A stretch of DNA of 64,000 nucleotides, taken from positions 124,001 to 188,000 of the forward strand of contig CALUXS010000002.1 in the NCBI GenBank assembly GCA_944324805.1. Direction: 5' to 3'. Under the pieces are notes generated by a model that saw only the letters and a list, made by a program, of their open reading frames with translations, searched no databases and had not been told where the DNA came from. The DNA is from an uncultured Acholeplasmatales bacterium. GTDB lineage: Bacteria > Bacillota_I > Bacilli_A > Acholeplasmatales > Anaeroplasmataceae. Below are positions 1-64,000 of the stretch, in pieces (positions within the stretch are counted from its first letter, which is position 1; the number at the start of each line of letters is the position of its first letter). The translations under genes were made by a program, and so were the position numbers.

Positions 1-1
1 T

Positions 2-607
2 CTTACAGTTGGTTTAGTTGCTGCAGGGGTAGTAGCAAATAAAATCTTTCCTATTGAAATAAAAAGTGAAATTACGTCATTAAATGGTTGCTATGATAAA
101 GATAAATTTGAGCAAATAATAAGTGATGCAAGAGCTTCTTTAGATAGTGTTGGCGGAACTATTAAAATCACTATTAATAACTTGCCTATTGGCTTAGGAG
201 AACCATATTTTGATTCTCTTGAATCTATGCTTGCACATGCATTATTCTCTGTTCCTGCCATAAAGGGTGTATCTTTTGGTAGTGGATTTGAGGGTTGTGC
301 ATTAAAAGGTAGTGAATACAATGATTTAATTGTTGATAAAAAAGGAACTACAAAGACTAACAATAATGGTGGTATTAATGGTGGTATTTCTAATGGTAAT
401 CCAATTATAATAAATATTGCAGTTAAGCCTACACCTTCTATTAGCATTAACCAAGAGACATTTAATTTTAAAGAAAATAGGCTAGATAATTTAGTTATAA
501 AGGGAAGACACGATGCAGCTATTATTATGCGTGCTAGTGTAGTATTAGAGGCAATGTGCAAAATTACATTGGCTGATTTATATTTAAGGAGTAAAATTTA
601 TGATTAG
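2..607 (+). CDS. aroC: chorismate synthase, C-terminal part (cut by window edge)
   Basis: The reading frame is open from base 2, so only the C-terminal about 200 residues are seen. Family signatures are clear: LPIGLGEPYFDSLESML, the segment around FGSGFEGC, TNNNGGINGGISNGNPI, a KPTPSI segment and GRHDAAIIMRA near the end. Chorismate synthase converts 5-enolpyruvylshikimate 3-phosphate to chorismate with reduced FMN, the last step of the shikimate pathway, in the cytosol. The stop overlaps the next gene by 8 bases, so the two are probably cotranscribed and the flavoprotein behind it may be functionally linked. The true start lies upstream of the window. Confidence 0.95.
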   Translation, partial: LTVGLVAAGVVANKIFPIEIKSEITSLNGCYDKDKFEQIISDARASLDSVGGTIKITINNLPIGLGEPYFDSLESMLAHALFSVPAIKGVSFGSGFEGCALKGSEYNDLIVDKKGTTKTNNNGGINGGISNGNPIIINIAVKPTPSISINQETFNFKENRLDNLVIKGRHDAAIIMRASVVLEAMCKITLADLYLRSKIYD

Positions 608-1862
608 AAAGCATATATATGATACTTTAGAGGCAGAAAATGAGGCCAAACGTTGTTTGAGTTGTAAGAATCCTCTATGTGAGACAGGCTGCCCAATTAA
701 AAATCATATCCGTGATTTTATCAAAGAAATTAAAAATAAAGATTTAACTAAGGCGGGACAAATAGTATTTGAAAATTCTAATTTAGCATTTATTTGTAGT
801 TTAGTATGTCCTCATGAAAATAATTGTATGGGTCATTGTGTCTTAAATAGAGCCAATAAGCCAATTAATGTAGGTGCATTAGAGGCATACATCGCTAAAA
901 ATGTAACATATAATTATAGTTTAAAGCCAAGTAATGGTAAGAAAGCTTTAATAGTAGGTTCAGGTCCTGCCGGTATTTATGCAGCAATAGAACTAAAGAA
1001 AAATGGATTTAGCGTCACATTAGTTGAAGCATCTAATCATATTGGTGGTGTTTTAAGCTATGGAATTCCTAATTATCGCTTACCAAACGATAATTTAGAA
1101 AGAATAGAAAAGATGCTAGCCGATTTAAAAGTAGAAATAAAATTAAATACTTTTATGAATGAGGATTCTATATTGTTAGAAAAGGATAATTATGATTATA
1201 TTCTTCTAGCTTGTGGATTAACAAAATCGCGTGATGCTAATCTAGGAAGTAATGATAGAATTATTGATGCATTAAAGCTTTTAAAGGAATACAATTTAAA
1301 AACGCGATATAATGAAGGTATGTTGCCAAATGTTTATGGTAAAGTAGCAGTTGTAGGAGCAGGTAATGTAGCAATGGATGCTTCTAGGGTACTAAGAAGA
1401 TTAGGTTGCGATGTAGATGTTTTATATAGACGCTCAAGGGAAGAAGCCCCTGCAACAAAAGAAGAAATAGCTTTAGCAGAAGATGAGGGAGTAAGATTTA
1501 ATTTTTTACAAAATCCAGTTGAGGCTAAATTAGTCGATGATAAACTTGAATTAAAAATGGAAAAAATGACTTTAGGAGAACCAGATTCAAGTGGTAGAAG
1601 AAGACCTGTTTCTACAAATGAATTTTTTAACCTTAGATTTGATTTTGTAGTAAAAGCAATAGGGCAAATACCTGATAGTGATTTGGCTTTCACAAAAATA
1701 AATGTAGATCATGGCTATATAATTACTAACGATTTTTATGAGACTAATATCGAAAATATTTATGCTCTAGGTGATCTGACATTAGGTGCAAAAACAGTAG
1801 TTGAAGCTTGTGTTAGTGCTAAATGTGCAGTTGAAAATATTATATCAAAGGAAAATATATAG
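600..1862 (+). CDS. GltD-like NAD(P)H/FAD oxidoreductase with Fe-S cysteine clusters
   Basis: This 420-residue protein matches the small-subunit family of glutamate synthase and related pyridine nucleotide-disulfide oxidoreductases. Two four-cysteine sets (C19, C22, C27, C31 and C66, C70, C76, C80) form the N-terminal [4Fe-4S] domain. An FAD-binding GSGPAG motif lies near residue 121 and an NAD(P)-binding GAGNVAMDASR motif near 253. The C-terminal ALGDLTLGAKTVVEA completes the FAD fold. It should pass electrons from NAD(P)H through FAD and Fe-S centres to a partner. No large GltB subunit is nearby, so a role in glutamate synthesis is not shown. The overlap with aroC suggests it could supply reduced flavin to chorismate synthase, which is inference. 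Confidence 0.85.
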   Translation: MIRKHIYDTLEAENEAKRCLSCKNPLCETGCPIKNHIRDFIKEIKNKDLTKAGQIVFENSNLAFICSLVCPHENNCMGHCVLNRANKPINVGALEAYIAKNVTYNYSLKPSNGKKALIVGSGPAGIYAAIELKKNGFSVTLVEASNHIGGVLSYGIPNYRLPNDNLERIEKMLADLKVEIKLNTFMNEDSILLEKDNYDYILLACGLTKSRDANLGSNDRIIDALKLLKEYNLKTRYNEGMLPNVYGKVAVVGAGNVAMDASRVLRRLGCDVDVLYRRSREEAPATKEEIALAEDEGVRFNFLQNPVEAKLVDDKLELKMEKMTLGEPDSSGRRRPVSTNEFFNLRFDFVVKAIGQIPDSDLAFTKINVDHGYIITNDFYETNIENIYALGDLTLGAKTVVEACVSAKCAVENIISKENI

Positions 1863-1870
1863 TTTAAATA

Positions 1871-1896
1871 AAGTGCTTTTTAGAGCACTTTTTTAT
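1871..1896 (+). terminator. intrinsic terminator after the flavoprotein gene
   Basis: A 7-bp perfect stem (AAGTGCT with AGCACTT) encloses a 6-base loop and is followed directly by a run of T. It closes the aroC-flavoprotein transcript. Confidence 0.85.
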
Positions 1897-1903
1897 TTTA
1901 ATG

Positions 1904-1981
1904 AACAATTGTTATAAAAAATACGCATATTTGTAATATTTTTTCTAATAAATATGTGGTATAGTTATAATAACTGGGGGG
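1904..1981 (+). promoter_or_regulatory. promoter region of the xylose operon with palindrome
   Basis: A -10 box TATAAT lies at 1966-1971, and a G-rich ribosome site lies at 1976-1981. There is no good -35 box at the usual distance, which fits activator dependence. A 10-bp perfect palindrome AACAATTGTT at 1904-1913 could be an operator. The neighbouring AraC-type regulator is the obvious candidate to bind here, but no binding data can be drawn from sequence. Confidence 0.5.
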
Positions 1982-1990
1982 TATAATTTA

Positions 1991-2845
1991 GTGAATGTCT
2001 TTTTAACTAAAAATTTGTTAGAGATTAAACCACATGGTAGAGTAGATTTTAAAATGTCACTCTATGAAGAAGTGTTTACCGATGATGGAATTGGGAAATA
2101 TGCATTGCATTGGCATCCTGAACTTGAAGTAGATTTAATAGTTGATGGAGAAATAGAATTTGTAATTGGTAATGTATCATATAGCTTAAAAACGGGGGAT
2201 GCTATTTTTATCAATTCAAACATTTTACATTCAATTAATAAAAAAACAAAAACTGCAAAATTCATTGCCTTAGTCTTTGGAAAAGATTTTTTAGGTTATG
2301 ACAATAAATTTTATAACTATTTAAATAAAATAACTTCAAGTGCATTTGCATTAAAAGAGTGTGGTGATGAAATTATAAAAATTAAGGATTTGTTTTCTAA
2401 ATGTCCTGATTTTTATGAGTTTTTAATTGCAGAAGAGTATGTAAAATTAGTAAGAAAAGTATTACTTCAAAGCAAAGGTGTTTTTATAACAGAGGATGTA
2501 GATTCAATTAGAATGAAGCAAATAATTAGCTATATTAGTGATAATTATGACAAAAGGATTACAATAGAAGATTTAAAAAGAAAGCTTGGTATTGGTAAGA
2601 CGGAAATATCTAGAATTATTAAACAAAGTACTAACTTTAGTTTTATTACATATCTAAATAATTATCGGATTGAAAAAAGCTTGGTCTTGCTTAATGAAGA
2701 TAAATATTCAATAACAGAAATAGCTAATTTATGTGGCTTTAATTCATCATCATATTTTACTGAGGTTTTTCATAGTTTGACTGGTTTTACACCACGTGAC
2801 TATAAAAATAAAAAAATAAAGGAGAAGGAAAATGGAGTTTTTTAA
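1991..2845 (+). CDS. AraC-family regulator with cupin sensor, probable xylose regulator
   Basis: This 284-residue protein has an N-terminal cupin-like sugar sensor ([16 protein letters not shown] and [14 protein letters not shown], about residues 40-85). A C-terminal pair of helix-turn-helix motifs follows, ending in [20 protein letters not shown] and TGFTPRDYK, the usual AraC signature. The chosen GTG start sits 9 bases after a run of six G. Its stop overlaps the start of xylA, so it is translated together with the xylose genes. It probably activates this operon when xylose is present. In many Firmicutes xylose genes are controlled by a ROK-type XylR repressor instead, so this arrangement is less common. 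Confidence 0.85.
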
Positions 2846-4148
2846 GGAAATCGATAAGATTAATTATGAGGGAGCAAAAAGTAAAAATCCTTTAGCATTT
2901 AAATTCTATGATCCAAATAGAATAGTGCTTGGAAAACCAATGAAGGAACATTTACCATTTGCAATGAGCTGGTGGCATACATTATGTGCTAATGGCGTTG
3001 ATATGTTTGGTAGAGGAACTAGTGATAAATCATTTGGTTTAGAATTAGGAACAATGGAGCATGCAAAAAGAAAAGTTGATTTTGGCTTTGAATTCATGAA
3101 AAAATTAGGGATTGAATATTTTTGTTTTCATGATGTAGATTTAGTGCCTGAAGATGCAGATATAAATGTAACTAATAAACGTCTAGATGAGATTTCAGAT
3201 TATATATTAGAAAAAATGCATGAAACAGGAATTAAGTGCTTATGGGGTACAGCTAATATGTTTTCAAATCCCCGCTTCATGAATGGCGCTGGTTCTACAA
3301 ATAGTGCTGATGTTTATTGCTTTGCTGCTGCCCAAATAAAAAAAGCTTTAGATATAACAGTAAAATTGGGAGGAAAAGGCTATGTATTTTGGGGTGGAAG
3401 AGAGGGTTATGAAACTCTATTAAATACAGATATTAAATTCGAACAAGATAATATTGCCCGTTTAATGCGCCTAGCAGTTGAATATGGTAGAAAAATTGGT
3501 TTCAAGGGAGATTTTTATATTGAACCAAAACCAAAAGAACCAATGAAGCACCAATATGATTATGATGCTGCTACAGCAATTGGTTTTTTAAATAAATATG
3601 GATTAGCTAAAGACTTTAAATTAAATATCGAGGCTAATCATGCTACTCTTGCCGGACATACATTTGAACATGAACTAGCTATTAGTAGAATCAATGGTAT
3701 GCTAGGATCTATTGATGCTAATCAAGGAGATATGTTATTAGGCTGGGATACAGATGAATTCCCGTTTGATGTATATAGCGCAACATATTGTATGTTAGAA
3801 GTTATCAAAGCCGGTGGATTAACTGGTGGTTTTAATTTTGATGCTAAAAATAGACGACCTAGCTATGAATTAAAAGATTTATTTATAAGCTATATTTTAG
3901 GTATGGATACTTTTGCATTAGGTTTACTTAATGCAGAAAAAATAATCAAAGATGGTAGATTAGAAAACTTTAGAAAAGAAAGATATAAAAGCTTTGAAAC
4001 AGGAATTGGAAAGGATATAGTTAATAATAAAGTAAGCTTAGAAGATTTAGCTTTATATGCTTCTAAATTAAAAGATGCAAGCCTTCCTAGTTCAGGAAAG
4101 CAAGAAATGCTAGAATCTATTGTTAACCAAATTATGTTTAGTGAATAA
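2832..4148 (+). CDS. xylA: xylose isomerase
   Basis: The 438-residue length is the usual length of class II xylose isomerases. The protein interconverts D-xylose and D-xylulose in the cytosol using two divalent metals. Active-site segments are present: [11 protein letters not shown] with the catalytic His and Asp, [44 protein letters not shown] and [17 protein letters not shown]. The ribosome site AAGGAG lies just upstream, and the start overlaps the regulator stop by 14 bases. It works with xylB downstream and with the GH43 enzyme at 18206. Confidence 0.97.
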
Positions 4149-4149
4149 T

Positions 4150-5616
4150 ATGAAAAAATTTATTGGTATAGACTTAGGAACTAGTGCTTTAAAGGCTTTA
4201 GTTTGTGATGAAAATAATAAAGCTCTTTTTACAATCGAAGAAAAATATGAAGTTATTTCTAATTTTAATCATTATAGTGAACAAAACCCTAATGACTGGA
4301 TTATAGCTTTAGACAATGTTTTTAAAAAAATTAATGGCAAGGTTGATGAGATTGAGGCGATTTCATTTAGTGGGCAAATGCATGGTCTTGTCATTTTAGA
4401 TAAAAATGATATTGTCATTAGAAACTGTATTTTATGGAATGATAATAGGGCTGTTGATGAAACAAATTATTTAAATGAAATCTTTGATAAGAATAAATTA
4501 AGTTCTATTACAGGTAATATGGCTTATGCTGGTTTTACTTTACCTAAACTTTTGTGGGTAAAAAAACAGGAAAGTATTAACTTTTCTAAAATTGATAAAA
4601 TTATGTTACCAAAGGATTATTTAGTTTATTATTTAACTAAAAAATTTGTAACTGATTATAGTGATGCCTCTGGTACTTTATTCCTAGATATAAACACAAA
4701 AAAATGGTCAGAGGAAATTTGTAAGTTAGCAGGAATTTCTACTGATAAGTTACCTAAACTTGTTGATAGCTTTTCATGCGTTGGAAATATTAGTCAAAAT
4801 ATAACTAGTAAATATAGTTTCTTAAAAAACACTAAGGTTATAGTTGGTGGAGCTGATAATGCAATAGCAGCAATTGGTACAGGAACAATTAACGAAGGAG
4901 AATGCAATATATCACTTGGAACTAGTGGTACAATTCTTTTTTCAAATGACAATTTGATAATACCTGAAAAGAATTCCTTGCATTCGTTTTGTCATGCTAA
5001 TGGAAAATATTATTTAATGGGCTGTATATTAAGTGCAGCTAGCTCTAGAAAATGGTGGTTAGAAGAAATAATTAAATCTAATGATTATTATAGTGATGAG
5101 AAGGCTATGAATAATGCTAGAACAAATAATTTATACTTTTTACCTTATTTATCAGGAGAAAGAAGTCCTCATAATGATTCATATGCTAAAGGAGCTTTTA
5201 TTGGCTTAACATCTACTACGAAAAGAGAAGAAATGTCCTTAGCAGTAATAGAGGGAGTAAGCTTTGCTTTAAAGGATTCGCTTGAAATAGCTAGATTGAA
5301 TGGCAAAAAAATAAATAGTGCTACTTTATGTGGTGGAGGTTCTAAAAGTAAATTATGGTGCCAAAAGCTTGCAACTATTTTAGGGCTTAAAATTAGAACA
5401 TTAGATAATGAACAAGGTCCAAGCCAAGGTGCAGTTTATATGGCAATGTTAGGTAGTGGTATATTTACGAATTTAAATACAATTAAGCAAAAATTTGTAT
5501 TTTATAGTGATGAATATATCCCAAATGAAGAAGAAAGAGATTACTACTTAAAAAAATATGATAATTATAAAAAACTTTATCCATTATTGAAAGATTTTTT
5601 CAAAACAGAAATATAA
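4150..5616 (+). CDS. xylB: xylulokinase
   Basis: This 488-residue FGGY-family kinase starts with MKKFIGIDLGTSALKAL, the phosphate-binding ATPase motif. It phosphorylates D-xylulose to xylulose 5-phosphate for the pentose phosphate pathway. Conserved segments include SFSGQMHGLV, ILWNDNRA, GGADNA, LGTSGTILFS, YLSGERSPHND and LCGGGSKSKLWCQ. An upstream in-frame ATG at 4120 would overlap xylA and add ten unrelated residues. The ATG at 4150 follows the xylA stop by one base and matches the family, so translational coupling is likely because no strong ribosome site is seen. Confidence 0.96.
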   Translation: MKKFIGIDLGTSALKALVCDENNKALFTIEEKYEVISNFNHYSEQNPNDWIIALDNVFKKINGKVDEIEAISFSGQMHGLVILDKNDIVIRNCILWNDNRAVDETNYLNEIFDKNKLSSITGNMAYAGFTLPKLLWVKKQESINFSKIDKIMLPKDYLVYYLTKKFVTDYSDASGTLFLDINTKKWSEEICKLAGISTDKLPKLVDSFSCVGNISQNITSKYSFLKNTKVIVGGADNAIAAIGTGTINEGECNISLGTSGTILFSNDNLIIPEKNSLHSFCHANGKYYLMGCILSAASSRKWWLEEIIKSNDYYSDEKAMNNARTNNLYFLPYLSGERSPHNDSYAKGAFIGLTSTTKREEMSLAVIEGVSFALKDSLEIARLNGKKINSATLCGGGSKSKLWCQKLATILGLKIRTLDNEQGPSQGAVYMAMLGSGIFTNLNTIKQKFVFYSDEYIPNEEERDYYLKKYDNYKKLYPLLKDFFKTEI

Positions 5617-5626
5617 TAAATTTTGC

Positions 5627-5655
5627 TTGAAATAATAAAAAAACTATGCTATAAT
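5627..5655 (+). promoter_or_regulatory. sigma-70 promoter of rplS
   Basis: TTGAAA at 5627-5632 and TATAAT at 5650-5655 are separated by 17 bases, an ideal vegetative promoter. Transcription should start near 5662, leaving an untranslated leader of about 80 bases before rplS. Confidence 0.85.
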
Positions 5656-5661
5656 TATACG

Positions 5662-5743
5662 GCTTTTATAAGCAAACCACATTGTTCCGCTGACATTATT
5701 ATTTATTTAGTTATGAACTTTGTTAGACGAAGGAGAAACATTT
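5662..5743 (+). promoter_or_regulatory. structured 5' leader of rplS, possible L19 autoregulatory leader
   Basis: CTGACA at 5690-5695 can pair with TGTTAG at 5721-5726, enclosing an AU-rich loop. The strand continues directly into the ribosome site AAGGAGAA (5730-5737). Firmicutes rplS genes often carry an L19-binding leader RNA, so this is a plausible autoregulatory element. The match to the known family was not tested by covariance and the call rests on position and the one helix. Confidence 0.45.
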
Positions 5744-6094
5744 ATGGCAAAAGGACAACAATTAATCAATGAAATTACAGCTCAATATTTAAAAGAGCGT
5801 CCAGATTTCCGTGCTGGTGATACTGTTAAAGTATATGTAAAAATCATTGAAGGTGAAACTCACCGTATCCAAGTATTCGAAGGATTGGTAATTAAACGTC
5901 AAGGTGCTGGAGTTGCTGAAACTTTCACAGTAAGAAAGGTATCTAATGGTGTTGGTGTTGAACGTACATTCCCTGTACATTCACCAAACGTAGATAAGAT
6001 CGAAGTATTACGTAGAGGTAAAGTTCGTAGAGCTAGATTATTCTACATCCGTAGTTTATCAGCTAAGGCTGCTCGTATCAAAGAACGTAGGTAG
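5744..6094 (+). CDS. rplS: 50S ribosomal protein L19
   Basis: This 116-residue protein matches L19 over its full length, with [48 protein letters not shown] and [13 protein letters not shown]19 sits at the interface of the two ribosomal subunits. The start at 5744 has an AAGGAG site 7 bases before it. An upstream TTG in the same frame is not needed. Codon use is richer in C and G third positions than in the neighbours, as expected for a highly expressed gene. Confidence 0.98.
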
Positions 6095-6103
6095 TAAGAA
6101 AGA

Positions 6104-6139
6104 GGAGTTATTCATTTATTTGAATAATTCCTTTTTTTT
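6104..6139 (+). terminator. intrinsic terminator after rplS
   Basis: An 11-bp stem (6104-6114 with 6121-6131, one G-T pair) and a 6-base loop are followed by eight T. Confidence 0.9.
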
Positions 6140-6167
6140 GTTATAATTTACTTAGAGGTGATTTATT

Positions 6168-6494
6168 ATGTCTAAAAAAATGAGTATGTTTACATCAATT
6201 TTATTAGTTGGTGGTATTTTAGCTTTAGTTGGCTTTTTAACGGCAAATTTAACTAATAATGCTGTTTTATCCTTAAGTTTAGGTATTGGCATAATAGTTT
6301 TAATTGCTATTTTAAGTATATTTTTTACTAAAGAAAAAGTAATGTTTTTAATTCATAGTCTTGCTAGCATCGTTATCTTTATATTATCACTAAGCTTTGC
6401 ATATATTAATTTAGATTCTAATTACATCTTAGCATTACTACTTGGCTGTTTACTATTATATTTTATTTTCTTAATTTTAGGAAACCGAAAGTAA
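6168..6494 (+). CDS. small integral membrane protein, unknown function
   Basis: This 108-residue protein is almost entirely hydrophobic, with about four predicted membrane helices (roughly 8-28, 33-53, 60-80 and 85-104) and a positively charged end. The ribosome site GAGGTG is well placed, and a TATAAT box lies at 6142-6147. No family is recognised. It stands alone between rplS and ccpA. Confidence 0.7.
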   Translation: MSKKMSMFTSILLVGGILALVGFLTANLTNNAVLSLSLGIGIIVLIAILSIFFTKEKVMFLIHSLASIVIFILSLSFAYINLDSNYILALLLGCLLLYFIFLILGNRK

Positions 6495-6508
6495 TGAAAA
6501 GTTTTCAT
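6494..6508. promoter_or_regulatory. 15-base palindrome upstream of ccpA, possible operator
   Basis: ATGAAAA-G-TTTTCAT is a perfect 7-1-7 inverted repeat placed 16 bases before the ccpA -35 box. It resembles a catabolite-responsive element in its outer arms but lacks the central CG. Autoregulation by CcpA is possible but unproven. Confidence 0.4.
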
Positions 6509-6524
6509 AAGAATTTGTTTTCTA

Positions 6525-6553
6525 TTGTCTAAATACTTCAGTTGTGATATAAT
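6525..6553 (+). promoter_or_regulatory. promoter of ccpA
   Basis: TTGTCT at 6525-6530 and TATAAT at 6548-6553 are separated by 17 bases. The ccpA start codon follows 22 bases later with a GGGGTG ribosome site. Confidence 0.8.
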
Positions 6554-6575
6554 TTTAACGAATGGGGTGATTTAA

Positions 6576-7568
6576 ATGGCAAATACTACTATCTATGATG
6601 TTGCTGGTGCGGCTAAGGTTTCTTTAGCTACAGTAAGTAGAGTAATGAATAACCCTGAAAAAGTTAATCCAGCCACTAGAGAGAAAGTACTTAAAGTCAT
6701 TAAAGAACTAGGATATCGCCCAAACGCTATTGCAAGAGGTCTTGCGAGTCGTAAAACGACAACAATAGGTGTTGTAATGTCTGATGTTACAAGAGCCTAT
6801 ACATCACAAATGCTTGGTGGAATAGTTGATATTGCTAAAAAATATAATTATTCTATTAAGATTTTTTCTACTACTGGGGATGTTAATTTAGACGATTCAA
6901 TCAGAACTGTTGTTGCGGAGCAAGTGGATGGTATTCTATTCCTTAATGAAGAATTGGAACAAGAACAAATTGAAACTGTTGTCTCAAGAGTTGAGGAGGC
7001 AGGAATTCCAACAGTTTTAACAAACGTTAGTTTCGAAAATAATCCTTTACCATATGTTATGATTGATTATGTAGAGGGTACTTACGAAATAACAAAGAAA
7101 ATGATTGAGAAAGGTAAAAAAGATATTTATCTATTTTCAACAGTAAGACATTATTACACTAACGATTTAAAAGAAAAAGGCTACATAAAGGCTATGGAAG
7201 AAGCAAATTTAGAGCCAAGAATCTTTAGAACTAGTGGAGATGTTACAATTAATACACAACATTTCACAGAGTTCTTTAGAAATCATAATATTGATGGAGC
7301 TATTTCTGTTAGAGATAGTATAGCAATCAGTTTTATGAATGTTGCAATTAAGGCGGGAAGGAAAATCCCTGAAGACATTTTAGTTGCCGGTTTGCAAAAT
7401 ACTAAATATGCGATATTATCTAGGCCAAATTTAACGTGTCTAGATACTCCGGTATATGATATAGGAGCAGTTTCAATGCGTTTATTAACAAAATTGATGG
7501 CCCAAGAAGAGGTAGATAATTTACATATCGTATTACCTCATAAGATCATTGAAAGAGGAAGCTTATAA
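6576..7568 (+). CDS. ccpA: LacI-family catabolite control protein CcpA
   Basis: This 330-residue regulator has the LacI helix-turn-helix TIYDVAGAAKVSLATVSRVM, the hinge helix segment YRPNAIARGLASRKT and a periplasmic-binding-protein-like core. The NPEKVNPATREKVLKVI run and the TTTIGVV junction are typical of CcpA rather than a sugar-specific LacI repressor. With phosphorylated HPr, CcpA represses or activates carbon genes at cre sites. The xylose genes in this window are reasonable targets. No sugar operon is attached, which supports a global role. Confidence 0.85.
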   Translation: MANTTIYDVAGAAKVSLATVSRVMNNPEKVNPATREKVLKVIKELGYRPNAIARGLASRKTTTIGVVMSDVTRAYTSQMLGGIVDIAKKYNYSIKIFSTTGDVNLDDSIRTVVAEQVDGILFLNEELEQEQIETVVSRVEEAGIPTVLTNVSFENNPLPYVMIDYVEGTYEITKKMIEKGKKDIYLFSTVRHYYTNDLKEKGYIKAMEEANLEPRIFRTSGDVTINTQHFTEFFRNHNIDGAISVRDSIAISFMNVAIKAGRKIPEDILVAGLQNTKYAILSRPNLTCLDTPVYDIGAVSMRLLTKLMAQEEVDNLHIVLPHKIIERGSL

Positions 7569-7765
7569 TAGATTGATGATAGAGGCTAGTAGAGCTTAAT
7601 TTTAGAAAAAGAGAGTTCATGGTGGTGAAAATGAATGGAAGAATTAGGCTTGAATTACAACTAAGGAGATCATTACATTTTTGAGGGCTAGAATTTTATT
7701 CTAGAACTAAGGTGGTACCGCGTGTTATTTACGTCCTTAGATTTTCTAAGGGCGTTTATTTTTTT
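7569..7765 (+). promoter_or_regulatory. tyrosine T-box riboswitch leader of tyrS
   Basis: The T-box core AAGGTGGTACCGCG is at 7709-7722. A terminator hairpin follows (7732-7740 with 7746-7754) with a long T run. A Tyr codon TAC at 7656-7658, preceded by GAA and followed by A, fits the specifier loop, and an AGTA segment near 7590 fits the opposing loop. Uncharged tRNA-Tyr would stabilise the antiterminator and allow tyrS transcription. No convincing -35 box is seen next to the TATAAT at 7564-7569. Confidence 0.92.
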
Positions 7766-7782
7766 AATTGGAGGAGAAAAAA

Positions 7783-9015
7783 ATGAGATTATTAGATGAA
7801 TTAAAAGAAAGAAATTTATTATTTGACGTAACAGATCCTAAGATTGCAGATGCACTTGAAAGTGAAAAGGTTTCATTTTACTTAGGAACAGATCCAACCG
7901 GAGATTCTCTTCATGTTGGGCATTTAGTAACTTTTTTAGTTGCTAAACGTTTACAAAATTGTGGTCATAAACCAGTTATTTTAGTTGGTGGTGCAACAGG
8001 ATTAATTGGTGATCCTAAACAACAAGGGGAAAGAAAAATGCTTACTCTTGATGTTACAAATGCAAACACTCTAGCATTAAAGAAACAAATTGAAGAGATT
8101 TTTAAATTTGATACTGTTGTAAATAACTACGACTGGATATCTAAAATAAATGTTATCGAATTCTTGCGTGATTATGGTAAAAATTTTAATGTTAATACAA
8201 TGATTAACAAGGAAACTGTAAAAGCAAGATTAGATTCAGGTATTTCATATACAGAATTTTCTTATCAAATTCTTCAATCACTTGATTGGCTTCATTTATA
8301 TAAAGAATATAATTGCAAGATGCAAATTGGTGGCCAAGACCAATGGGGAAATATGACTGCCGGAACCGATTTAATCCGTAAGAAGTTAGGTACTGAAGCA
8401 GAAGCATTTGCCTTTACAATTCCTTTAATTGTAAAATCAGATGGTACAAAGTTTGGTAAATCTGAAGGCGGACAAAGTGTATGGCTTGATAAAAATAAGA
8501 CTAATCCTTATGAATTCTATCAATTTTGGATTAATACACCTGATAATGAGGTTGAAATGCGCTTGAAACAATTTACTTTCCTTTCATTAGAGGAAATTAA
8601 AGATATAGTAGCAAAATGGCAAGAAAAGCCTGAAGAACGTTTAGCCCAAAAAATATTAGCTAAAGAAGTGACAACTTTTGTTCATGGCATTGAGGCTACA
8701 AATCAAGCTATTCATGTTAGTGAGGCTTTATTCAGTGGTGATTTGACAAGCTTATCAGCAGCTGAAATTGAAATGGGATTCAAGGATTTAAAGAGAGTTA
8801 ATGCCTTAGATAAGCCATTAATTGATATAGTAATAGAGGCAGGCTTAGCATCAAGTAAGCGTGAGGCACGTGAATTTATTACTAATGGAGCAATTACCCT
8901 AAATGGTAATAAAGCCGCTGATTTTAATCAAATTTTAGATAAGAGCATGGCGATAGAAGAAAAATTTATTGTTATTCGTCGTGGTAAAAAGAAATATGCT
9001 TTGGTGGTATTTTAA
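7783..9015 (+). CDS. tyrS: tyrosyl-tRNA synthetase
   Basis: This 410-residue class I synthetase charges tRNA-Tyr. The HIGH-type motif is DSLHVGHLV, the KMSKS-type motif is KFGKSEGG, and GGQDQWGNMTAGTDLIRK forms the tyrosine site. The C-terminal about 70 residues are an S4 RNA-binding domain (SKREAREFITNGAITLNG). The start at 7783 has a GGAGGAG site 6 bases away. It is controlled by the upstream tyrosine T-box. Confidence 0.98.
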   Translation: MRLLDELKERNLLFDVTDPKIADALESEKVSFYLGTDPTGDSLHVGHLVTFLVAKRLQNCGHKPVILVGGATGLIGDPKQQGERKMLTLDVTNANTLALKKQIEEIFKFDTVVNNYDWISKINVIEFLRDYGKNFNVNTMINKETVKARLDSGISYTEFSYQILQSLDWLHLYKEYNCKMQIGGQDQWGNMTAGTDLIRKKLGTEAEAFAFTIPLIVKSDGTKFGKSEGGQSVWLDKNKTNPYEFYQFWINTPDNEVEMRLKQFTFLSLEEIKDIVAKWQEKPEERLAQKILAKEVTTFVHGIEATNQAIHVSEALFSGDLTSLSAAEIEMGFKDLKRVNALDKPLIDIVIEAGLASSKREAREFITNGAITLNGNKAADFNQILDKSMAIEEKFIVIRRGKKKYALVVF

Positions 9016-9245
9016 TGCTAGAAAAAGATTTTAAAGGAAATAAACTATATTTTACAAAAGTTAGAGATTATATAGGACCTGTAACTTTAATGTATAGACC
9101 TAATAAAACTATTTTTCAAATAATGGATAACTATGTTATTGAGTATGATGGTAGATATTACATTATTGATGAGGTAAAATATCAAAATGTTAATTATTCA
9201 TTCTCTGATTTTGTTTTAGCATATCCTGATGTTTTAGGCTTTTAA
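9015..9245 (+). CDS. hypothetical protein coupled to tyrS
   Basis: This 76-residue soluble protein is rich in Tyr and Asp. Its ATG overlaps the tyrS stop by one base (TAATG), so it is translationally coupled. No family is recognised and no membrane segment or signal peptide is visible. It is followed 16 bases later by a phosphatase gene. Confidence 0.65.
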   Translation: MLEKDFKGNKLYFTKVRDYIGPVTLMYRPNKTIFQIMDNYVIEYDGRYYIIDEVKYQNVNYSFSDFVLAYPDVLGF

Positions 9246-9261
9246 GCTAAAAGGAGCAAAG

Positions 9262-9696
9262 ATGTTAAAAATATTATTTGTTTGTCATGGTAATATTTGT
9301 CGTAGTCCTATGGCTGAATTCCTTTTGAAAAAAAGAGTTAATGATTTAAACATCGCTTCAAATTTTCAAATTGAATCAAGAGCTACCTCTACTGAAGAAA
9401 TCGGAAATGGTGTTCATTATGGTACTAAGAAAATATTAAATTCTTTAGGAATAGATTGTAGCCAAAAAAGAGCCATGCAAATTACAAGGTCTGATTTAGA
9501 GTATTTTGATTATATATATTTAATGGATCATAATAATCTTTCTAATATTAGAAGAATGTTTGGAGATTCACCTAAATATAAGATGCTTTTAGAACGTGAT
9601 ATTAGTGATCCTTGGTACACAGGGAACTTTAAACAAACCTACCTAGACATTGAACTTGGATTAGATAAGCTATTAGAGGAAATAAAGAGGTTCTAG
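9262..9696 (+). CDS. low-molecular-weight protein tyrosine phosphatase
   Basis: This 144-residue enzyme has the P-loop FVCHGNICRSPMAE at residues 6-19, containing the catalytic C(X)5R. The general-acid loop DISDPWYTGNF lies near the C-terminus. It removes phosphate from tyrosine (possibly arginine) residues of proteins in the cytosol. The ribosome site AAGGAGC fits the ATG. It ends at a terminator, so it closes the tyrS operon. Confidence 0.93.
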   Translation: MLKILFVCHGNICRSPMAEFLLKKRVNDLNIASNFQIESRATSTEEIGNGVHYGTKKILNSLGIDCSQKRAMQITRSDLEYFDYIYLMDHNNLSNIRRMFGDSPKYKMLLERDISDPWYTGNFKQTYLDIELGLDKLLEEIKRF

Positions 9697-9710
9697 CCTC
9701 TTTTTTCTTT
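9685..9710 (+). terminator. intrinsic terminator of the tyrS operon
   Basis: AAGAGG pairs with CCTCTT across the loop TTCTAG, followed by a T-rich run. It overlaps the last codons of the phosphatase gene. Confidence 0.85.
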
Positions 9711-9760
9711 TTTTTATCCTTGTTTTATGATATAATTTTTTTCCTAAGGAGTTGTTTATT

Positions 9761-10156
9761 ATGAAAATGGATCAGAACTTAGTTGCCCCTTGTGGTATGA
9801 ATTGCAATTTATGTATTGGTCATCTAAGGGAAAAAAATAGATGTAATGGTTGTAGTAGTGGCAAAAGCTTACTTAGAAAAAGCTGTAGTAATTGTTATTT
9901 TAGAAAATGTGATTATCAAAAGGGATTTTGTTATCAATGTGAAAAATTTCCTTGCACGAGATTAAAAAAACTTGATTTAAGGTACAAAACTAATTATAAA
10001 ATGTCAATGATTGATAATTTGCATTTTATAAAGAAGGAAGGATTAGATTCTTTTCTTAAACAAGAAGAACAAAAATATACTTGCCCTAATTGTGGTAATA
10101 TACTTTCAGTGCATAGAGATTTTTGTATATTCTGTAAGAAAAAAATAAATGCTTAA
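9761..10156 (+). CDS. cysteine-rich DUF3795-like protein
   Basis: This 131-residue protein contains about 17 cysteines. The N-terminal VAPCGMNCNLCIGHLR and the CYQCEKFPC motif are typical of DUF3795, a family of unknown function thought to bind metal. The last 30 residues form a separate zinc-ribbon-like CPNCG...CIFCKK. The chosen ATG lies 11 bases after TAAGGAG; a second ATG two codons later is also possible. It has its own TATAAT-like promoter region after the preceding terminator. Confidence 0.75.
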   Translation: MKMDQNLVAPCGMNCNLCIGHLREKNRCNGCSSGKSLLRKSCSNCYFRKCDYQKGFCYQCEKFPCTRLKKLDLRYKTNYKMSMIDNLHFIKKEGLDSFLKQEEQKYTCPNCGNILSVHRDFCIFCKKKINA

Positions 10157-10232
10157 TTATTATAATTGTGCTATAATATTTATGAACTTTTGGGATAATT
10201 TAAGGAAAGGAAAAGCTTGTGGTTAAAGTAAT

Positions 10233-10673
10233 ATGTATATAAATTTTGTTAATGAAACTACTGAGGATGTAGAAAAATATAAAAAACTGATTAAAGGCAT
10301 TTTTAAACAATTTAAAAATAAAAAAGAAATATTTAGTATCATCTTTGTATCAGCAGAAGAAATAAGAAAAATTAATAGAGAGTATAGAAATATTGACCGT
10401 GTAACTGATGTTATTAGCTTTGCATTAAATGATAATGATGAAGGTGCTATGTTTAATGATGGTGAGATAGGAGATATTTTTATATGTCTAGATAGAGCAA
10501 GGGAACAAGCACAAGATTATGGACATAGTATAGAGCGTGAGGTAGGCTTTTTAGCAGTTCATGGTTATCTTCATTTATCAGGCTATGACCATATGACACC
10601 AGAAGAAGAAAAGGTAATGTTTAGTAAGCAAGAACAAATTTTAGAGAAGGCAGGTTTAAAACGTGGAGAATAA
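10233..10673 (+). CDS. ybeY: endoribonuclease YbeY (rRNA maturation)
   Basis: This 146-residue protein ends with the metal-binding HGYLHLSGYDH motif of YbeY, which binds zinc and takes part in 16S rRNA 3' end maturation and ribosome quality control. The middle RVTDVISFAL and GEIGDIFIC segments also match. An extended -10 box TGCTATAAT ends at 10177. Its stop overlaps cdd by 11 bases, starting the usual ybeY-cdd-era gene order of Firmicutes. Confidence 0.95.
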   Translation: MYINFVNETTEDVEKYKKLIKGIFKQFKNKKEIFSIIFVSAEEIRKINREYRNIDRVTDVISFALNDNDEGAMFNDGEIGDIFICLDRAREQAQDYGHSIEREVGFLAVHGYLHLSGYDHMTPEEEKVMFSKQEQILEKAGLKRGE

Positions 10674-11073
10674 AATATTAGATTTAATTAATAAAGCTAA
10701 AGAAGCTAGAGAAAGAGCGTATGTTCCTTATTCAAAGTTTAAGGTAGGAGCTGCAGCTTTATTAAAAGATGGTACCTATGTTTTAGGTTGTAATGTAGAA
10801 AATGTTAGCTATGGTTTAACAAATTGTGCCGAGAGGACTTGTCTTTTTTCACTAATTGCTCAAGGATATAATCCAAAAGATGTAGAAATGTTTTGTGTTA
10901 TTGGTTCAACTAGTAATCCTATTAGCCCTTGCGGTGCTTGTCGTCAGGTGATGGATGAATTATTAAATCCAAACGCTGTTGTTGTATTAGCTAATTTAAA
11001 GGGTGATTATAAAACTTATAAAGTTAGTGAACTATTACCTTATACATTCAAGGAGATTGAGCATGCAGAATAA
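10663..11073 (+). CDS. cdd: cytidine deaminase
   Basis: This 136-residue enzyme deaminates cytidine and deoxycytidine for pyrimidine salvage. The zinc site is formed by CAERTCLF (with the catalytic Glu) and PCGACRQVMDE. The start is a GTG that overlaps the ybeY stop by 11 bases, and the end overlaps era by 11 bases, so all three genes are coupled. Confidence 0.96.
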   Translation: MENKILDLINKAKEARERAYVPYSKFKVGAAALLKDGTYVLGCNVENVSYGLTNCAERTCLFSLIAQGYNPKDVEMFCVIGSTSNPISPCGACRQVMDELLNPNAVVVLANLKGDYKTYKVSELLPYTFKEIEHAE

Positions 11074-11977
11074 GGAATTCAAGAGTGGTTTTGTTAGTTT
11101 AATTGGTAGAGCAAACGTAGGTAAATCTACTTTTTTAAACAGGGTTATTGGCAAGAAAATAGCAATAACTTCCTCAAAGCCACAAACTACACGCAATAAG
11201 ATTTTAGGTATTTTAACTGATGAGGAAAAACAAATTATTTTTGTTGATACTCCTGGTGTTCATAAGCCAGTTTATGAGCTAGATAATAGAATGCAAGAGG
11301 TTTCCTTCAAATCATCACGTGGTGTAGATGTTATTTTGTTTATGACTACACCTTTGAAAAAGGTTTTAAGAGGTGATGAGATTATTCTTGAAAATTTAAA
11401 GGGCACTAAAACACCAGTATTTTTAGTTATTAATAAAGTAGATCAACTAAAGAAAATTAGTGATATCGATGAGACAATTTTGTTATATAAGGATTTATTT
11501 CCATTTGCCGGTGTCTTTCCTATTAGTGCGCTAGAGGATGTTAACATTAATAAGCTTTTACAAGAAATTAATAACTATCTACCAGAAGGGCCACTATTAT
11601 ATCCAGAAGATATTATTTCTGATCAGCCTGAGCGCTTTACAGTTGGTGAGCTTATTAGAGAAAAAGTTTTAATTTTGACTAAAGAAGAGGTTCCTCATAG
11701 TATTGCTGTTATTGTAGATTCTATGAAGACATCGGAGGAAAATCCTAATTATATTGATATTTATGCGACAATAGTTTGTGAGCGTGAAAGTCAAAAGAAG
11801 ATAATTATTGGAAAAAATGGTGATTTGATTAAGCAAATCAAACAAAAGGCTATTATGGATATTAAGCACTTTTTAGACCATAAGGTTCACCTAGATTTAT
11901 GGGTTAAGGTTAAAAAGGATTGGCGAAATACACCTAGAGATTTAAATATGCTAGGATATACAAAGGATAATTATTAA
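11063..11977 (+). CDS. era: GTPase Era
   Basis: This 304-residue protein joins an N-terminal GTPase domain to a C-terminal KH domain that binds the 16S rRNA 3' end during small-subunit assembly. The G1 motif is GRANVGKST, G3 is VDTPG, G4 is NKVD and G5 is SALE. The KH signature IIGKNGDLIKQIKQKA is near residue 250. A longer in-frame start at 11003 would add 20 unrelated residues. The ATG at 11063 has an AGGAG site 8 bases before it. Confidence 0.97.
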   Translation: MQNKEFKSGFVSLIGRANVGKSTFLNRVIGKKIAITSSKPQTTRNKILGILTDEEKQIIFVDTPGVHKPVYELDNRMQEVSFKSSRGVDVILFMTTPLKKVLRGDEIILENLKGTKTPVFLVINKVDQLKKISDIDETILLYKDLFPFAGVFPISALEDVNINKLLQEINNYLPEGPLLYPEDIISDQPERFTVGELIREKVLILTKEEVPHSIAVIVDSMKTSEENPNYIDIYATIVCERESQKKIIIGKNGDLIKQIKQKAIMDIKHFLDHKVHLDLWVKVKKDWRNTPRDLNMLGYTKDNY

Positions 11978-11978
11978 A

Positions 11979-12569
11979 ATGTTAGGAATTGTTTATAAAA
12001 CAATTGATTACAAGGAAAAATCAAAGTTAGTTTATTTATTAACGCCACAAGGATTAGATAGTATTTTAGCGAGAGGGGCCAAGGATTATAAAAATGGCCT
12101 CTTTGGTTTTACAAGCCTATTAAGTTTTGTCGATTATGAAAAAACAAATAGTAAATTACCGGTTTTAATTGAGTTTGAAACAATAAACAATTTCACAAAA
12201 TTAAAGGAAGATATAGTTAAATTTAATTATGCTCTTTCTATGCTAGAAATTGCAAGACAATCAACTGATTTAAGAACAGAAAGAATATTTAATTTTACTA
12301 AAATGGCATTAGAGGAGCTTGAAAAAAGTACTAATCCAAAATCAGTTTTATTTATATATTTAGTAAAAATGCTTAAGGTTTTTGGAATTTATAGTCAAAG
12401 TGAAAATAAATTTAAATCAGAATTAAAAAATAAAATTATAGTTGCCTATAATTCAGTATTATCTACTAATATAGAGATAACAAAGGATGATATTATGGCG
12501 GTTATAGATTATTATGATGAATTGGGTGCACTTTATATTTATAATATAAAACATGCAATAGTGAGGTAA
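11979..12569 (+). CDS. recO: DNA repair protein RecO, short form
   Basis: The first 80 residues match the RecO OB fold (VYKTIDYKEKSKLVYLLT and RGAKDYKNG), followed by a helical domain with LEIARQSTD. RecO loads RecA on single-stranded DNA with RecR. The protein is 196 residues, well below the usual about 250, and lacks the C-terminal cysteine motif seen in many homologues. It starts one base after the era stop, the usual position for recO. Confidence 0.8.
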   Translation: MLGIVYKTIDYKEKSKLVYLLTPQGLDSILARGAKDYKNGLFGFTSLLSFVDYEKTNSKLPVLIEFETINNFTKLKEDIVKFNYALSMLEIARQSTDLRTERIFNFTKMALEELEKSTNPKSVLFIYLVKMLKVFGIYSQSENKFKSELKNKIIVAYNSVLSTNIEITKDDIMAVIDYYDELGALYIYNIKHAIVR

Positions 12570-12571
12570 GT

Positions 12572-13336
12572 ATGAATAATATAAGAAAAAATGCTTTTTT
12601 ATCAATAATGGCCTACTTAATGATTTATTTATTTGGTAGTATCTTTTTTCAGGTTGCTGTCACACTCTTATTATCTGGTAAAACAGGCTATAACTTTAAT
12701 GAAATTTTAAATGCAATTAGTAATGGAACAACTGATGAGGTTTTACTAGCTACTAGCTATAAGGCTTCGGCATATAGTAATTTTTTAACCTACTTAGCTT
12801 TATTCGTGGCATTAGTTGTTCTTAATTTTGGATACTTAAAAATGGATATTAAAGGCCTAAAAAAGTGGTATATTATAGGTGGTGCTTTAATAGCAGGAAT
12901 AATTTTATATGGAGGTTCTTTACTTCTTAGCACGATTTTAGCAAATTTTTCAATAGGAGATTCTAATAATCAACAACTTATTGAAGGAATGATTTTAAAT
13001 AAAGGCGCACTAGTAACCTTTTTTAGTGTAGGAATATTTGCCCCTGTAGTCGAAGAACTTATTTATCGCAAAGCAATAGGAGATTTATTAATTCCTAGAA
13101 GTAAAATATTATTTTATATTGTATCTATATTAGCTTTTGGCTTACCACACATGCTTTCAACAAGTGCTAGTATAGGTGTATGGCTTTTGATGGCAATTCC
13201 TTATTTATTTTCAGGCCTTATCTTAGCCTTAGCTTATGAGAGGTTTAATAACATATATGTTGCGATTATTGCGCATATGATTAATAATATGATTTCGTTT
13301 TTTATTATTTTAGGAATGGTGATGATATTATGCTAA
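12572..13336 (+). CDS. CPBP-family intramembrane metalloprotease
   Basis: This 254-residue protein has about seven membrane helices. The family motifs are VEELIYRKAIGDLL (EExxxR type, about residue 165), FGLPHM with the second-motif His, and the C-terminal HMINNMISF. CPBP proteins are Rce1-like proteases, some of which protect against self-made bacteriocins or process membrane proteins. No bacteriocin gene is nearby, so the substrate is unknown. It overlaps the next gene by 7 bases. Confidence 0.88.
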   Translation: MNNIRKNAFLSIMAYLMIYLFGSIFFQVAVTLLLSGKTGYNFNEILNAISNGTTDEVLLATSYKASAYSNFLTYLALFVALVVLNFGYLKMDIKGLKKWYIIGGALIAGIILYGGSLLLSTILANFSIGDSNNQQLIEGMILNKGALVTFFSVGIFAPVVEELIYRKAIGDLLIPRSKILFYIVSILAFGLPHMLSTSASIGVWLLMAIPYLFSGLILALAYERFNNIYVAIIAHMINNMISFFIILGMVMILC

Positions 13337-13830
13337 AAAAAAGTATTGATGAGTTTAATAGTGTTTTTCTAGATATAAAGGACAAATGTCCGATTATTGT
13401 AGCTGGAAATAAGGATAACTATAATGCAATGATGGTAAACTGGGGTGGCTTTGGTCATCTTTGGAATAAAAAGGTTTGTTTTATTTTTGTAAGAAAGAAT
13501 CGTTATACATATGAATTTATGGAAAGTTTTAATACTTTTACAATTAATTTTTTAGACTTAACTCCACAAATTATAGACTATTTTGGCACTAAAAGTGGGC
13601 GAGACTTTGATAAGTTTAAAGAAACTAATTTGCACGCATCAATTGATATTGATCGCAATCTAAGAAGTATAGCTGAAGCAAATCAGGTTTTAAAATGTAA
13701 TAAGCTTTGTGCAATTGATTTAAGTAAGGCTAGTTTTATGCTACCTGAAATAGTTGAAAAATTCTATAAAAATGATGATATGCATGTTTTATACATCGCC
13801 GAAATAAAAGAATACTTAATAAAGGAGTAA
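13330..13830 (+). CDS. flavin reductase-like FMN-binding protein
   Basis: This 166-residue protein matches the flavoredoxin / flavin reductase split-barrel family, with NAMMVNWGGFGHLWNKKVC, FVRKNRYTYEFME and TFTINFLD. These bind FMN and exchange electrons with other proteins. The end KNDDMHVLYIAEIKEYL is also typical. It is translated in an overlapping chain with the protease before it and the HAD gene after it. Confidence 0.85.
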   Translation: MLKKSIDEFNSVFLDIKDKCPIIVAGNKDNYNAMMVNWGGFGHLWNKKVCFIFVRKNRYTYEFMESFNTFTINFLDLTPQIIDYFGTKSGRDFDKFKETNLHASIDIDRNLRSIAEANQVLKCNKLCAIDLSKASFMLPEIVEKFYKNDDMHVLYIAEIKEYLIKE

Positions 13831-13833
13831 AGT

Positions 13834-14523
13834 ATGCTAAAGGCATTTTTCTTTGATTTAGATTCAACACTTTTACAAATGAATCAAGATGAATTCATTA
13901 AAAATTATTTTGACTCTTTGAAAAATTACGCAATTAAAAAGAATTTAGACGTAAAAAAATTTTTCTACTATCTTAATTTAGGCATCGAAGCAATGCTTAA
14001 TAATGATGGAAGTAAAACAAATTTAGAAGCCTTTAATGAGGCTGCAGGATGTTACAAGGAATTGCTTAACGAAATGCCTAATTATTACAAAGAAGAATTT
14101 CAAAGTCTTAAAAAGGTTTCTATTTATAATCCTCTTTCAAACTTAATTGTTAAAGAACTTAAGGCTAAGGGCTACAAAATAGTTTTAGCAACGAATCCTT
14201 TATTCCCTAAGGAAGCTACTTTAGAGAGGATGAAATGGGCAGGATTAGATAGTAATGATTTTACTTATATTACAACCTATGAAAATTCCCATTATACTAA
14301 ACCAAAAAAAGAGTATTTCTTTGAAATACTTGAAAAATTAAACTTGACCTCAGATGAGATATATTATATTGGTAATGATATCGATGATGATTTTAAAGAA
14401 ATAAATGGTATGTTTAAATCTTTTATTATTTCTGATTATTTAATTAATAAAGAAAATAAAGAGATAAATATTCCTACTTTAAGTCTATCAGGCTTCTATA
14501 ATTGGCAAAAAGAAAACGTGTAG
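13834..14523 (+). CDS. HAD-family hydrolase
   Basis: This 229-residue phosphatase-like protein starts with the HAD motif I FFFDLDSTLL, has motif II in VLATNP, and motif III/IV in KPKKEYF and YIGNDIDDDF. A helical cap lies between residues about 15 and 90. The substrate is not predictable. It is 3 bases after the flavin protein stop and its stop codon lies inside the terminator stem. Confidence 0.88.
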   Translation: MLKAFFFDLDSTLLQMNQDEFIKNYFDSLKNYAIKKNLDVKKFFYYLNLGIEAMLNNDGSKTNLEAFNEAAGCYKELLNEMPNYYKEEFQSLKKVSIYNPLSNLIVKELKAKGYKIVLATNPLFPKEATLERMKWAGLDSNDFTYITTYENSHYTKPKKEYFFEILEKLNLTSDEIYYIGNDIDDDFKEINGMFKSFIISDYLINKENKEINIPTLSLSGFYNWQKENV

Positions 14524-14546
14524 CAAATGCTACACGCCTTCTTTTT
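14518..14546 (+). terminator. intrinsic terminator after the HAD gene
   Basis: GTGTAGCA pairs perfectly with TGCTACAC across a two-base gap, followed by GCC and a T-rich tract. It overlaps the TAG stop of the HAD gene. Confidence 0.8.
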
Positions 14547-14707
14547 CAATTGGGAGAGATTACGTATGAAAAAAATACAACTTTTTTCTTCACCTATATA
14601 ATATAACAAATGAAAGCGCTTGTCAAGTTTTAAAATGCTAGTATTTATTTTAATACTGGGTTTTTATATTTAGATATGCTAAAATATAGTTAAAAGGAGT
14701 GAACAAT
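14547..14707 (+). promoter_or_regulatory. leader with 11-codon ORF, cre-like site and weak hairpin
   Basis: A GGGAGA site precedes a tiny ORF, ATG at 14565, encoding MKKIQLFSSPI. A cre-like sequence ATGAAAGCGCTTGTCA is at 14610-14625; its core AAGCGCTT is palindromic but the right arm is one base out of register with consensus. A 6-bp stem AGTATT/AATACT followed by GGGTTTTT lies at about 14639-14662, and a -10-like box lies before the next gene. The parts suggest CcpA control or attenuation of the next gene, which is inference. Confidence 0.35.
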
Positions 14708-15154
14708 ATGCCAACAGATAAAGAATTTCTAAATGAATTAAGATATAAAGGATTAGTAAATGGTAAAAGACCATTTATGATAGTTGCTGATAAAAAAAGT
14801 GATATGCGTAAATTAAAGTGTAGACGCTATTTATTATCATATGACGAATCAAAGATTTATTTTCAAAGTTTGGCTATGTTTACTCATCTACCAAATAAAA
14901 AGGATGATTTTTTCATTCCTTTAAATAAAATAAAAAATTATATTTATAATCCTATAAATCAAACACTAGTTTCGGTTTCTTTTTATGGATTAAAGGAATA
15001 TAAAAATAAATGTTTAACAATTTATATTTATAGGAATATTCATAAATATTTACAATCAGAATTACATTTCAATGATTTTATTAAATATCTTAATCAGAAG
15101 GGAATAAAAGATATCGATGAAGAATTTAACGAAGAAGGAACAGGAACTAATTAA
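14708..15154 (+). CDS. hypothetical protein
   Basis: This 148-residue soluble protein is basic at its start and acidic at its end (IDEEFNEEGTGTN). No family is recognised; alternating strands (RYLLSYDESKIYFQSLAMF, TLVSVSFYGLKEY) suggest a beta-rich fold. The ATG at 14708 lies 9 bases after AAAGGAG; an in-frame GTG at 14699 is less likely. The following 45-residue gene starts inside its last codons, so the two are coupled and lead into cvfB. Confidence 0.7.
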   Translation: MPTDKEFLNELRYKGLVNGKRPFMIVADKKSDMRKLKCRRYLLSYDESKIYFQSLAMFTHLPNKKDDFFIPLNKIKNYIYNPINQTLVSVSFYGLKEYKNKCLTIYIYRNIHKYLQSELHFNDFIKYLNQKGIKDIDEEFNEEGTGTN

Positions 15155-15254
15155 AAAGTTTGAAGGTAAAAAGAAGGGTACAAGTTTTAAGGATAAAAAG
15201 GAAATGTATCTAGAACAAACAGATAGAAATTATAAGGATGGAGATCGAAACTAA
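15117..15254 (+). CDS. 45-residue basic peptide coupled to cvfB
   Basis: ATG at 15117 opens a 45-codon ORF that overlaps the previous gene by 38 bases and ends in TAATG, sharing one base with the cvfB start. The peptide is highly charged (13 Lys, no membrane segment), with MKNLTKKEQELIKKFEGKKK at the start. The tight two-sided coupling makes it a probable real gene. Lysine-rich small proteins next to an RNA-binding protein may also bind RNA, which is inference. No family is recognised. Confidence 0.6.
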   Translation: MKNLTKKEQELIKKFEGKKKGTSFKDKKEMYLEQTDRNYKDGDRN

Positions 15255-16096
15255 TGTTAGAAGCAGGAAAGTTTTATAAATTTAAGGTAACAAGAAAAAC
15301 AGATCTAGGATTTATGCTTAATGATGGTGAAGAAGAAGTTCTAATGCATTATCGCCAAGCAGAACGTGAATATGAAATTGATGAGCAAATCAGTGCCTTT
15401 ATTTATTATGATAAGGAAGGACGCTTTTGCGCAACAACTAAAAATGTTTATGCAAGTGCTGTTAAGCCTGGGCTTTGTGAGGTTGTTGAAATTAATGAAA
15501 AAGGATTATTTTTAGATATTAATACATCTAAAGATGTTTTGTTATCAACTGATTTTTTACCATATAATAAAGAACTATGGCCAGATGTTAATGAAAAACT
15601 TTATGTAATATTAAAGGATAAGAAAAAAAGCTTAATTGCAAAGCCAATCAATAAGGAGCAATGTTTAAAATATAAAACTGCAGATGTAATTGAGAATATG
15701 ACATATGAGGCAGTTATCAATAATATTAATAAAGGTGGATACGGACTAATTACTAAGGATTTAGTTTATATTTTTGTTCCATTTATTATGACACGTGGTA
15801 AACATCATTTAGGTGAAGCAGTAAAAGTTAAAATTACTAAGATAAAAGAAAGTGATGTTTATGGATCAATGATTGAGGTAAAAGAAAAACAAATGGTCGA
15901 TGATAAAAAAATTATTTTAGACTATTTATTAGAGCATAATGGCTATATGCCTTTTACTGCTAAAAGTAGTTCAGAGGCTATTGAACTTGCCTTTAAGATT
16001 AGTAGAAAAGCTTTTAAAAGAGCCTATGGTGAACTTTATAAAGAAAGACAAATAGCCTTTGATGAAAAAGGGACTACATTAATAGAAAAAAAGTAA
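15254..16096 (+). CDS. cvfB: CvfB/YitL-type S1-like RNA-binding protein
   Basis: This 280-residue protein has tandem S1-like OB domains: MLEAGKFYKFKVTRKTDLGF at the start, a second repeat near GLCEVVEINEKGLFLDI, and a third near AVINNINKGGYGLI. A C-terminal winged helix follows (KSSSEAIELAFKISRKAFKR). CvfB is an RNA-binding regulator linked to virulence expression in Staphylococcus. Its ATG shares one base with the stop of the 45-residue gene. A strong terminator follows. Confidence 0.88.
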   Translation: MLEAGKFYKFKVTRKTDLGFMLNDGEEEVLMHYRQAEREYEIDEQISAFIYYDKEGRFCATTKNVYASAVKPGLCEVVEINEKGLFLDINTSKDVLLSTDFLPYNKELWPDVNEKLYVILKDKKKSLIAKPINKEQCLKYKTADVIENMTYEAVINNINKGGYGLITKDLVYIFVPFIMTRGKHHLGEAVKVKITKIKESDVYGSMIEVKEKQMVDDKKIILDYLLEHNGYMPFTAKSSSEAIELAFKISRKAFKRAYGELYKERQIAFDEKGTTLIEKK

Positions 16097-16125
16097 GGTT
16101 TTATGCAAAGCATAAAGCCTTTTTT
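16095..16125 (+). terminator. intrinsic terminator after cvfB
   Basis: A 12-bp stem (16095-16106 with 16110-16121, one G-T pair) with a 3-base loop is followed by T. The cvfB stop codon ends just within the stem. Confidence 0.9.
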
Positions 16126-16127
16126 AA

Positions 16128-16209
16128 TTGAAAATATGTAAGAAAGTGATATAATATAAATAGAGAAAAATCTCTTTTTATTTATAATAATACTTTACTA
16201 AGTAAAGTA
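16128..16209 (+). promoter_or_regulatory. fabK promoter with hairpin and 19-base palindromic operator
   Basis: TTGAAA at 16128-16133 and TATAAT at 16150-16155 form a promoter with a 16-base spacer. The predicted transcript begins with AGAGA-AAAA-TCTCT followed by T5, a small terminator-like hairpin. A perfect 9-1-9 palindrome, TACTTTACT-A-AGTAAAGTA, fills 16191-16209, just before the ribosome site. The palindrome is probably an operator for a fatty-acid regulator. It does not match the FapR consensus and only loosely resembles FabT sites. Confidence 0.65.
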
Positions 16210-16225
16210 AATACGAGGTGTGTTT

Positions 16226-17170
16226 ATGATTCAAAAACTATTAGGTATCAAATATCCTATTTTAGCTGGAGCAATGGCTAATATCGCTACTCCTAAATTT
16301 GTTGCTGCAGTATCAAATGCAGGTGGTTTAGGGATTTTAGCGACTGGTGCTATGACAAAAGAAGAAGCTAGAGAGGCAATTTTAGAATGTCAAAAGTTAA
16401 CTAATAAGCCATTTGGCGTAAATGTTATGCTCATGAATCCTGCTGCTAAGGATATTTTAGAGCTTTTAGCTTCAATGAAAGTTAAGGTTGTAACAACGGG
16501 TGCAGGTAATCCTGGTCCTTATGTAAAAATGTTAAAGGAAGCAGGGGTTATTGTTATTCCTGTCGTTCCTAGTGTAGCCTTAGCAAAGCGCATGGAAAGA
16601 GCAGGAGCTGATGCTTTAATAGTAGAAGGTACTGAAGCAGGAGGTCATGTTAGTGAACAAACAACAATGGCTCTAATACCACAATGTAAGGATGCGGTTT
16701 CAATTCCTATTATTGCAGCTGGTGGTATAGGAGATGGAAGAGGACTTGCGGCTGCATTATGCTTAGGTGCCTCAGGAGTTCAAATTGGAACTAGACTTTT
16801 AGCTTCTACTGAATGTCCTATTCATGAGAATTATAAAAATGCTGTTTTAGAGGCTAGAGATACAGATACTGTTGTTACAGGAAGAAGCTTAAATGCTCCT
16901 GTTAGAATTTTGAAAAATGAAATGGCTAGAAGCTATATTGAACTTGAAAAGAATGCATCATCAAGAGAAGAATTAGAAAAGCTTACTCTTGGCGGTCTAA
17001 GAAGAGCTGTTTTTGATGGCGATATGAAAACAGGTTCGGTAATGATGGGACAAATTGCTGGTTTGTGCCATGAAATAAAGGACGTAAAAGAAATCTTAGA
17101 AGAAATGGTAGATGGCGCTAAAAAAGCTTTAAATATAAGTATAGGAGGATTTGATAGCGATGCTTTATAA
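16226..17170 (+). CDS. fabK: enoyl-ACP reductase II
   Basis: This 314-residue FMN enzyme of the nitronate monooxygenase fold performs the last reduction of fatty acid elongation. Segments include PILAGAMANIATPKFVAAVS, GLGILATGAMT, VNVMLMNP, EGTEAGGHVSE, PIIAAGGIGDGRGLAAAL and GVQIGTRLLASTEC. The start ATG at 16226 has a GAGGTG site 6 bases before it; an in-frame GTG at 16220 lies too close. It overlaps fabZ by 11 bases, and the pairing with fabZ separates it from a true nitronate monooxygenase. Confidence 0.92.
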   Translation: MIQKLLGIKYPILAGAMANIATPKFVAAVSNAGGLGILATGAMTKEEAREAILECQKLTNKPFGVNVMLMNPAAKDILELLASMKVKVVTTGAGNPGPYVKMLKEAGVIVIPVVPSVALAKRMERAGADALIVEGTEAGGHVSEQTTMALIPQCKDAVSIPIIAAGGIGDGRGLAAALCLGASGVQIGTRLLASTECPIHENYKNAVLEARDTDTVVTGRSLNAPVRILKNEMARSYIELEKNASSREELEKLTLGGLRRAVFDGDMKTGSVMMGQIAGLCHEIKDVKEILEEMVDGAKKALNISIGGFDSDAL

Positions 17171-17591
17171 TAAAGAACAAATTAAAAAGATTATTCCCCA
17201 AAGAGAACCATTTTTATTTGTTGATCAAATTAACTATATATCTGAGGATGGTAAAACTATCGAGGGAGAATTGAATTTAACTGGTGAAGAATATTTTTTC
17301 AAAGGTCATTTCCCTAATTATCCGGTTATGCCTGGCGTTTTGATTGTTGAAGCTTTAGCTCAGGTAGGATCAGTCTTATTATTATCGATGCCTGCAAATA
17401 TAGGAAAAGTAGGAATGTTTGCTGGTATTAATAAGATTAGATTCAAAAAAGAAGTACATCCCAATGATAAATTAGTATTAAAGGGGACATTCACTAAAAA
17501 CAAACTAAATCTTTATTTTGCTGAGGTTGAAGCTAGTGTAAATGGAGAAGTAGTTTGCGTTGGTGAAATAATGTCAGCAGTAAGTAAATAA
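17160..17591 (+). CDS. fabZ: 3-hydroxyacyl-ACP dehydratase
   Basis: This 143-residue hot-dog-fold enzyme dehydrates 3-hydroxyacyl-ACP in fatty acid synthesis. The catalytic motif FKGHFPNYPVMPGVLIVEAL holds the active His, with the Glu in the following helix. The ATG at 17160 lies 12 bases after AGGAGG; an upstream TTG is too close to it. It overlaps fabK and ends at a terminator, so fabK-fabZ is a two-gene operon. Other fab genes are outside the window. Confidence 0.96.
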   Translation: MLYNKEQIKKIIPQREPFLFVDQINYISEDGKTIEGELNLTGEEYFFKGHFPNYPVMPGVLIVEALAQVGSVLLLSMPANIGKVGMFAGINKIRFKKEVHPNDKLVLKGTFTKNKLNLYFAEVEASVNGEVVCVGEIMSAVSK

Positions 17592-17598
17592 TAGTTTA

Positions 17599-17625
17599 AA
17601 AGACACTCTATGTGTCTTTTTTTAT
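17599..17625 (+). terminator. intrinsic terminator of fabK-fabZ
   Basis: AAAGACAC pairs with GTGTCTTT across a 5-base loop and is followed by a T run. Confidence 0.9.
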
Positions 17626-17632
17626 TATAAAA

Positions 17633-17658
17633 CAAAAAAAGAGTCTATTAAGACTCTT
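17633..17658 (-). terminator. intrinsic terminator of the tRNA cluster
   Basis: Read on the minus strand, AAGAGTCT pairs with AGACTCTT across a 4-base loop, then a run of seven T. It converges with the fabZ terminator. Confidence 0.85.
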
Positions 17659-17669
17659 GTATATAAAAA

Positions 17670-17743
17670 TGGAGCAGGTGATGAGAATCGAACTCACGTA
17701 GTCAGCTTGGAAGGCTGAAGTTCTACCATTAAACTACACCTGC
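17670..17743 (-). tRNA. tRNA-Gly (anticodon TCC)
   Basis: This is a 74-base cloverleaf on the minus strand with acceptor stem GCAGGTG/CACCTGC, anticodon loop CTTCCAA, T arm GTGAGTTCGATTCTCAT and encoded CCA. It is the last gene of the cluster. Confidence 0.95.
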
Positions 17744-17751
17744 TTGTAAGA

Positions 17752-17828
17752 TGGTCGGGAAGACAGGATTTGAACCTGCGACCTCCTGGTCCCAAACCAG
17801 GCGCTCTACCAAGCTAAGCTACTTCCCG
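17752..17828 (-). tRNA. tRNA-Pro (anticodon TGG)
   Basis: This is a 77-base cloverleaf with acceptor CGGGAAG/CTTCCCG, anticodon stem-loop CTGGTTTGGGACCAG, T arm GCAGGTTCAAATCCTGT and encoded CCA. Confidence 0.95.
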
Positions 17829-17843
17829 ATTATTAAATTAGAA

Positions 17844-17920
17844 TGGCGCGCCCGAGAGGACTCGAACCCCTAACCTTTTGATCCGTAGTCAAACGATCTA
17901 TCCAGTTGATCTACGGGCGC
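17844..17920 (-). tRNA. tRNA-Arg (anticodon ACG)
   Basis: This is a 77-base cloverleaf with acceptor GCGCCCG/CGGGCGC, anticodon stem-loop TTTGACTACGGATCAAA and encoded CCA. The A at position 34 is normally edited to inosine. Confidence 0.95.
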
Positions 17921-17929
17921 ATATTTACA

Positions 17930-18006
17930 TGGCGGTCCGGACGGGACTCGAACCCGCGATCTCCAGTGTGACAGACTGACATGTTAACCAGCTACACCAC
18001 CGGACC
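17930..18006 (-). tRNA. tRNA-Asp (anticodon GTC)
   Basis: This is a 77-base cloverleaf with acceptor GGTCCGG/CCGGACC, anticodon stem-loop CAGTCTGTCACACTG and encoded CCA. It is the promoter-proximal gene of the cluster. Confidence 0.95.
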
Positions 18007-18019
18007 ACAACGCTCGTTT

Positions 18020-18048
18020 ATTATACCATAAACTTTTTGTGGTTTCAA
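18020..18048 (-). promoter_or_regulatory. promoter of the tRNA cluster
   Basis: On the minus strand TTGAAA (18043-18048) and TATAAT (18020-18025) have a 17-base spacer, a consensus promoter 14 bases before tRNA-Asp. Confidence 0.9.
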
Positions 18049-18205
18049 GTGTTATTTTTATTTTTTTTGGTTAACTTTGTTAGTTTTATGCTTGAAGTAT
18101 CAAGCGATAATTATTTTACAACTTTTTTATTAAATAATCAAGTAAAACTTTTAAAAAAAGTAAAAAAATGTTATACTTAATAAGTATAGTGATAGGGGTA
18201 TAGCT

Positions 18206-19675
18206 ATGAGAATATATAATAATCCAATAATTTTACAAGATTTTTCTGATCCTGACGCAATTAGAGTAGGTGAAGATTTTTATATGATTGCTTCAAGCTT
18301 TAATCATATGCCTGGAGTTCCAATCTTACATTCTAAAAATTTAGTAGACTGGGAATTGATAAATTATGTTTATGATTCTTTTCCTTTAGCAAAATATGAT
18401 AAAGTGTGTCCTGGACATGGAGCTTGGGCACCATCACTTAGGTATCATAATAATACTTTTTATGCAATGATTCCAACACCTGATGAAGGTTTATTTGTTG
18501 CAAGTACAAAAGATATATATGGTAAATGGGAAAAACCTTGGTGTCTAAAGAAGGCAAAAGGATTAGAAGACCCATGTCCTATTTGGCTAAATGGTAAGGC
18601 TTATGTTGTGCATGGCTTTGTTAAAAGTCGTTGTGGCTTTAATTCTAAACTAGCTATTTTTGAGGCAACAGAAGATTTAAAAGAAGCTTTAACAGATAGT
18701 GTAGTTATTTATGATGGTCACAACAATAATCCAACAATAGAAGGTCCAAAGTTTAACTATAGGAATGGTTTTTACTATATTTTAGCACCAGCTGGTGGTG
18801 TAACTACAGGTTGGCAAACATGTTTAAGAAGTAAAAATATTTATGGTCCTTATGAAACTAAAATTGTTTTAACGCAAGGACATACTAATATTAATGGTCC
18901 TCATCAAGGAGCATTAATAGATATAGATGACAATGATAACTGGGCATTTATTCATTTTCAAGATCAAGAATGCTATGGTAGGGTTTGTCATTTACAGCCA
19001 GTAACTTGGCTTAATGATTGGCCAGTCATGGGTAGAGTTTCTGATCCTCTTTTAGCAGGAGAGCCTGTCTTATGGAATGAATATTTGATTGATAAAGGCC
19101 CATTTTATAAGCTCGAATTATCTGATAAATTTAAAGATAAATTAGGCTTACAGTGGCAAACTTTAGCAAATCCTAAAAAGGATTGGTATTATTTAGAAGA
19201 CGGATTAAATTTAAAAGCTTTAAATCCTGATATTAAAAAACTAGGAATGTTACCTAATTTTTACGGTCAAAAGCTTGGCTTTAAGAATTTTACAGCTGAA
19301 ACAGAACTAGATTTAACTAGATTAGAAGAAAATAGTAAGTTTGGTTTTAGCTATTTAGGCTTAACATACTACGGCTTATATGTAACTAAAGAAAATGATA
19401 TTAATTACTTATGCTTATTTGAAAATGGTGAGGAAAAAGATACTATTCTAAGTAAAATATCTTATAACGAGGATAGAATTAAATTGAAACTTCGCTTTTA
19501 TGAACCAAATTGCTACCAATTAGGCTATAATAATGTTTGGTTTAAAGATAAATTCATAGCGACAAAAGGTGCCTGGGTTGGTGGAAAAATTGGTATTTTT
19601 GCTTGGGGTGCTAATGGCTATGCGAGGTTTAAATACTTCAAGGTAAAGGAGAATAAAAATGCAAGAAAAGGATAG
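18206..19675 (+). CDS. GH43 beta-xylosidase / arabinofuranosidase
   Basis: This 489-residue glycoside hydrolase has a five-bladed propeller with catalytic residues D15 (FSDPDAIRVG), D122 (GLEDPCPIW) and E179 (TIEGPKF). A C-terminal beta-sandwich follows (from about residue 310; FKNFTAETELD, KIGIFAWGANGYARF). No signal peptide is present, so it acts in the cytosol on imported oligosaccharides. Xylose released would feed the xylose isomerase and kinase at 2832-5616. A TATACT box lies about 30 bases upstream. It overlaps rlmD by 17 bases. Activity on arabinose side chains cannot be excluded. Confidence 0.9.
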   Translation: MRIYNNPIILQDFSDPDAIRVGEDFYMIASSFNHMPGVPILHSKNLVDWELINYVYDSFPLAKYDKVCPGHGAWAPSLRYHNNTFYAMIPTPDEGLFVASTKDIYGKWEKPWCLKKAKGLEDPCPIWLNGKAYVVHGFVKSRCGFNSKLAIFEATEDLKEALTDSVVIYDGHNNNPTIEGPKFNYRNGFYYILAPAGGVTTGWQTCLRSKNIYGPYETKIVLTQGHTNINGPHQGALIDIDDNDNWAFIHFQDQECYGRVCHLQPVTWLNDWPVMGRVSDPLLAGEPVLWNEYLIDKGPFYKLELSDKFKDKLGLQWQTLANPKKDWYYLEDGLNLKALNPDIKKLGMLPNFYGQKLGFKNFTAETELDLTRLEENSKFGFSYLGLTYYGLYVTKENDINYLCLFENGEEKDTILSKISYNEDRIKLKLRFYEPNCYQLGYNNVWFKDKFIATKGAWVGGKIGIFAWGANGYARFKYFKVKENKNARKG

Positions 19676-21005
19676 ATTTATACTAGATATAAAAAGATTA
19701 GGTATTAATGGCGAGGGAATTGGATTTTACAATAAACTTGCAGTCTTCGTAAAAAATGCAATACCAGGTGAAGGTGTTGACGTAGAGGTAACTAAGGTAT
19801 TACCTAAGATGGCCTATGCTAAAATAGTTGATTGGAAAAATAAATCAAAAGCTCGTTTAGAACCTAAGTGTAAATATTATAATGAATGTGGTGCCTGTCA
19901 AACAATGCACATATCTAATGATAAAATGGGTGAATTAAAACGAGAACTAGTAATAGAGGCTATTAAACGTTATACAAAGTTAAATCCAACTAGCTTTGAA
20001 ATTAAAAAAACATTAACAATGGAAGAACCATTTAATTATCGTAATAAATCTACCCTTGTAGTTAGAAGAAACATGGGTAAAAATGCTGTTTCAATGATTG
20101 AGGAAGGAACAAATAAAACCTTTGCAATTGACACTTGTTTAGTTCAAGATGAAAAAATAAATGAGATTAATGCTAAGGTTATTGCACTTTCAAATGAATT
20201 AAATGTAAAATCATTTGGTTGTGAAAAATATAGTTGGCGTTACCTAGTAACAAGAGTAGCTAAAAACACAAATGAAAGTTTAGTATGCCTTGTAGTATAT
20301 AAATTTGATAAAGAAATTGAAGAATTTGCAAAATCAATTGTTGGTAGAAAATTAGCAGATAGTGTTTATGTAAATATCAATAATGATGATAAAACACATG
20401 AAATATTTGGTGAAGAATCTATTTTCATAGGTGGTAAAAAAAGTATTATTGAAACAATTGATAGATACAAATTTAATATTTATCCAACAACTTTCTTTCA
20501 ATTAAATACTAAACAAACAGAAGTCTTATATGAGCAAGTTAAAAAGGCATGTAAGCTAACTCATCAAGAGCGTGTATTAGATGCTTTCTGTGGTGTTGGT
20601 ACAATTGCTACTTATCTAGCAAATGTTAGTAAAGAAGTAGTTGGTATAGAATATAATAAAGAGGCAATAGAAGCAGCTAAAGAAAATTTAAAATTAAATA
20701 AGACTAAAAATGTTAGCTTCTATCAAGGTAATACAGCAAAACTATTACCAGAATTAATTGCTAAAGATATGACATTTGATGTTGCTGTATTTGATCCACC
20801 ACGTACAGGATTAGGAGAAGACGTAATAGCAACATTACTAAAAACAAACATTAAACGTATTGTATATGTTTCTTGTAATCCATCAACTTTAGCAAAAGAT
20901 TTAAATCTATTATCTGAAAAATATAAGGTTAGATATATACAACCAGTAGATATGTTCCCACAAACATCACATGTTGAGTCAATCACATTGCTATCTCTAA
21001 AATAG
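19659..21005 (+). CDS. rlmD: 23S rRNA (uracil-5-)-methyltransferase, RlmD/TrmA family
   Basis: This 448-residue protein has an N-terminal TRAM domain, an Fe-S cysteine motif CKYYNECGAC, and a Rossmann methyltransferase domain with AFCGVGTIATYLA, VFDPPRTGL and VYVSCNPSTLA holding the catalytic Cys. It methylates uridine in 23S rRNA. The C-terminal HVESITLLSLK is the conserved family end. This 3' end is the insertion site of the accessory island that follows, and the codons of HVESITLL recur at 29631, 43198 and 50777. Confidence 0.93.
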   Translation: MQEKDRFILDIKRLGINGEGIGFYNKLAVFVKNAIPGEGVDVEVTKVLPKMAYAKIVDWKNKSKARLEPKCKYYNECGACQTMHISNDKMGELKRELVIEAIKRYTKLNPTSFEIKKTLTMEEPFNYRNKSTLVVRRNMGKNAVSMIEEGTNKTFAIDTCLVQDEKINEINAKVIALSNELNVKSFGCEKYSWRYLVTRVAKNTNESLVCLVVYKFDKEIEEFAKSIVGRKLADSVYVNINNDDKTHEIFGEESIFIGGKKSIIETIDRYKFNIYPTTFFQLNTKQTEVLYEQVKKACKLTHQERVLDAFCGVGTIATYLANVSKEVVGIEYNKEAIEAAKENLKLNKTKNVSFYQGNTAKLLPELIAKDMTFDVAVFDPPRTGLGEDVIATLLKTNIKRIVYVSCNPSTLAKDLNLLSEKYKVRYIQPVDMFPQTSHVESITLLSLK

Positions 21006-21068
21006 CCTAAAATCAACTAAAAATAGACCAAAAACGAGGGATTTTTAACGAAATTCCTCTTTATTTTT
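20970..21068 (+). repeat. att-like copy 1: native 3' end of rlmD plus terminator
   Basis: From CATGTTGAGTCAATCACATT through the rlmD stop and its terminator, this stretch recurs with about 15 percent mismatch at 50777-50873. Degenerate copies of its first 25 bases occur at 29631 and 43198. It marks the left boundary of the island. Confidence 0.8.
21036..21068 (+). terminator. rlmD intrinsic terminator
   Basis: GAGGGATTT pairs with AAATTCCTC across TTAACG, followed by a T-rich run. An identical hairpin stands at 50842-50873. Confidence 0.8.
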
Positions 21069-21146
21069 GCCTCGTATTTGAGAATATATGAAAAACATAT
21101 CATAATAGCTGAAAATATATTTTTAAATAACCTAATACATATATAG

Positions 21147-21337
21147 ATCGTATTCGAAAAAGTGATTATAAATAGAAATGTTAATAATAAAAGAGAATTA
21201 TTAGAAAAAATATTCAACTAAAAAGTATAGAAACAATCAATAAAACAATAAAAGATATAGAAAATAAGCAAAAAAGATTAGTTTATTTAATGATTGATGG
21301 AACTTTAATTATCAGCAAAAGAATGAACGAAGTATAA
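21147..21337 (+). pseudogene. coiled-coil remnant, possibly the C-terminus of a large serine recombinase
   Basis: Two short frames, separated by a frameshift near 21214, read FEKVIINRNVNNKRELLEK and then LKSIETINKTIKDIENKQKR followed by LVYLMIDGTLIISKRMNEV. Helical E/K/I-rich runs ending in a L-x-DG-x-I segment are typical of the C-terminal coiled coil of large serine recombinases. The remnant lies directly beside the rlmD attachment site, where an integrase gene would be expected. Identification rests on pattern alone. Confidence 0.35.
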
Positions 21338-21360
21338 GTAAAATTAATAATTAAAATTAT

Positions 21361-21384
21361 GATCTCGTTTGAGGTCGTTTTTTT
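21361..21384 (+). terminator. terminator-like hairpin upstream of the Pycsar genes
   Basis: GATCTC pairs with GAGGTC (one G-T pair) over GTTT and is followed by seven T. It would end the transcript of the decayed gene before it. Confidence 0.6.
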
Positions 21385-21453
21385 AAGTTTATTTGTGGAT
21401 GTAAAAATGCTATAATATAAGAAATGATTTCAATAAAGTGGGAGAATAAACTT

Positions 21454-22143
21454 ATGAATTCTAGCAATAAAAGTAAATTAAAAAATGAACTAAAACAAAT
21501 TAGAGATTTAAAGATTAGAGTGGAAAATGTTGATGACCATCATTATGACAATCAAATACCAAAGGGAACTACAGTATATAACTTAGCTTGTAGTATTATG
21601 TTTGTAGATATGAGAAACTCTACAGATATGACAGATAAAAATGGCAGTAGAGATATGACAAAGATATATAAAATGTTTGCTAAATTGGTAATTACAGCTG
21701 TAGAAGAAAATGATGGTAGAGTTTATCAAATTATGGGCGATGGTATGCTTTGTTCATTTATAGGTGATAAAAATAAGAACTCTGGTGAAAAAGCTCTAAG
21801 TGCAGCAAAGACCATCAATGATTATTTGAAAGACGTATACAATGAAATAGTAGAAGATGATTGGAAGATTAGTTGCGGTATTGGTATTAGAACTGGACAC
21901 ATTTTCCTAAATAGAATTGGTACTAGAGGTAAAAATAAGACTTGTAAGGTTGCCTACCCAAGCAGTATTACTAATTATGCGTGTAAACTTTGTAATCAAG
22001 CTGAAGGTGGACAAGTGCTATTTGATGATGCGACTTATGACCAAATTAAGAATAAAAATTTGATTAAAGAAGTAGATAAGAGTAAACTGGGGACTTGTAA
22101 GAATATAGTTGGTAATATATGGGAGATTAAGTATGGAGAATAA
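21454..22143 (+). CDS. pycC: Pycsar nucleotide cyclase PycC
   Basis: This 229-residue class III cyclase domain protein has both metal-binding Asp: D52 in MFVDMRNSTDM and D96 in QIMGDGMLCSF. Later segments CGIGIRTGHIFL and AYPSSITNYACKL match the PycC branch. PycC proteins make cCMP or cUMP on phage infection, which activates a membrane or TIR effector. The next gene is such an effector, which decides the call. The ATG at 21454 has GGGAG 9 bases before it; the ATG at 21424 lies on the expected transcription start set by the extended -10 box TGCTATAAT at 21408-21416. Base choice (C or U) cannot be read from the sequence. Confidence 0.85.
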   Translation: MNSSNKSKLKNELKQIRDLKIRVENVDDHHYDNQIPKGTTVYNLACSIMFVDMRNSTDMTDKNGSRDMTKIYKMFAKLVITAVEENDGRVYQIMGDGMLCSFIGDKNKNSGEKALSAAKTINDYLKDVYNEIVEDDWKISCGIGIRTGHIFLNRIGTRGKNKTCKVAYPSSITNYACKLCNQAEGGQVLFDDATYDQIKNKNLIKEVDKSKLGTCKNIVGNIWEIKYGE

Positions 22144-22657
22144 AAGTTATACTAGGGAAGATGCCTATAATACATTAAATATGATTAATGAATGGATACG
22201 TGACTCAGACACAAAAACATCAATTTTGATGGCAATAATAACACTATTTTCAGGACTATTAGTTGTAAAAATTGATGATATAAAAAGCATAATAGATTTT
22301 TCTTCCAATCCAGCTATTGGTACTATATTTGTTATCATTATTTTGGCATATATTTTCTCTTATGCGTGTGTATTTTATTTTAGTTTTATGTCCTTATATG
22401 CAAGAAAAAATAAGGATAAAGATAACAATAATTCAATATTCTTTTTTGGTACAATTTCAACTTTAAGTAAAGAAGAGTTTATAAAAGATACATCAAAAAT
22501 TAAAGATGAGGATGTACTAAATGACTTGAAAATGCAAATTTTAATTAATTCTAAAATCGCTAATAGAAAATATAATTATTTTAATAATAGTTTAATAGCA
22601 ACTAGTGTATTATTTATTTGTGTGATTATATTATTCATACTTATATTTTTATTATAA
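22133..22657 (+). CDS. pycTM: Pycsar membrane effector PycTM
   Basis: This 174-residue protein has an N-terminal helix NTLNMINEWIRDSDTKTSIL leading into membrane helices at about 35-52, 63-88 and 155-173. It has a cytosolic FFFGTISTLSKEEF segment. This is the layout of the Pycsar effector family, which binds the cyclic pyrimidine nucleotide and disrupts the membrane, stopping phage growth by killing or arresting the cell. It overlaps the cyclase by 11 bases with GGGAG upstream, so the two are coupled. Confidence 0.85.
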   Translation: MENKSYTREDAYNTLNMINEWIRDSDTKTSILMAIITLFSGLLVVKIDDIKSIIDFSSNPAIGTIFVIIILAYIFSYACVFYFSFMSLYARKNKDKDNNNSIFFFGTISTLSKEEFIKDTSKIKDEDVLNDLKMQILINSKIANRKYNYFNNSLIATSVLFICVIILFILIFLL

Positions 22658-22710
22658 TAGTTTATTTTAATTTGTAATTTAAAGTAAATATATAGATTTG
22701 AGGTGTTAGT

Positions 22711-23997
22711 TTGTCTTTTTTCTTTTTTTTCTTTAATGGATTATATAACATTATTGATATTCAAATCGCATTCAAGAAAATTCTTGTGAATAAAATGCTG
22801 CTTGATGGGTATTATGATATGAATAAATATATTTGTAAGAATATAAATAAGAACGATATGTATGAAAAGTTGAAAAAGAAGAATTCAAAGTACATAGTTT
22901 TGTATGAAAAGGCTTACCCAGCCAAAGATGATGCTACAACATTTTGGTACCAAAATATAAAAACACTAAATAATGGTTATATTGATGTAGAAAATATTAC
23001 AAATGAAGATGCTGAAGCAATTGTAAAATGGGTTTATCAAATTCTAAGAAAACAAAGTGAACGTGAAGAATTTACTAAAGCAATATTTACTAAAATTAAA
23101 GATTTTTACGGCATAAAAAATGAAATTGCAATTGAAAATGGTGTTGTATACAACAAGTCTAAAGTAGAACTTAAATTTTTTTCAAGTATTTCAGAAATAA
23201 GTTCATTTATAATGTTGTTACCAAAAAAAGAGGGGAAAACTATCTTTTTTAGAGGCCATGAAAATATGAATTATTTGTTATGTCCTTCTATTTTACGAAC
23301 AACTAATTTAAAAAATAATGAAAGAAATCTCTATAATGATATGATAATAAATTGTCCACATGAATTTGAAAAATGTAAGAGTCATTTAGAAAAACTTGTT
23401 AAGATGCAACACTATGGACTTCCAACAAGATTGCTGGATATTACGAGAAATATGCTAGTTGCTTTATTTTTTGCATGTGAGAGTCAAACAAATACGTATG
23501 GTGAGTTGATTATTATTGAAGAGGATACTACTAAAATAAAATATCCTCAAAGTGACACAGTTTCTATATTAGCAAGTTTACCTTTATTTAGTAGAGAAAA
23601 ACAAGAAGAGTTTAATAATGTGGCTAGTAATAGAGAAGTAACACAAAAAGAATTTAATACTAGAGTAAATAGATTAATTCATGAAGTTAGATTGGAAAAG
23701 CCTGCTTTTAAACCGGAAATAGAAAAGGAAACTATTATAAATAATTATGTTGTTTATGCACTTAAGAATAATAGTAGAATTATAAAACAAGATGGGGCTT
23801 TTATAATTTGTGGTTTAGATGCTGAGAATGGAACACTAAATAAATTTAGATATTCTAAAGACGATAAAAATATTATTATTTTAATAGAAGACAAGAAAAA
23901 AATAATTTCGGAATTAGATAATTATTCAATTAATAGAGCATCATTATTTCCAGAAATAGAAGGTGTGTCTCAATATCTTGTTAAAAAATATTCTTAA
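22711..23997 (+). CDS. FRG-domain protein, probable defence protein
   Basis: The middle of this protein carries an FRG domain: TIFFRGHENMNYLLCPSILR, then LVKMQHYGLPTRLLDITRNM and VALFFACES. FRG proteins are common in defence islands, but their activity is not settled. The N-terminus is uncertain. A TTG at 22711 lies 5 bases after GAGGTG but would encode a run of Phe; the first ATG is at 22795. A T-rich tract here could have slipped. It follows the Pycsar pair on the same strand with a 53-base gap. Confidence 0.75.
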   Translation: MSFFFFFFNGLYNIIDIQIAFKKILVNKMLLDGYYDMNKYICKNINKNDMYEKLKKKNSKYIVLYEKAYPAKDDATTFWYQNIKTLNNGYIDVENITNEDAEAIVKWVYQILRKQSEREEFTKAIFTKIKDFYGIKNEIAIENGVVYNKSKVELKFFSSISEISSFIMLLPKKEGKTIFFRGHENMNYLLCPSILRTTNLKNNERNLYNDMIINCPHEFEKCKSHLEKLVKMQHYGLPTRLLDITRNMLVALFFACESQTNTYGELIIIEEDTTKIKYPQSDTVSILASLPLFSREKQEEFNNVASNREVTQKEFNTRVNRLIHEVRLEKPAFKPEIEKETIINNYVVYALKNNSRIIKQDGAFIICGLDAENGTLNKFRYSKDDKNIIILIEDKKKIISELDNYSINRASLFPEIEGVSQYLVKKYS

Positions 23998-24305
23998 TAT
24001 GTAAATTGATTTATATAAAAAATAATGCGGAGATTTTAATGACAAAATTGTATAGATAGATTTTTTATTAAAAGCTTAAAAGATTTAATTATAATATCAG
24101 CAAATATTAATAAGATTTTTTACATCTATAAAAGTAATGATGTAAAAACCATTTATATTATAAACTAATAGTATTTTTCCATTGTGAAAACTAAAATATA
24201 AAATATATCAATCATAATTGATAAGTTTTTTTATATTTATCAATAAACAAAATATTTATTAACTTCAAATTCTATTTAAATTGTAAAATAAGGATGTGAT
24301 TGATA
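23998..24305. other. AT-rich gap without a recognised gene
   Basis: About 300 bases separate the FRG gene and the DUF3883 gene. A TTGATAA/TTATCAA inverted repeat lies near 24219-24243. No ORF of note is present. Confidence 0.5.
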
Positions 24306-25532
24306 ATGATAGATAATTTTTATTCAAAGATAGAAGTGTGGAAAAATTCTCAAGATTATGTAACGCGTAAAAATGAAGAAAAGCAAAAGAAAAAAGAATT
24401 AGAAGAGTTTATAAGTAAGTTTACTTTAGAATATATTGATGCTATGCCTATTGAAAGTTATGTAACAGGAATGAACAATAAGAATTCGTTTTGTTATATG
24501 ATTGAAGAAACTTTTAAATGTTTTGGAAAAATAAGTGGTCGCACTTCAGCATATCAAAAATATGTAATATATTGGTCAGAAGAGAAAAAAGATTATTTAT
24601 TTGGCGATAAAAGAACTAAGTATAGAAGAGGCTTTGGTAGTGAAAAGAATGAAATATATGAAAATGTAAAAAAAGAAATAACTACTATTATAGAGGCTTC
24701 TTTCGCAAATGACTATAAATCTATTGCAAAATCTCCTTTAAACCCACAATTTAAAAACAAAATAGCTTTCTTGTATAATTATGATAATCAATTACCAATA
24801 TATAGTGATGATGATCTAAATGTAATTTTAACTATATTCGAAATACCATTTAATAAAAAAGAAGATAGAGCATTTAAAAGAGAAAAATTGTTTAAATTTT
24901 ATAAGGATAATCAGCTAGATAAGGTTTTATCAACTTATATGTTTATGGCATTTGTTTATAGTCTATATGGATATAGAAATATATTGCGTAGCGATGAAAA
25001 GCCTACACTAATAGATAAGATTAGTGAATATTTATTAGAGGATGTTAAAGTTGGAGAAGTTATAAAAACTAAAAGAAATTCTGATGGAAATACTAGAAAA
25101 TTAGTATATAATCCTGATATTGAAGAAATTAAGAGAATTACTGGTAGAAAAGCAGAAGATATCGTAATAGAATACTTAAATGCTCACAAAAAAGAGATGA
25201 ATATAAAGACTATTACTTGTTGGTGTAATGGAGAAAATCATAATGATGTAAAAGGTTATGATATTAGTTATGTAACTAATGATGGTAATGAATTTTTTGT
25301 TGAAGTCAAAGGAACAAAACAAAATTTTGATGAAGAAGTATTATTTGAAATGTCAGCTAATGAATATGAGGTGATGAGAACACATCCTAACAACTATTAT
25401 ATTTTCTTTGTAAATAATGTAAATGAAGGCAAAGTAATTAAAAGAATCTTAGGAAAAGATATTGAAGGTGAAGAGCCTATTAAGTATAGAATTAACTTTA
25501 AATCAAAAAAAATTAATGAAAATGTAGTTTAA
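24306..25532 (+). CDS. DUF3883-domain protein, probable nuclease-like defence protein
   Basis: The C-terminal 110 residues of this 408-residue protein match DUF3883, a PD-(D/E)XK-like domain: RKAEDIVIEYLN, KGYDISYVTNDGNEFFVEVK and MSANEYEVMRTHPNNYYIFF, with D and ExK placed as in these nucleases. The N-terminal 280 residues are unrecognised and start with a Lys/Glu-rich helix. It is 24 bases before an AbiH gene and probably cotranscribed. The ATG at 24306 follows AAGGATGTG by 8 bases. Confidence 0.75.
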   Translation: MIDNFYSKIEVWKNSQDYVTRKNEEKQKKKELEEFISKFTLEYIDAMPIESYVTGMNNKNSFCYMIEETFKCFGKISGRTSAYQKYVIYWSEEKKDYLFGDKRTKYRRGFGSEKNEIYENVKKEITTIIEASFANDYKSIAKSPLNPQFKNKIAFLYNYDNQLPIYSDDDLNVILTIFEIPFNKKEDRAFKREKLFKFYKDNQLDKVLSTYMFMAFVYSLYGYRNILRSDEKPTLIDKISEYLLEDVKVGEVIKTKRNSDGNTRKLVYNPDIEEIKRITGRKAEDIVIEYLNAHKKEMNIKTITCWCNGENHNDVKGYDISYVTNDGNEFFVEVKGTKQNFDEEVLFEMSANEYEVMRTHPNNYYIFFVNNVNEGKVIKRILGKDIEGEEPIKYRINFKSKKINENVV

Positions 25533-25556
25533 AAGTATATTTGGAGAGTGATATAA

Positions 25557-26750
25557 ATGGGTTATACACATATTAACACATTATTAATTGGAAATGGATT
25601 TGATTTAAGTTTAGACTTAAAAACTAGTTATAATGATTTTCATAGTGTTTTAAAAGATGTTTTTGATACAAAAATTAGAAATCATCACATATTTATTGAT
25701 AAATGGAAAAGTGAAGGAATTAAATTATCTGAAGAATATGGAGCAGCAGAACTTTTTTATAAGATATATGATAATAAGGATAATTTTTTTGTTAAATACT
25801 TTTCAAATGCCAAATATAATGAATGGAATGAACTTGAAAAGGAATTAGAAAAAATATATTTAACACTAGATATATTATTAGAAGATATACACTCAATAAT
25901 ATTAAACGAAAAAAAAGTTATGATGAGCAATAAAAGATATATTATTAGAAATATATACAACTATCCAACACCTCATATTTTTGACTACATAGATAAGTGG
26001 AAAGATTTTGAATTTTCTATGAATGAATCTTTTGTTGATGAAGGATTGTTTTATGATAGATATTTCGAAACAAATCCCATATCAAAGATTAATCAAATAG
26101 AGAGAATAAATGAACTTAAAGCTACGATTCCTAAACTGTTATATGAAGATTTATTATTGTTTTGTAATTTGTTTACATTGTATTTAAATGTTTTTACTAA
26201 TAATATTCCAATAGTAAAAAATAAGATATTCGCTAGCTATATTTTTTCATATAACTATACAGAAGTAGCAGAAAAAATCATAAATGCAGATAACATAATA
26301 CATCTACATGGAAAGTTTAAGTATGATGAAAATGTAAATATTAATGGTTGGAAGAATGATAGTATTGTTTTTGGTGTTGATGATAAAACAAAATTTATAA
26401 ATTCAGGATTTGAGAGATTTAAAAAAACAATCATTCGATGTATGATAGATAGCGATATTAGTAAACTAGATGATAATTTAAAATCAGCTAATAAAATTCC
26501 TAATTTGAAAAAAGCAATATGGATTGTGGGTCATTCCTTAGACTTGATAGATGAGGACTCATTAAGAATGATACTAAGAAATAATTGGCAAGAATATGTT
26601 GTTTTTTATTATAACGAAGAAGCCAAATTTAACCTTATTTATAATCTTAGAGCAATATTAGGAGTAGATAACTACGAAAAACTATATAATAGTGGTTCAA
26701 TATTATATAGACCTGTTTCAGATTTTTCTAATAGATTAAAAATTGGTTAA
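25557..26750 (+). CDS. abiH: AbiH-family abortive infection protein
   Basis: This 397-residue protein has the N-terminal LLIGNGFDLSLDLKTSYNDF, central FSYNYTEV and IHLHGKF, and C-terminal AIWIVGHSLDLIDEDSLR. These segments define AbiH, a lactococcal phage abortive infection family whose fold looks nucleotide-binding. The ATG follows GGAGAG. Its operon partner is the DUF3883 protein. A second AbiH is at 36875, also behind a nuclease-like gene. Confidence 0.88.
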   Translation: MGYTHINTLLIGNGFDLSLDLKTSYNDFHSVLKDVFDTKIRNHHIFIDKWKSEGIKLSEEYGAAELFYKIYDNKDNFFVKYFSNAKYNEWNELEKELEKIYLTLDILLEDIHSIILNEKKVMMSNKRYIIRNIYNYPTPHIFDYIDKWKDFEFSMNESFVDEGLFYDRYFETNPISKINQIERINELKATIPKLLYEDLLLFCNLFTLYLNVFTNNIPIVKNKIFASYIFSYNYTEVAEKIINADNIIHLHGKFKYDENVNINGWKNDSIVFGVDDKTKFINSGFERFKKTIIRCMIDSDISKLDDNLKSANKIPNLKKAIWIVGHSLDLIDEDSLRMILRNNWQEYVVFYYNEEAKFNLIYNLRAILGVDNYEKLYNSGSILYRPVSDFSNRLKIG

Positions 26751-27120
26751 TTTATCTTCAGCGTAATTAAATTTTATGTTCATTTAATTATTATTATGTT
26801 AGTATTTTGGAATATAATTAATAATTAGGTATATTTACTATTTTATTTGATGAACATATGGCTTTAAATTATTTACAAAGATAGTTAACATAAGTATTAA
26901 ATTTATCAATAGGTCTATGTTTATAATTCTAAAATTTATACTTCATGCAACATCAAATATGATAGTTTATAGTAATATGTACTGATGTTAGTATATAACT
27001 GATACTATGGCACTAAAATACGATTTGTATAATGAAGTCAATTTACTGAATAATGCATTGTTGCTTTACTCATCTATGTATGAAATTCAAGTCATATGAG
27101 GTCCAATTTAATTTATATTT
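26751..27120. other. gap between convergent genes, nothing recognised
   Basis: This very AT-rich stretch lies between the AbiH gene and the opposite-strand DUF2971 gene. No clear terminator or small gene was found. Confidence 0.5.
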
Positions 27121-28221
27121 TTAAGAGGGCTTATTATTTACTTTTGCGTTACTAGATTTTTTTGTGTATTTTTTCCTCGTTAATGAATATTTTATATTTT
27201 TTGGATTCTCATACATTTTAAATATCTCAATGTTTTGTTCAGATGCATACTTAACTAAGATATCTTCGTAAAATTTACTAATTTTGCATCCTAAATAGAT
27301 TGCCTTTGGTTTTACTGTGATAAAGTTTTCATTATTTAATCTAAATAATTGAAGTCGCCATTCTTTTTCATAAGACCAACATTTGTGTTTGTGGATATTA
27401 ATTTTATATTGTGCAAAATCATCACTTAATTGAAATACATTTTCAACACCTACATTTTTTAATGTTTGAATGATAGTATTCTCAAAGATATAGTTCGTAG
27501 CATCGTATCTTTTGTTTGTATATAAAATTGGTAATAGCATAATTTGCTTCCAATTTGGGCAAGTTTGATATGATTGATTGTTAGTACAAGGCATACAATT
27601 TGTCTTTAATTTTTCAGTTTCGTATTCTATTACAAATCCCTTATGATTATCAGCATAATGTGACCACATTAAAATATTGTTGTATGTTTCAGATAGACAA
27701 GCTAGTGGTTGATTGTTTTGATAATAATTTTTATAATTTTCTAAGATGTTAGGAGTTAGGTTTTTTATAAAGTTTTTAATATTATCTATTGATTCTTCTG
27801 AAATATTAGAAAACACATCTTTTATATTTTTATTTTTAAAATTGTTTATTATCTGTTGGGCTGTTTCTTTATTAATGTTTACTGGTCTCGTATTTAAATG
27901 ACTTTCATCAATAACAACTTTATGTAGATTTTCAATATTTTTATAATCAAATATATCTTGTACTTGATTTAGAATCTTATCTATATCGCAGTATATTAAG
28001 CAGTCGTAAGGATCATTAAAATTACTTGCTATGTTGAAATATATTTTGTTTTCTCTAAATGCTTCGATAGATTGTTCGTTACAACTTCTATAGCGAAATA
28101 ATGATTTTGGTTTATTTTCATTTATGTAGATTAATAATTCGTTTATGTTCTTTATATTATCTTTATTTATGTCTTTTATTGTATTATTTAACAATTGCTC
28201 GTATTTTATTTTGTTTATCAT
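27121..28221 (-). CDS. DUF2971-family protein
   Basis: This 366-residue protein has the DUF2971 signatures KSLFRYRSCNEQSIEAFREN, FNDPYDCLIYCD, LACLSETYNNILMWSHYA and KGFVIEYE. These are followed by ILYTNKRYD and WSYEKEWRL. Members occur often in defence islands and phage-related loci; the biochemical function is unknown. It is the only gene on the minus strand of the island and has its own promoter. The C-terminus is Lys- and Ser-rich and probably disordered. Confidence 0.82.
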   Translation of the reverse strand: MINKIKYEQLLNNTIKDINKDNIKNINELLIYINENKPKSLFRYRSCNEQSIEAFRENKIYFNIASNFNDPYDCLIYCDIDKILNQVQDIFDYKNIENLHKVVIDESHLNTRPVNINKETAQQIINNFKNKNIKDVFSNISEESIDNIKNFIKNLTPNILENYKNYYQNNQPLACLSETYNNILMWSHYADNHKGFVIEYETEKLKTNCMPCTNNQSYQTCPNWKQIMLLPILYTNKRYDATNYIFENTIIQTLKNVGVENVFQLSDDFAQYKINIHKHKCWSYEKEWRLQLFRLNNENFITVKPKAIYLGCKISKFYEDILVKYASEQNIEIFKMYENPKNIKYSLTRKKYTKKSSNAKVNNKPS

Positions 28222-28263
28222 ATTAACACCCTATTTATTAAATTTAAGTTTTTTCCTTAAACT

Positions 28264-28292
28264 ATTATATCACTACTATTTTATATTGTAAA
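28264..28292 (-). promoter_or_regulatory. promoter of the DUF2971 gene
   Basis: On the minus strand TTTACA (28287-28292) and TATAAT (28264-28269) have a 17-base spacer, about 40 bases before the ATG. Confidence 0.75.
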
Positions 28293-28466
28293 AGACACAT
28301 TGCTTTTGATTTTACAGTAACTGAAAAAAGATTGTTGTCTTCTTAAAAAGTATATTCAACTTAAGGTAAGGTCATATGAATAGAATTTTTGATTAATAAA
28401 CTATGTATAAATTTTTTATTGTAATGAAATGAAATTTAATAATTCTATGAAATAAATGTTATAATA

Positions 28467-28565
28467 ATGGTAAAGTTTGAAGATAAGAAAAAATATGAAT
28501 TTGATGCAAATGGTAATGTGGTAAAAAGGTATTTTTTGTTGTATAATTTGATTGTTAAAAGTTAG
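28467..28565 (+). other. 32-codon ORF, probable gene remnant
   Basis: The short frame MVKFEDKKKYEFDANGNVV continues with KRYFLLYNLIVKS and ends 8 bases before the next ATG. The YEFDANGNVV stretch looks like the start of a larger domain. There is no ribosome site of note. Confidence 0.25.
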
Positions 28566-28573
28566 GTGATATC

Positions 28574-29185
28574 ATGGCAAGAAATTTTCCAACTCAGGAC
28601 GAAATTGCTGCAAAAAATATTTGTTGTAAGTTTTTAAATTACGATGCAAATTCGTTAGTTATTTCTGATTCCCCAGACTTACAAGATAGTAAAAATAATG
28701 TTGGTGTCGAAGTTCGAAATGTAATGAATAAAATTGATGGTAAAAATAATGCTTTTGTGCAAGCTAATTACAACAGTCAAAAAAAAATTAAAGAAAAAAA
28801 CGATGCATTAGAAAATATGCATATTAAAGGGGAAAACATAGATTTAGGTTTTATTCATATATTTGTTGATGCTAGAGTAAATAATGTAAAGCTTTTTTAT
28901 CAAAATCACATTGATGAATTTGTTATTGCGTATGAAGATAAGTTAAACAAGCTTAATAGTGGAAATTATCAAACTTATAGAGAAAATAATCTATTTCTTT
29001 TTTGCGATAATTTTAATGAATGTGAAATAAATCAAGCTATTAGTACACTAGCAAATAACAAAAAATGTAAAAAATATTCTTCGCTTTCCAACCAATTTAA
29101 TTATATTTATGCATATGCATTTGAATATATTTATGTTATTGATTCTGACTTTAATGTCAAACAAAAAATTAATCACACGATTTAA
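28574..29185 (+). CDS. hypothetical protein with possible nuclease motif
   Basis: This 203-residue soluble protein is not recognised. Early in the protein, SPDLQDSKNNVGVEV resembles the D...ExE core of PD-(D/E)XK enzymes seen in some restriction proteins, followed by a Lys-rich segment (NSQKKIKEKNDALE). The C-terminal half has alternating strands (NLFLFCDNF, YIYAYAFEYIYVI). The AGGTGAT site fits the ATG. It is the last gene of the first island module. Confidence 0.55.
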   Translation: MARNFPTQDEIAAKNICCKFLNYDANSLVISDSPDLQDSKNNVGVEVRNVMNKIDGKNNAFVQANYNSQKKIKEKNDALENMHIKGENIDLGFIHIFVDARVNNVKLFYQNHIDEFVIAYEDKLNKLNSGNYQTYRENNLFLFCDNFNECEINQAISTLANNKKCKKYSSLSNQFNYIYAYAFEYIYVIDSDFNVKQKINHTI

Positions 29186-29630
29186 CTTCTTTATAGGTCA
29201 GATATTTGAGGAGCTAATAGTACTTTCCTCCATCTTAAAACATATTAGATTAAATTTTTGAAACTTTGAAGATATATAAAATTGGAGTAGAAATATTCCT
29301 TTATTATAACAAAGTATTATCTTAGGTATTTTTGAGATATTTTTTATTGAATCTATGATTACTTTAAACACTGATATTTCAATAATCATAGATTTAAATA
29401 TAGTATTGATTCCCAGTATTTTAAATTAAATTTTACAGATAATATTTTGTGTTACAATAAATAATAGCTAAAAGATAAAATAGTGTTTAAAAAATATTTA
29501 TTTTTAATTAGACGATATAATAGTACGCGTGAACATATTTTTTTAAACTAACAAAATCTCAATTTGGGGACAAGAATATGTTCGTTTATCACACTGTGAC
29601 GTTATCCTAAATGTTCAAATATAATTCCCA
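29186..29630. other. gap with 12-bp inverted repeat
   Basis: No gene is recognised. A perfect 12-bp inverted repeat (29350-29361 with 29383-29394) encloses 21 bases. A second, 9-bp inverted repeat pairs 29531-29539 with 29574-29582. Confidence 0.5.
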
Positions 29631-29843
29631 CATATTGAGTCTATCACATTACTAGATTTAAAGAAGTGATTTTAAAAGTCGAAAAAACAGCGCCATTCCT
29701 AGATAATTTCTGGTTTTGGCTCTTTTTTATAGAATGAATATTTTTACCTTAAAAATGATAACATTGTCCGTGCATACCCCATAAAATGACTAGATAAATG
29801 GCTCAAACCATGTCCGTGGAAACATATAATGACTAGATGGAAA
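29631..29843 (+). repeat. att-like copy 2 with about 205-bp module-boundary repeat
   Basis: The first codons read HIESITLLDLKK and a stop, a variant of the RlmD C-terminus. The following about 180 bases recur at 43228-43405 at high identity. They hold a hairpin ending in T6 and two direct copies of TGTCCGTG followed by AATGACTAGAT. A third AATGACTAGAT lies at about 29886. The block separates module 1 from module 2. Confidence 0.75.
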
Positions 29844-29998
29844 ATTCCTTGTTTTTTTCAACTTTCATATATGTAGAACTAAAAAAATGACTAGATCGGA
29901 TTGTTTATAAGTTATGATAAGAATATTTATATCTTTTGGGGCGATTTGTGATATAATAAAAATAATGTTGATGTCGTTTTTTAGGGAGACATGTTATT

Positions 29999-30850
29999 AT
30001 GATAAGACTACAAGATTTTTTAGATATTGCTGATCTAGAATTAAATAAATATAAAATTCATTTTGCAAGAGGTGGAGGAAGACCAGAAGAGGCTAAAGAA
30101 GTATTCTATGCTGATGAGTTCCAATCATAGCAAGAATGCCAAACTCAAAAGAATTTTGAACGTGAATATGTAATCTCTTTGATTTGGGTTGAAAAGAATA
30201 AATGGTTATATGCAGGTGTGTATGAAGTTGATCATAGTGTAAAACCAGAACCAATTGAGAATCCTGAATATAACTGGAAAGGTTGGAAGTATAAAACAAT
30301 AAAGACAAATGTTCAAGAAGATATGATTGGTCGTGTTGTATTTTATTATGAGAAAAACTTTAGAGCTTCATATCCATGTTTAGAACTTGAACCTAGTAAT
30401 GCTATAGAGCCTCGAAATATGGAAATATGCAAGATTTACGAAGAAAGATTAGCAATCGATGATTTTGAAGGTTTTGATGAAGTAAATATTAGTTATGATA
30501 TTTTAAAAGTCATAGTCAATAAGAAGATTAAATCTTGGCATAATGCTTTATCAAAAGTTAAAGGTATATATTTAATAGTAGATACAATAACTGGTAAGCA
30601 ATATGTTGGTAGTGCATATGGTGAAAATTGTATTTTTAGTAGATGGGAATCGTATGTAAATACAGGTCACGGTGGAAATATTGAACTAAAGAAACTATTA
30701 GAAGAAAATGGTTTTGAGTATGTCAAAAACTTTAAATATTCAATCCTCGAAATATGTAATATGAATATTGGTGAAATTTATATCATAGAAAGAGAAACTC
30801 ATTGGAAAAATGTACTTATGACGAGAGAGTTTGGATTGAATTCCAACTAA
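29999..30850 (+). pseudogene. GIY-YIG nuclease protein interrupted by an in-frame amber stop
   Basis: ATG at 29999 opens a frame that hits TAG at 30128-30130 and then continues open to 30850. Around the stop it reads FQS-stop-QECQTQKNFERE. Relatives of this family have Trp in an EWQ motif there, so TGG to TAG is the likely change. The C-terminal half has a GIY-YIG nuclease domain: KGIYLIVDTITGKQYVGSA, IFSRWESYVNTGHGGN and IIERETHWKNVL. The intact protein would be 283 residues. The rest of the frame is undamaged, so the mutation is recent or is read through. Confidence 0.7.
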
Positions 30851-30983
30851 TGAGTCAAAATATTATAATATGATTTGTAAAATTTATATTGTGATTGAGA
30901 AAAAATGTATAATTTATCACAAATCTAAAATGTAAATAAAATTTTTTTAGAAAACATTATCACTATATGAATTGGAGCCAGTT

Positions 30984-31331
30984 ATGAATAAGCAGGAAGA
31001 GATTGTGATATCAAATATTGCGGCTTTAGATAATGTCGTATTTTGGCATCACATTAGACAAAGAGAAATTGGTGAGTTTTACATAAATGGCTATATAAAT
31101 CACTATCCAGACTTTGTAATATATACTACTATGGGGAATATTATTCTAATTGAGTTCAAAGGTGAAGACAGAAAAAATGAAAATAGTAAGTTAAAATTAA
31201 AACTAGGTAAAAAATGGTCTGACTTGTCAGGGGTAAAGTATAGTTATTTTATGGTTTTTATCGATAATGCATTAAAGGAAGATGGAGCATATAATTTATC
31301 TGATTGTATTGATATTGTAAAAAGTTTATAA
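30984..31331 (+). CDS. nuclease-like C-terminal fragment of a restriction subunit
   Basis: This 115-residue protein has YPDFVIYTTMGNIILIEFKG, the PD...ExK core found at the C-terminus of type III or DEAD/DEAH-type restriction subunits, followed by KLKLGKKWSDLSG and a YFMVF strand. The helicase part is missing, so it is a fragment or a free-standing nuclease. The ATG at 30984 has GGAG 7 bases before it. A strong terminator follows. Confidence 0.6.
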   Translation: MNKQEEIVISNIAALDNVVFWHHIRQREIGEFYINGYINHYPDFVIYTTMGNIILIEFKGEDRKNENSKLKLKLGKKWSDLSGVKYSYFMVFIDNALKEDGAYNLSDCIDIVKSL

Positions 31332-31336
31332 CAATT

Positions 31337-31371
31337 AAAAAAGGAGCAAAATTTAAAATTGTTCCTTTTTT
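31337..31371 (+). terminator. intrinsic terminator
   Basis: GGAGCAA pairs with TTGTTCC, extended by A6 and T6, with a 9-base loop. Confidence 0.85.
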
Positions 31372-31480
31372 AATGTTAATATGTAATGTAAAATTATATA
31401 AAATATGATATAATTTGTTTGATTTTGTATATATTTGATTCTATATTGGTCTTATAAAAAGTGTAATATTGTTTAAAGAA

Positions 31481-32269
31481 ATGGTTGATAGTATGAAGAC
31501 ATTAGATAAGGAAAGTGAGTTATTAAGTAGATTTAGAGCAATACCACGCTCAAATATTAAGTATGTTGGCAGTTTTTTTTCATGTTTAAGAATTGAGATA
31601 GTAACACGCTCTATATTATTTAGAAAGTCATGGGGTGATTCATCAGCTAAAAACACATTACCACCAGATTATCATAATGATAAGCATCATATAATGATGG
31701 AAATGATGCGTGTTGATGACTGTGTTGGAAAAGTAGATAATGAACATATACCAAATTCTTTCGAAAAAGAAACTAGAAATTTAAAAGAAACGCTAGGGAA
31801 CGATTATAAGAAAATAAGAGAAGATGTTAGTATATATTTTATACCAAATAGCAATATTTCCAATATATTTACATATGAGGGTTATATGAACAATTTTAGA
31901 CGTACCATTCTAAAACATTCTGCTAAGATTGATAACTATAAGAAGAATTATCCAAAATGTAAGAAAGTAATTTTTTTCATATCAGATGAATCTAATGAGT
32001 TTTGTGAAGTATATAGTTTAGCCGATAAAGAGAAATTAGAACAGGGTGCAAAAGGTATTAAGGTTAATTGGCATATCCCGTATTTGGATAATAAATTTAT
32101 TGATATAATTAATGAATGTAAATGTGATTATATTATTTGGTTTCAACATTATAAGAACTTCAAAAGAAGAAAAAGATTATTAGTTCCTAGGGCATTAATA
32201 ATTGATGTCAAAAACTTTAAGACAAAGGGTATTGATTATAATGATGAGTTAATGGTAAAAGTAAAATAA
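31481..32269 (+). CDS. hypothetical protein
   Basis: This protein of about 262 residues is not recognised. It is basic, with conserved-looking blocks IPRSNIKYVGSFFSCLRIE, HHIMMEMMRVDDCVGK, KKVIFFISDESNEF and CDYIIWFQHYKNFKRRKRLL. The alternating strand and helix pattern near the end suggests a Rossmann-like or nuclease fold. No ribosome site is seen, so the start is uncertain (TTG 31469, ATG 31481 or ATG 31493). Confidence 0.5.
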   Translation: MVDSMKTLDKESELLSRFRAIPRSNIKYVGSFFSCLRIEIVTRSILFRKSWGDSSAKNTLPPDYHNDKHHIMMEMMRVDDCVGKVDNEHIPNSFEKETRNLKETLGNDYKKIREDVSIYFIPNSNISNIFTYEGYMNNFRRTILKHSAKIDNYKKNYPKCKKVIFFISDESNEFCEVYSLADKEKLEQGAKGIKVNWHIPYLDNKFIDIINECKCDYIIWFQHYKNFKRRKRLLVPRALIIDVKNFKTKGIDYNDELMVKVK

Positions 32270-32645
32270 TAATCTACAATTATTAATGGTGTAAAAATAT
32301 TTTTAAATATGTTACTACGTTTCCAGTTAAAGTGATATTTTGAGATGATTATGTTTAATATGTTCACCATACAATATATCTTTATAAAGATGAAAATATT
32401 ATTCGTTGTATTCATATTTTGGTATATTTTAATCTACTATAATTCTTAAATTATTTTATCTATAGTAAACAAAAACATTAGTTATAACAACTTAATACTA
32501 AATTGCTAAAGAGAGTAAAAAAAATCTAGAATGAACAAGGACATTTTTAGTTATAGATAGATTTTTATTTAATTTGGTTAAACGCAAAATATTATTAAAA
32601 AGCTCAAAGTAATTTAAAATAGAAATGAAAATAGGGGGGATGTTT
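32270..32645. other. gap upstream of the STAND gene
   Basis: About 375 AT-rich bases with no recognised gene. The strong G-rich ribosome site of the next gene lies at 32633-32639. Confidence 0.5.
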
Positions 32646-35600
32646 ATGATTACATGGAATGAATTTGATATGTATAATTCTAATGTAAAAAAATCGTTTG
32701 AAGATATGACAAGATTGATTTTTAAAAAAAAATATATAGGAGATATTACCTATAATTTATTGATTAATCATAATAATCCCGGAATTGAAACTGAGCCTAT
32801 TTCAATTGCAGGTGTTTTAACAGGATTTCAATCTAAACATTTTTCAAATAAAGTTGACTATTCGGATATAAAATCATCAATTGAGATGACAATAAAAAAT
32901 TATCCTTTAGTGAAAAAGATAGTATTATTTTGCAATAAAAAAATAAGTACGGATACTATTTTATATAACAATAATATTTCAATACCAGCCTCAAAAAATA
33001 ATATTGTAATTGATTTATTTACTGATGAAAATATTTTAGATTATGTATCAATATCTTGTAAAGAAATTATACCTATATTTTTTAATGGTAAATATTTGAG
33101 TATGAAACAAATGATCGAATTAAATAATAATAAACTTCAATCTATTAATAAGAAATATTTTAAAGAAAATCATATTGTACTAGAAATTGAGGATAAGATA
33201 AATAAATTTTTATTAAGTGAATTGCATATTAATGAGATTAAAAAAGGTATTGACACATTGTGTTCTAATATCTCGAAAGAAATTGATTGTAAAAATTATC
33301 CATTTTTGAGTGAAAAAGAAAAGTATTTGTTGAAAAGATTCAAATCTAGTAAAGATGAATTAATGAAAATTTTAAAAATAGATGACATAAATAATTCTTT
33401 AAAGTGGCATGAATTTGGTATTAGATTAGATGATGTATGTAGTAAGATTTCTATATTATCTGATGAGTTTGATATTTTGTATGATAAGTCAAATGAATCA
33501 TATGAATCATATGAAGAAATAAGTAGGTTACTTAATGAATGTAAAAATCATTGCTTAATATTTTTGAATGATTTTAAAGTAAATTTTAAGTATTTTGAAA
33601 AGAAAATAATGATTTTAGAAGGGGCAGCAGGAACAGGCAAGACGCATTTATTATCAAGAATTGTTGATAGTTATTGTGATAATAATTATGTTATGTTTTT
33701 TTTGGGTAACAAGATTATTGGTAATGAAAACCCATCAGATAGTATGGTGTCAAATTTAGGTCTAAATGGCATTTCTTTTATAGATTTACTTGAATCATAT
33801 GATTCATTAGCAGCTTCTACAGGTGAAAAAATAATAATTGTATTTGATGCATTGAATGAAGTTTATTCTTATAGAGATTGGAAGAATTATTTACCTATTT
33901 TATTTTCAAAAATTGAAAAATTAGAAAATGTAAAGTGTATTTTCAGCATAAGAAACACATATTTAAATTCGATATTTGATGATGGAATATTAGAAAAAAT
34001 GGATAATAATTATCGTTATTGTATACTTAAACATTATGGTTTTTTATTCAATAATTATGCCATAAAAGAATTTATGAAATTCTATGCTATTGATTATACT
34101 AGTTCTATAGGAAATGTATGGATGACTAATCCATTATATTTGAAAATTTTTTGTGAGATTAATAAAGGAAAAAGTTTTAAAGATATGGAAAAAAATCCAT
34201 ATAAAGTGTTTATGAAGTTTGTTGAGGTTGAAGAAAAGAAAATAAGAGAAAATAAAGATTTAGATGTAAATATAAAAAGTTATACTAATATAGTTGATTC
34301 TTTTTCAAAAAAATTAGTTGAAAAGAATACCTATTATATGGATTCTTTTGAATTGTATAAGATGTTTTCATATGATACTGAACTTGAAATAGTTGTAAAA
34401 GAGTTAGTTAAAGGTGAAGTTTTATTGGCAAAAATTTTTAATGAAAAGGAAGTAGTAGAATTTTGTTATGAAAAAATATATGATTTTGCATTTTCTAAAT
34501 GTATATTGGAAAATTGTCAATGCTATCACGATTTAATACGCAATATAAAAAAAATATCTACTACTAATAATGATGATACATTAGTTAATCCTAAATTATT
34601 TGGAATTTTATCTATATTGTTTAGTGAATGCCGACAAAAATATTCTAAGGATTTATTGAGAATATTATTAAGAAGTAAAATTACAAAGAAATATTATGCA
34701 TCACTTATCGATTCATATTTTGAGTCTTTTAGTTTAAATCCTAGTATTGTTGATAAAAAAATATTTACAAAATTGATGTTCAATTCCCAATATGGTTCTT
34801 TTTCGCGTTGTTTAGATATTATTCTTTATAACTTTAAATATATTAATAATTTTGATTTTTTTATTTTTGATTATTTATTTTCATTAGAATGTAATAAATT
34901 AGATTTGTTATGGACAATTAATATTAACAAAGAATATCAAGCCGATACTATGTTGAAAGATTTTTTATTATATTGTGAACATGATTTGAATGCTAATAAA
35001 AATCGAATTCAAATTTTAATTTTCCTTTGTTGGACTCTTTCATCTAGTTGTAGAGAATTAAGGGATAGGGCAACCAAAATTATCAGTATTAATCTAATTA
35101 ATGATTATAAAGTAATGTTTGAATTGTTAAAAAAGTTTAAAAATATAAGTGATGTGTACATTAAAGAGAGAATTTATGCAGCTATTTACGGAGCAATTCT
35201 GAATTCAAATGATTCTAATAAATCATATGAATTTAATATGGTTGAATTTATAAAGAGAGAAGTTTTTAAAAAAATTAGTAAAAACATTGATATTCTTGTA
35301 CGTGATTATTGCTGTGGAATCGTTTATTTTATCTCAAATAAGTATGGATTACAAATAGAAGATTTTATATTTCCAATGTACAAAAGTAAAGTTAAACTTA
35401 AAAAAATAGGAATACAAAACATTAAAAAAATCTATTCAATTGGAGATAAAAATTATTCTAGCGGGTTAAAGTATATATTTAACTCAATGTATCCAGATAT
35501 ACATGTTCCTAGTAGTGGAAATATGTATGGTGATTTTGGAAGGTATGTTTTCCAAAGTAGGTTATCATATTTTGGAAAAGTAGTTAATGATGAATTTGTT

Positions 35601-36824
35601 CATTTAAATCAATGGGAAATTGAAATTGTTTTTTCAAATGCATACCAATATATAGTTAAAGGCTTGGGATATAGAGATTCATATTTTGAAGAATATGATA
35701 CTAGTATTAATCGTGAATATTATGGAAGAGGCTCCCGTCTAGTAGAGAGAATTGGTAAAAAGTATCAAAGGATAGCAATGAATAGAATGCTTGCTATTGT
35801 TTCGGAAGTATATGATTTTCAAGAGGTTTATTCTGACTTTCAAACATATAAATACAATGGTGCCTGGAGACCTTTTATGAGAGACATAGATCCTTCTATT
35901 TATATTTCAAAAAATAATAGGAATTTTGATTTGGGTTTTGAAATGTATAGTAATGAGTATGAAAATTGGGATATAAATGATAAGGAATGGTATAAAAAAA
36001 GTAATCCTTCACGCGAGTTTAATGAAAATTGCATCTTGGTTGACTCTTTAAAAAGAAATTGGGTTACATTGTTTACATCAAAAACAGCATATAGTAATAA
36101 AGATTATCGCGTGGAAAGACAAACGTATTGGAGAGAATTGAGCTGTTGCTTAATTTCAAATAATGATTTAGAAGATTTCATTAATGAAGTTAAAAACATT
36201 AGTTTTTATGGTAGATGGGCACATGCATCTGAAGGAAAGTCAACATACTCGATATATTTAAAGGAACATTATTCAGCTTTAGCTAGTAGATGTGAATATA
36301 AAAAAGATGAATTTGATTCGCTACATTTAAATGTAGGATATGAGAGGAAATTGGTTAAAACAATTGAATTTAAAGATAATATGTTTTTTGAAGAAGTGGA
36401 AAAAGAACAAAATGTTCCAAAATATGTTGATTCAAAAAAAATAATGGCATTACATAACAGTTATTCATGGGATAATGAATATGACTTTTCGTTGGATGAA
36501 ACTATACATGTTTGTTTGCCAATTAATTTAATTGTGACATTTTTTAATTTAGATATGAAGGAACCTGGAATTTGGTATCAAGATAAAAATGTAGTATGCG
36601 CTGACTTTTCTTTCGTAAAGAATTCTAATATTGATGGGTTATACATTAGAAAGGATTATTTAGACCAATTTTTAAAGCAAAACAATTACACAATTATTTG
36701 GATTTGTTTGGGCGAAAAGACACATTCAAATGGGCACATGGTAGATGGTTTTAATAAGATTAGTGGTTTAATATATTACAAAGATGCTAAGTTGACTGAA
36801 ATTGATATTTATGAAAATAATTAG
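32646..36824 (+). CDS. large STAND-type ATPase with N-terminal nuclease-like domain
   Basis: This 1392-residue protein starts with a PD-(D/E)XK-like region: FEDMTRLIFKKKY, then GIETEPISIAGVLTGFQSKH with the E...QxK core. A P-loop, ILEGAAGTGKTHLL, lies near residue 325. A Walker B motif, IIIVFDALNE, lies near 400 and a sensor-like FSIRNTYLNSI follows. The remaining 900 residues are a long helical repeat-like region without recognised domain. This architecture matches nuclease-STAND defence proteins of the Avs kind, where phage protein binding to the C-terminus activates the nuclease. The assignment to a particular Avs family was not tested. ATG 32646 is 6 bases after AGGGGGG; ATG 32640 is too close. 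An AbiH gene follows 50 bases later. Confidence 0.7.
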   Translation: MITWNEFDMYNSNVKKSFEDMTRLIFKKKYIGDITYNLLINHNNPGIETEPISIAGVLTGFQSKHFSNKVDYSDIKSSIEMTIKNYPLVKKIVLFCNKKISTDTILYNNNISIPASKNNIVIDLFTDENILDYVSISCKEIIPIFFNGKYLSMKQMIELNNNKLQSINKKYFKENHIVLEIEDKINKFLLSELHINEIKKGIDTLCSNISKEIDCKNYPFLSEKEKYLLKRFKSSKDELMKILKIDDINNSLKWHEFGIRLDDVCSKISILSDEFDILYDKSNESYESYEEISRLLNECKNHCLIFLNDFKVNFKYFEKKIMILEGAAGTGKTHLLSRIVDSYCDNNYVMFFLGNKIIGNENPSDSMVSNLGLNGISFIDLLESYDSLAASTGEKIIIVFDALNEVYSYRDWKNYLPILFSKIEKLENVKCIFSIRNTYLNSIFDDGILEKMDNNYRYCILKHYGFLFNNYAIKEFMKFYAIDYTSSIGNVWMTNPLYLKIFCEINKGKSFKDMEKNPYKVFMKFVEVEEKKIRENKDLDVNIKSYTNIVDSFSKKLVEKNTYYMDSFELYKMFSYDTELEIVVKELVKGEVLLAKIFNEKEVVEFCYEKIYDFAFSKCILENCQCYHDLIRNIKKISTTNNDDTLVNPKLFGILSILFSECRQKYSKDLLRILLRSKITKKYYASLIDSYFESFSLNPSIVDKKIFTKLMFNSQYGSFSRCLDIILYNFKYINNFDFFIFDYLFSLECNKLDLLWTININKEYQADTMLKDFLLYCEHDLNANKNRIQILIFLCWTLSSSCRELRDRATKIISINLINDYKVMFELLKKFKNISDVYIKERIYAAIYGAILNSNDSNKSYEFNMVEFIKREVFKKISKNIDILVRDYCCGIVYFISNKYGLQIEDFIFPMYKSKVKLKKIGIQNIKKIYSIGDKNYSSGLKYIFNSMYPDIHVPSSGNMYGDFGRYVFQSRLSYFGKVVNDEFVHLNQWEIEIVFSNAYQYIVKGLGYRDSYFEEYDTSINREYYGRGSRLVERIGKKYQRIAMNRMLAIVSEVYDFQEVYSDFQTYKYNGAWRPFMRDIDPSIYISKNNRNFDLGFEMYSNEYENWDINDKEWYKKSNPSREFNENCILVDSLKRNWVTLFTSKTAYSNKDYRVERQTYWRELSCCLISNNDLEDFINEVKNISFYGRWAHASEGKSTYSIYLKEHYSALASRCEYKKDEFDSLHLNVGYERKLVKTIEFKDNMFFEEVEKEQNVPKYVDSKKIMALHNSYSWDNEYDFSLDETIHVCLPINLIVTFFNLDMKEPGIWYQDKNVVCADFSFVKNSNIDGLYIRKDYLDQFLKQNNYTIIWICLGEKTHSNGHMVDGFNKISGLIYYKDAKLTEIDIYENN

Positions 36825-36874
36825 TAAATGTTTTATGTTATAAAAAGTTTTCCAAATAAGGGTGGCGAAAATTA

Positions 36875-38050
36875 ATGAATAATTATGGACAATACATTAA
36901 TGAAGATTTTTATGAAAAAAGTATTAGTTCTTTTGAGCAAAAAGGAATTAAAGTTGTTTTGGGGAATGGATTTGATTTATTTTGTGGACTAAGAACTAGA
37001 TATTTGCATTTCTTTCTTAGTGAGAAAAGTAGATATTCGAGTATAAGAAAATGGTGTGAATCATTTAAAGATATAGAAGTTTATATTTCAAGAAAAACAT
37101 CCAATTGGAACTGTTTTGGTCCACAAATAAAGTGTAATGTTAAGTTTAATATTTGGGATTTATATTTTACATTATGTGTAGGTGAAAAAGATTATGATTG
37201 GTGTGATATTGAGGATGAAATGCTTAAAACATTTAATAAAGGAGAAAATAAGCTACATTGGAGGAGAGTATTTAGAATTGTTAATAATGATTTAGAATAC
37301 GATGAAGCAACTAACGAGGAACATATTATAGTTGGTTATATAATTGATAAAAACTGTGATGTTTCATCGCTTGAAAAATTTTATATGTTTTTACTAGAGG
37401 AATTGAAACTTTTTGAAAAACATTTTGGTGAGTATGTAAACAATGAGTATCTATTAAATCATAATGAATATTTACGGAATGCTTCTATATTCTATTCTCT
37501 TTTGAAGACTTTTGATGATGATGTAACTTCGAAGGAAACATTCAATTATACTGATAATAGTATTATGAATTTTATTTCGTCAAGTGAATTTTTAAATGAT
37601 ATTAAACACATTAATGGGGATTACAAGAACCCGATTTTCGGTATTGATTCATCAAAGATTGATGCTGATAGTCCAGAATTTATATTTACAAAAGTTTCTA
37701 GAAGAATGATTAATTCAGTTTTAAATAAACTTCCTGTTGAATCTTCATTTGATAAAGAATTTAACCATATTGTAGTTTTTGGACATTCGCTAAATGTACA
37801 TGATTTTAATTATTTTTTTCCAATTTTTGATTATTTGGATATATTGAATATAATGAAAAATAGCACTATTACTTTTGTATATTATGTTTATGATAAGAAT
37901 AAAAAAGAGGAAATTGTAATTAATAATATTAAAATGATTGTTCGATTGATTGACGCATATGAGAAATATGCTGGAAAAAATAGAGACAATAGATTAATTG
38001 ATACATTAACTATAGATGGTAGAATTAAATTTATTGAGATTGATAAATAA
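36875..38050 (+). CDS. second AbiH-family protein
   Basis: This 391-residue protein shares the AbiH layout: VVLGNGFDLFCGLRTRYLHF near the start, HINGDYKNPIFGIDSSKI in the second half, and HIVVFGHSLNVHDFNYF near the C-terminus. It is clearly diverged from the AbiH at 25557. It lies behind the STAND gene and is probably cotranscribed with it, so it may be an accessory or a second effector. Confidence 0.8.
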   Translation: MNNYGQYINEDFYEKSISSFEQKGIKVVLGNGFDLFCGLRTRYLHFFLSEKSRYSSIRKWCESFKDIEVYISRKTSNWNCFGPQIKCNVKFNIWDLYFTLCVGEKDYDWCDIEDEMLKTFNKGENKLHWRRVFRIVNNDLEYDEATNEEHIIVGYIIDKNCDVSSLEKFYMFLLEELKLFEKHFGEYVNNEYLLNHNEYLRNASIFYSLLKTFDDDVTSKETFNYTDNSIMNFISSSEFLNDIKHINGDYKNPIFGIDSSKIDADSPEFIFTKVSRRMINSVLNKLPVESSFDKEFNHIVVFGHSLNVHDFNYFFPIFDYLDILNIMKNSTITFVYYVYDKNKKEEIVINNIKMIVRLIDAYEKYAGKNRDNRLIDTLTIDGRIKFIEIDK

Positions 38051-38074
38051 GAAAAGATAAAGGGAGAATATAAA

Positions 38075-38536
38075 ATGTGTTTGATATGCGATAGAATAAA
38101 GATGATAGAAGAGGGAACTAATCCCTATTTTGTTAAGGAGCTAAAAACAGGGTATGTTGTCATTGGTGATAATCAGCATTTTTATGGTTATACATTGTTC
38201 TTGTATAAAAATCATAAATATACAGAATTGTTTCAAATGCCAAAAGAAGAAAGAGAAATTTTTTTAGACGAGATGACTAAAGTTGCCGAAACTGTATATA
38301 ATGCTTTTAATGCAGAAAAGATAAATTATGAATAGTTAGGTATGGGAGATGCCCACTTACATTGGCATATTAATCAAAGGAAATATGGTGATTTAGGTAG
38401 TTATGGTAATAAAGGTAGAGGTCCAGTGTGGTGGTATCCGATGGAAAAGATGTATAGTAATGAAACATGTCCATCCGAAGAACAGTTAAAAGAACTTAAA
38501 GAGAAATTATTAACTGGGTTAAATAAACTAGATTGA
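38075..38536 (+). pseudogene. HIT-family hydrolase interrupted by an in-frame amber stop
   Basis: The frame from ATG 38075 reads a HIT domain (MCLICDRIKMIEEGTNPYFV, HQ-type strand GDNQHFYGYTLFLYKNH). It meets TAG at 38333-38335 after KINYE, then continues in frame with LGMGDAHLHWHINQ to 38536. The catalytic HxHxH (HLHWH) is behind the stop, so the first product would be dead. A Leu codon (TTG) to TAG is a likely change. The intact protein would be 153 residues. HIT proteins hydrolyse nucleotide conjugates. Confidence 0.75.
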
Positions 38537-38834
38537 TATTAAGTATATTAAATATAATTTACGAATAAAATGATATTTTAAAAAAATGTATGACAGTATC
38601 ATAGAACAACTTATTGATTTAGTATTAATTGTAATTTGGATATGTGTTCAATAGTTCGCAGCTTTTAAAAATATTGTGAAAAAGTGGCTAAATAGAAAAA
38701 AGCGTTATGCTTGAAATTTTGAATACGATTCTTATATTTCTTTATATAATGTACAAATGTGCTAAGCTTATATATTTAAACAGATATATTTTATTCGTAA
38801 TTTAACAATAGTGAAAAAAGGGGAGTTTAGAATA

Positions 38835-41474
38835 GTGATAGAAATAAATGAGGATAACCTAAAATGGGCGTTTAAGAAGTTGAAGACATATGCATATTAC
38901 AGTAATAGTTCAAATTACTTGTACGACAAAATTTTGGAGATTGAACATGAGTATGAAGAAGACCCAAATATATTTAAAGAATATTCTAACGCGTTAATAG
39001 AAATAGCAAAGAAAGAATTTAATTTATTAAGTGAATATAAATTAGAATATAAAGTATATCCTAAAAAAAATAAGATAAGAATTGGTGAATCTGGTGATGT
39101 GTCTATAGATGAAGTAAATATATTTGTTGATATGCCTATGATGTTCTTCTTGAATGATATTCTATTTACACTAGAATTGTTTAATATTAGTAAAGAGAAT
39201 AGTAACACTAGTAATTACTTTGGTAATAAATTTGATGAACATCTGGATAGTAATAATTTAATTAACAATAAATTACTATTTGAAAATTACACCAAGCAGT
39301 ACAAGAAATGGAAAGATAAAATTATTGATTCTGTTAAAGACGATTGTGAATTGAAGAATATGACATTGGTAAAGTTAGACTTTAAAAGATGCTTTTATAA
39401 TGTTCAATTCGATATTAATGAACTAATTGATAAATACGGGATTGATGATTCTATTCCATGTGTTAAAATTAGTAAACATTTATATAGACGATTATCTAAA
39501 ATGTATTTTGATTTAATAGGTAAAGAAAGGAATAAGAATCAGGTTTTATTACCAGTGGGACTTTTCTCTTCTAATGTATTACAAAATATATTATTTAGTG
39601 ATTTTGATAAAAAAATTAACGATTCCAATGAAGTTGTTGCCTTTTCAAGATATGTTGACGATATGCTTATCCTTGTAAAAGGAAAGTTGTTAAAAGAAAA
39701 TATATGTGATAAAATACCTGGTTTGACACTTGAAAATGAACATTACTTTATGAATGTTCATAATTCTTTAATAAAACAAGCGCTTCCGCTTAATATGAGT
39801 AAAATCGAGGTAAACTCCGCAAATAATGCGATGAGTGTTAGAAAAAATGTTAGAAGAATTACATCCCCATCATTTGTTGATATGGAAGAATATTTAGAGG
39901 GTGAAATATTTGATGATGACCATACAAGTTTAAAGAAAATAATAAAGACAGTAAAAGAATTTGTAAACAAAGAAGCCAATGGTAATAAAGAATTTCTAGT
40001 ATATATAAATAAATTGAGGGATTATGAAATAATAAATGCTTTTTCTATATGGAAACTAATAATAGGAAAGTTAAATATTAATGAAAGAGTAAATTTTATA
40101 AAAAGGGTCGACAATATTATTTCCAAATTAAAAATAAGCGATCAATTTTTTAGAGAAAATTTAATACAAAGTACTCAAAAAACATTGGAAAATGAGATAA
40201 ATATCATCAAAGAGTTGCTCACTAATAATAAATTTATGATGCTAGAAATATCTCAAATGGAAATATATGAGTATATAAATGACATTGTTTATAAAAAAAA
40301 TCATTATGAATTTTTTCCAATAAATGTAAGTATTGAAGATGTATTTTTTTATGTGTCTATTAATTATTCTAATTTGGAAAATTATATTCAACATGTAACT
40401 GATATATATAAAGATGTAAATGGATTTGCTTTTAATGATGATTTAGATTTGAAAAACTTAAAAATTGAAAAACAAACAGTCTACACTGATAGTTCTTTAT
40501 CATCAATATATTTTATCTCAAAAACAGAGGGTGAGTTAAGTACATCGGCGAAAATACTATTCAATGAATTAAGTAATATTGAAAAAAAATATGACATTAA
40601 ATCATATGTATCGATTTCAAGTATAATGATGCCTGAAAAAGAAATAAAGGAGACAGATATTCAGTGTATTTATCCTTCGACATATGATACAAATGAAATC
40701 ATGAAATTAATTGTTGAGGCAAAGAGAAATAATGCCAAATATATTATCTTTCCGGAGTTTTGCATTCCATATACTAAAATATGTAAAATTGTTAAATTTT
40801 GTAAAAAAAATAAGATATCTTTGATTTCTGGGTTAACACACTATATTGACAATAATAAAGCAATAAATTTTACTGCAATATATGATCATCATACGGGAAT
40901 ATTTTTATTAAAAAGAAAAAATTATTACCCATATGATGAATTAGCTACATTGTCATTTAAAGGTATAAGTCCTTCGATTGTACAACCCTATTATATAGTA
41001 GTAAAAAATGAGCATATAAAGTATAGTACTATGACATGTTTTGAAGCTACTAATATAATGGATAGAGCACTGTTAAAAGATAAGATTAATTTATTGTTTA
41101 TGCCAGTATATAATAAAGATACCAATTATTTTTCATCTATTATTTCTTCTACATCTAGAGATTTATCTGCCTTTATTGCTCAATCAAATAACTCTGAATA
41201 TGGAGATTCAAGAATAACAGCCCCATGTGATACAATCCATAAAGAAATTGTACAGGTAAAAGGCGGTATAAATAATTATGTAGTTGTTGGTGAATTGGAT
41301 TTTGAAGGTATGTTTAACAAACATAAAGAGATGGATGAATTTCTGGATGAAATAAAAAACTTTAAACATAATGAGATTTCATACAAAAATAAAAATGAAG
41401 AATTGAAGAGAAATAGGTTTAAACCACTTTCTGCAGGAACAGATTTTTCACATAGAAATAAAAATGGTTTATAA
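38835..41474 (+). CDS. reverse transcriptase-nitrilase fusion, DRT type 1 defence protein
   Basis: This 879-residue protein joins two domains. The N-terminal half is a reverse transcriptase, with the palm Asp D182 in VKLDFKRCFYNV and D275-D276 in RYVDDMLIL. The C-terminal third is a nitrilase fold with the complete triad E641 (FPEFCIP), K695 (KRKNYYPYDE) and C735 (MTCFEAT). RT-nitrilase fusions are the UG1 group, known as defence-associated reverse transcriptase type 1. Both active sites look intact. The GTG at 38835 is 9 bases after GGGGAG; an upstream GTG at 38811 has no such site. A PD-(D/E)XK-like gene follows. Confidence 0.88.
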   Translation: MIEINEDNLKWAFKKLKTYAYYSNSSNYLYDKILEIEHEYEEDPNIFKEYSNALIEIAKKEFNLLSEYKLEYKVYPKKNKIRIGESGDVSIDEVNIFVDMPMMFFLNDILFTLELFNISKENSNTSNYFGNKFDEHLDSNNLINNKLLFENYTKQYKKWKDKIIDSVKDDCELKNMTLVKLDFKRCFYNVQFDINELIDKYGIDDSIPCVKISKHLYRRLSKMYFDLIGKERNKNQVLLPVGLFSSNVLQNILFSDFDKKINDSNEVVAFSRYVDDMLILVKGKLLKENICDKIPGLTLENEHYFMNVHNSLIKQALPLNMSKIEVNSANNAMSVRKNVRRITSPSFVDMEEYLEGEIFDDDHTSLKKIIKTVKEFVNKEANGNKEFLVYINKLRDYEIINAFSIWKLIIGKLNINERVNFIKRVDNIISKLKISDQFFRENLIQSTQKTLENEINIIKELLTNNKFMMLEISQMEIYEYINDIVYKKNHYEFFPINVSIEDVFFYVSINYSNLENYIQHVTDIYKDVNGFAFNDDLDLKNLKIEKQTVYTDSSLSSIYFISKTEGELSTSAKILFNELSNIEKKYDIKSYVSISSIMMPEKEIKETDIQCIYPSTYDTNEIMKLIVEAKRNNAKYIIFPEFCIPYTKICKIVKFCKKNKISLISGLTHYIDNNKAINFTAIYDHHTGIFLLKRKNYYPYDELATLSFKGISPSIVQPYYIVVKNEHIKYSTMTCFEATNIMDRALLKDKINLLFMPVYNKDTNYFSSIISSTSRDLSAFIAQSNNSEYGDSRITAPCDTIHKEIVQVKGGINNYVVVGELDFEGMFNKHKEMDEFLDEIKNFKHNEISYKNKNEELKRNRFKPLSAGTDFSHRNKNGL

Positions 41475-41570
41475 GTATTGTATGTATTTAAATGGAATGA
41501 AAACAAAAATATATAATAAAATTACTATGAGTTTTGTTCATATAATTTAAAGTAAAGAAAGGATGATTTT

Positions 41571-42335
41571 ATGTTTACATCATATTTATCTAGCGAATAT
41601 TTAGAAATTCTAAAAAAGTTTAGTACTAAACGATATTTTGGTCTTGTTGCTATTTCCCATATTTTAAAGAAGCCAGAGTTGAAAAATGAGGAAATAAAAG
41701 CTTTTTATAAGGAACACGCACTGGTTTCTAAAAATAAAATTATTTCGGAAAATTATATTGATGTTAATAAAGATGAACATCCAATTATTTGTGGCGGAGT
41801 TACAGAATATTTAACAAAAATTAGGTTGGCAAGAAGAATGAATATAGGATTAGAAGAACTAAGATTTTTCGATGATATTAAAAAGAAAAAATATTTAAAA
41901 ATGAGTGATGAGGAATTAGCTTTTGCACTTTATGAACCAGATGTTTTTTTTAGAAGTGGCATGAAGTATACCCAAGAAATTTTAGACCATAAGGCTTTGA
42001 TAATAAGCAAAGCTAAGATATTATCGGATGTTTCTATTAACTTAATCGATAAAGAATTCCCGATAATAAATTCCATTGATTTTCACCCAGAAGGTCATGT
42101 TATGTATAATGGTAGAGTTGCAGTTAATGGTGATTCTGATTTACTAATCAACAATTGTTTAATTGATTTTAAAACAAAGAAAGAATCATCCATATCTTTG
42201 GATGATAGAGCCCAATTATTTGCATATACTATAAATAAATACATGAGAGATGGACAGGAATATGATAAGGTATATGTCTTGAATCCTAGACATTATTACA
42301 TTTGCGAATTAATAAATGAAAGTAGAGAGAAATAA
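41571..42335 (+). CDS. PD-(D/E)XK-like nuclease domain protein
   Basis: This 254-residue protein has a C-terminal core typical of RecB/Cas4-like nucleases: an Asp in VAVNGDSDLLI, then NNCLIDFKTKKESSISLDD and RAQLFAYTINKY. The DxK-type motif is IDFKTK. The N-terminal half is helical and unrecognised. AAAGGATG sits before the ATG. It is 96 bases behind the reverse transcriptase gene and may be its partner, but a link to DRT1 is not established. Confidence 0.6.
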   Translation: MFTSYLSSEYLEILKKFSTKRYFGLVAISHILKKPELKNEEIKAFYKEHALVSKNKIISENYIDVNKDEHPIICGGVTEYLTKIRLARRMNIGLEELRFFDDIKKKKYLKMSDEELAFALYEPDVFFRSGMKYTQEILDHKALIISKAKILSDVSINLIDKEFPIINSIDFHPEGHVMYNGRVAVNGDSDLLINNCLIDFKTKKESSISLDDRAQLFAYTINKYMRDGQEYDKVYVLNPRHYYICELINESREK

Positions 42336-42491
42336 TTAGCATTTTCTACTGTTTACAATAATGTTCTTATGTTAAGCATCAAATGTGTCTCTTGCTTTGT
42401 ATTATAATATGACTATCGATAGTGTTTTGAGTTATTTATAAAATGAAATGATTGCAAAGTTTCAATGCGAGATGGAGTAGTGGTGATATTA

Positions 42492-43016
42492 ATGATAAAA
42501 AAAGAAAAATATTTGTATTGGCTGAATTTGGAAAATCCTAATTTTGACATAGAAGTTGTTTTTCGAGAAATGTATTCTAGAATTGGTTTGATTTTTCATA
42601 CAATACAAATGAATGAATATAATATTGCAAACATATTATCATTAGAAGAATTCGAAAATGAAAATATAGATATGTTCACTGAGAGTGATATTGAACGTAT
42701 TAGAAAAAATATAGATACAAAATTTTATGAACTTTCTGAACTCACCTTTGGTAAATTAAAAAAACAGGTTGAGAAATCAAAATATCTTGCTGATGTCGAT
42801 ATGGCAGCACTAGAAAAAATTGTTGAGTATAGAAACTATTTGGCTCATAGATGTTTTAAAGAAAAATTATTGAATAATGAATTAAAATCAATAGAAGATG
42901 CAGATAAATTTGTGGATGAATTAAATGAGTTTGAAGTTATGGTTAAAGATTTTAATGAATGGCTTCTTGATATATTCGAAAAAAACAAAATAAAACGAAT
43001 ATGGGTAATGAAATAG
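42492..43016 (+). CDS. HEPN-like protein, candidate RNase toxin
   Basis: This 174-residue helical protein carries EYRNYLAHRCF near residue 116, an Rx4H motif as in HEPN RNases. Helices before and after it fit the four-helix HEPN bundle. HEPN toxins cleave RNA and usually have an MNT antitoxin; none is adjacent. The ATG at 42492 has GGTGAT upstream; an in-frame ATG at 42465 would add nine residues. It is the last gene of the second module. Confidence 0.55.
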   Translation: MIKKEKYLYWLNLENPNFDIEVVFREMYSRIGLIFHTIQMNEYNIANILSLEEFENENIDMFTESDIERIRKNIDTKFYELSELTFGKLKKQVEKSKYLADVDMAALEKIVEYRNYLAHRCFKEKLLNNELKSIEDADKFVDELNEFEVMVKDFNEWLLDIFEKNKIKRIWVMK

Positions 43017-43197
43017 AGTTTAATTAACTTATAAAATTAATGTCATTATATATTGATGCGAAGTTGCAATTTAATTATAAAACTGGAAAGTTTACAAAAA
43101 GTTTTCAAAATAAATGTTGGATTAAGTGTTTTTTTACTAAATGCACGTTTTAATTGAATTTTTAAAGTAGAGCACTTTTAAAGATTTTTAACTGCTT
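43017..43197. other. short gap before the second boundary repeat
   Basis: About 180 AT-rich bases without a recognised gene. Confidence 0.4.
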
Positions 43198-43405
43198 GTC
43201 GAGTCTATCACATTACTAGATCTAAAGAAGTGATTTTAAAAGTAAAAAAAACAGCACCATTACTAGATAATTTCTAGTTTTGGCTCTTTTTTATAGAACG
43301 GATATTTTTACCTTAAAAATGATAACATTGTCCGTGCATACCCCTAAAAATGACTAGATAAAGGGCTCAAACCTTGTCCGTGTAAACATATAATGACTAG
43401 ATGGA
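43198..43405 (+). repeat. att-like copy 3 with module-boundary repeat
   Basis: This copy is homologous to 29631-29843 over its full length. It starts with TCGAGTCTATCACATTACTA and contains the same hairpin (here CTAGA/TCTAG inside CCA/TGG, then T6). The same pair of TGTCCGTG...AATGACTAGAT units follows. It separates module 2 from module 3. Confidence 0.75.
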
Positions 43406-43542
43406 ATTGTGATAAATTTAAGAAAATATTTTTATCATTGAACCGTTTTTTATGGTATAATCGTAGCGATATAAACCATTATTTTCATAGTGTAATAATA
43501 ATTACAATATATAAAACAAAATACTTTGAGGAGTCGTATTTT

Positions 43543-43902
43543 ATGAATCTATTTATCGGAGAAAAAATTGTTGCCAAAACGAACGCCGAATTTTTGAATT
43601 TGCTCTTTGGAACAAATTATAAACAATATATGCGTTCTATATATAATCTTTCTAATGATAGTGTTGTGTGGATGATTAGAATAGATTCAACTGAACGTTC
43701 TGGATTTAAAAATTATTTTGAAGATGATTATATTGTTGAATATTCTGATAAGAATCCAACAAGGTCTTATAAATTGTATAGACATGTTTTTCAAATTGTT
43801 GAAGAAGATAAAAAACGTAAATATGTATATTTAGGTAAATATAAATTTTGTAGTGAAAAAAGCACTACGAATCGGAGATATTTTAATGGGGAGCTATTGT
43901 GA
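43543..43902 (+). CDS. hypothetical protein next to a DUF262 remnant
   Basis: This 119-residue protein has a GAGGAG site 9 bases before the ATG and an extended -10 box TGGTATAAT at 43453-43461. Segments LYRHVFQIVEEDKKRKYVYL and GKYKFCSEKST resemble the end module of some restriction or HNH-related proteins, but no family is assigned with confidence. It shares bases with the start of a DUF262 fragment. Confidence 0.5.
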   Translation: MNLFIGEKIVAKTNAEFLNLLFGTNYKQYMRSIYNLSNDSVVWMIRIDSTERSGFKNYFEDDYIVEYSDKNPTRSYKLYRHVFQIVEEDKKRKYVYLGKYKFCSEKSTTNRRYFNGELL

Positions 43903-43997
43903 AAGCATATGGAGAAGCTTTTAATTACTTTAATAGAGATAGAACTTTATTGGAGATTCCATATTTTCAAAGATCATATATATGGGAAGAATATTAG
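43899..43997 (+). pseudogene. N-terminal fragment of a DUF262 (GmrS-like) protein
   Basis: From GTG 43899 the frame reads VKAYGEAFNYFNRDRTLLEI then PYFQRSYIWEEY and stops. The IPYFQRSYIWEE block is the start of DUF262 of GmrSD-type modification-dependent restriction proteins. The remaining several hundred residues are missing, so this is a truncated remnant. Confidence 0.65.
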
Positions 43998-44024
43998 TTG
44001 AAAGAGTGAAATTAGGTGAATAGT

Positions 44025-44817
44025 ATGAATAAAATTGATAAAGTGTTAGATATAGTAAATGAAAATAAAGAAATTGTAAAAAATATTGCTGAACCAGCAT
44101 CAAAAGAAGTTGGTGGAATATTAGGTACTTTTACTGGTTTTTTTAACAATGTAGTCCTATATCCGTTGAAATGTTTGAATATGACTTTTGAGCAAAAAGC
44201 AATTCAATTTGAAAAAAAAGGTACAAGAAAAATATAATTATATTCCAGAGCAAAATAGAGTCGAATGTCCAGTTAATATTTTAGGACCAACGTTAGAAGG
44301 TTTAAAATATAATATTGATGAAGAATATATGCAAGAATTATTTGCTAACTTGTTAGGTGCAAGTATGGATAAAACTAAACAATCTACTGTCCACCCTAAA
44401 TATGTGAAAATTATTTCTGAAATGAATGAAATAGATGCAAGAGTATTCTATCATTTAACTAATAAGTACATTGGATATGTTAAATCTGGTAAAGTCAATA
44501 TTACTATTAAAGGAACTGATCAATATTATGTTAATGCTCTTCCTGAATGGATTATTGAAGATGATATTCAAGGTATAGATATATTTAGCGTTTCTAAAGC
44601 TTTTATAAGGTTATCTAATTGGGGATTATTAGATTTAATGTTTGATAGACATGCAGGGACGAGTGTTTTAAATAATTTATATCAAAAACAAGAAGTTCAA
44701 GATATATTTAATAAATATTTATTAGAGAATTCTAATGTCGAGTTAAAAGGTACTGATTGTATTATCAATATAAATGATGAGGGTAAAACATTTGCAAAAA
44801 TTGTATTTGGAAAATAA
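44025..44817 (+). pseudogene. DUF4393-like protein split by a one-base frameshift in an A8 run
   Basis: The first frame (ATG 44025, TTAGGTG upstream) encodes NKIDKVLDIVNENKEIVKNI and a Gly-rich segment PASKEVGGILGTFTGF, then stops at 44237. The second frame continues the family with VQEKYNYIPEQNR, NILGPTLEGLKYNIDEEYMQ and ELFANLLGASMD to 44817. Removing one A from the run at 44212-44219 joins both frames into one protein of about 263 residues. DUF4393 proteins occur in defence islands. Transcriptional slippage could still yield some full product. Confidence 0.7.
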
Positions 44818-44948
44818 AGAGGTAACATGTATTTGCAAGAGTAAATAATAAACCTAAAGTAAAAAATATAGGTTGTTTTTCACATACGAATGCATTATTA
44901 TTAAATCATTTATGTTTTGAAAAATTTAAAATGGAGTAATATAAAATT

Positions 44949-45164
44949 ATGAAAAAAGTAATTAAAATATTTTTATGGATTGTTTTTTTCTTATTTATGA
45001 TTTCATTTTTAGCAGGTATAGTTATGGAAATTTTACGTTATATTCCTTTTTCTAAAAATGACACATTTGATTTATTGTGGAATATTTTCTTCTACTCTAG
45101 TTATATTCTTGCCATTCCACTTGTGATAGCAATAATTATCACTATAAAAAAGAGAAATAATTAA
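44949..45164 (+). CDS. small two-helix membrane protein
   Basis: This 71-residue protein has two hydrophobic helices (about residues 6-27 and 44-64) and a basic end. No family is recognised. The ribosome site is weak (ATGGAGTAATATAAAATT upstream of the ATG). A terminator follows at 45246. Confidence 0.5.
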   Translation: MKKVIKIFLWIVFFLFMISFLAGIVMEILRYIPFSKNDTFDLLWNIFFYSSYILAIPLVIAIIITIKKRNN

Positions 45165-45245
45165 AATACTAAAATTAGTTCTATAAAAAATAGATGTAGA
45201 GCCATAAAAAGCTTTAAACTAAAAGACGCAAATTTATAAAAAATG

Positions 45246-45290
45246 GTGTGCTTTAATCCGGAAAAATCCGAATTGTTTCACACTTTTTTT
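45246..45290 (+). terminator. terminator-like long hairpin
   Basis: GTGTG (45246-45250) pairs with CACAC (45279-45283), with an inner CGGA/TCCG helix, followed by seven T. Confidence 0.65.
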
Positions 45291-45638
45291 AATGAACTAG
45301 AATCATTGAATTTTTTTATTAATTTTTAGCTTAATATTATTGTTAAAGATTATAATAAGGTAATAGTTATATTATATTTTCACATTACTAGTATTAATAA
45401 TATTTATAATATAGTGATAGTTATTTGTTAACATTCAATGAAATAATTGATAGTATAAAATATTTTGTGACAATATTATATACTATTTGTTAAAATGGAT
45501 ATAGTAGTTTTATTAGATGATAATGTTGAATAATTAATAATAAAATAAAAAATTTTTAGCAATATATTAAAAGTAAACCTGTGGTATGTGGACATTTATT
45601 TTGTTAATTGTTAGATTGTAATTGAGGAGGTTTTAAAT
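45291..45638. other. AT-rich gap without recognised gene
   Basis: About 350 bases. Only a ribosome site GAGGAGG just before the next ATG is notable. Confidence 0.5.
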
Positions 45639-46322
45639 ATGGATAATGTTAAGATAGGTGGATTTATTAAAGAATGCCGCAAAGAAAAAGGATTGACTCA
45701 AGAACAACTTGCTGAAAAATTAAATGTTAGTAAGAATGCTGTTAGTAAATGGGAAAGAGACATCTGCCTAATGGACATGGCATTATTAAAACCATTAAGT
45801 GAGATTCTAGGTATTACAATAGTAGAATTATTAAATGGTGAAAAGATTACTGATGAAACTTCTACTAATAAAAGTGAAGAAATAATCCCAGAGATTGTTG
45901 ATCATCAATCTAGAAAAAATAGAAAAAAAGAAAATATATATATTTTGATTATATTTTTGTTGTCAGTTCTTTTTATTGTATTATTAAATTTTAGTCAAAA
46001 CTATTATGGTGATTCATTAGAATCTATATTTATTGGTATTTTAGGTTTGGTATTTATATTTTTAGGGGTTGTTAATTTCAAAGGAAATATTTCATCAATA
46101 CATTGGTACCATAGAAGAAATATTAAAAAGGAAAATGTTAGAATTTATGGTAAGTTAATGGGAGTCGGAACAATAATTATCGGCTTATCCATGCTAGTTA
46201 CAGGCGTTATAAAAATTTTTTATAAAAATGAAAATATAGATTATATTATAGTTGTTGGACTAATTATTGGTATAATACTTATGTTATATGCTCAAATAAG
46301 ATACAATAAAGGGATTTTTTGA
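45639..46322 (+). CDS. XRE-family HTH protein with membrane domain
   Basis: Residues 1-65 of this 227-residue protein form a Cro/C1-type helix-turn-helix (IGGFIKECRKEKGLTQEQLA, VSKNAVSKWERD). After a linker, four membrane helices follow (about 98-116, 126-146, 168-190 and 200-218). Such proteins are membrane-tethered regulators that sense envelope signals or bacteriocins. A strong GAGGAGG site precedes the ATG. No target can be named. Confidence 0.82.
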   Translation: MDNVKIGGFIKECRKEKGLTQEQLAEKLNVSKNAVSKWERDICLMDMALLKPLSEILGITIVELLNGEKITDETSTNKSEEIIPEIVDHQSRKNRKKENIYILIIFLLSVLFIVLLNFSQNYYGDSLESIFIGILGLVFIFLGVVNFKGNISSIHWYHRRNIKKENVRIYGKLMGVGTIIIGLSMLVTGVIKIFYKNENIDYIIVVGLIIGIILMLYAQIRYNKGIF

Positions 46323-46689
46323 AAATTAGATAGAAAAATTTTTTTCCAAGTAATAATTAAATATTCAAAAAAACTTTGAGTTATAACTTGTCATAGTCTT
46401 ATATACTATTTATTTTATATGAAAAGAGAGTATATTATCCATAAATTATGTGTATCTACTATGATTACAATATTAGTTGAATAATAGTGATACATTAAAT
46501 GTTTTTACAAAAAAATGTGGTGATGATATATTTTTATATTGATGAATAGATTTGCATTTTGTTACAAAAATGATATAACAATTTTGACAGATGGTGAAAA
46601 AAGGCTATTGATAAAGATATAATTAATGAACAAAATATCACATTATTGATTTAGGTTCATATGATAATCTTAGAAAGATACTAGAAAAA
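46323..46689. other. gap holding the lost start of the DUF6088 gene
   Basis: The bases from about 46626 read in frame as YHIIDLGSYDNLRKILEK into the next gene, with a TGA just before. This suggests that the usual N-terminus of the DUF6088 protein has decayed here. Nothing else is seen. Confidence 0.45.
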
Positions 46690-47085
46690 GTGACAAAGTC
46701 TAGTGTTTTAATAAGATTGATAAGAGGCGTTTATGAAATTCCTAAATATAATAAAACATTTAATATGTTTGCTACACCATCCATAGATGAAATAGCTAAA
46801 GCTCTAGCTAGAAATTTTAATTGGGATATTTATCCATCAGGAAACTACGCTTTAAATATTTTAGGAATCTCAACTCAAATTCCATCTAAGTATATTTACA
46901 TTAGTTCAGGACCTAATAGAAAGTATGAGTATGAAGAAAATATTATTTTCTTTAAACATGCGACTTTAAAAGAGACAAATTCGTTTTCTTATATTACTAA
47001 TATAGTCATTCAAGCATTCAAAGAGTTAGGAAAAGATAATATACATAATATACAAATATATATTGATAAAGAGAATAATATTTAA
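46690..47085 (+). CDS. DUF6088 antitoxin-like protein, N-terminally shortened
   Basis: The 131 residues from GTG 46690 match the AbiEi-like DUF6088 family: VLIRLIRGVYEIPKYN, PSIDEIAKALARNFNWDIYP, then LGISTQIPSKYIYISSGP. These are antitoxin and transcriptional regulators normally paired with a nucleotidyltransferase toxin of the AbiEii type. No such toxin is adjacent; the neighbour is an AAA_14 ATPase. The winged helix normally at the start is mostly missing, so the protein is probably not functional. Confidence 0.65.
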   Translation: MTKSSVLIRLIRGVYEIPKYNKTFNMFATPSIDEIAKALARNFNWDIYPSGNYALNILGISTQIPSKYIYISSGPNRKYEYEENIIFFKHATLKETNSFSYITNIVIQAFKELGKDNIHNIQIYIDKENNI

Positions 47086-47107
47086 TTTTATTTACTAAAA
47101 GAGTAAA

Positions 47108-47222
47108 GTTGGAAAATCCAAAAAAATCGATCGGATTAAAAAATAGAAAGCTCTCGGAATAAAAAATAAAAATCTATCGGATTAAAATTGAAAAAAACAT
47201 CGGAATATAGTAATATATATAT
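47108..47222. repeat. four to five direct repeats with an exact 23-bp period
   Basis: TCGGATT or TCGGAAT starts at 47131, 47154, 47177 and 47200, spaced exactly 23 bases, each followed by an A-rich tract. A degenerate fifth unit (TGGAAAATC) begins near 47110. The array ends just before the start of the AAA_14 gene, so it may be a set of protein-binding sites or iterons. Confidence 0.75.
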
Positions 47223-47235
47223 GGGTGATTGAAAA

Positions 47236-48510
47236 ATGGATGTTTTAGAATATAAAAGTAGAATTATCGATAATAAAATTAAAGAATATCTAAAAATATT
47301 TGGTGCTATTTTGATTGAAGGACCAAAGTGGTGTGGTAAAACATGGACAAGTAAATATAATTCTAATAGCGAGTTTTTAGTTGCTAGTCCAAAGGGAAAT
47401 TTTAATAATAAAAAATTAGCTTTAATGAATCCTGAATTGGTATTGGAGGGGGAGTTTCCTAGATTAATTGATGAATGGCAAGAAGTTCCTGCAATATGGG
47501 ATGCGATAAGAGGCAAAATAGATGAAAGTACTATTAAGGGACAATTTATCTTGACAGGTTCTGCATCTATAAATAAGGATAAATATATACACTCAGGAAC
47601 AGGAAGAATTGCAAGATTACGCATGCGTCCTATGTCGTTATTTGAAAATGGTAAATCTACGGGGCAAGTTTCTTTATGCGATGTTTGTCACAATAGAGCT
47701 AAAGACATATATACTAACGAAGTAAATTTAGATACTATTATAGATAATATTTTAGTTGGAGGTTGGCCTTCATCTTTAAATTTAGATACTAAAAATGGTG
47801 TTATAGTAGCTAGAGAGTATGTCAAGGCAATAATTAATGAGGATATATATAAAGTAGATGATATTAAGCGTGATAAACATAAAATAGAACTCTTGTTACG
47901 TTCTCTTGCTCGCAATGAAGCTACTACTGTTACTAACTCGACGTTAAAAAAAGATATTAAAGATAAAGATTTAGATGATATAAATATTGATACAATATCA
48001 GATTATTTAAATTTGTTTAATAATATGTATATTACTGAAAATATCTCACCATTTTCTTCAAAACTTCGTTCGTCATTACGTGTTAAACAAAGTGAAAAAA
48101 GACATTTTGTAGATCCGTCAATTCCCTGTGCTCTTTTAAATTTAACAAGAGATAAACTTTTAAATGATTTAGAGTTATTAGGATTCTTATTTGAATCATT
48201 AGTAGAACGTGATTTACTTACATATGTAGATTCTTTTAACGCAAAATTATATCACTATCAAGATTATAAAAATAATGAAATAGATGCAATAATAGAGTTA
48301 GAAGATGGCTCTTGGTGCGGAGTAGAGATTAAGCTTGGAGCAAATCAAATAGATGAAGCAGCAAGAAATTTGGTGCGAATAAATAACCAAATAGAAAAAG
48401 ATGGAGGAACACCAGCTAAAAGTTTAATTGTAATATGTGGATTAACAAATGCTAGTTATAAGCGTCCTGATGGCGTTTATGTAGTTCCTATAACAGCTTT
48501 AAAAGATTAA
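47236..48510 (+). CDS. AAA_14/DUF4143 ATPase
   Basis: This 424-residue protein has a P-loop LIEGPKWCGKTWTSKY at about residue 27, a Walker B region RLIDEWQEVPAIWDAIR, and GQFILTGSAS, all typical of the AAA_14 ATPase group. The C-terminal DUF4143 domain is a nuclease-like fold (FLFESLVERDLLTY, NEIDAIIELEDGSWCGVEIK with D...ExK). Members are widespread in anaerobes and often lie in variable regions; function is unproven. It has a 23-bp repeat array in front and a terminator behind. Confidence 0.88.
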   Translation: MDVLEYKSRIIDNKIKEYLKIFGAILIEGPKWCGKTWTSKYNSNSEFLVASPKGNFNNKKLALMNPELVLEGEFPRLIDEWQEVPAIWDAIRGKIDESTIKGQFILTGSASINKDKYIHSGTGRIARLRMRPMSLFENGKSTGQVSLCDVCHNRAKDIYTNEVNLDTIIDNILVGGWPSSLNLDTKNGVIVAREYVKAIINEDIYKVDDIKRDKHKIELLLRSLARNEATTVTNSTLKKDIKDKDLDDINIDTISDYLNLFNNMYITENISPFSSKLRSSLRVKQSEKRHFVDPSIPCALLNLTRDKLLNDLELLGFLFESLVERDLLTYVDSFNAKLYHYQDYKNNEIDAIIELEDGSWCGVEIKLGANQIDEAARNLVRINNQIEKDGGTPAKSLIVICGLTNASYKRPDGVYVVPITALKD

Positions 48511-48519
48511 TAAAAATTT

Positions 48520-48552
48520 AGGTAAACAATCAAAAAAAGTTTACCTTTTTTG
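48520..48552 (+). terminator. intrinsic terminator after the AAA_14 gene
   Basis: AGGTAAAC pairs with GTTTACCT over an 11-base loop and is followed by T6. Confidence 0.85.
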
Positions 48553-48615
48553 TATTATATTAGTATAAATGATATAATGAAAATGATGAATATTAGGAGG
48601 AGTTATTATTTTAGG

Positions 48616-48879
48616 ATGCCATGTATTGTGGAGATTTTACTCCTATTAAACGGTTGCGCCTACATCGCCAAGAACCGCAAGGAACTTGAAAACTGTGAGA
48701 AGTTAATAGAGCAGTTGTATCAACGATTGAGTATGAACTGGTACAGGAATTTCAGGCACAAACAGCCAATCGTCAAATGTGAGGAAAACGAAAGCTTCTT
48801 CAAGGTGGCTTTTCAGCTGAGTTTATCGATCAGTAGGAAGCCCATGAACAGGTGTGGTAGAAGAAAGAAAAATAGTTGA
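48616..48879 (+). CDS. ORF of higher GC content, probable fragment of a mobile element gene
   Basis: From ATG 48616 an 87-codon frame encodes IVEILLLLNGCAYIAKNRKE and a basic end SRKPMNRCGRRKKNS. Base composition (several GCC, CGC, AAG codons) differs from the island. An AGGAGGAG site lies 13 bases before the ATG. No family is recognised; it may be a rearranged piece of a conjugative element. Confidence 0.3.
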   Translation: MPCIVEILLLLNGCAYIAKNRKELENCEKLIEQLYQRLSMNWYRNFRHKQPIVKCEENESFFKVAFQLSLSISRKPMNRCGRRKKNS

Positions 48880-49017
48880 GAGAGACCACCAAAGCAAAAA
48901 AATGGTTGGACTTCTTTCATATTTCATAAATCCAGAAGTAGAATTGTTCATAGTTTTGTGCTAAAATTTACTTAAATAAAGTGGTCAACAAATCAAAATA
49001 TGCAGGAGGAAAAATAA

Positions 49018-49509
49018 ATGGGAATGATTGCAAATTATCAGTCAACTACTGATACTGAATTAGAAAAATTTAAGTGCCTTGATGATGTGGAAGAAGCGCA
49101 GGAAAATGAGGACTTAGAAATTTGTGATATAGGCAAAATGTGGGATGCACTTCATTTTTTGATGACAGGAAAACCTGCCAGCGTACCGGTTGAAGGTGAT
49201 TTAATCAGTGAAGCGATTCTAGGACAGTTTAATATTTCTGGAGAGGATGTAGAAGAATTTATATCTGGAACACGAAGTAATAGAGTAAAAGAAATTGCAA
49301 AAGCGTTGCAAAAAATAGATTTTGAAAAATATATCGATAAATTTAACATGAGAAATTTTGCGAAAAATGATATATATCCTAACATCTGGGAATATGACGA
49401 TGAAGTTGATGAAATAAAAGATGATTTGAGGGATTCATTTGAAAGTCTGAGAAAGTTTTATGAGAAAATGGCTGAGCAAGAAAGTGCTGTTTTGGTGTCA
49501 ATTTATTGA
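49018..49509 (+). CDS. DUF1877 (YfbM-like) protein
   Basis: This 163-residue protein begins MGMIANYQSTTDTELEKF and continues with EICDIGKMWDALHFLMTGKP, the DUF1877 signature. The rest has a helical pattern ending AEQESAVLVSIY. The function of this family is unknown; members often occur near toxin and immunity genes. GCAGGAGG stands at the correct distance from the ATG. Codon use is somewhat richer in GC than the island around it. Confidence 0.8.
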   Translation: MGMIANYQSTTDTELEKFKCLDDVEEAQENEDLEICDIGKMWDALHFLMTGKPASVPVEGDLISEAILGQFNISGEDVEEFISGTRSNRVKEIAKALQKIDFEKYIDKFNMRNFAKNDIYPNIWEYDDEVDEIKDDLRDSFESLRKFYEKMAEQESAVLVSIY

Positions 49510-49856
49510 TGTTTATTTATAACATTCATTATTGAAAGAAGCTGAGAAAAAAACTTAGAACTCTAATGGCGCACTTCTATACTATCTTGCCTGGAGTATT
49601 CGTGTGTCCTGTAGAGATTCATTCACTGCCAGCTGAAAAACCAGCAGACCGAGAATGTTCCATCACTTCTTTCCAACAAGAGGGTTACACCCCCTTGTGT
49701 CATTTATGCTGATATCACCTGTACTTGTCGTCTTCAAACAGTATAAAATGTTGCTCGCCGCCAGCAGGTTTTTTGTTAGACAGCAGCACAAATAAGATTG
49801 AAGAGGTGATATGGTGCATATAGAAAAATGATGAAGCGACGAATTAGGAGGATATT
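49510..49856. other. higher-GC stretch without gene, probable mobile-element debris
   Basis: Bases 49560-49800 have clearly higher GC than the surroundings. They include a near-palindrome CAAGAGGGTTACACCCCCTTG-like hairpin near 49677. No open frame longer than about 30 codons is seen on either strand. The AGGAGG at 49848 belongs to the next gene. Confidence 0.5.
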
Positions 49857-50333
49857 ATGGATTTGTTTGAAAAATATCTTCAAAAAGAAGAATTATCTTA
49901 CTGGGTACATAGAGCATTAACTGATAAATCCTATAAAGCTGAATATGAGAGAGAAAACCATAAACCATTTAATGGAGCTGTTAATACTGATTTAGGAACA
50001 TATGGTGATGGAGTTATTAAATTAGGTTTTCTTGAACTACTGCTAGATTCTGGGTGTAAATTAACCGAAGAAAAATCTCAATGGGAATCGGATAAATATT
50101 TAGTTGAAAAAGTTGCAAAGCATTATCAAATAATCGAAAAGAAGCTTATTCATAAAAATACAAAAGATGAGAATCTTCCAAATGATTATAATTATGAAGA
50201 TACACCTGGTGAGAATAAAAATAGACACAAATATATTGCAACAGCTATAGAAGCAATGATTGGAGCAATCTATAAAGAAACAAATGATTTGAAATCAATA
50301 ATTGAGTTGCTTGATAGTTGGAGAAAGTTCTAA
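49857..50333 (+). CDS. RNase III-domain-like protein
   Basis: This 158-residue protein matches the RNase III catalytic fold: NTDLGTYGDGVIKLGFLELL corresponds to the signature helix, and HKYIATAIEAMIGAIYKET to the second catalytic helix. The second conserved Asp is replaced by Thr (ATAIEAMIGAIY), so cleavage is uncertain. There is no double-stranded RNA-binding domain. It is one base before an ASCH-like gene, so the two form a pair. Confidence 0.7.
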   Translation: MDLFEKYLQKEELSYWVHRALTDKSYKAEYERENHKPFNGAVNTDLGTYGDGVIKLGFLELLLDSGCKLTEEKSQWESDKYLVEKVAKHYQIIEKKLIHKNTKDENLPNDYNYEDTPGENKNRHKYIATAIEAMIGAIYKETNDLKSIIELLDSWRKF

Positions 50334-50334
50334 T

Positions 50335-50676
50335 ATGTTTGGACTTACAATGATTAAGGATTATCTCAATGAAATCCTAGATGGTACTAAATTATTTGAT
50401 GCAAGAAGTTATCCAACAAATAAAAGATGTAAGATTGCATTAATAGATTCTAGATTAATGAAAATATATGGGACTATAGAACTGGTTGGATGTAAAGAAA
50501 TAACCGAAAAAGAGTATTGTTCTTATCAAACCGGTAGATTCCAAAATCTTATATTTCAAGGGGATGATGAGAATAAGAAGTATTATGCTTATGACTTTAA
50601 GAATCCACAAAGAGTAGCTAAACCAATTAAGTTGATGCCGAAAAGCATACTTGGGTTGAAGTGTCAGATGATATAG
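50335..50676 (+). CDS. ASCH-like (PUA superfamily) protein
   Basis: This 113-residue protein has DARSYPTNKRCKIALIDSR, YGTIELVGCKEITEKEY and KKYYAYDFKNPQRV, which fit the ASCH/PUA fold that binds RNA or modified bases. The start one base behind the RNase III-like stop suggests a functional pair acting on RNA. The island boundary repeat starts 100 bases later. Confidence 0.65.
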   Translation: MFGLTMIKDYLNEILDGTKLFDARSYPTNKRCKIALIDSRLMKIYGTIELVGCKEITEKEYCSYQTGRFQNLIFQGDDENKKYYAYDFKNPQRVAKPIKLMPKSILGLKCQMI

Positions 50677-50776
50677 AATTTTGTTATCAAACATCATTAT
50701 TCTAGATTTTTTCAGTACTACAATAGTCGCACACTCTGAAAAATAGGTGGGTATCAGCACTTATATTAACTGCACT

Positions 50777-50873
50777 CATGTTGAATCAATCACATTACTA
50801 TCTCTGAAATAGCATAAAATAATATAAAAACAGACCAAAATGAGGGATTTTTAACGAAATTCCTCTTTATTTT
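50777..50873 (+). repeat. att-like copy 4: duplicated rlmD 3' end and terminator, right boundary
   Basis: CATGTTGAATCAATCACATT starts a copy of the rlmD end that still encodes HVESITLLSLK and a TAG stop, with synonymous changes. It is followed by the same terminator (50842-50873). Homology to 20970-21068 starts abruptly at CATGTTGA, as expected of a recombination point. Confidence 0.85.
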
Positions 50874-51529
50874 TACATCGCATTTGTGAACATATAAGTA
50901 ATTATGTATTTATATTTTAAATTCTATATCACGTAAACATTTTATATTTATAGTATAGTAAATTATCTTTAAAAAAAGAAATATTATTGGATGTAATATA
51001 ATAAATTAGAACATAGTGCACCTAATAGTTAAGCTTCTAGAGTATATTAATATTATGATGTAGGAAAATAGATTAGCTTATCTAAATTTCCACATAGTTA
51101 AAAGCCTCTTTTAGGAAGTTTTATTTCATAAAAGGAAATCATAGAGGTGATAAAGATTAAAGATACTAGTATAAAAAAGTATTCTGTTATATGGGATTTT
51201 CACAATATAAATTCAAATTATTGCTAAAACCTATAACGATAATTATATATGAGTTTTTTTACAAAATAGTATAAAATCATTAAAACAACATTTTTGGATT
51301 TTTATTGAAGTTGAAAACATAAAAAATAAAGAACATATGTTAATTATTATGTATAGTGTTTGTTAACAAAATTGGTAGATTATCATATACAGTTTGTAAA
51401 GAATATAACTTTTAAGACATTAAAATTCTATTTACACTAGAATTAACTCGTTTATCTAGTTATAGCTAAATGTTTAGAGATTAATTATAATGAAAATGTA
51501 GCTACAGTAAGATTTAAGGAGATGAAATA
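50874..51529. other. AT-rich gap after the island
   Basis: About 650 bases. No gene recognised. A ribosome site AAGGAG precedes the ATG at 51530. Confidence 0.5.
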
Positions 51530-52036
51530 ATGAATGAGATAGGTAAATACATTAAAAAGTTGAGAAAAATTAAAAATTTAACTCAACAACAATTAGCAAA
51601 CACATTAAATGTTTCTTTTCAAGCAGTAAGTAAATGGGAAACAGGAGAAACCTTACCAGATACAAACATATTATTAGATTTATGTTATGAACTTGATACA
51701 ACAGTTGATACGTTATTAAATGGTGGTATTGTAAATAACAGGCGAAGATTTATCAAAGTTGAAAATATAGTTAATGGTTTTGCACATATAAGTTATTTAA
51801 AAGAATGTTTTGGGGAAAACAGTATATTTTATAGAGGACTCGTAGAAGGTATAAGCAATAAAATGAATTTTGATTTTGATAAAACCCTATCCTCTAATAT
51901 AGAGGTGCTGTATACAGAAGCAGTAATCCAATATCTAATGAATGGTTATAGAATTGATATGGAAGAGGCTAAAATGTGGATAAAAAACGAAAAATATATA
52001 AAAGAGATTGAAAGACATTTAACTACTGAAAAATAG
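51530..52036 (+). CDS. XRE-family HTH regulator
   Basis: Residues 1-65 of this 168-residue protein are a Cro/C1 helix-turn-helix (KYIKKLRKIKNLTQQQLANT, SFQAVSKWETGETLPDTNIL). The C-terminal 100 residues are helical and unrecognised, with no membrane segment. It stands alone; its targets are unknown. Confidence 0.82.
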   Translation: MNEIGKYIKKLRKIKNLTQQQLANTLNVSFQAVSKWETGETLPDTNILLDLCYELDTTVDTLLNGGIVNNRRRFIKVENIVNGFAHISYLKECFGENSIFYRGLVEGISNKMNFDFDKTLSSNIEVLYTEAVIQYLMNGYRIDMEEAKMWIKNEKYIKEIERHLTTEK

Positions 52037-52912
52037 TTTAGTAGCGGTAAATTATCTATCAAGTTATATCAAAATATTTAAAAATAGAATTTTATATAAG
52101 AAAAAATAATGCAGTTATTTTGAGTATACTCTTGCATTAGCAAAGTGAAATTATATGTTGATATGTTTGACAGTTGGTCTCATTATCTTTTTATGTTCTA
52201 TTTAACAATGGTGAATATATCAAAAAATTAAGAAAACATGCTCAAATGTGTAAATATCAGTCAATATCGTATGTAGAAAAATAGCACTTAATAGATATGT
52301 TCAAGTATACATAATAAATATCGTTCTAGGGAACAAATAGAAAATGGTGTTAGATATATTTTGGTAGATTTTTTAGATGTAGAACTCCAAAAAGAACTAA
52401 ACATATATATCTAAAGTTATTTACAATTCATAGTAGGCACCTTGGTAAGAGTATATTCATATAGGTTTACAAAACTATGTTTTTGTTCTTTATGGACGTG
52501 ATTATTATTTTGATGCTCTAGTCGAGTCTTATATTATAGGTAGGAACTTCTAAGTCAGTAATGTACTTAGAAGAAGATATATTATCCATAGCTCAATTTA
52601 AAGCTTGGGAACAAGGCCTAAACTATTATAATTCGTAAAATAATTTAGATTTGGATTTAGGACTGGCTCTAAAGCCTTTGGTAAAGATAATAATTATTCT
52701 TATAATATTACAAATTATACTTACAATTCCATTAGCATTTTAATACTTAAGGAAGATGCTTGCTATCATATTCCATAATGATAGAGGAAAAAAGTTTTTG
52801 ACGATCAAGGACATCCAAGCATAAGATTTGCTTAAATAATTTTTGATTTAACTATCAAGAAAAATATTGTATAATTGGTATAGTTCAATAAAAAGATATA
52901 ATTGGTGATAAA
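52037..52912 (+). other. decayed coding region
   Basis: Short broken frames such as LEEDILSIAQFKAWEQG near 52560 and GSKAFGKDNNYSYNITNYTY near 52660 alternate between frames with several stops. They look like the end of a larger secreted or toxin-like gene. No intact gene is present. Confidence 0.35.
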
Positions 52913-54805
52913 ATGTTAGAACTCAAAAATATTAGTAAAACATATGTTAATTCTAAAAGAAAAGTTGAAGCAATAAAAAATGTTAATTTAACATTTGAAG
53001 AAAAGGGATTTATTCTTATTTCTGGAGAATCAGGTAGTGGGAAAAGTACATTATTGGGCTTAATTGCAGGAATAATAGACCCTTCAGTTGGCGAGATTAA
53101 ATATAAAAGCAAAGTATTGCAAACCAAAAAAGATATTTTAGACTACCGAGTTCATAATATAGGATTTATTTTTCAAGAATATAATTTAATAGAGGATTTG
53201 AGCATAAAAGATAATTTTTTATTGGTGAAGTCAATAAAAAATTTAGATAAAGATGAATCTGATGTTACATCTATATTGAATAAAGTTAACTTGCAAGATG
53301 TTGAGAATTCTTTGCCATCAGAACTATCTGGTGGTCAAAGACAAAGAGTGGCAATAGCAAGAGCATTATTTTCGGATTCAAATATTATTTTGGCAGATGA
53401 GCCTACAGGGGCTTTAGATGAAAAAAATGCTAAGGAAATTTTAAATATTTTAAAAGATATTTCTAAAAATAAACTCGTGATAGTTGTATCACATAATTTA
53501 TCATTGGCAGAACCATATGCTGATAGAGTAATAAAATTAAGCCATGGGGAAGTAGTAAAAGATGATACTTGTACTCAAAGTACATATGTAAATAATGATA
53601 TTGAAGTGGCGGAGTCTAAGTTACGAGGATTAGATCTTAAATATGCTTTAAAAATAGGATTAAAGTATTTTAGATTTAAAACTTTTAAATTATATTTATC
53701 CATATGTATTTTAATTATTTCATTCGTTTTATTATTTATTGTAACAGGAGTAATGTTTTTCAACGAAAATGAAGCTTATAGTGCAGGTATAAAAAATGAA
53801 AATATTGGATATCTTGTTATTGATAAATATGAATACCAAAATAATACGTACACTAAAGAATTTTTTACAAGTGCAGAAGTATCTATTATTGAATCAGGAT
53901 TTAATCATATTCAGCCAATTTTGTTTGGAGATTACCTCAATACTTCTATTGAAAATTCATTAAATGATAAAACATTTATAGCTGAAGGAATTGCAGAAAT
54001 TTCAGAAGAAAAAGCGAAAGCATATGGGTTTAATTTGATTGGAGAATTTCCAAAAGAAAATGAAGTAGTAATAACTAGTGAAGTAGCGAACTTATTGTCG
54101 ATTTCTGTTGACAATTTTGAATCTACTTCTATCATAATAGACTATGATTATTTTAAAGTATCTGGCATTATAGAAATTCAAACAAGTAAAGACATAAAAG
54201 CAAGTAGTAGTGATTTACTTGATATGATAATTTTTACAAATGAAGAGTATTATAAAGCTTGTGAAGAAGAATCGGTTGTAACTGAAATTTTAGTTGAAAG
54301 TTCTAATTTTGCTAACATAAATGAGATTTCAGATGCTTTGATAAAAAATGATTCTAATTATGTTTATAAATTTGATAACATTGTCTTTAATTCTGTTTTA
54401 AGAATGCGTATTTTTGTTGATTCGATTATTAAAATAGGAACTTGTATTTGTGTAATATTTATTGTATTTTCTTTGCTGCTTTTAATGAATTTTGTTTATA
54501 GTAGTGTTTTAGAAAACAAAAGAGATATAAAAGTAATCAAAATGATTGGCGGAAAAAATATGGATATATTCAAAATATTCATTATTCAACCACTATTTAT
54601 TACTTTGTTTTCATTAATATTTGCCATTGCCGGCTATTACATTGTAAATAGTTTGCTTAATGATTTTATTAAAAGTGAGTTTTCACTTTTTATACCAATA
54701 TTATCTTTAACTGCACCTAAAATAATAATAATAATTTTCACTATTTTATTAATAGTCAGTATGACAACATTAATTCCAATTATGCGTATAAGAAAAAGCA
54801 AATAG
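52913..54805 (+). CDS. fused ABC transporter ATPase-permease (MacB/FtsX-type)
   Basis: The N-terminal 230 residues of this 630-residue protein are an ABC ATPase: Walker A GESGSGKST (38-46), signature LSGGQRQRVAIARAL, Walker B IILADEPTGALDE and switch His in VVSHN. A membrane helix at about 253-277 is followed by an external domain of about 220 residues. Three helices at about 503-527, 555-578 and 598-620 complete the FtsX layout. Such single-chain mechanotransmission proteins act as dimers in peptide or antibiotic resistance and lipoprotein handling. The protein is preceded by a decayed region and stands alone before a strong terminator. Confidence 0.88.
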   Translation: MLELKNISKTYVNSKRKVEAIKNVNLTFEEKGFILISGESGSGKSTLLGLIAGIIDPSVGEIKYKSKVLQTKKDILDYRVHNIGFIFQEYNLIEDLSIKDNFLLVKSIKNLDKDESDVTSILNKVNLQDVENSLPSELSGGQRQRVAIARALFSDSNIILADEPTGALDEKNAKEILNILKDISKNKLVIVVSHNLSLAEPYADRVIKLSHGEVVKDDTCTQSTYVNNDIEVAESKLRGLDLKYALKIGLKYFRFKTFKLYLSICILIISFVLLFIVTGVMFFNENEAYSAGIKNENIGYLVIDKYEYQNNTYTKEFFTSAEVSIIESGFNHIQPILFGDYLNTSIENSLNDKTFIAEGIAEISEEKAKAYGFNLIGEFPKENEVVITSEVANLLSISVDNFESTSIIIDYDYFKVSGIIEIQTSKDIKASSSDLLDMIIFTNEEYYKACEEESVVTEILVESSNFANINEISDALIKNDSNYVYKFDNIVFNSVLRMRIFVDSIIKIGTCICVIFIVFSLLLLMNFVYSSVLENKRDIKVIKMIGGKNMDIFKIFIIQPLFITLFSLIFAIAGYYIVNSLLNDFIKSEFSLFIPILSLTAPKIIIIIFTILLIVSMTTLIPIMRIRKSK

Positions 54806-54903
54806 AAAGTATTTATAATTAACGCATTAATAAGATTTGTTCGTCAAATTTAGAAAAAAAGAAAAGCCTCAAGGTTTTGTATCCATAACTCAATAAACTA
54901 ACT

Positions 54904-54957
54904 AAGTCATTAGACATAAAGAATTTGTTTTTTCCTTATGTTTAATGACTTTTTTTC
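54904..54957 (+). terminator. strong intrinsic terminator after the ABC gene
   Basis: A 15-bp stem (AAGTCATTAGACATAA with TTATGTTTAATGACTT) with one mismatch is followed by a T run. It is placed 100 bases after the gene. Confidence 0.85.
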
Positions 54958-55101
54958 TTTAGGTGAATTTTTCCAATAGGTTGAAGAGTGAAAGTATCGT
55001 TATGGTAAACAAATGATGAAAGTATAAACAAAAAATGTATCATAAGAATATTCATAAGTTATCAGAATTGTAATAGTTTTCTACATTCAAAAATGATTTT
55101 T

Positions 55102-55401
55102 TTATAAGCTACTAGTTTCTCCGTTTTTATTATCTATTAATCTTTGAATATCCTCTAGTTCTCCATTAAGTCTTTTTATTTCGGTAACTAGAAGATAAAT
55201 AGTTAAAACAATAAAAAATAACCAAGCCCCTAAAGCCCCGAAAAAAATTTCATATTTCATTTTTTGACCAATTAATGCTATTCCCATTATCCAAAAACAA
55301 AAAATAGTAATAATTAAAAGGAATATAATAGATATAATAGTTATATAGTCTTTTCTTAGTTTTATATTCCGTCTTACATCTTGTTTTGTACCTTTCAACA
55401 T
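55102..55401 (-). CDS. small two-helix membrane protein, paralogue of the gene at 63386
   Basis: This 99-residue protein has a basic start KQDVRRNIKLRKDY, membrane helices at about 19-42 and 53-72, and a charged end KRLNGELEDIQRLIDNK. The same frame of motifs (KQDVxRNIK, FFGxLGAWLFF, RLNGELEDIQRxI) is found in the protein at 63386. No family is recognised. GGAGGATGT lies before the ATG. Confidence 0.65.
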   Translation of the reverse strand: MLKGTKQDVRRNIKLRKDYITIISIIFLLIITIFCFWIMGIALIGQKMKYEIFFGALGAWLFFIVLTIYLLVTEIKRLNGELEDIQRLIDNKNGETSSL

Positions 55402-56313
55402 TTAAACATCCTCCATATAATGTATTTTTGATGTAATAATTAATTTTTATAAGTATATAACTCTTTATATAAGAATATAACTAATTCATATTTCAATATA
55501 TCATAAACCTGTAAATAAATTGTAAATAGTTGTTTTACAATTGGACTCTTTTTTACACAATTTAAACAAAATGTTATTCGATTTTCTTTAATAAGATTAA
55601 TAACAAATCATGTAATAATGCAAAAAAACTGATATTTGCAAATTATAAATTAATAAAAATCCTCAAAAGGTAAAGTTATACTTAACCATGTTTATCGAAA
55701 TGCCAAAAATTCGTTTGACGATTCATCAAATGCAATGAAGATTATTGTTATACTAAAATGATTAGTATCATAAAATATGCGTTGGAATCGCTGGTTTCTA
55801 TAGATATCAATTGTGAAACATTATTTAAATACTAGAACTCAGATTTTGATAAAAATCAAGTTTGAACTAATATGAAATACAAGGAATCCAACATATAATA
55901 TTTTACAGGCGTATTGTCTGTTATAGAATGTAATTCTAATGATTAATTTAATGATAGTAAATAAATTATTTTATATAAAATACATGTTTTTCAATATATA
56001 AAATGTATTATTTTTTTACGTACATAATATTTTTTAGTAATCGTTCAATGTTTTTATATCCATACGCATGCCATCTTATATTTTTAATGTTTATTATTTC
56101 TCATAGATTAAAATGATTTGGCTCTCCAAGAGTTTCACCAAATTTACAAATATATATTCGCCTAATTAGTGCTAGCGAGATATTATTTTCCAAAAGAGAA
56201 GAATGGTTGATGTATTGAGTTGAGTGTCTAGGTCTGTACGAATTACAACCATCATATTGTTGTCAATATGAGTTGCATTCAAACCCAATCTTAATATGGA
56301 CTCTTTGTTAAAG
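55402..56313. other. long AT-rich gap with possible minus-strand remnant
   Basis: No intact gene. On the minus strand near 56010-56190 a frame reads ISLALIRRIYICKFGETLGE, then a stop, then IRWHAYGYKNIERLLKN, which may be decayed coding sequence of unknown origin. Confidence 0.35.
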
Positions 56314-56370
56314 AATAAAACCTCCTTTTAATGAAATCTAGACAATTCATTACGCAAAGGAGGTTTTATT
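56314..56370. terminator. long bidirectional terminator-like hairpin
   Basis: AATAAAACCTCCTTT (56314-56328) pairs with AAAGGAGGTTTTATT (56356-56370), and TAATGAA (56329-56335) with TTCATTA (56346-56352), leaving a 3-base bulge. A-rich and T-rich flanks allow termination in both directions. It also contains a ribosome-site-like AAAGGAGG. Confidence 0.75.
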
Positions 56371-56381
56371 ACATCTATTTT

Positions 56382-56768
56382 TTAAAATATTCGATATACT
56401 TGAAAATTGTTTCCTTTTATAGGCTTATCATGATAAATTTCCATATTTATCACAAGACAAGTGAATGTCGATTGTGATATTTTAGTTGTTATGAAAAGAA
56501 TTTTATGTGTGAATTTCCCATTACCATATGCGGTATTAGAATTATAACTAGAAGAACCATCACTGAATTTCCAATTATTGTTGTATATAGCAGTTGAATA
56601 GTTGGCATTCACACATTCTACAGATACACCATCTTCAATTAAATATTTTGCTGTTAGGGTATATATCCATTGTACATTATTTTTGGCATCGTAATTAGTG
56701 ACAATTCTTTCACCAGTCTTATTATACTGTAGACCTAAATTTGAATATGAAATATTTTTCTCTTCTCC
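56382..56768 (-). pseudogene. external domain continuing the DUF1700-like protein behind an in-frame TAA
   Basis: Immediately behind the stop at 56769-56771 the same frame stays open for 128 codons (ISYSNLGLQYNKTGERIVTN, then WIYTLTAKYLIEDGVSVECV to NNFQVYRIF). No ATG or signal peptide starts it; the only in-frame start-like codon is a GTG at 56612. The sequence looks like a secreted or extracellular beta domain. Together with the upstream gene it would form one membrane protein with an outside domain, so the TAA has probably split an original gene. Confidence 0.5.
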
Positions 56769-57116
56769 TTATTTTGTTGTTATCGTGGTGTTACCACCTA
56801 AATCATTTAACAGGGTTAAAATAAAATAGCTAGCTATAGCAATGCAAAATATCAATACAATTACTAATCCAAGTTCTATAAAGAATCTTTTTTTAGCCTT
56901 ATTCTTATAAAATTCAGTATCGTTACCGAAACTATTGGCAATCTCTTCGGCTGAACCGAAGAAAGAAATAATTTCTTCGATATTAGCATTAGGATTGTCT
57001 TCTAAATAATCGTTGACTCTATTTTTGAATTCCTTAATGAAAACCACTTTTAGTCTATTTGAGCAGTTGAGATTGTTCTTTATTGATTTGAAATATTGTT
57101 TTAATTCTTTATGCAT
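56769..57116 (-). CDS. DUF1700-like membrane protein paired with PadR
   Basis: The 115-residue protein has a cytosolic helical part with NRVNDYLEDNPNANIEEIIS and FFGSAEEIANSF, as in DUF1700/HAAS proteins. One membrane helix follows at about 80-103. These proteins commonly lie behind PadR regulators and may act as membrane signal or anti-regulator proteins. It starts 6 bases after padR stops. The frame continues past its stop codon (see the entry at 56382). Confidence 0.72.
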   Translation of the reverse strand: MHKELKQYFKSIKNNLNCSNRLKVVFIKEFKNRVNDYLEDNPNANIEEIISFFGSAEEIANSFGNDTEFYKNKAKKRFFIELGLVIVLIFCIAIASYFILTLLNDLGGNTTITTK

Positions 57117-57122
57117 TTTATT

Positions 57123-57461
57123 CTACCTTTCTAATATAGCATTAGCGCCTGAATATATAATGTTAAATGTCTCTATTCCATTTTTTAAGTATTCTTTGCC
57201 TTTTTCAGTTAAATGGTAGTAGACTCTAAATCTTTTGGCTCCAACTAAAACCTTGTTAGAAACAATGAATCCTTTGTTTTCTAACCGATAGAAAGGTCCA
57301 TACAAAGAACCTTCCTTTATAACAATACTTTCATTGCTTTGAGAAAATAGTTCTTGCTTAAGCTGATATCCATACATATCTTCTTTGGAAAGAAGCTTAA
57401 GAATTAATAGGTCTAGTAATCCTACCTTTAAGTTTTCTTCTAAATCTTTTGTTAGCGTCAT
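57123..57461 (-). CDS. PadR-family transcriptional regulator
   Basis: This 112-residue winged-helix protein has LLDLLILKLLSKEDMYGYQL, the PadR signature, then EGSLYGPFYRLENKGFI and RVYYHLTEKGKEYL. PadR proteins usually repress their own gene and neighbouring transporter or lipoprotein genes. A 12-bp palindrome ACAATATATTGT lies upstream. The gene is divergent from the lipoprotein cluster, so it may control both sides. Confidence 0.88.
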   Translation of the reverse strand: MTLTKDLEENLKVGLLDLLILKLLSKEDMYGYQLKQELFSQSNESIVIKEGSLYGPFYRLENKGFIVSNKVLVGAKRFRVYYHLTEKGKEYLKNGIETFNIIYSGANAILER

Positions 57462-57526
57462 CTAATCACATCCTAAAATATATTTGATTATAAAATAAAA
57501 ACACATTTAATACAATAGCTTTTAAT

Positions 57527-57617
57527 ACAATATATTGTTGACAATTATATATAATGGTTTTAAAATTAAATATGTAGAGTTATGATATTTTGTATCAAAA
57601 TTAATACGATATATTGC
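57527..57617. promoter_or_regulatory. divergent control region with palindrome and plus-strand promoter
   Basis: ACAATATATTGT at 57527-57538 is a perfect palindrome, and a similar ACGATATATTGC is at 57606-57617. TTGACA at 57538-57543 and TAAAAT at 57561-57566 with a 17-base spacer form a plus-strand promoter. The first palindrome abuts its -35 box and the second lies just after the start region. This fits repression by the adjacent PadR, which is inference. Confidence 0.6.
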
Positions 57618-57673
57618 AAACAAAATTTGAGATTCTATTTATGTAAATGGGAGGGATAATATCAATATTTTAT

Positions 57674-57763
57674 ATGTATAACAAAATATATTTAGTGGTA
57701 GAGGTGATTATCTTAATTCTAGTTTATTCTTTTGTTTTATTACAAAAGAATGAATCTATTTAA
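57674..57763 (+). CDS. 29-codon transmembrane mini-ORF before lipoprotein 1
   Basis: MYNKIYLVVEVIILILVYSF and VLLQKNESI form a single membrane helix. The same unit, better preserved, occurs at 59672. Its upstream ATG is mutated to ATA here, so the start may have shifted to 57674. Translation is not shown. Confidence 0.35.
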   Translation: MYNKIYLVVEVIILILVYSFVLLQKNESI

Positions 57764-57791
57764 AATTTTGTTTATGTGAGGTGTTTAAGAA

Positions 57792-58640
57792 ATGAAAAGA
57801 ATACTTTTATTGATTTTAACCTTGGTTTTAAGCTTAGCATTGTCAAGTTGTTACGATCCTAAGGATGTTTATAACTACTATGAAGAAGGAGATTTTGTCT
57901 TTGCATATAAAGACTTTGGAGATGGAGTTGAAAGATTATACCTTTACGGTTTATCTAAAGATGGAAAGCAAAAAAAATGTGTAACATTACCTGAAGAATA
58001 TAAAGGTAAAAAAATTAACGGATTTGGAGTAGAGTTATCAACATTTTATGGTGGAAGATATTATAGAAATGATTTTGAAAGTTCTATCCTGGAAAGAGTC
58101 TATGTTAATTTTGAATTAGTAGATGTTTATGATTATAATTTTGTTATAGATTACCCAAGTAATCAATATTCATTTGTTATTTGGTATGATTTTTCAACTA
58201 GTACTATGCGTAATTTCAGTAGTTTACAAAAAGATTGTGTTTATGGTAATAATTTGCTTGAAAACGAAGAAATTAGAAATAAGTTGGTATCTGAATTCTA
58301 TTGTGAAAGAGTAACTTATATTGGTAATGTGTCATATCAATATAATTATGAAGAGGCACTAAATGATGGATATTATTGGGTAGATAATTATGATAATGCA
58401 TTGATAGAATATATACCACCAGAACCTACAAGAGAAGGATATATATTTGGAGGATGGTATAAAGAAGCGGAATGCATAAATAAATGGGATTTTGAAAAAG
58501 ATAGAACAGGTGACTTATATGAATATTATCCTAAACCTGGAGAATCTTCAGCAGAAGAATACAAAGAATTTTATGAGGATTATATAAGCACGCATACTTA
58601 TGTGGAAACAAAATTATATGCTAAGTGGATTGAAAACTAA
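57792..58640 (+). CDS. lipoprotein 1 with Listeria-Bacteroides repeat-type end
   Basis: This 282-residue protein has a lipoprotein signal with lipobox LALSSC (Cys 20), so it is anchored outside the membrane. A middle domain has repeated aromatic and acidic segments (TFYGGRYYRNDFESSILERV, NQYSFVIWYDFS). The C-terminal 90 residues, PTREGYIFGGWYKEAEC then NKWDFEKD and TKLYAKW, match the Listeria-Bacteroides (Flg_new) repeat of surface proteins. It is the first of three tandem copies and is the most diverged. Function is unknown; adhesion or sensing is possible. Confidence 0.82.
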   Translation: MKRILLLILTLVLSLALSSCYDPKDVYNYYEEGDFVFAYKDFGDGVERLYLYGLSKDGKQKKCVTLPEEYKGKKINGFGVELSTFYGGRYYRNDFESSILERVYVNFELVDVYDYNFVIDYPSNQYSFVIWYDFSTSTMRNFSSLQKDCVYGNNLLENEEIRNKLVSEFYCERVTYIGNVSYQYNYEEALNDGYYWVDNYDNALIEYIPPEPTREGYIFGGWYKEAECINKWDFEKDRTGDLYEYYPKPGESSAEEYKEFYEDYISTHTYVETKLYAKWIEN

Positions 58641-58782
58641 GAGGTGAGGGATAGTATCAATGTTTCATATGCATAATAAAATATATTTAGTGTTAGAGTG
58701 ATTATCTTAATTCTAGTTTATTCTTTTGTTTCATTACAAAAGAATAAATCTTTCTAAAATTTTGCTTATGTGAGGTGAAGAT
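58641..58782 (+). other. spacer with frameshifted copy of the membrane mini-ORF
   Basis: The spacer is almost identical to 59653-59795 but lacks one G in the run GTTAGAG(G)TGATT. This breaks the mini-ORF after MFHMHNKIYLVLE. It retains the GAGGTGAGGG site before that ORF and GTGAGGTGAAG before lipoprotein 2. Confidence 0.5.
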
Positions 58783-59652
58783 ATGATTAAGAAAACATTT
58801 TTATTGATTTTAACATTGTTATTTAGCTTAACTTTATCAGGCTGTATTGAACTTGAATTTGACCCTATGAATCATTTTAATTATTATGACGAAGGTGATT
58901 TTGTTTTTGCAACTTATAAAAGAGAAGAATCTGATCCTAAATTATATTTGTATGGTTTAACAGAAGAAGGCAAACAAAAAGAATATTTAATATTACCTCA
59001 AGAATATAAAGGTAAAAAAGTTGATTGTTTTACGATAGAGTTATCAACATTTTATGGTGGAAGATATTATAGACATGATTTTGAAAGTTCTGTATTGAAA
59101 AGAGTCTATATTAATTTTGAATTAGTAGATATTTATGATTATGACTTTTCTATAGATAAAGTAAGCAATCAATATTCATTTGTTATTTGGTATGATTTTA
59201 GTAATAGAGTTTTAGAAAATTTCAGGCTTATATTAGAAAATCGTGTATATGGTAATAATTTGTTTAGTAGCGAAGAAACTAGAGAAAAGATGGCAAAAGC
59301 ATATTATTATAAGTCGACTATAATATCATATATAGGTAATGTATCATATCAATATAATTATGAAGAAGCACCTAATGATGGATATTATTGGGTAGATAAT
59401 TATGATAATGCCTTAATAGAATATATACCACCAGAACCTACAAGAGAGGGATATATATTTGGAGGATGGTATAAAGAAGCGGAATGCATAAATAAATGGG
59501 ATTTTGAAAAAGATAGAACAGGTGACTTATATGAATATTATCCTAAACCTGGAGAATCTTCAGCAGAAGAATACAAAGAATTTTATGAGGATTATATAAG
59601 CACGCATACTTATGTGGAAACAAAATTATATGCTAAGTGGATTGAAAACTAA
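58783..59652 (+). CDS. lipoprotein 2 of the tandem family
   Basis: This 289-residue protein has the lipobox LTLSGC (Cys 21) and a short linker IELEFDPMNHFNYYDEGDFV. The middle domain and a C-terminal Listeria-Bacteroides repeat follow. Residues from about NVSYQYNYEEA to the end are the same as in lipoprotein 3 except for a few positions, while residues 150-190 differ. GTGAGGTGAAG is the ribosome site. It is probably cotranscribed with the copies on both sides. Confidence 0.82.
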   Translation: MIKKTFLLILTLLFSLTLSGCIELEFDPMNHFNYYDEGDFVFATYKREESDPKLYLYGLTEEGKQKEYLILPQEYKGKKVDCFTIELSTFYGGRYYRHDFESSVLKRVYINFELVDIYDYDFSIDKVSNQYSFVIWYDFSNRVLENFRLILENRVYGNNLFSSEETREKMAKAYYYKSTIISYIGNVSYQYNYEEAPNDGYYWVDNYDNALIEYIPPEPTREGYIFGGWYKEAECINKWDFEKDRTGDLYEYYPKPGESSAEEYKEFYEDYISTHTYVETKLYAKWIEN

Positions 59653-59671
59653 GAGGTGAGGGATAGTATCA

Positions 59672-59791
59672 ATGTTTCATATGCATAATAAAATATATTT
59701 AGTGTTAGAGGTGATTATCTTAATTCTAGTTTATTCTTTTGTTTCACTAAAAAAGAATGAATCTATCCTAAATTTTGCTTATGTGAGGTGA
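59672..59791 (+). CDS. 39-codon single-helix membrane peptide between lipoproteins 2 and 3
   Basis: ATG 59672 lies 8 bases after GAGGTGAGGG and encodes MFHMHNKIYLVLEVIILILV, YSFVSLKKNESILNFAYVR. One strong hydrophobic helix is flanked by charged ends. Its stop lies 4 bases before the ATG of lipoprotein 3 and overlaps that gene's ribosome site, so the two would be coupled. Of the three spacers this is the only fully intact copy. No known family. Confidence 0.5.
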   Translation: MFHMHNKIYLVLEVIILILVYSFVSLKKNESILNFAYVR

Positions 59792-59795
59792 AGAT

Positions 59796-60659
59796 ATGAT
59801 TAAGAAAATATATTTACTGATTTTAACATTGTTATTTAGCTTAATTTTATCAGGCTGTATTGAACTTGAATTTGACCCTATGAATCATTACAATTATTAT
59901 GAAGAAGGAGATTTTGTTTTTGCAACATATAAACAAGAAAATTTGAATCCAAAATTACATTTGTATGGTTTAACAGATGAAGGAAAACAAAAAGAGTTCT
60001 TAATATTACCTCAAGAATATAAAGGTAAAAAAGTTGATAGTTTTACGATAGAGTTATCAACATTTTATGGTGGAAGATATTATAGAGATGATTTTGAAAG
60101 TTCTGTGTTGAAAAGAGTCTATATTAATTTTGATTTAGTAGATATTTATGATTATGACTTTTCTATAGATAAAGTAAGTAATCAATATTCATTTGTTATT
60201 TGGTATGATTTTTCAATTAGTACTATGGAAAATTTTAGTATTTTACAAAAAGATTGTGTGTATGGCAATAATTTATTTAAAAATGAAAAAATTAGAAAGA
60301 AACTGGTAAGTGGACTTTATTGGAAAAGGGTAACTTATATAGGTAATGTATCATATCAATATAATTATGAAGAAGCACCAAATTATGGATATTATTGGGT
60401 AGATAATTATGATAATGCCTTAATAGAATATATACCACCAGAACCTACAAGAGAGGGATATATATTTGGAGGATGGTATAAAGAAGCGGAATGCATAAAT
60501 AAATGGGATTTTGAAAAAGATAGAACAGGTGACTTATATGAATATTATCCTAAACCTGGAGAATCTTCAGCAGAAGAATACAAAGAATTTTATGAGGATT
60601 ATATAAGTACACATACTTATATTGAAACAAAATTATATGCTAAGTGGATTAAAAACTAA
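59796..60659 (+). CDS. lipoprotein 3 of the tandem family
   Basis: This 287-residue protein has the lipobox LILSGC (Cys 21). It shares the first 140 residues closely with lipoprotein 2, but its 150-190 segment (ISTMENFSILQKDCVYGNNL) resembles lipoprotein 1, so the copies look like mosaics. The C-terminal repeat is again PTREGYIFGGWYKEAEC and ends AKWIKN. Confidence 0.82.
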   Translation: MIKKIYLLILTLLFSLILSGCIELEFDPMNHYNYYEEGDFVFATYKQENLNPKLHLYGLTDEGKQKEFLILPQEYKGKKVDSFTIELSTFYGGRYYRDDFESSVLKRVYINFDLVDIYDYDFSIDKVSNQYSFVIWYDFSISTMENFSILQKDCVYGNNLFKNEKIRKKLVSGLYWKRVTYIGNVSYQYNYEEAPNYGYYWVDNYDNALIEYIPPEPTREGYIFGGWYKEAECINKWDFEKDRTGDLYEYYPKPGESSAEEYKEFYEDYISTHTYIETKLYAKWIKN

Positions 60660-60712
60660 GATAGGAGTTTGAACTTATGAAGAAGGAATTTATATTTTAA
60701 TTGATAAACTAT
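60660..60712 (+). other. short remnant of a fourth start
   Basis: AGGAGTTTGAACTT followed by ATG at 60676 encodes only MKKEFIF before a stop. It may be the relic of another lipoprotein copy. Confidence 0.3.
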
Positions 60713-60741
60713 TTGACTAAAAAATTTTTGGATGTTAAAAT
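60713..60741 (+). promoter_or_regulatory. promoter of the 26-codon ORF transcript
   Basis: TTGACT at 60713-60718 and TAAAAT at 60736-60741 are separated by 17 bases. The transcript would start near 60748 and end at the terminator at 60941, about 190 bases. Confidence 0.7.
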
Positions 60742-60786
60742 TATTTTGTTGTTATATAGCAACATTGTAAAAAGGAGGTGATGTTC

Positions 60787-60867
60787 ATGAAAGCTTTGCT
60801 TAAAGCTCTTATGATACGAGTTAGGGCTCCCTTTTGGTACCGAGGATCACCTTCTTTCTGCATTTAA
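60787..60867 (+). CDS. 26-codon ORF with a self-paired ribosome site
   Basis: The ORF reads MKALLKALMIRVRAPFWYRG then SPSFCI, a basic amphipathic peptide. AAAGGAGGTGAT at 60771-60782 is a perfect complement to the 16S rRNA tail. ATCACCTTCTTT at 60846-60857, inside the last codons, pairs with it and itself resembles the 16S tail. An inner 6-bp stem AGCTTT/AAAGCT lies between. Translation would thus be blocked in the folded RNA. With its own promoter and terminator the unit looks like a small toxin gene, regulatory peptide or regulatory RNA. No family is recognised. Confidence 0.5.
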   Translation: MKALLKALMIRVRAPFWYRGSPSFCI

Positions 60868-60902
60868 ATTAAATGTAAAGAACGTTATATATACTAACCA
60901 TT

Positions 60903-60941
60903 AGAAGTTTCATTCGACTAAAATAATGAAACTTCTTTTTT
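60903..60941 (+). terminator. strong intrinsic terminator
   Basis: AGAAGTTTCATT pairs perfectly with AATGAAACTTCT over a 10-base loop, followed by T5. Confidence 0.9.
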
Positions 60942-61098
60942 AAAAACTTGATAGGTAAATATTATTATATACGCATAGAAAAATGATTTTTATTTCTTAA
61001 AAAATAAAAAAGAATAAGAGCTAAGCAGGAAATTAAATATATTATCATTATGATAATAACTAAAAAAACAATTTTCGGATTATGACAATTAAACTTAA

Positions 61099-61218
61099 CA
61101 TAATCAGTATATTGAAGCGATTATTGCAGCTATATTTTATGATAAAGTTTTCGAATACACGAAAAATTGGGTTAAAAATTGGTTATATCCAAAAATTGAT
61201 ATAGAAAAAGTTAATTAA
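61099..61218 (+). pseudogene. fragment resembling an RNase III catalytic helix
   Basis: The frame HNQYIEAIIAAIFYDKVFEY continues with TKNWVKNWLYPKIDIEKVN and has stops directly before it. The EAIIAAIFYD segment fits the second catalytic helix of RNase III. The rest of the gene is gone. The match is short, so the assignment is tentative. Confidence 0.35.
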
Positions 61219-61548
61219 ATATTACTGTAAAATATATTAAATTTCATTATGAAAATATTACTTTATACATAATCTAATAATAAAATTATCTAAAAACAAT
61301 GAAAGATTAAAAAAATAGTTTTTTTACTACTGATGATTCTAGCGAGAAGAAGTGACTGAGTATTAAAACAAAATTTAAAGGTATTGTTTATTAGGATTTA
61401 CAAATGTGATACATATGATAAAAGTATATTTAAATAGTCTTATATAAACTGATAGTATAATAAGTATATACTTTAAAATAATTTTCAAATTTTGCATTTC
61501 GTCACTAAAATGTTATAATTATTGTGACTAAATATAGAACAATATTTT
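61219..61548. other. AT-rich gap, nothing recognised
   Basis: About 330 bases without a gene. A TATAAT box at about 61513-61518 could serve the next ORF. Confidence 0.4.
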
Positions 61549-61984
61549 ATGTTAATAATTGTTAATTCATTGATTCATTGCATAATTATTTTACCTGATT
61601 ATAGAATGGATAAACATAGAATTATATTAAACTCATTTAATAATAAATATTTAGTTCAATTTTATAAGGGAAATGATAATGTAGCATTTGACTTATTCAG
61701 CATAGAACTAGTTGAATTTAGTAAATTATATGTTGATTATGATGGATATGAGGATAACATAATATCAAAAGATCTGATTTATTCAATATCAGACAAATAT
61801 AGTGTAGACTCCAAATGATTATTTTGATATAAACTATTGTCTTTCACAATCAATTGAAGATAATAATTTAGTTTTAGTTAGCGGGAAAATAGCACCTAAA
61901 AATAATGGATATGAAGTGGTTAGTTATACCTTTACTTATGAAATTTTATATAATAGTTTATTTTTAGAAGAAATTTTGAATTAA
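61549..61984 (+). pseudogene. hypothetical protein with a frameshift
   Basis: A first frame (61549-61818) encodes DKHRIILNSFNNKYLVQFYK and FSKLYVDYDGYEDNIISKDL, then ends. The +1 frame continues from about 61810 with PNDYFDINYCLSQSIEDNNL, VLVSGKIAPKNNGYEVVSYT to the stop at 61982-61984. The joined protein would have about 144 residues. There is no ribosome site before the first ATG, so the start is uncertain. No family recognised. Confidence 0.5.
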
Positions 61985-62311
61985 TCATAAATAGGAACTA
62001 ATAAAGAATTAAGGGATTTTGTATAATATATAAAAAAATAGTTTTTGCAAATTTCCTAATTCTAACCATTATGTTCAAGTTTTATAGACATAATAAATTT
62101 ATATGTTTTATGCTCAATCAAACCATTTTTAAATATTAAAAGTAAGTTGCCAATATTTGTATAAATTACATCCATAATTTTTCGTACAAATATAGGTAAC
62201 TTTTATTATAGTACATATTATTAAAAAAAGTATAGTATTGCGAAAAGAGCGTAAATAAAATGATTTACGAAGCATTTGTGGTTCCTTATGCTTTAAAAAG
62301 AGGTGAATGAA
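61985..62311. other. AT-rich gap before the kinase-like gene
   Basis: No convincing gene. A 16-codon frame MIYEAFVVPYALKRGE (ATG 62261) ends at the kinase ribosome site and may be a remnant or leader. Confidence 0.4.
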
Positions 62312-62863
62312 ATGAAGTTAGTTATTATATTTGGTAGTGGTGCTGTAGGAAAGATGACAGTAGGACAAGTTTTAATGAAAAGAACAGGACTAAGGTTATT
62401 TCATAATCATATGATAATAGAACCAGTAATAGATGTGTTTGGATATTTTAATTCAGAGCTTATACAAAAAATTCGCCAACAAATATTTGAAGATTTTGTA
62501 AAAACAGATTTAAATGGTATGATTTTTACATTCATGTGGGCATTTGATATGCAAAGTGATTGGGATTATATTACAGGTGTTGCAAATTTATTTAAGAAAT
62601 ATGGTGCTGAAATTTTTTGGGTGGAGCTTATTGCTGATCAAAAAGTGCGTATTGAAAGAAATAAAACAGAAAATAGAATAATAAACAAGAAATCAAAACG
62701 TGATTTAGTCGCATCAGAAATACGTTTGCTAGGCGAAGAAACTAGACATAGACTTGTTAGCTTAGATGGGGAAATACCATTTGATAACTATATAAAAATA
62801 GACAATACAAAATTAACTCCAAATGATGTTGTTGATATTATTTTGGAAAAATTTAAAATATAG
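62312..62863 (+). CDS. P-loop kinase-like protein (shikimate kinase-type fold)
   Basis: This 183-residue protein starts with KLVIIFGSGAVGKMTVGQVL, a Walker A loop with Met in place of the usual Ser or Thr at the last positions, followed by RTGLRLFHNHMIIEPV. Later strands are MIFTFMWAFD and IFWVELIADQKVRIERN, with a lid-like KSKRDLVASEIR. It is probably a small-molecule kinase of unknown substrate. The ATG at 62312 follows AGAGGTG; a GTG at 62303 overlaps that site. Confidence 0.7.
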   Translation: MKLVIIFGSGAVGKMTVGQVLMKRTGLRLFHNHMIIEPVIDVFGYFNSELIQKIRQQIFEDFVKTDLNGMIFTFMWAFDMQSDWDYITGVANLFKKYGAEIFWVELIADQKVRIERNKTENRIINKKSKRDLVASEIRLLGEETRHRLVSLDGEIPFDNYIKIDNTKLTPNDVVDIILEKFKI

Positions 62864-63083
62864 AATAATACCTATCTACAAAACAACAAATATAATTAAT
62901 TCTAAGAATTTATTAAATTTGTTGTTTTAAAAGAATATTTTAATTTTTCAATTGATATTCATTTTGTGTGATTATTACAATTTAGAAAGTATAAGTTTAA
63001 TGCAAAGAAAAGTTAGTATAAGCTATTTTTATAGAAAAATTATAGTGTAAGATATTAAATATAAATTCATTGGCATTTATGAT

Positions 63084-63359
63084 ATGAATAATAAGATTTA
63101 TTTAAAAAATATAGTAGAAATTGACATTGTATTAAATATTAATATTAGTGATAAACTTAAAGAAATGGATAGTGATGTGAGTTTTACATTTAGAGATGCA
63201 TTAGATAATGAAAAATCATTAACTGTAAATAATATAAACCTATCATTTAATAAACATAGTTTATCTGAGTCAATATTATTAAGTTATGCCAATAACAAAA
63301 AGAAAAATCTAGAATTAAAAACCTTCATTAACCAAAACATTAATAGAAGAACTAAATAA
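63084..63359 (+). CDS. hypothetical protein
   Basis: This 91-residue protein (IVEIDIVLNINISDKLKEM, SFTFRDALDNEKSLTVNNIN) is Asn- and Lys-rich, without recognised family or membrane segment. There is no good ribosome site, so it may be a fragment. It converges on the gene at 63386. Confidence 0.35.
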   Translation: MNNKIYLKNIVEIDIVLNINISDKLKEMDSDVSFTFRDALDNEKSLTVNNINLSFNKHSLSESILLSYANNKKKNLELKTFINQNINRRTK

Positions 63360-63385
63360 ATTTAATTCTAGATTCTATAATAAAA

Positions 63386-63709
63386 TTATTTAATATTTTC
63401 ATCTTGATTTTTATGGTTTTCTATTCGTCTTTGAATATCTTCTAGTTCACCATTAAGCCTTCTAAATTCATGAATCAAAGAAAAAATAGCTATAGTCATA
63501 AAAAATAACCAAGCGCCTAAAGTTCCAAAGAAAAAATTATATGGAACTTCATCTAGTGATAGAAAAAAGCTTAACCAATCAATACAAAAATAGGTCAAGA
63601 CGGAAAGTGTAATTATAGTACCGACAACCATATATATTTTTTGTGATTTTATGTTACGTACGACATCTTGTTTTATACTTTCATTTGAGAACTCCTTATT
63701 ATAATACAA
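63386..63709 (-). CDS. small two-helix membrane protein, paralogue of the gene at 55102
   Basis: This 107-residue protein has KQDVVRNIKSQKIYM, two membrane helices (about 28-50 and 60-82) with FFGTLGAWLFF, and an end RRLNGELEDIQRRIENHK. It is clearly related to the protein at 55102. The two copies bracket the PadR and lipoprotein region. Function is unknown. Confidence 0.65.
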   Translation of the reverse strand: MYYNKEFSNESIKQDVVRNIKSQKIYMVVGTIITLSVLTYFCIDWLSFFLSLDEVPYNFFFGTLGAWLFFMTIAIFSLIHEFRRLNGELEDIQRRIENHKNQDENIK

Positions 63710-64000
63710 AATACTTTTTTAGTAATATATAACAAATACTTTTTTAAATCTATCATAAAGGTGTAAAGAGATTGTAAAAATTTATAGTTTTATATAAATA
63801 ATGGATAATAAATAAAATTTTGATTATAAAAGAAGAAAAATATAAAATAATAATTAAAAATGATGAAATACTATTAAAATATAATTTATGATAATTATAT
63901 ATATTAATCATTATTTATTTTTGGTTTTAGAAGTAAATGTTATTACATTTTCTCATTTTAAAAAGTTATTTTTATTGATGACTTTCTAAGTTATAAATTA
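63710..64000. other. AT-rich end of window
   Basis: About 290 bases upstream of the minus-strand gene. No gene seen. Confidence 0.4.

Follow-up and report, generated by a model that had tools for sequence, protein, structure and literature searches.

The window, a 64,000-nucleotide stretch of DNA, includes a gene at 38835-41474 (+ strand) predicted to encode a reverse transcriptase (RT) fused to a nitrilase. The gene is followed closely by a candidate nuclease gene and preceded by a gap free of open reading frames (ORFs), and the locus raises the question of which type of defence RT is present, and whether either neighbouring region forms part of the same system. The reading proposed here, which we consider probable, is that 38835-41474 constitutes a single-gene UG5-nitrilase defence system working like DRT1, with the nuclease gene an independent member of the surrounding island and the upstream gap an ordinary intergenic region.

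The RT-nitrilase gene and its family

The longest version of the frame in the ORF list extends from 38811 to 41474 and uses a GTG start, giving 887 aa. Starting instead from the GTG at 38835 yields a protein of 879 aa, and this start is preferred because AGGGGAG lies just upstream of it. The RT core of the 879 aa protein contains D182 and a YVDD box at residues 273-276, and is followed by a middle region (residues about 330-610), the nitrilase (residues about 615-850) with E641, K695 and C735, and a C-terminal FKPLSAG motif that includes K863 and A867. By direct reading and in a 10-sequence alignment of fused homologues, D182, D275 and D276 of the YVDD box, and all three nitrilase residues are invariant, and there is no internal stop in the frame. 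The preliminary description of an intact 879-residue protein with both YVDD and the E-K-C triad is thus borne out, and the product is predicted to be an intact two-part phage-defence enzyme.

Assignment to a family rests on PADLOC profile scores. The best profile, RT_UG5-nitrilase [PDLC03780] (5.3e-98, 327.6 bits), matches both the RT and nitrilase parts at a level well outside chance, and a further UG5-nitrilase model [PDLC02995] matches at 4e-38. The Drt1a profile for DRT1 (UG1) gave 1.5e-17 and 60.8 bits, and was not the best profile with full-length coverage, as would be expected for a member of that family. Because of this difference between the RT_UG5-nitrilase and Drt1a scores, the product is classified from its sequence as a class 3 UG/Abi RT of the UG5-nitrilase type rather than as UG1/DRT1. 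According to a published classification, C-terminal nitrilases are found in both unknown group 1 and unknown group 5 (PMC8934634). The window protein resembles the UG5-nitrilase RTs in having its nitrilase fused C-terminally and in length, with 879 aa compared to 907 profile positions. However, identity to the other UG5-nitrilase members found here, as measured in the 10-sequence alignment, is only about 20-32%, and the window RT and its closest homologue, in locus L033, make up a divergent branch. This class of defence enzymes, whose mechanism was described only recently and for DRT1, gains a divergent and intact member in the window gene.

The downstream nuclease candidate

The next gene, at 41571-42335 on the same strand, begins with an ATG 96 bp after the RT stop and predicts a protein of 254 aa. 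The sequence includes GDSD-x8-DFK-x13-QLFAY, in which D190, D199-x-K201 and Q215-x3-Y219 are invariant among its homologues. This looks like a Cas4/RecB-like PD-(D/E)XK signature and makes the protein a candidate nuclease, in agreement with the preliminary description of a Cas4/RecB-like protein close behind the RT. In PADLOC, it is matched by RTasPDDEXK [PDLC03797] (1.2e-6) and PDC-S61 [PDLC05052] (1e-5), and the catalytic core is common to all three. However, the RTasPDDEXK match (26.4 bits) is restricted to model positions 134-192 of 226, about 60 core residues rather than most of the model. RTasPDDEXK proteins would also be expected to lie consistently beside a UG/Abi RT, but most homologues of the 254 aa protein do not, being RT-adjacent at 2 of the nuclease-homologue loci examined. 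Searches found nothing above the Pfam cut-off, nothing in NCBIfam and no sequence relative in the PDB. The AlphaFold model has a mean pLDDT of 53.5, which is of low confidence and too poor for a structure search.

It had been suggested that this protein is a conserved partner of the RT. The question was approached both from the RT loci to their neighbours and from the nuclease homologues to theirs. The comparison took in 11 RT loci and some 10 nuclease loci, almost all of them from a single bacterial class. The search for homologues of the 254-residue protein beside other RTs was run on UG5-nitrilase loci, and the 11 fused genes compared were those of the window, L030, L032-L035, L037-L040 and L074. 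Only the window and L030 carry a member of the nuclease family beside the RT gene, and in L030 it is found 200 bp upstream of the RT; it is absent beside the other nine.

The nuclease homologues, with 55-65% identity across some 250 aa, are mostly found beside CBASS genes, as cargo on phage contigs, or alone in chromosomes (some neighbour names for L027-L062 were read directly from translations). A CD-NTase gene and one for a Cap15-like receptor adjoin the homologue in L031, and that on the viral contig L062 follows recombinase genes and lies among other defence-like genes. An AIPR-like gene is near the homologue in L027, and a transposase-like ORF precedes that in L042. Those in L028 and L029 stand alone in a chromosomal context, with the L028 frame open only if TGA is read as a residue, and the copies in L045 (Mycoplasma struthionis) and L055 are degraded or partial. 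Phylogenetic trees place the two RT-adjacent nucleases apart, each in a clade with full support, and likewise assign the two RTs to separate clades. Co-inheritance of nuclease and RT was rejected, as the window and L030 pairs are not sister pairs.

Because nine of the 11 loci lack the nuclease, its homologues are mostly without an RT, and the RT-adjacent forms belong to separate clades, 41571-42335 most likely belongs to the defence island as a gene in its own right, and the suggested conserved partnership is not upheld. Nucleases are common in defence islands. The neighbour-against-neighbour comparison of the loci showed that AbiH and nuclease-helicase-type genes recur too, and recurring neighbours of these kinds are typical of such islands.

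At two of the remaining loci, other types of nuclease gene adjoin the RT. In L035, a Cas4/RecB-like protein of 203 aa (4383-4994) starts 45 bp downstream of the UG5-nitrilase RT, and a profile comparison showed no similarity between it and the nuclease of the window. In L074, a DnaQ-like exonuclease ORF is beside the RT.

These genes bear on an alternative that we regard as unlikely, namely that the window nuclease is a real but facultative partner, which would either trim or remove protein-linked DNA adducts, setting or releasing a dormant state of the enzyme, or act as a second effector. Such a role would explain how the length or removal of the adducts is controlled. It is consistent with the close spacing of the two genes on one strand with no terminator-like site between them, with the homologue upstream of the second RT in L030, and with the unrelated Cas4-like and DnaQ-like genes at the third and fourth RTs. 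Co-occurrence of the nuclease and UG5-nitrilase genes among 395 genomes in a sample of the class gives P=0.007 with the window genome included, but P=0.098 when it is left out. The same considerations that favour an independent gene, including the general frequency of nucleases in defence islands, argue against a partner, as does the different gene order of the window and L030 pairs. Furthermore, DRT1 protects without any partner (PMC13275509).

A broader form of this idea would have UG5-nitrilase RTs repeatedly recruiting unrelated nucleases (the PD-(D/E)XK family, Cas4-like and DnaQ-like) to serve as interchangeable accessories, which by trimming or clearing protein-linked DNA would set the timing of nitrilase release. 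This appears quite improbable.

Searches of plasmids, phages and viral contigs for further loci added little. One viral contig, L064, carries a split UG5-type system (7995-10863) in which an ORF for a 646 aa RT is followed by a separate ORF for a 307 aa nitrilase, and two TIR-like genes precede it.

The region upstream of the RT gene

The preliminary description also noted about 300 ORF-free bases before the RT gene, and considered them as a source of a template RNA. In the ORF list, the gap (38537-38834, + strand, 298 bp) indeed lacks any ORF of at least 50 aa. It was examined by folding, by comparison with Rfam, by a DNA search within the genus, by alignment with the upstream region of the nearest homologue, and by reference to the spacing in other homologues. 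Folding is no better than that of shuffled sequences (z -0.3 on the + strand and -1.0 on the - strand), Rfam yielded no match even at E values of up to 1, and searches of 7 other genomes of the genus revealed only short AT-rich matches and no clear homologue. The 300-nt regions upstream of the RT homologues exhibit no common folding trend, with z ranging from -2.6 to +1.5. The RT gene follows the preceding ORF by 2 nt in L038 and by 30 nt in L037, too closely for an upstream RNA to fit in these loci.

The gap contains a 17-nt inverted repeat (38555-38571 and 38788-38804), with 16 of 17 positions paired and arms 216 nt apart, so placed that it flanks most of the gap; one as good was seen in 1 of 200 shuffles. 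The repeat is present as a single copy in the genome. Only one copy of the gap was found in the genome, and the possibility that it is a repeated mobile element was rejected.

An ordinary intergenic region is the most likely reading of the gap. A template or cofactor RNA encoded there, of the sort present in DRT2, DRT9 and DRT10, is very unlikely: the lack of ORFs would allow for an RNA, and the inverted repeat could close a long stem, but the folding score on the + strand, the Rfam and same-genus results and the spacing in L038 and L037 all point the other way. A structured ncRNA beside the RT gene, the mark of RNA-templated systems of the DRT2/9/10 kind, was not detected by these searches, and the class 3 enzymes that have been tested are template-free (PMC13275509).

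Comparison with DRT1

In a profile search of the PDB, the top match to the window RT-nitrilase was DRT1 [9YFD] (1.2e-29), with the RT and nitrilase regions aligning separately. The YVDD box of 9YFD aligns to that of the window RT family, and C1116 of 9YFD is in the C735 column. K1219 and A1223, in the 9YFD sequence read from the profile output, are spaced exactly as K863 and A867 are, and the two pairs correspond. In DRT1, these two residues are in a C-terminal loop that forms a lid over the nitrilase site of a neighbouring subunit, and mutants in either have defence cut to the level of a C-terminal deletion (PMC13275509). All 10 homologues have K863, and 8 of them keep A867, the other two having FKNTPPN and FKMTPPN in place of the motif. 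This shows that the essential C-terminal lid motif of DRT1 reaches into the UG5-nitrilase branch.

The window protein therefore resembles DRT1 in the order of RT, middle region and nitrilase, in YVDD and the E-K-C residues, and in the K-x3-A of the lid. It differs in length and in family score. The priming serine of DRT1, S402, is reported to be DRT1-specific and not conserved in other class 3 DRTs (PMC13275509). The area around residues 330-400, relevant to an equivalent of this serine, aligns poorly between the families. A further difference is that some DRT1 loci include drt1b, a gene for a membrane protein, whereas no such gene was identified here. The label "DRT type 1" in the preliminary description is appropriate insofar as the gene is a defence-type RT-nitrilase of the same broad class as DRT1, located in a defence island, but the type itself needs to be changed to UG5-nitrilase. 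A true DRT1 (UG1) is extremely improbable and was rejected, since the domain order, nitrilase chemistry and lid motif are all as in DRT1 but the Drt1a profile scores far below RT_UG5-nitrilase and the protein is 879 aa long versus 1,229 aa for 9YFD.

DRT1, DRT5S and DRT5L synthesize DNA without a template, including when RNase A is present (PMC13275509). From their names, we infer that DRT5S and DRT5L are UG5 proteins, though the term "UG5" does not appear in that report. In DRT1, the adducts bring nitrilase tetramers together as dormant filaments, and its response to infection is abortive infection that requires both the RT and the nitrilase (PMC13275509).

The family placement, the order of the domains, the catalytic residues and the lid motif are features of the window protein itself. 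Because the last three of these agree with DRT1, DNA synthesis, assembly, trigger and effect on the cell most likely follow a DRT1-like scheme in the window protein. By this analogy, the RT domain would attach DNA that is short and semi-random to the very polypeptide of which it is a part, with no nucleic acid template. The DNA adducts would drive nitrilase tetramers to assemble and a dormant higher-order state to form; in this state, the C-terminal lid (K863...A867) would be positioned over the nitrilase site of a neighbour. Phage infection would then release the nitrilase, which would damage an essential metabolite and stop the infected cell.

The defence island

The RT-nitrilase gene sits in a defence island. 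A full-length gene at 32625-36824 encodes an Avs2-like (AVAST type 2) protein of 1,399 aa (PADLOC 3e-154). As it is below the NCBIfam cut-off for Avs2 (419 versus 1000 bits), it is classified from these scores as a divergent Avs2. Downstream of it and still upstream of the RT gene is an AbiH-family gene (36875-38050, + strand; Pfam PF14253, 9.5e-13), and a second AbiH-like gene is at 25557-26750. The RT gene of L033, too, has an AbiH-like gene about 4 kb away.

On the other side, the gene next to the nuclease (42465-43016, + strand) predicts a HEPN-like protein of 183 aa that contains an RNxxxH motif of the HEPN RNase type (RNYLAH, by direct reading) and gives a weak HEPN match (0.021). Its homologues are present in relatives that do not have the RT-nitrilase, one of which, in the family relative G025, is 60% identical. 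An Abi_alpha gene is located at 44188-44817.

The segment 38075-38536 corresponds to a HIT-family-like gene with an HLHWH motif, and is interrupted by one in-frame TAG at 38333-38335. It looks like either a recent pseudogene or an assembly error.
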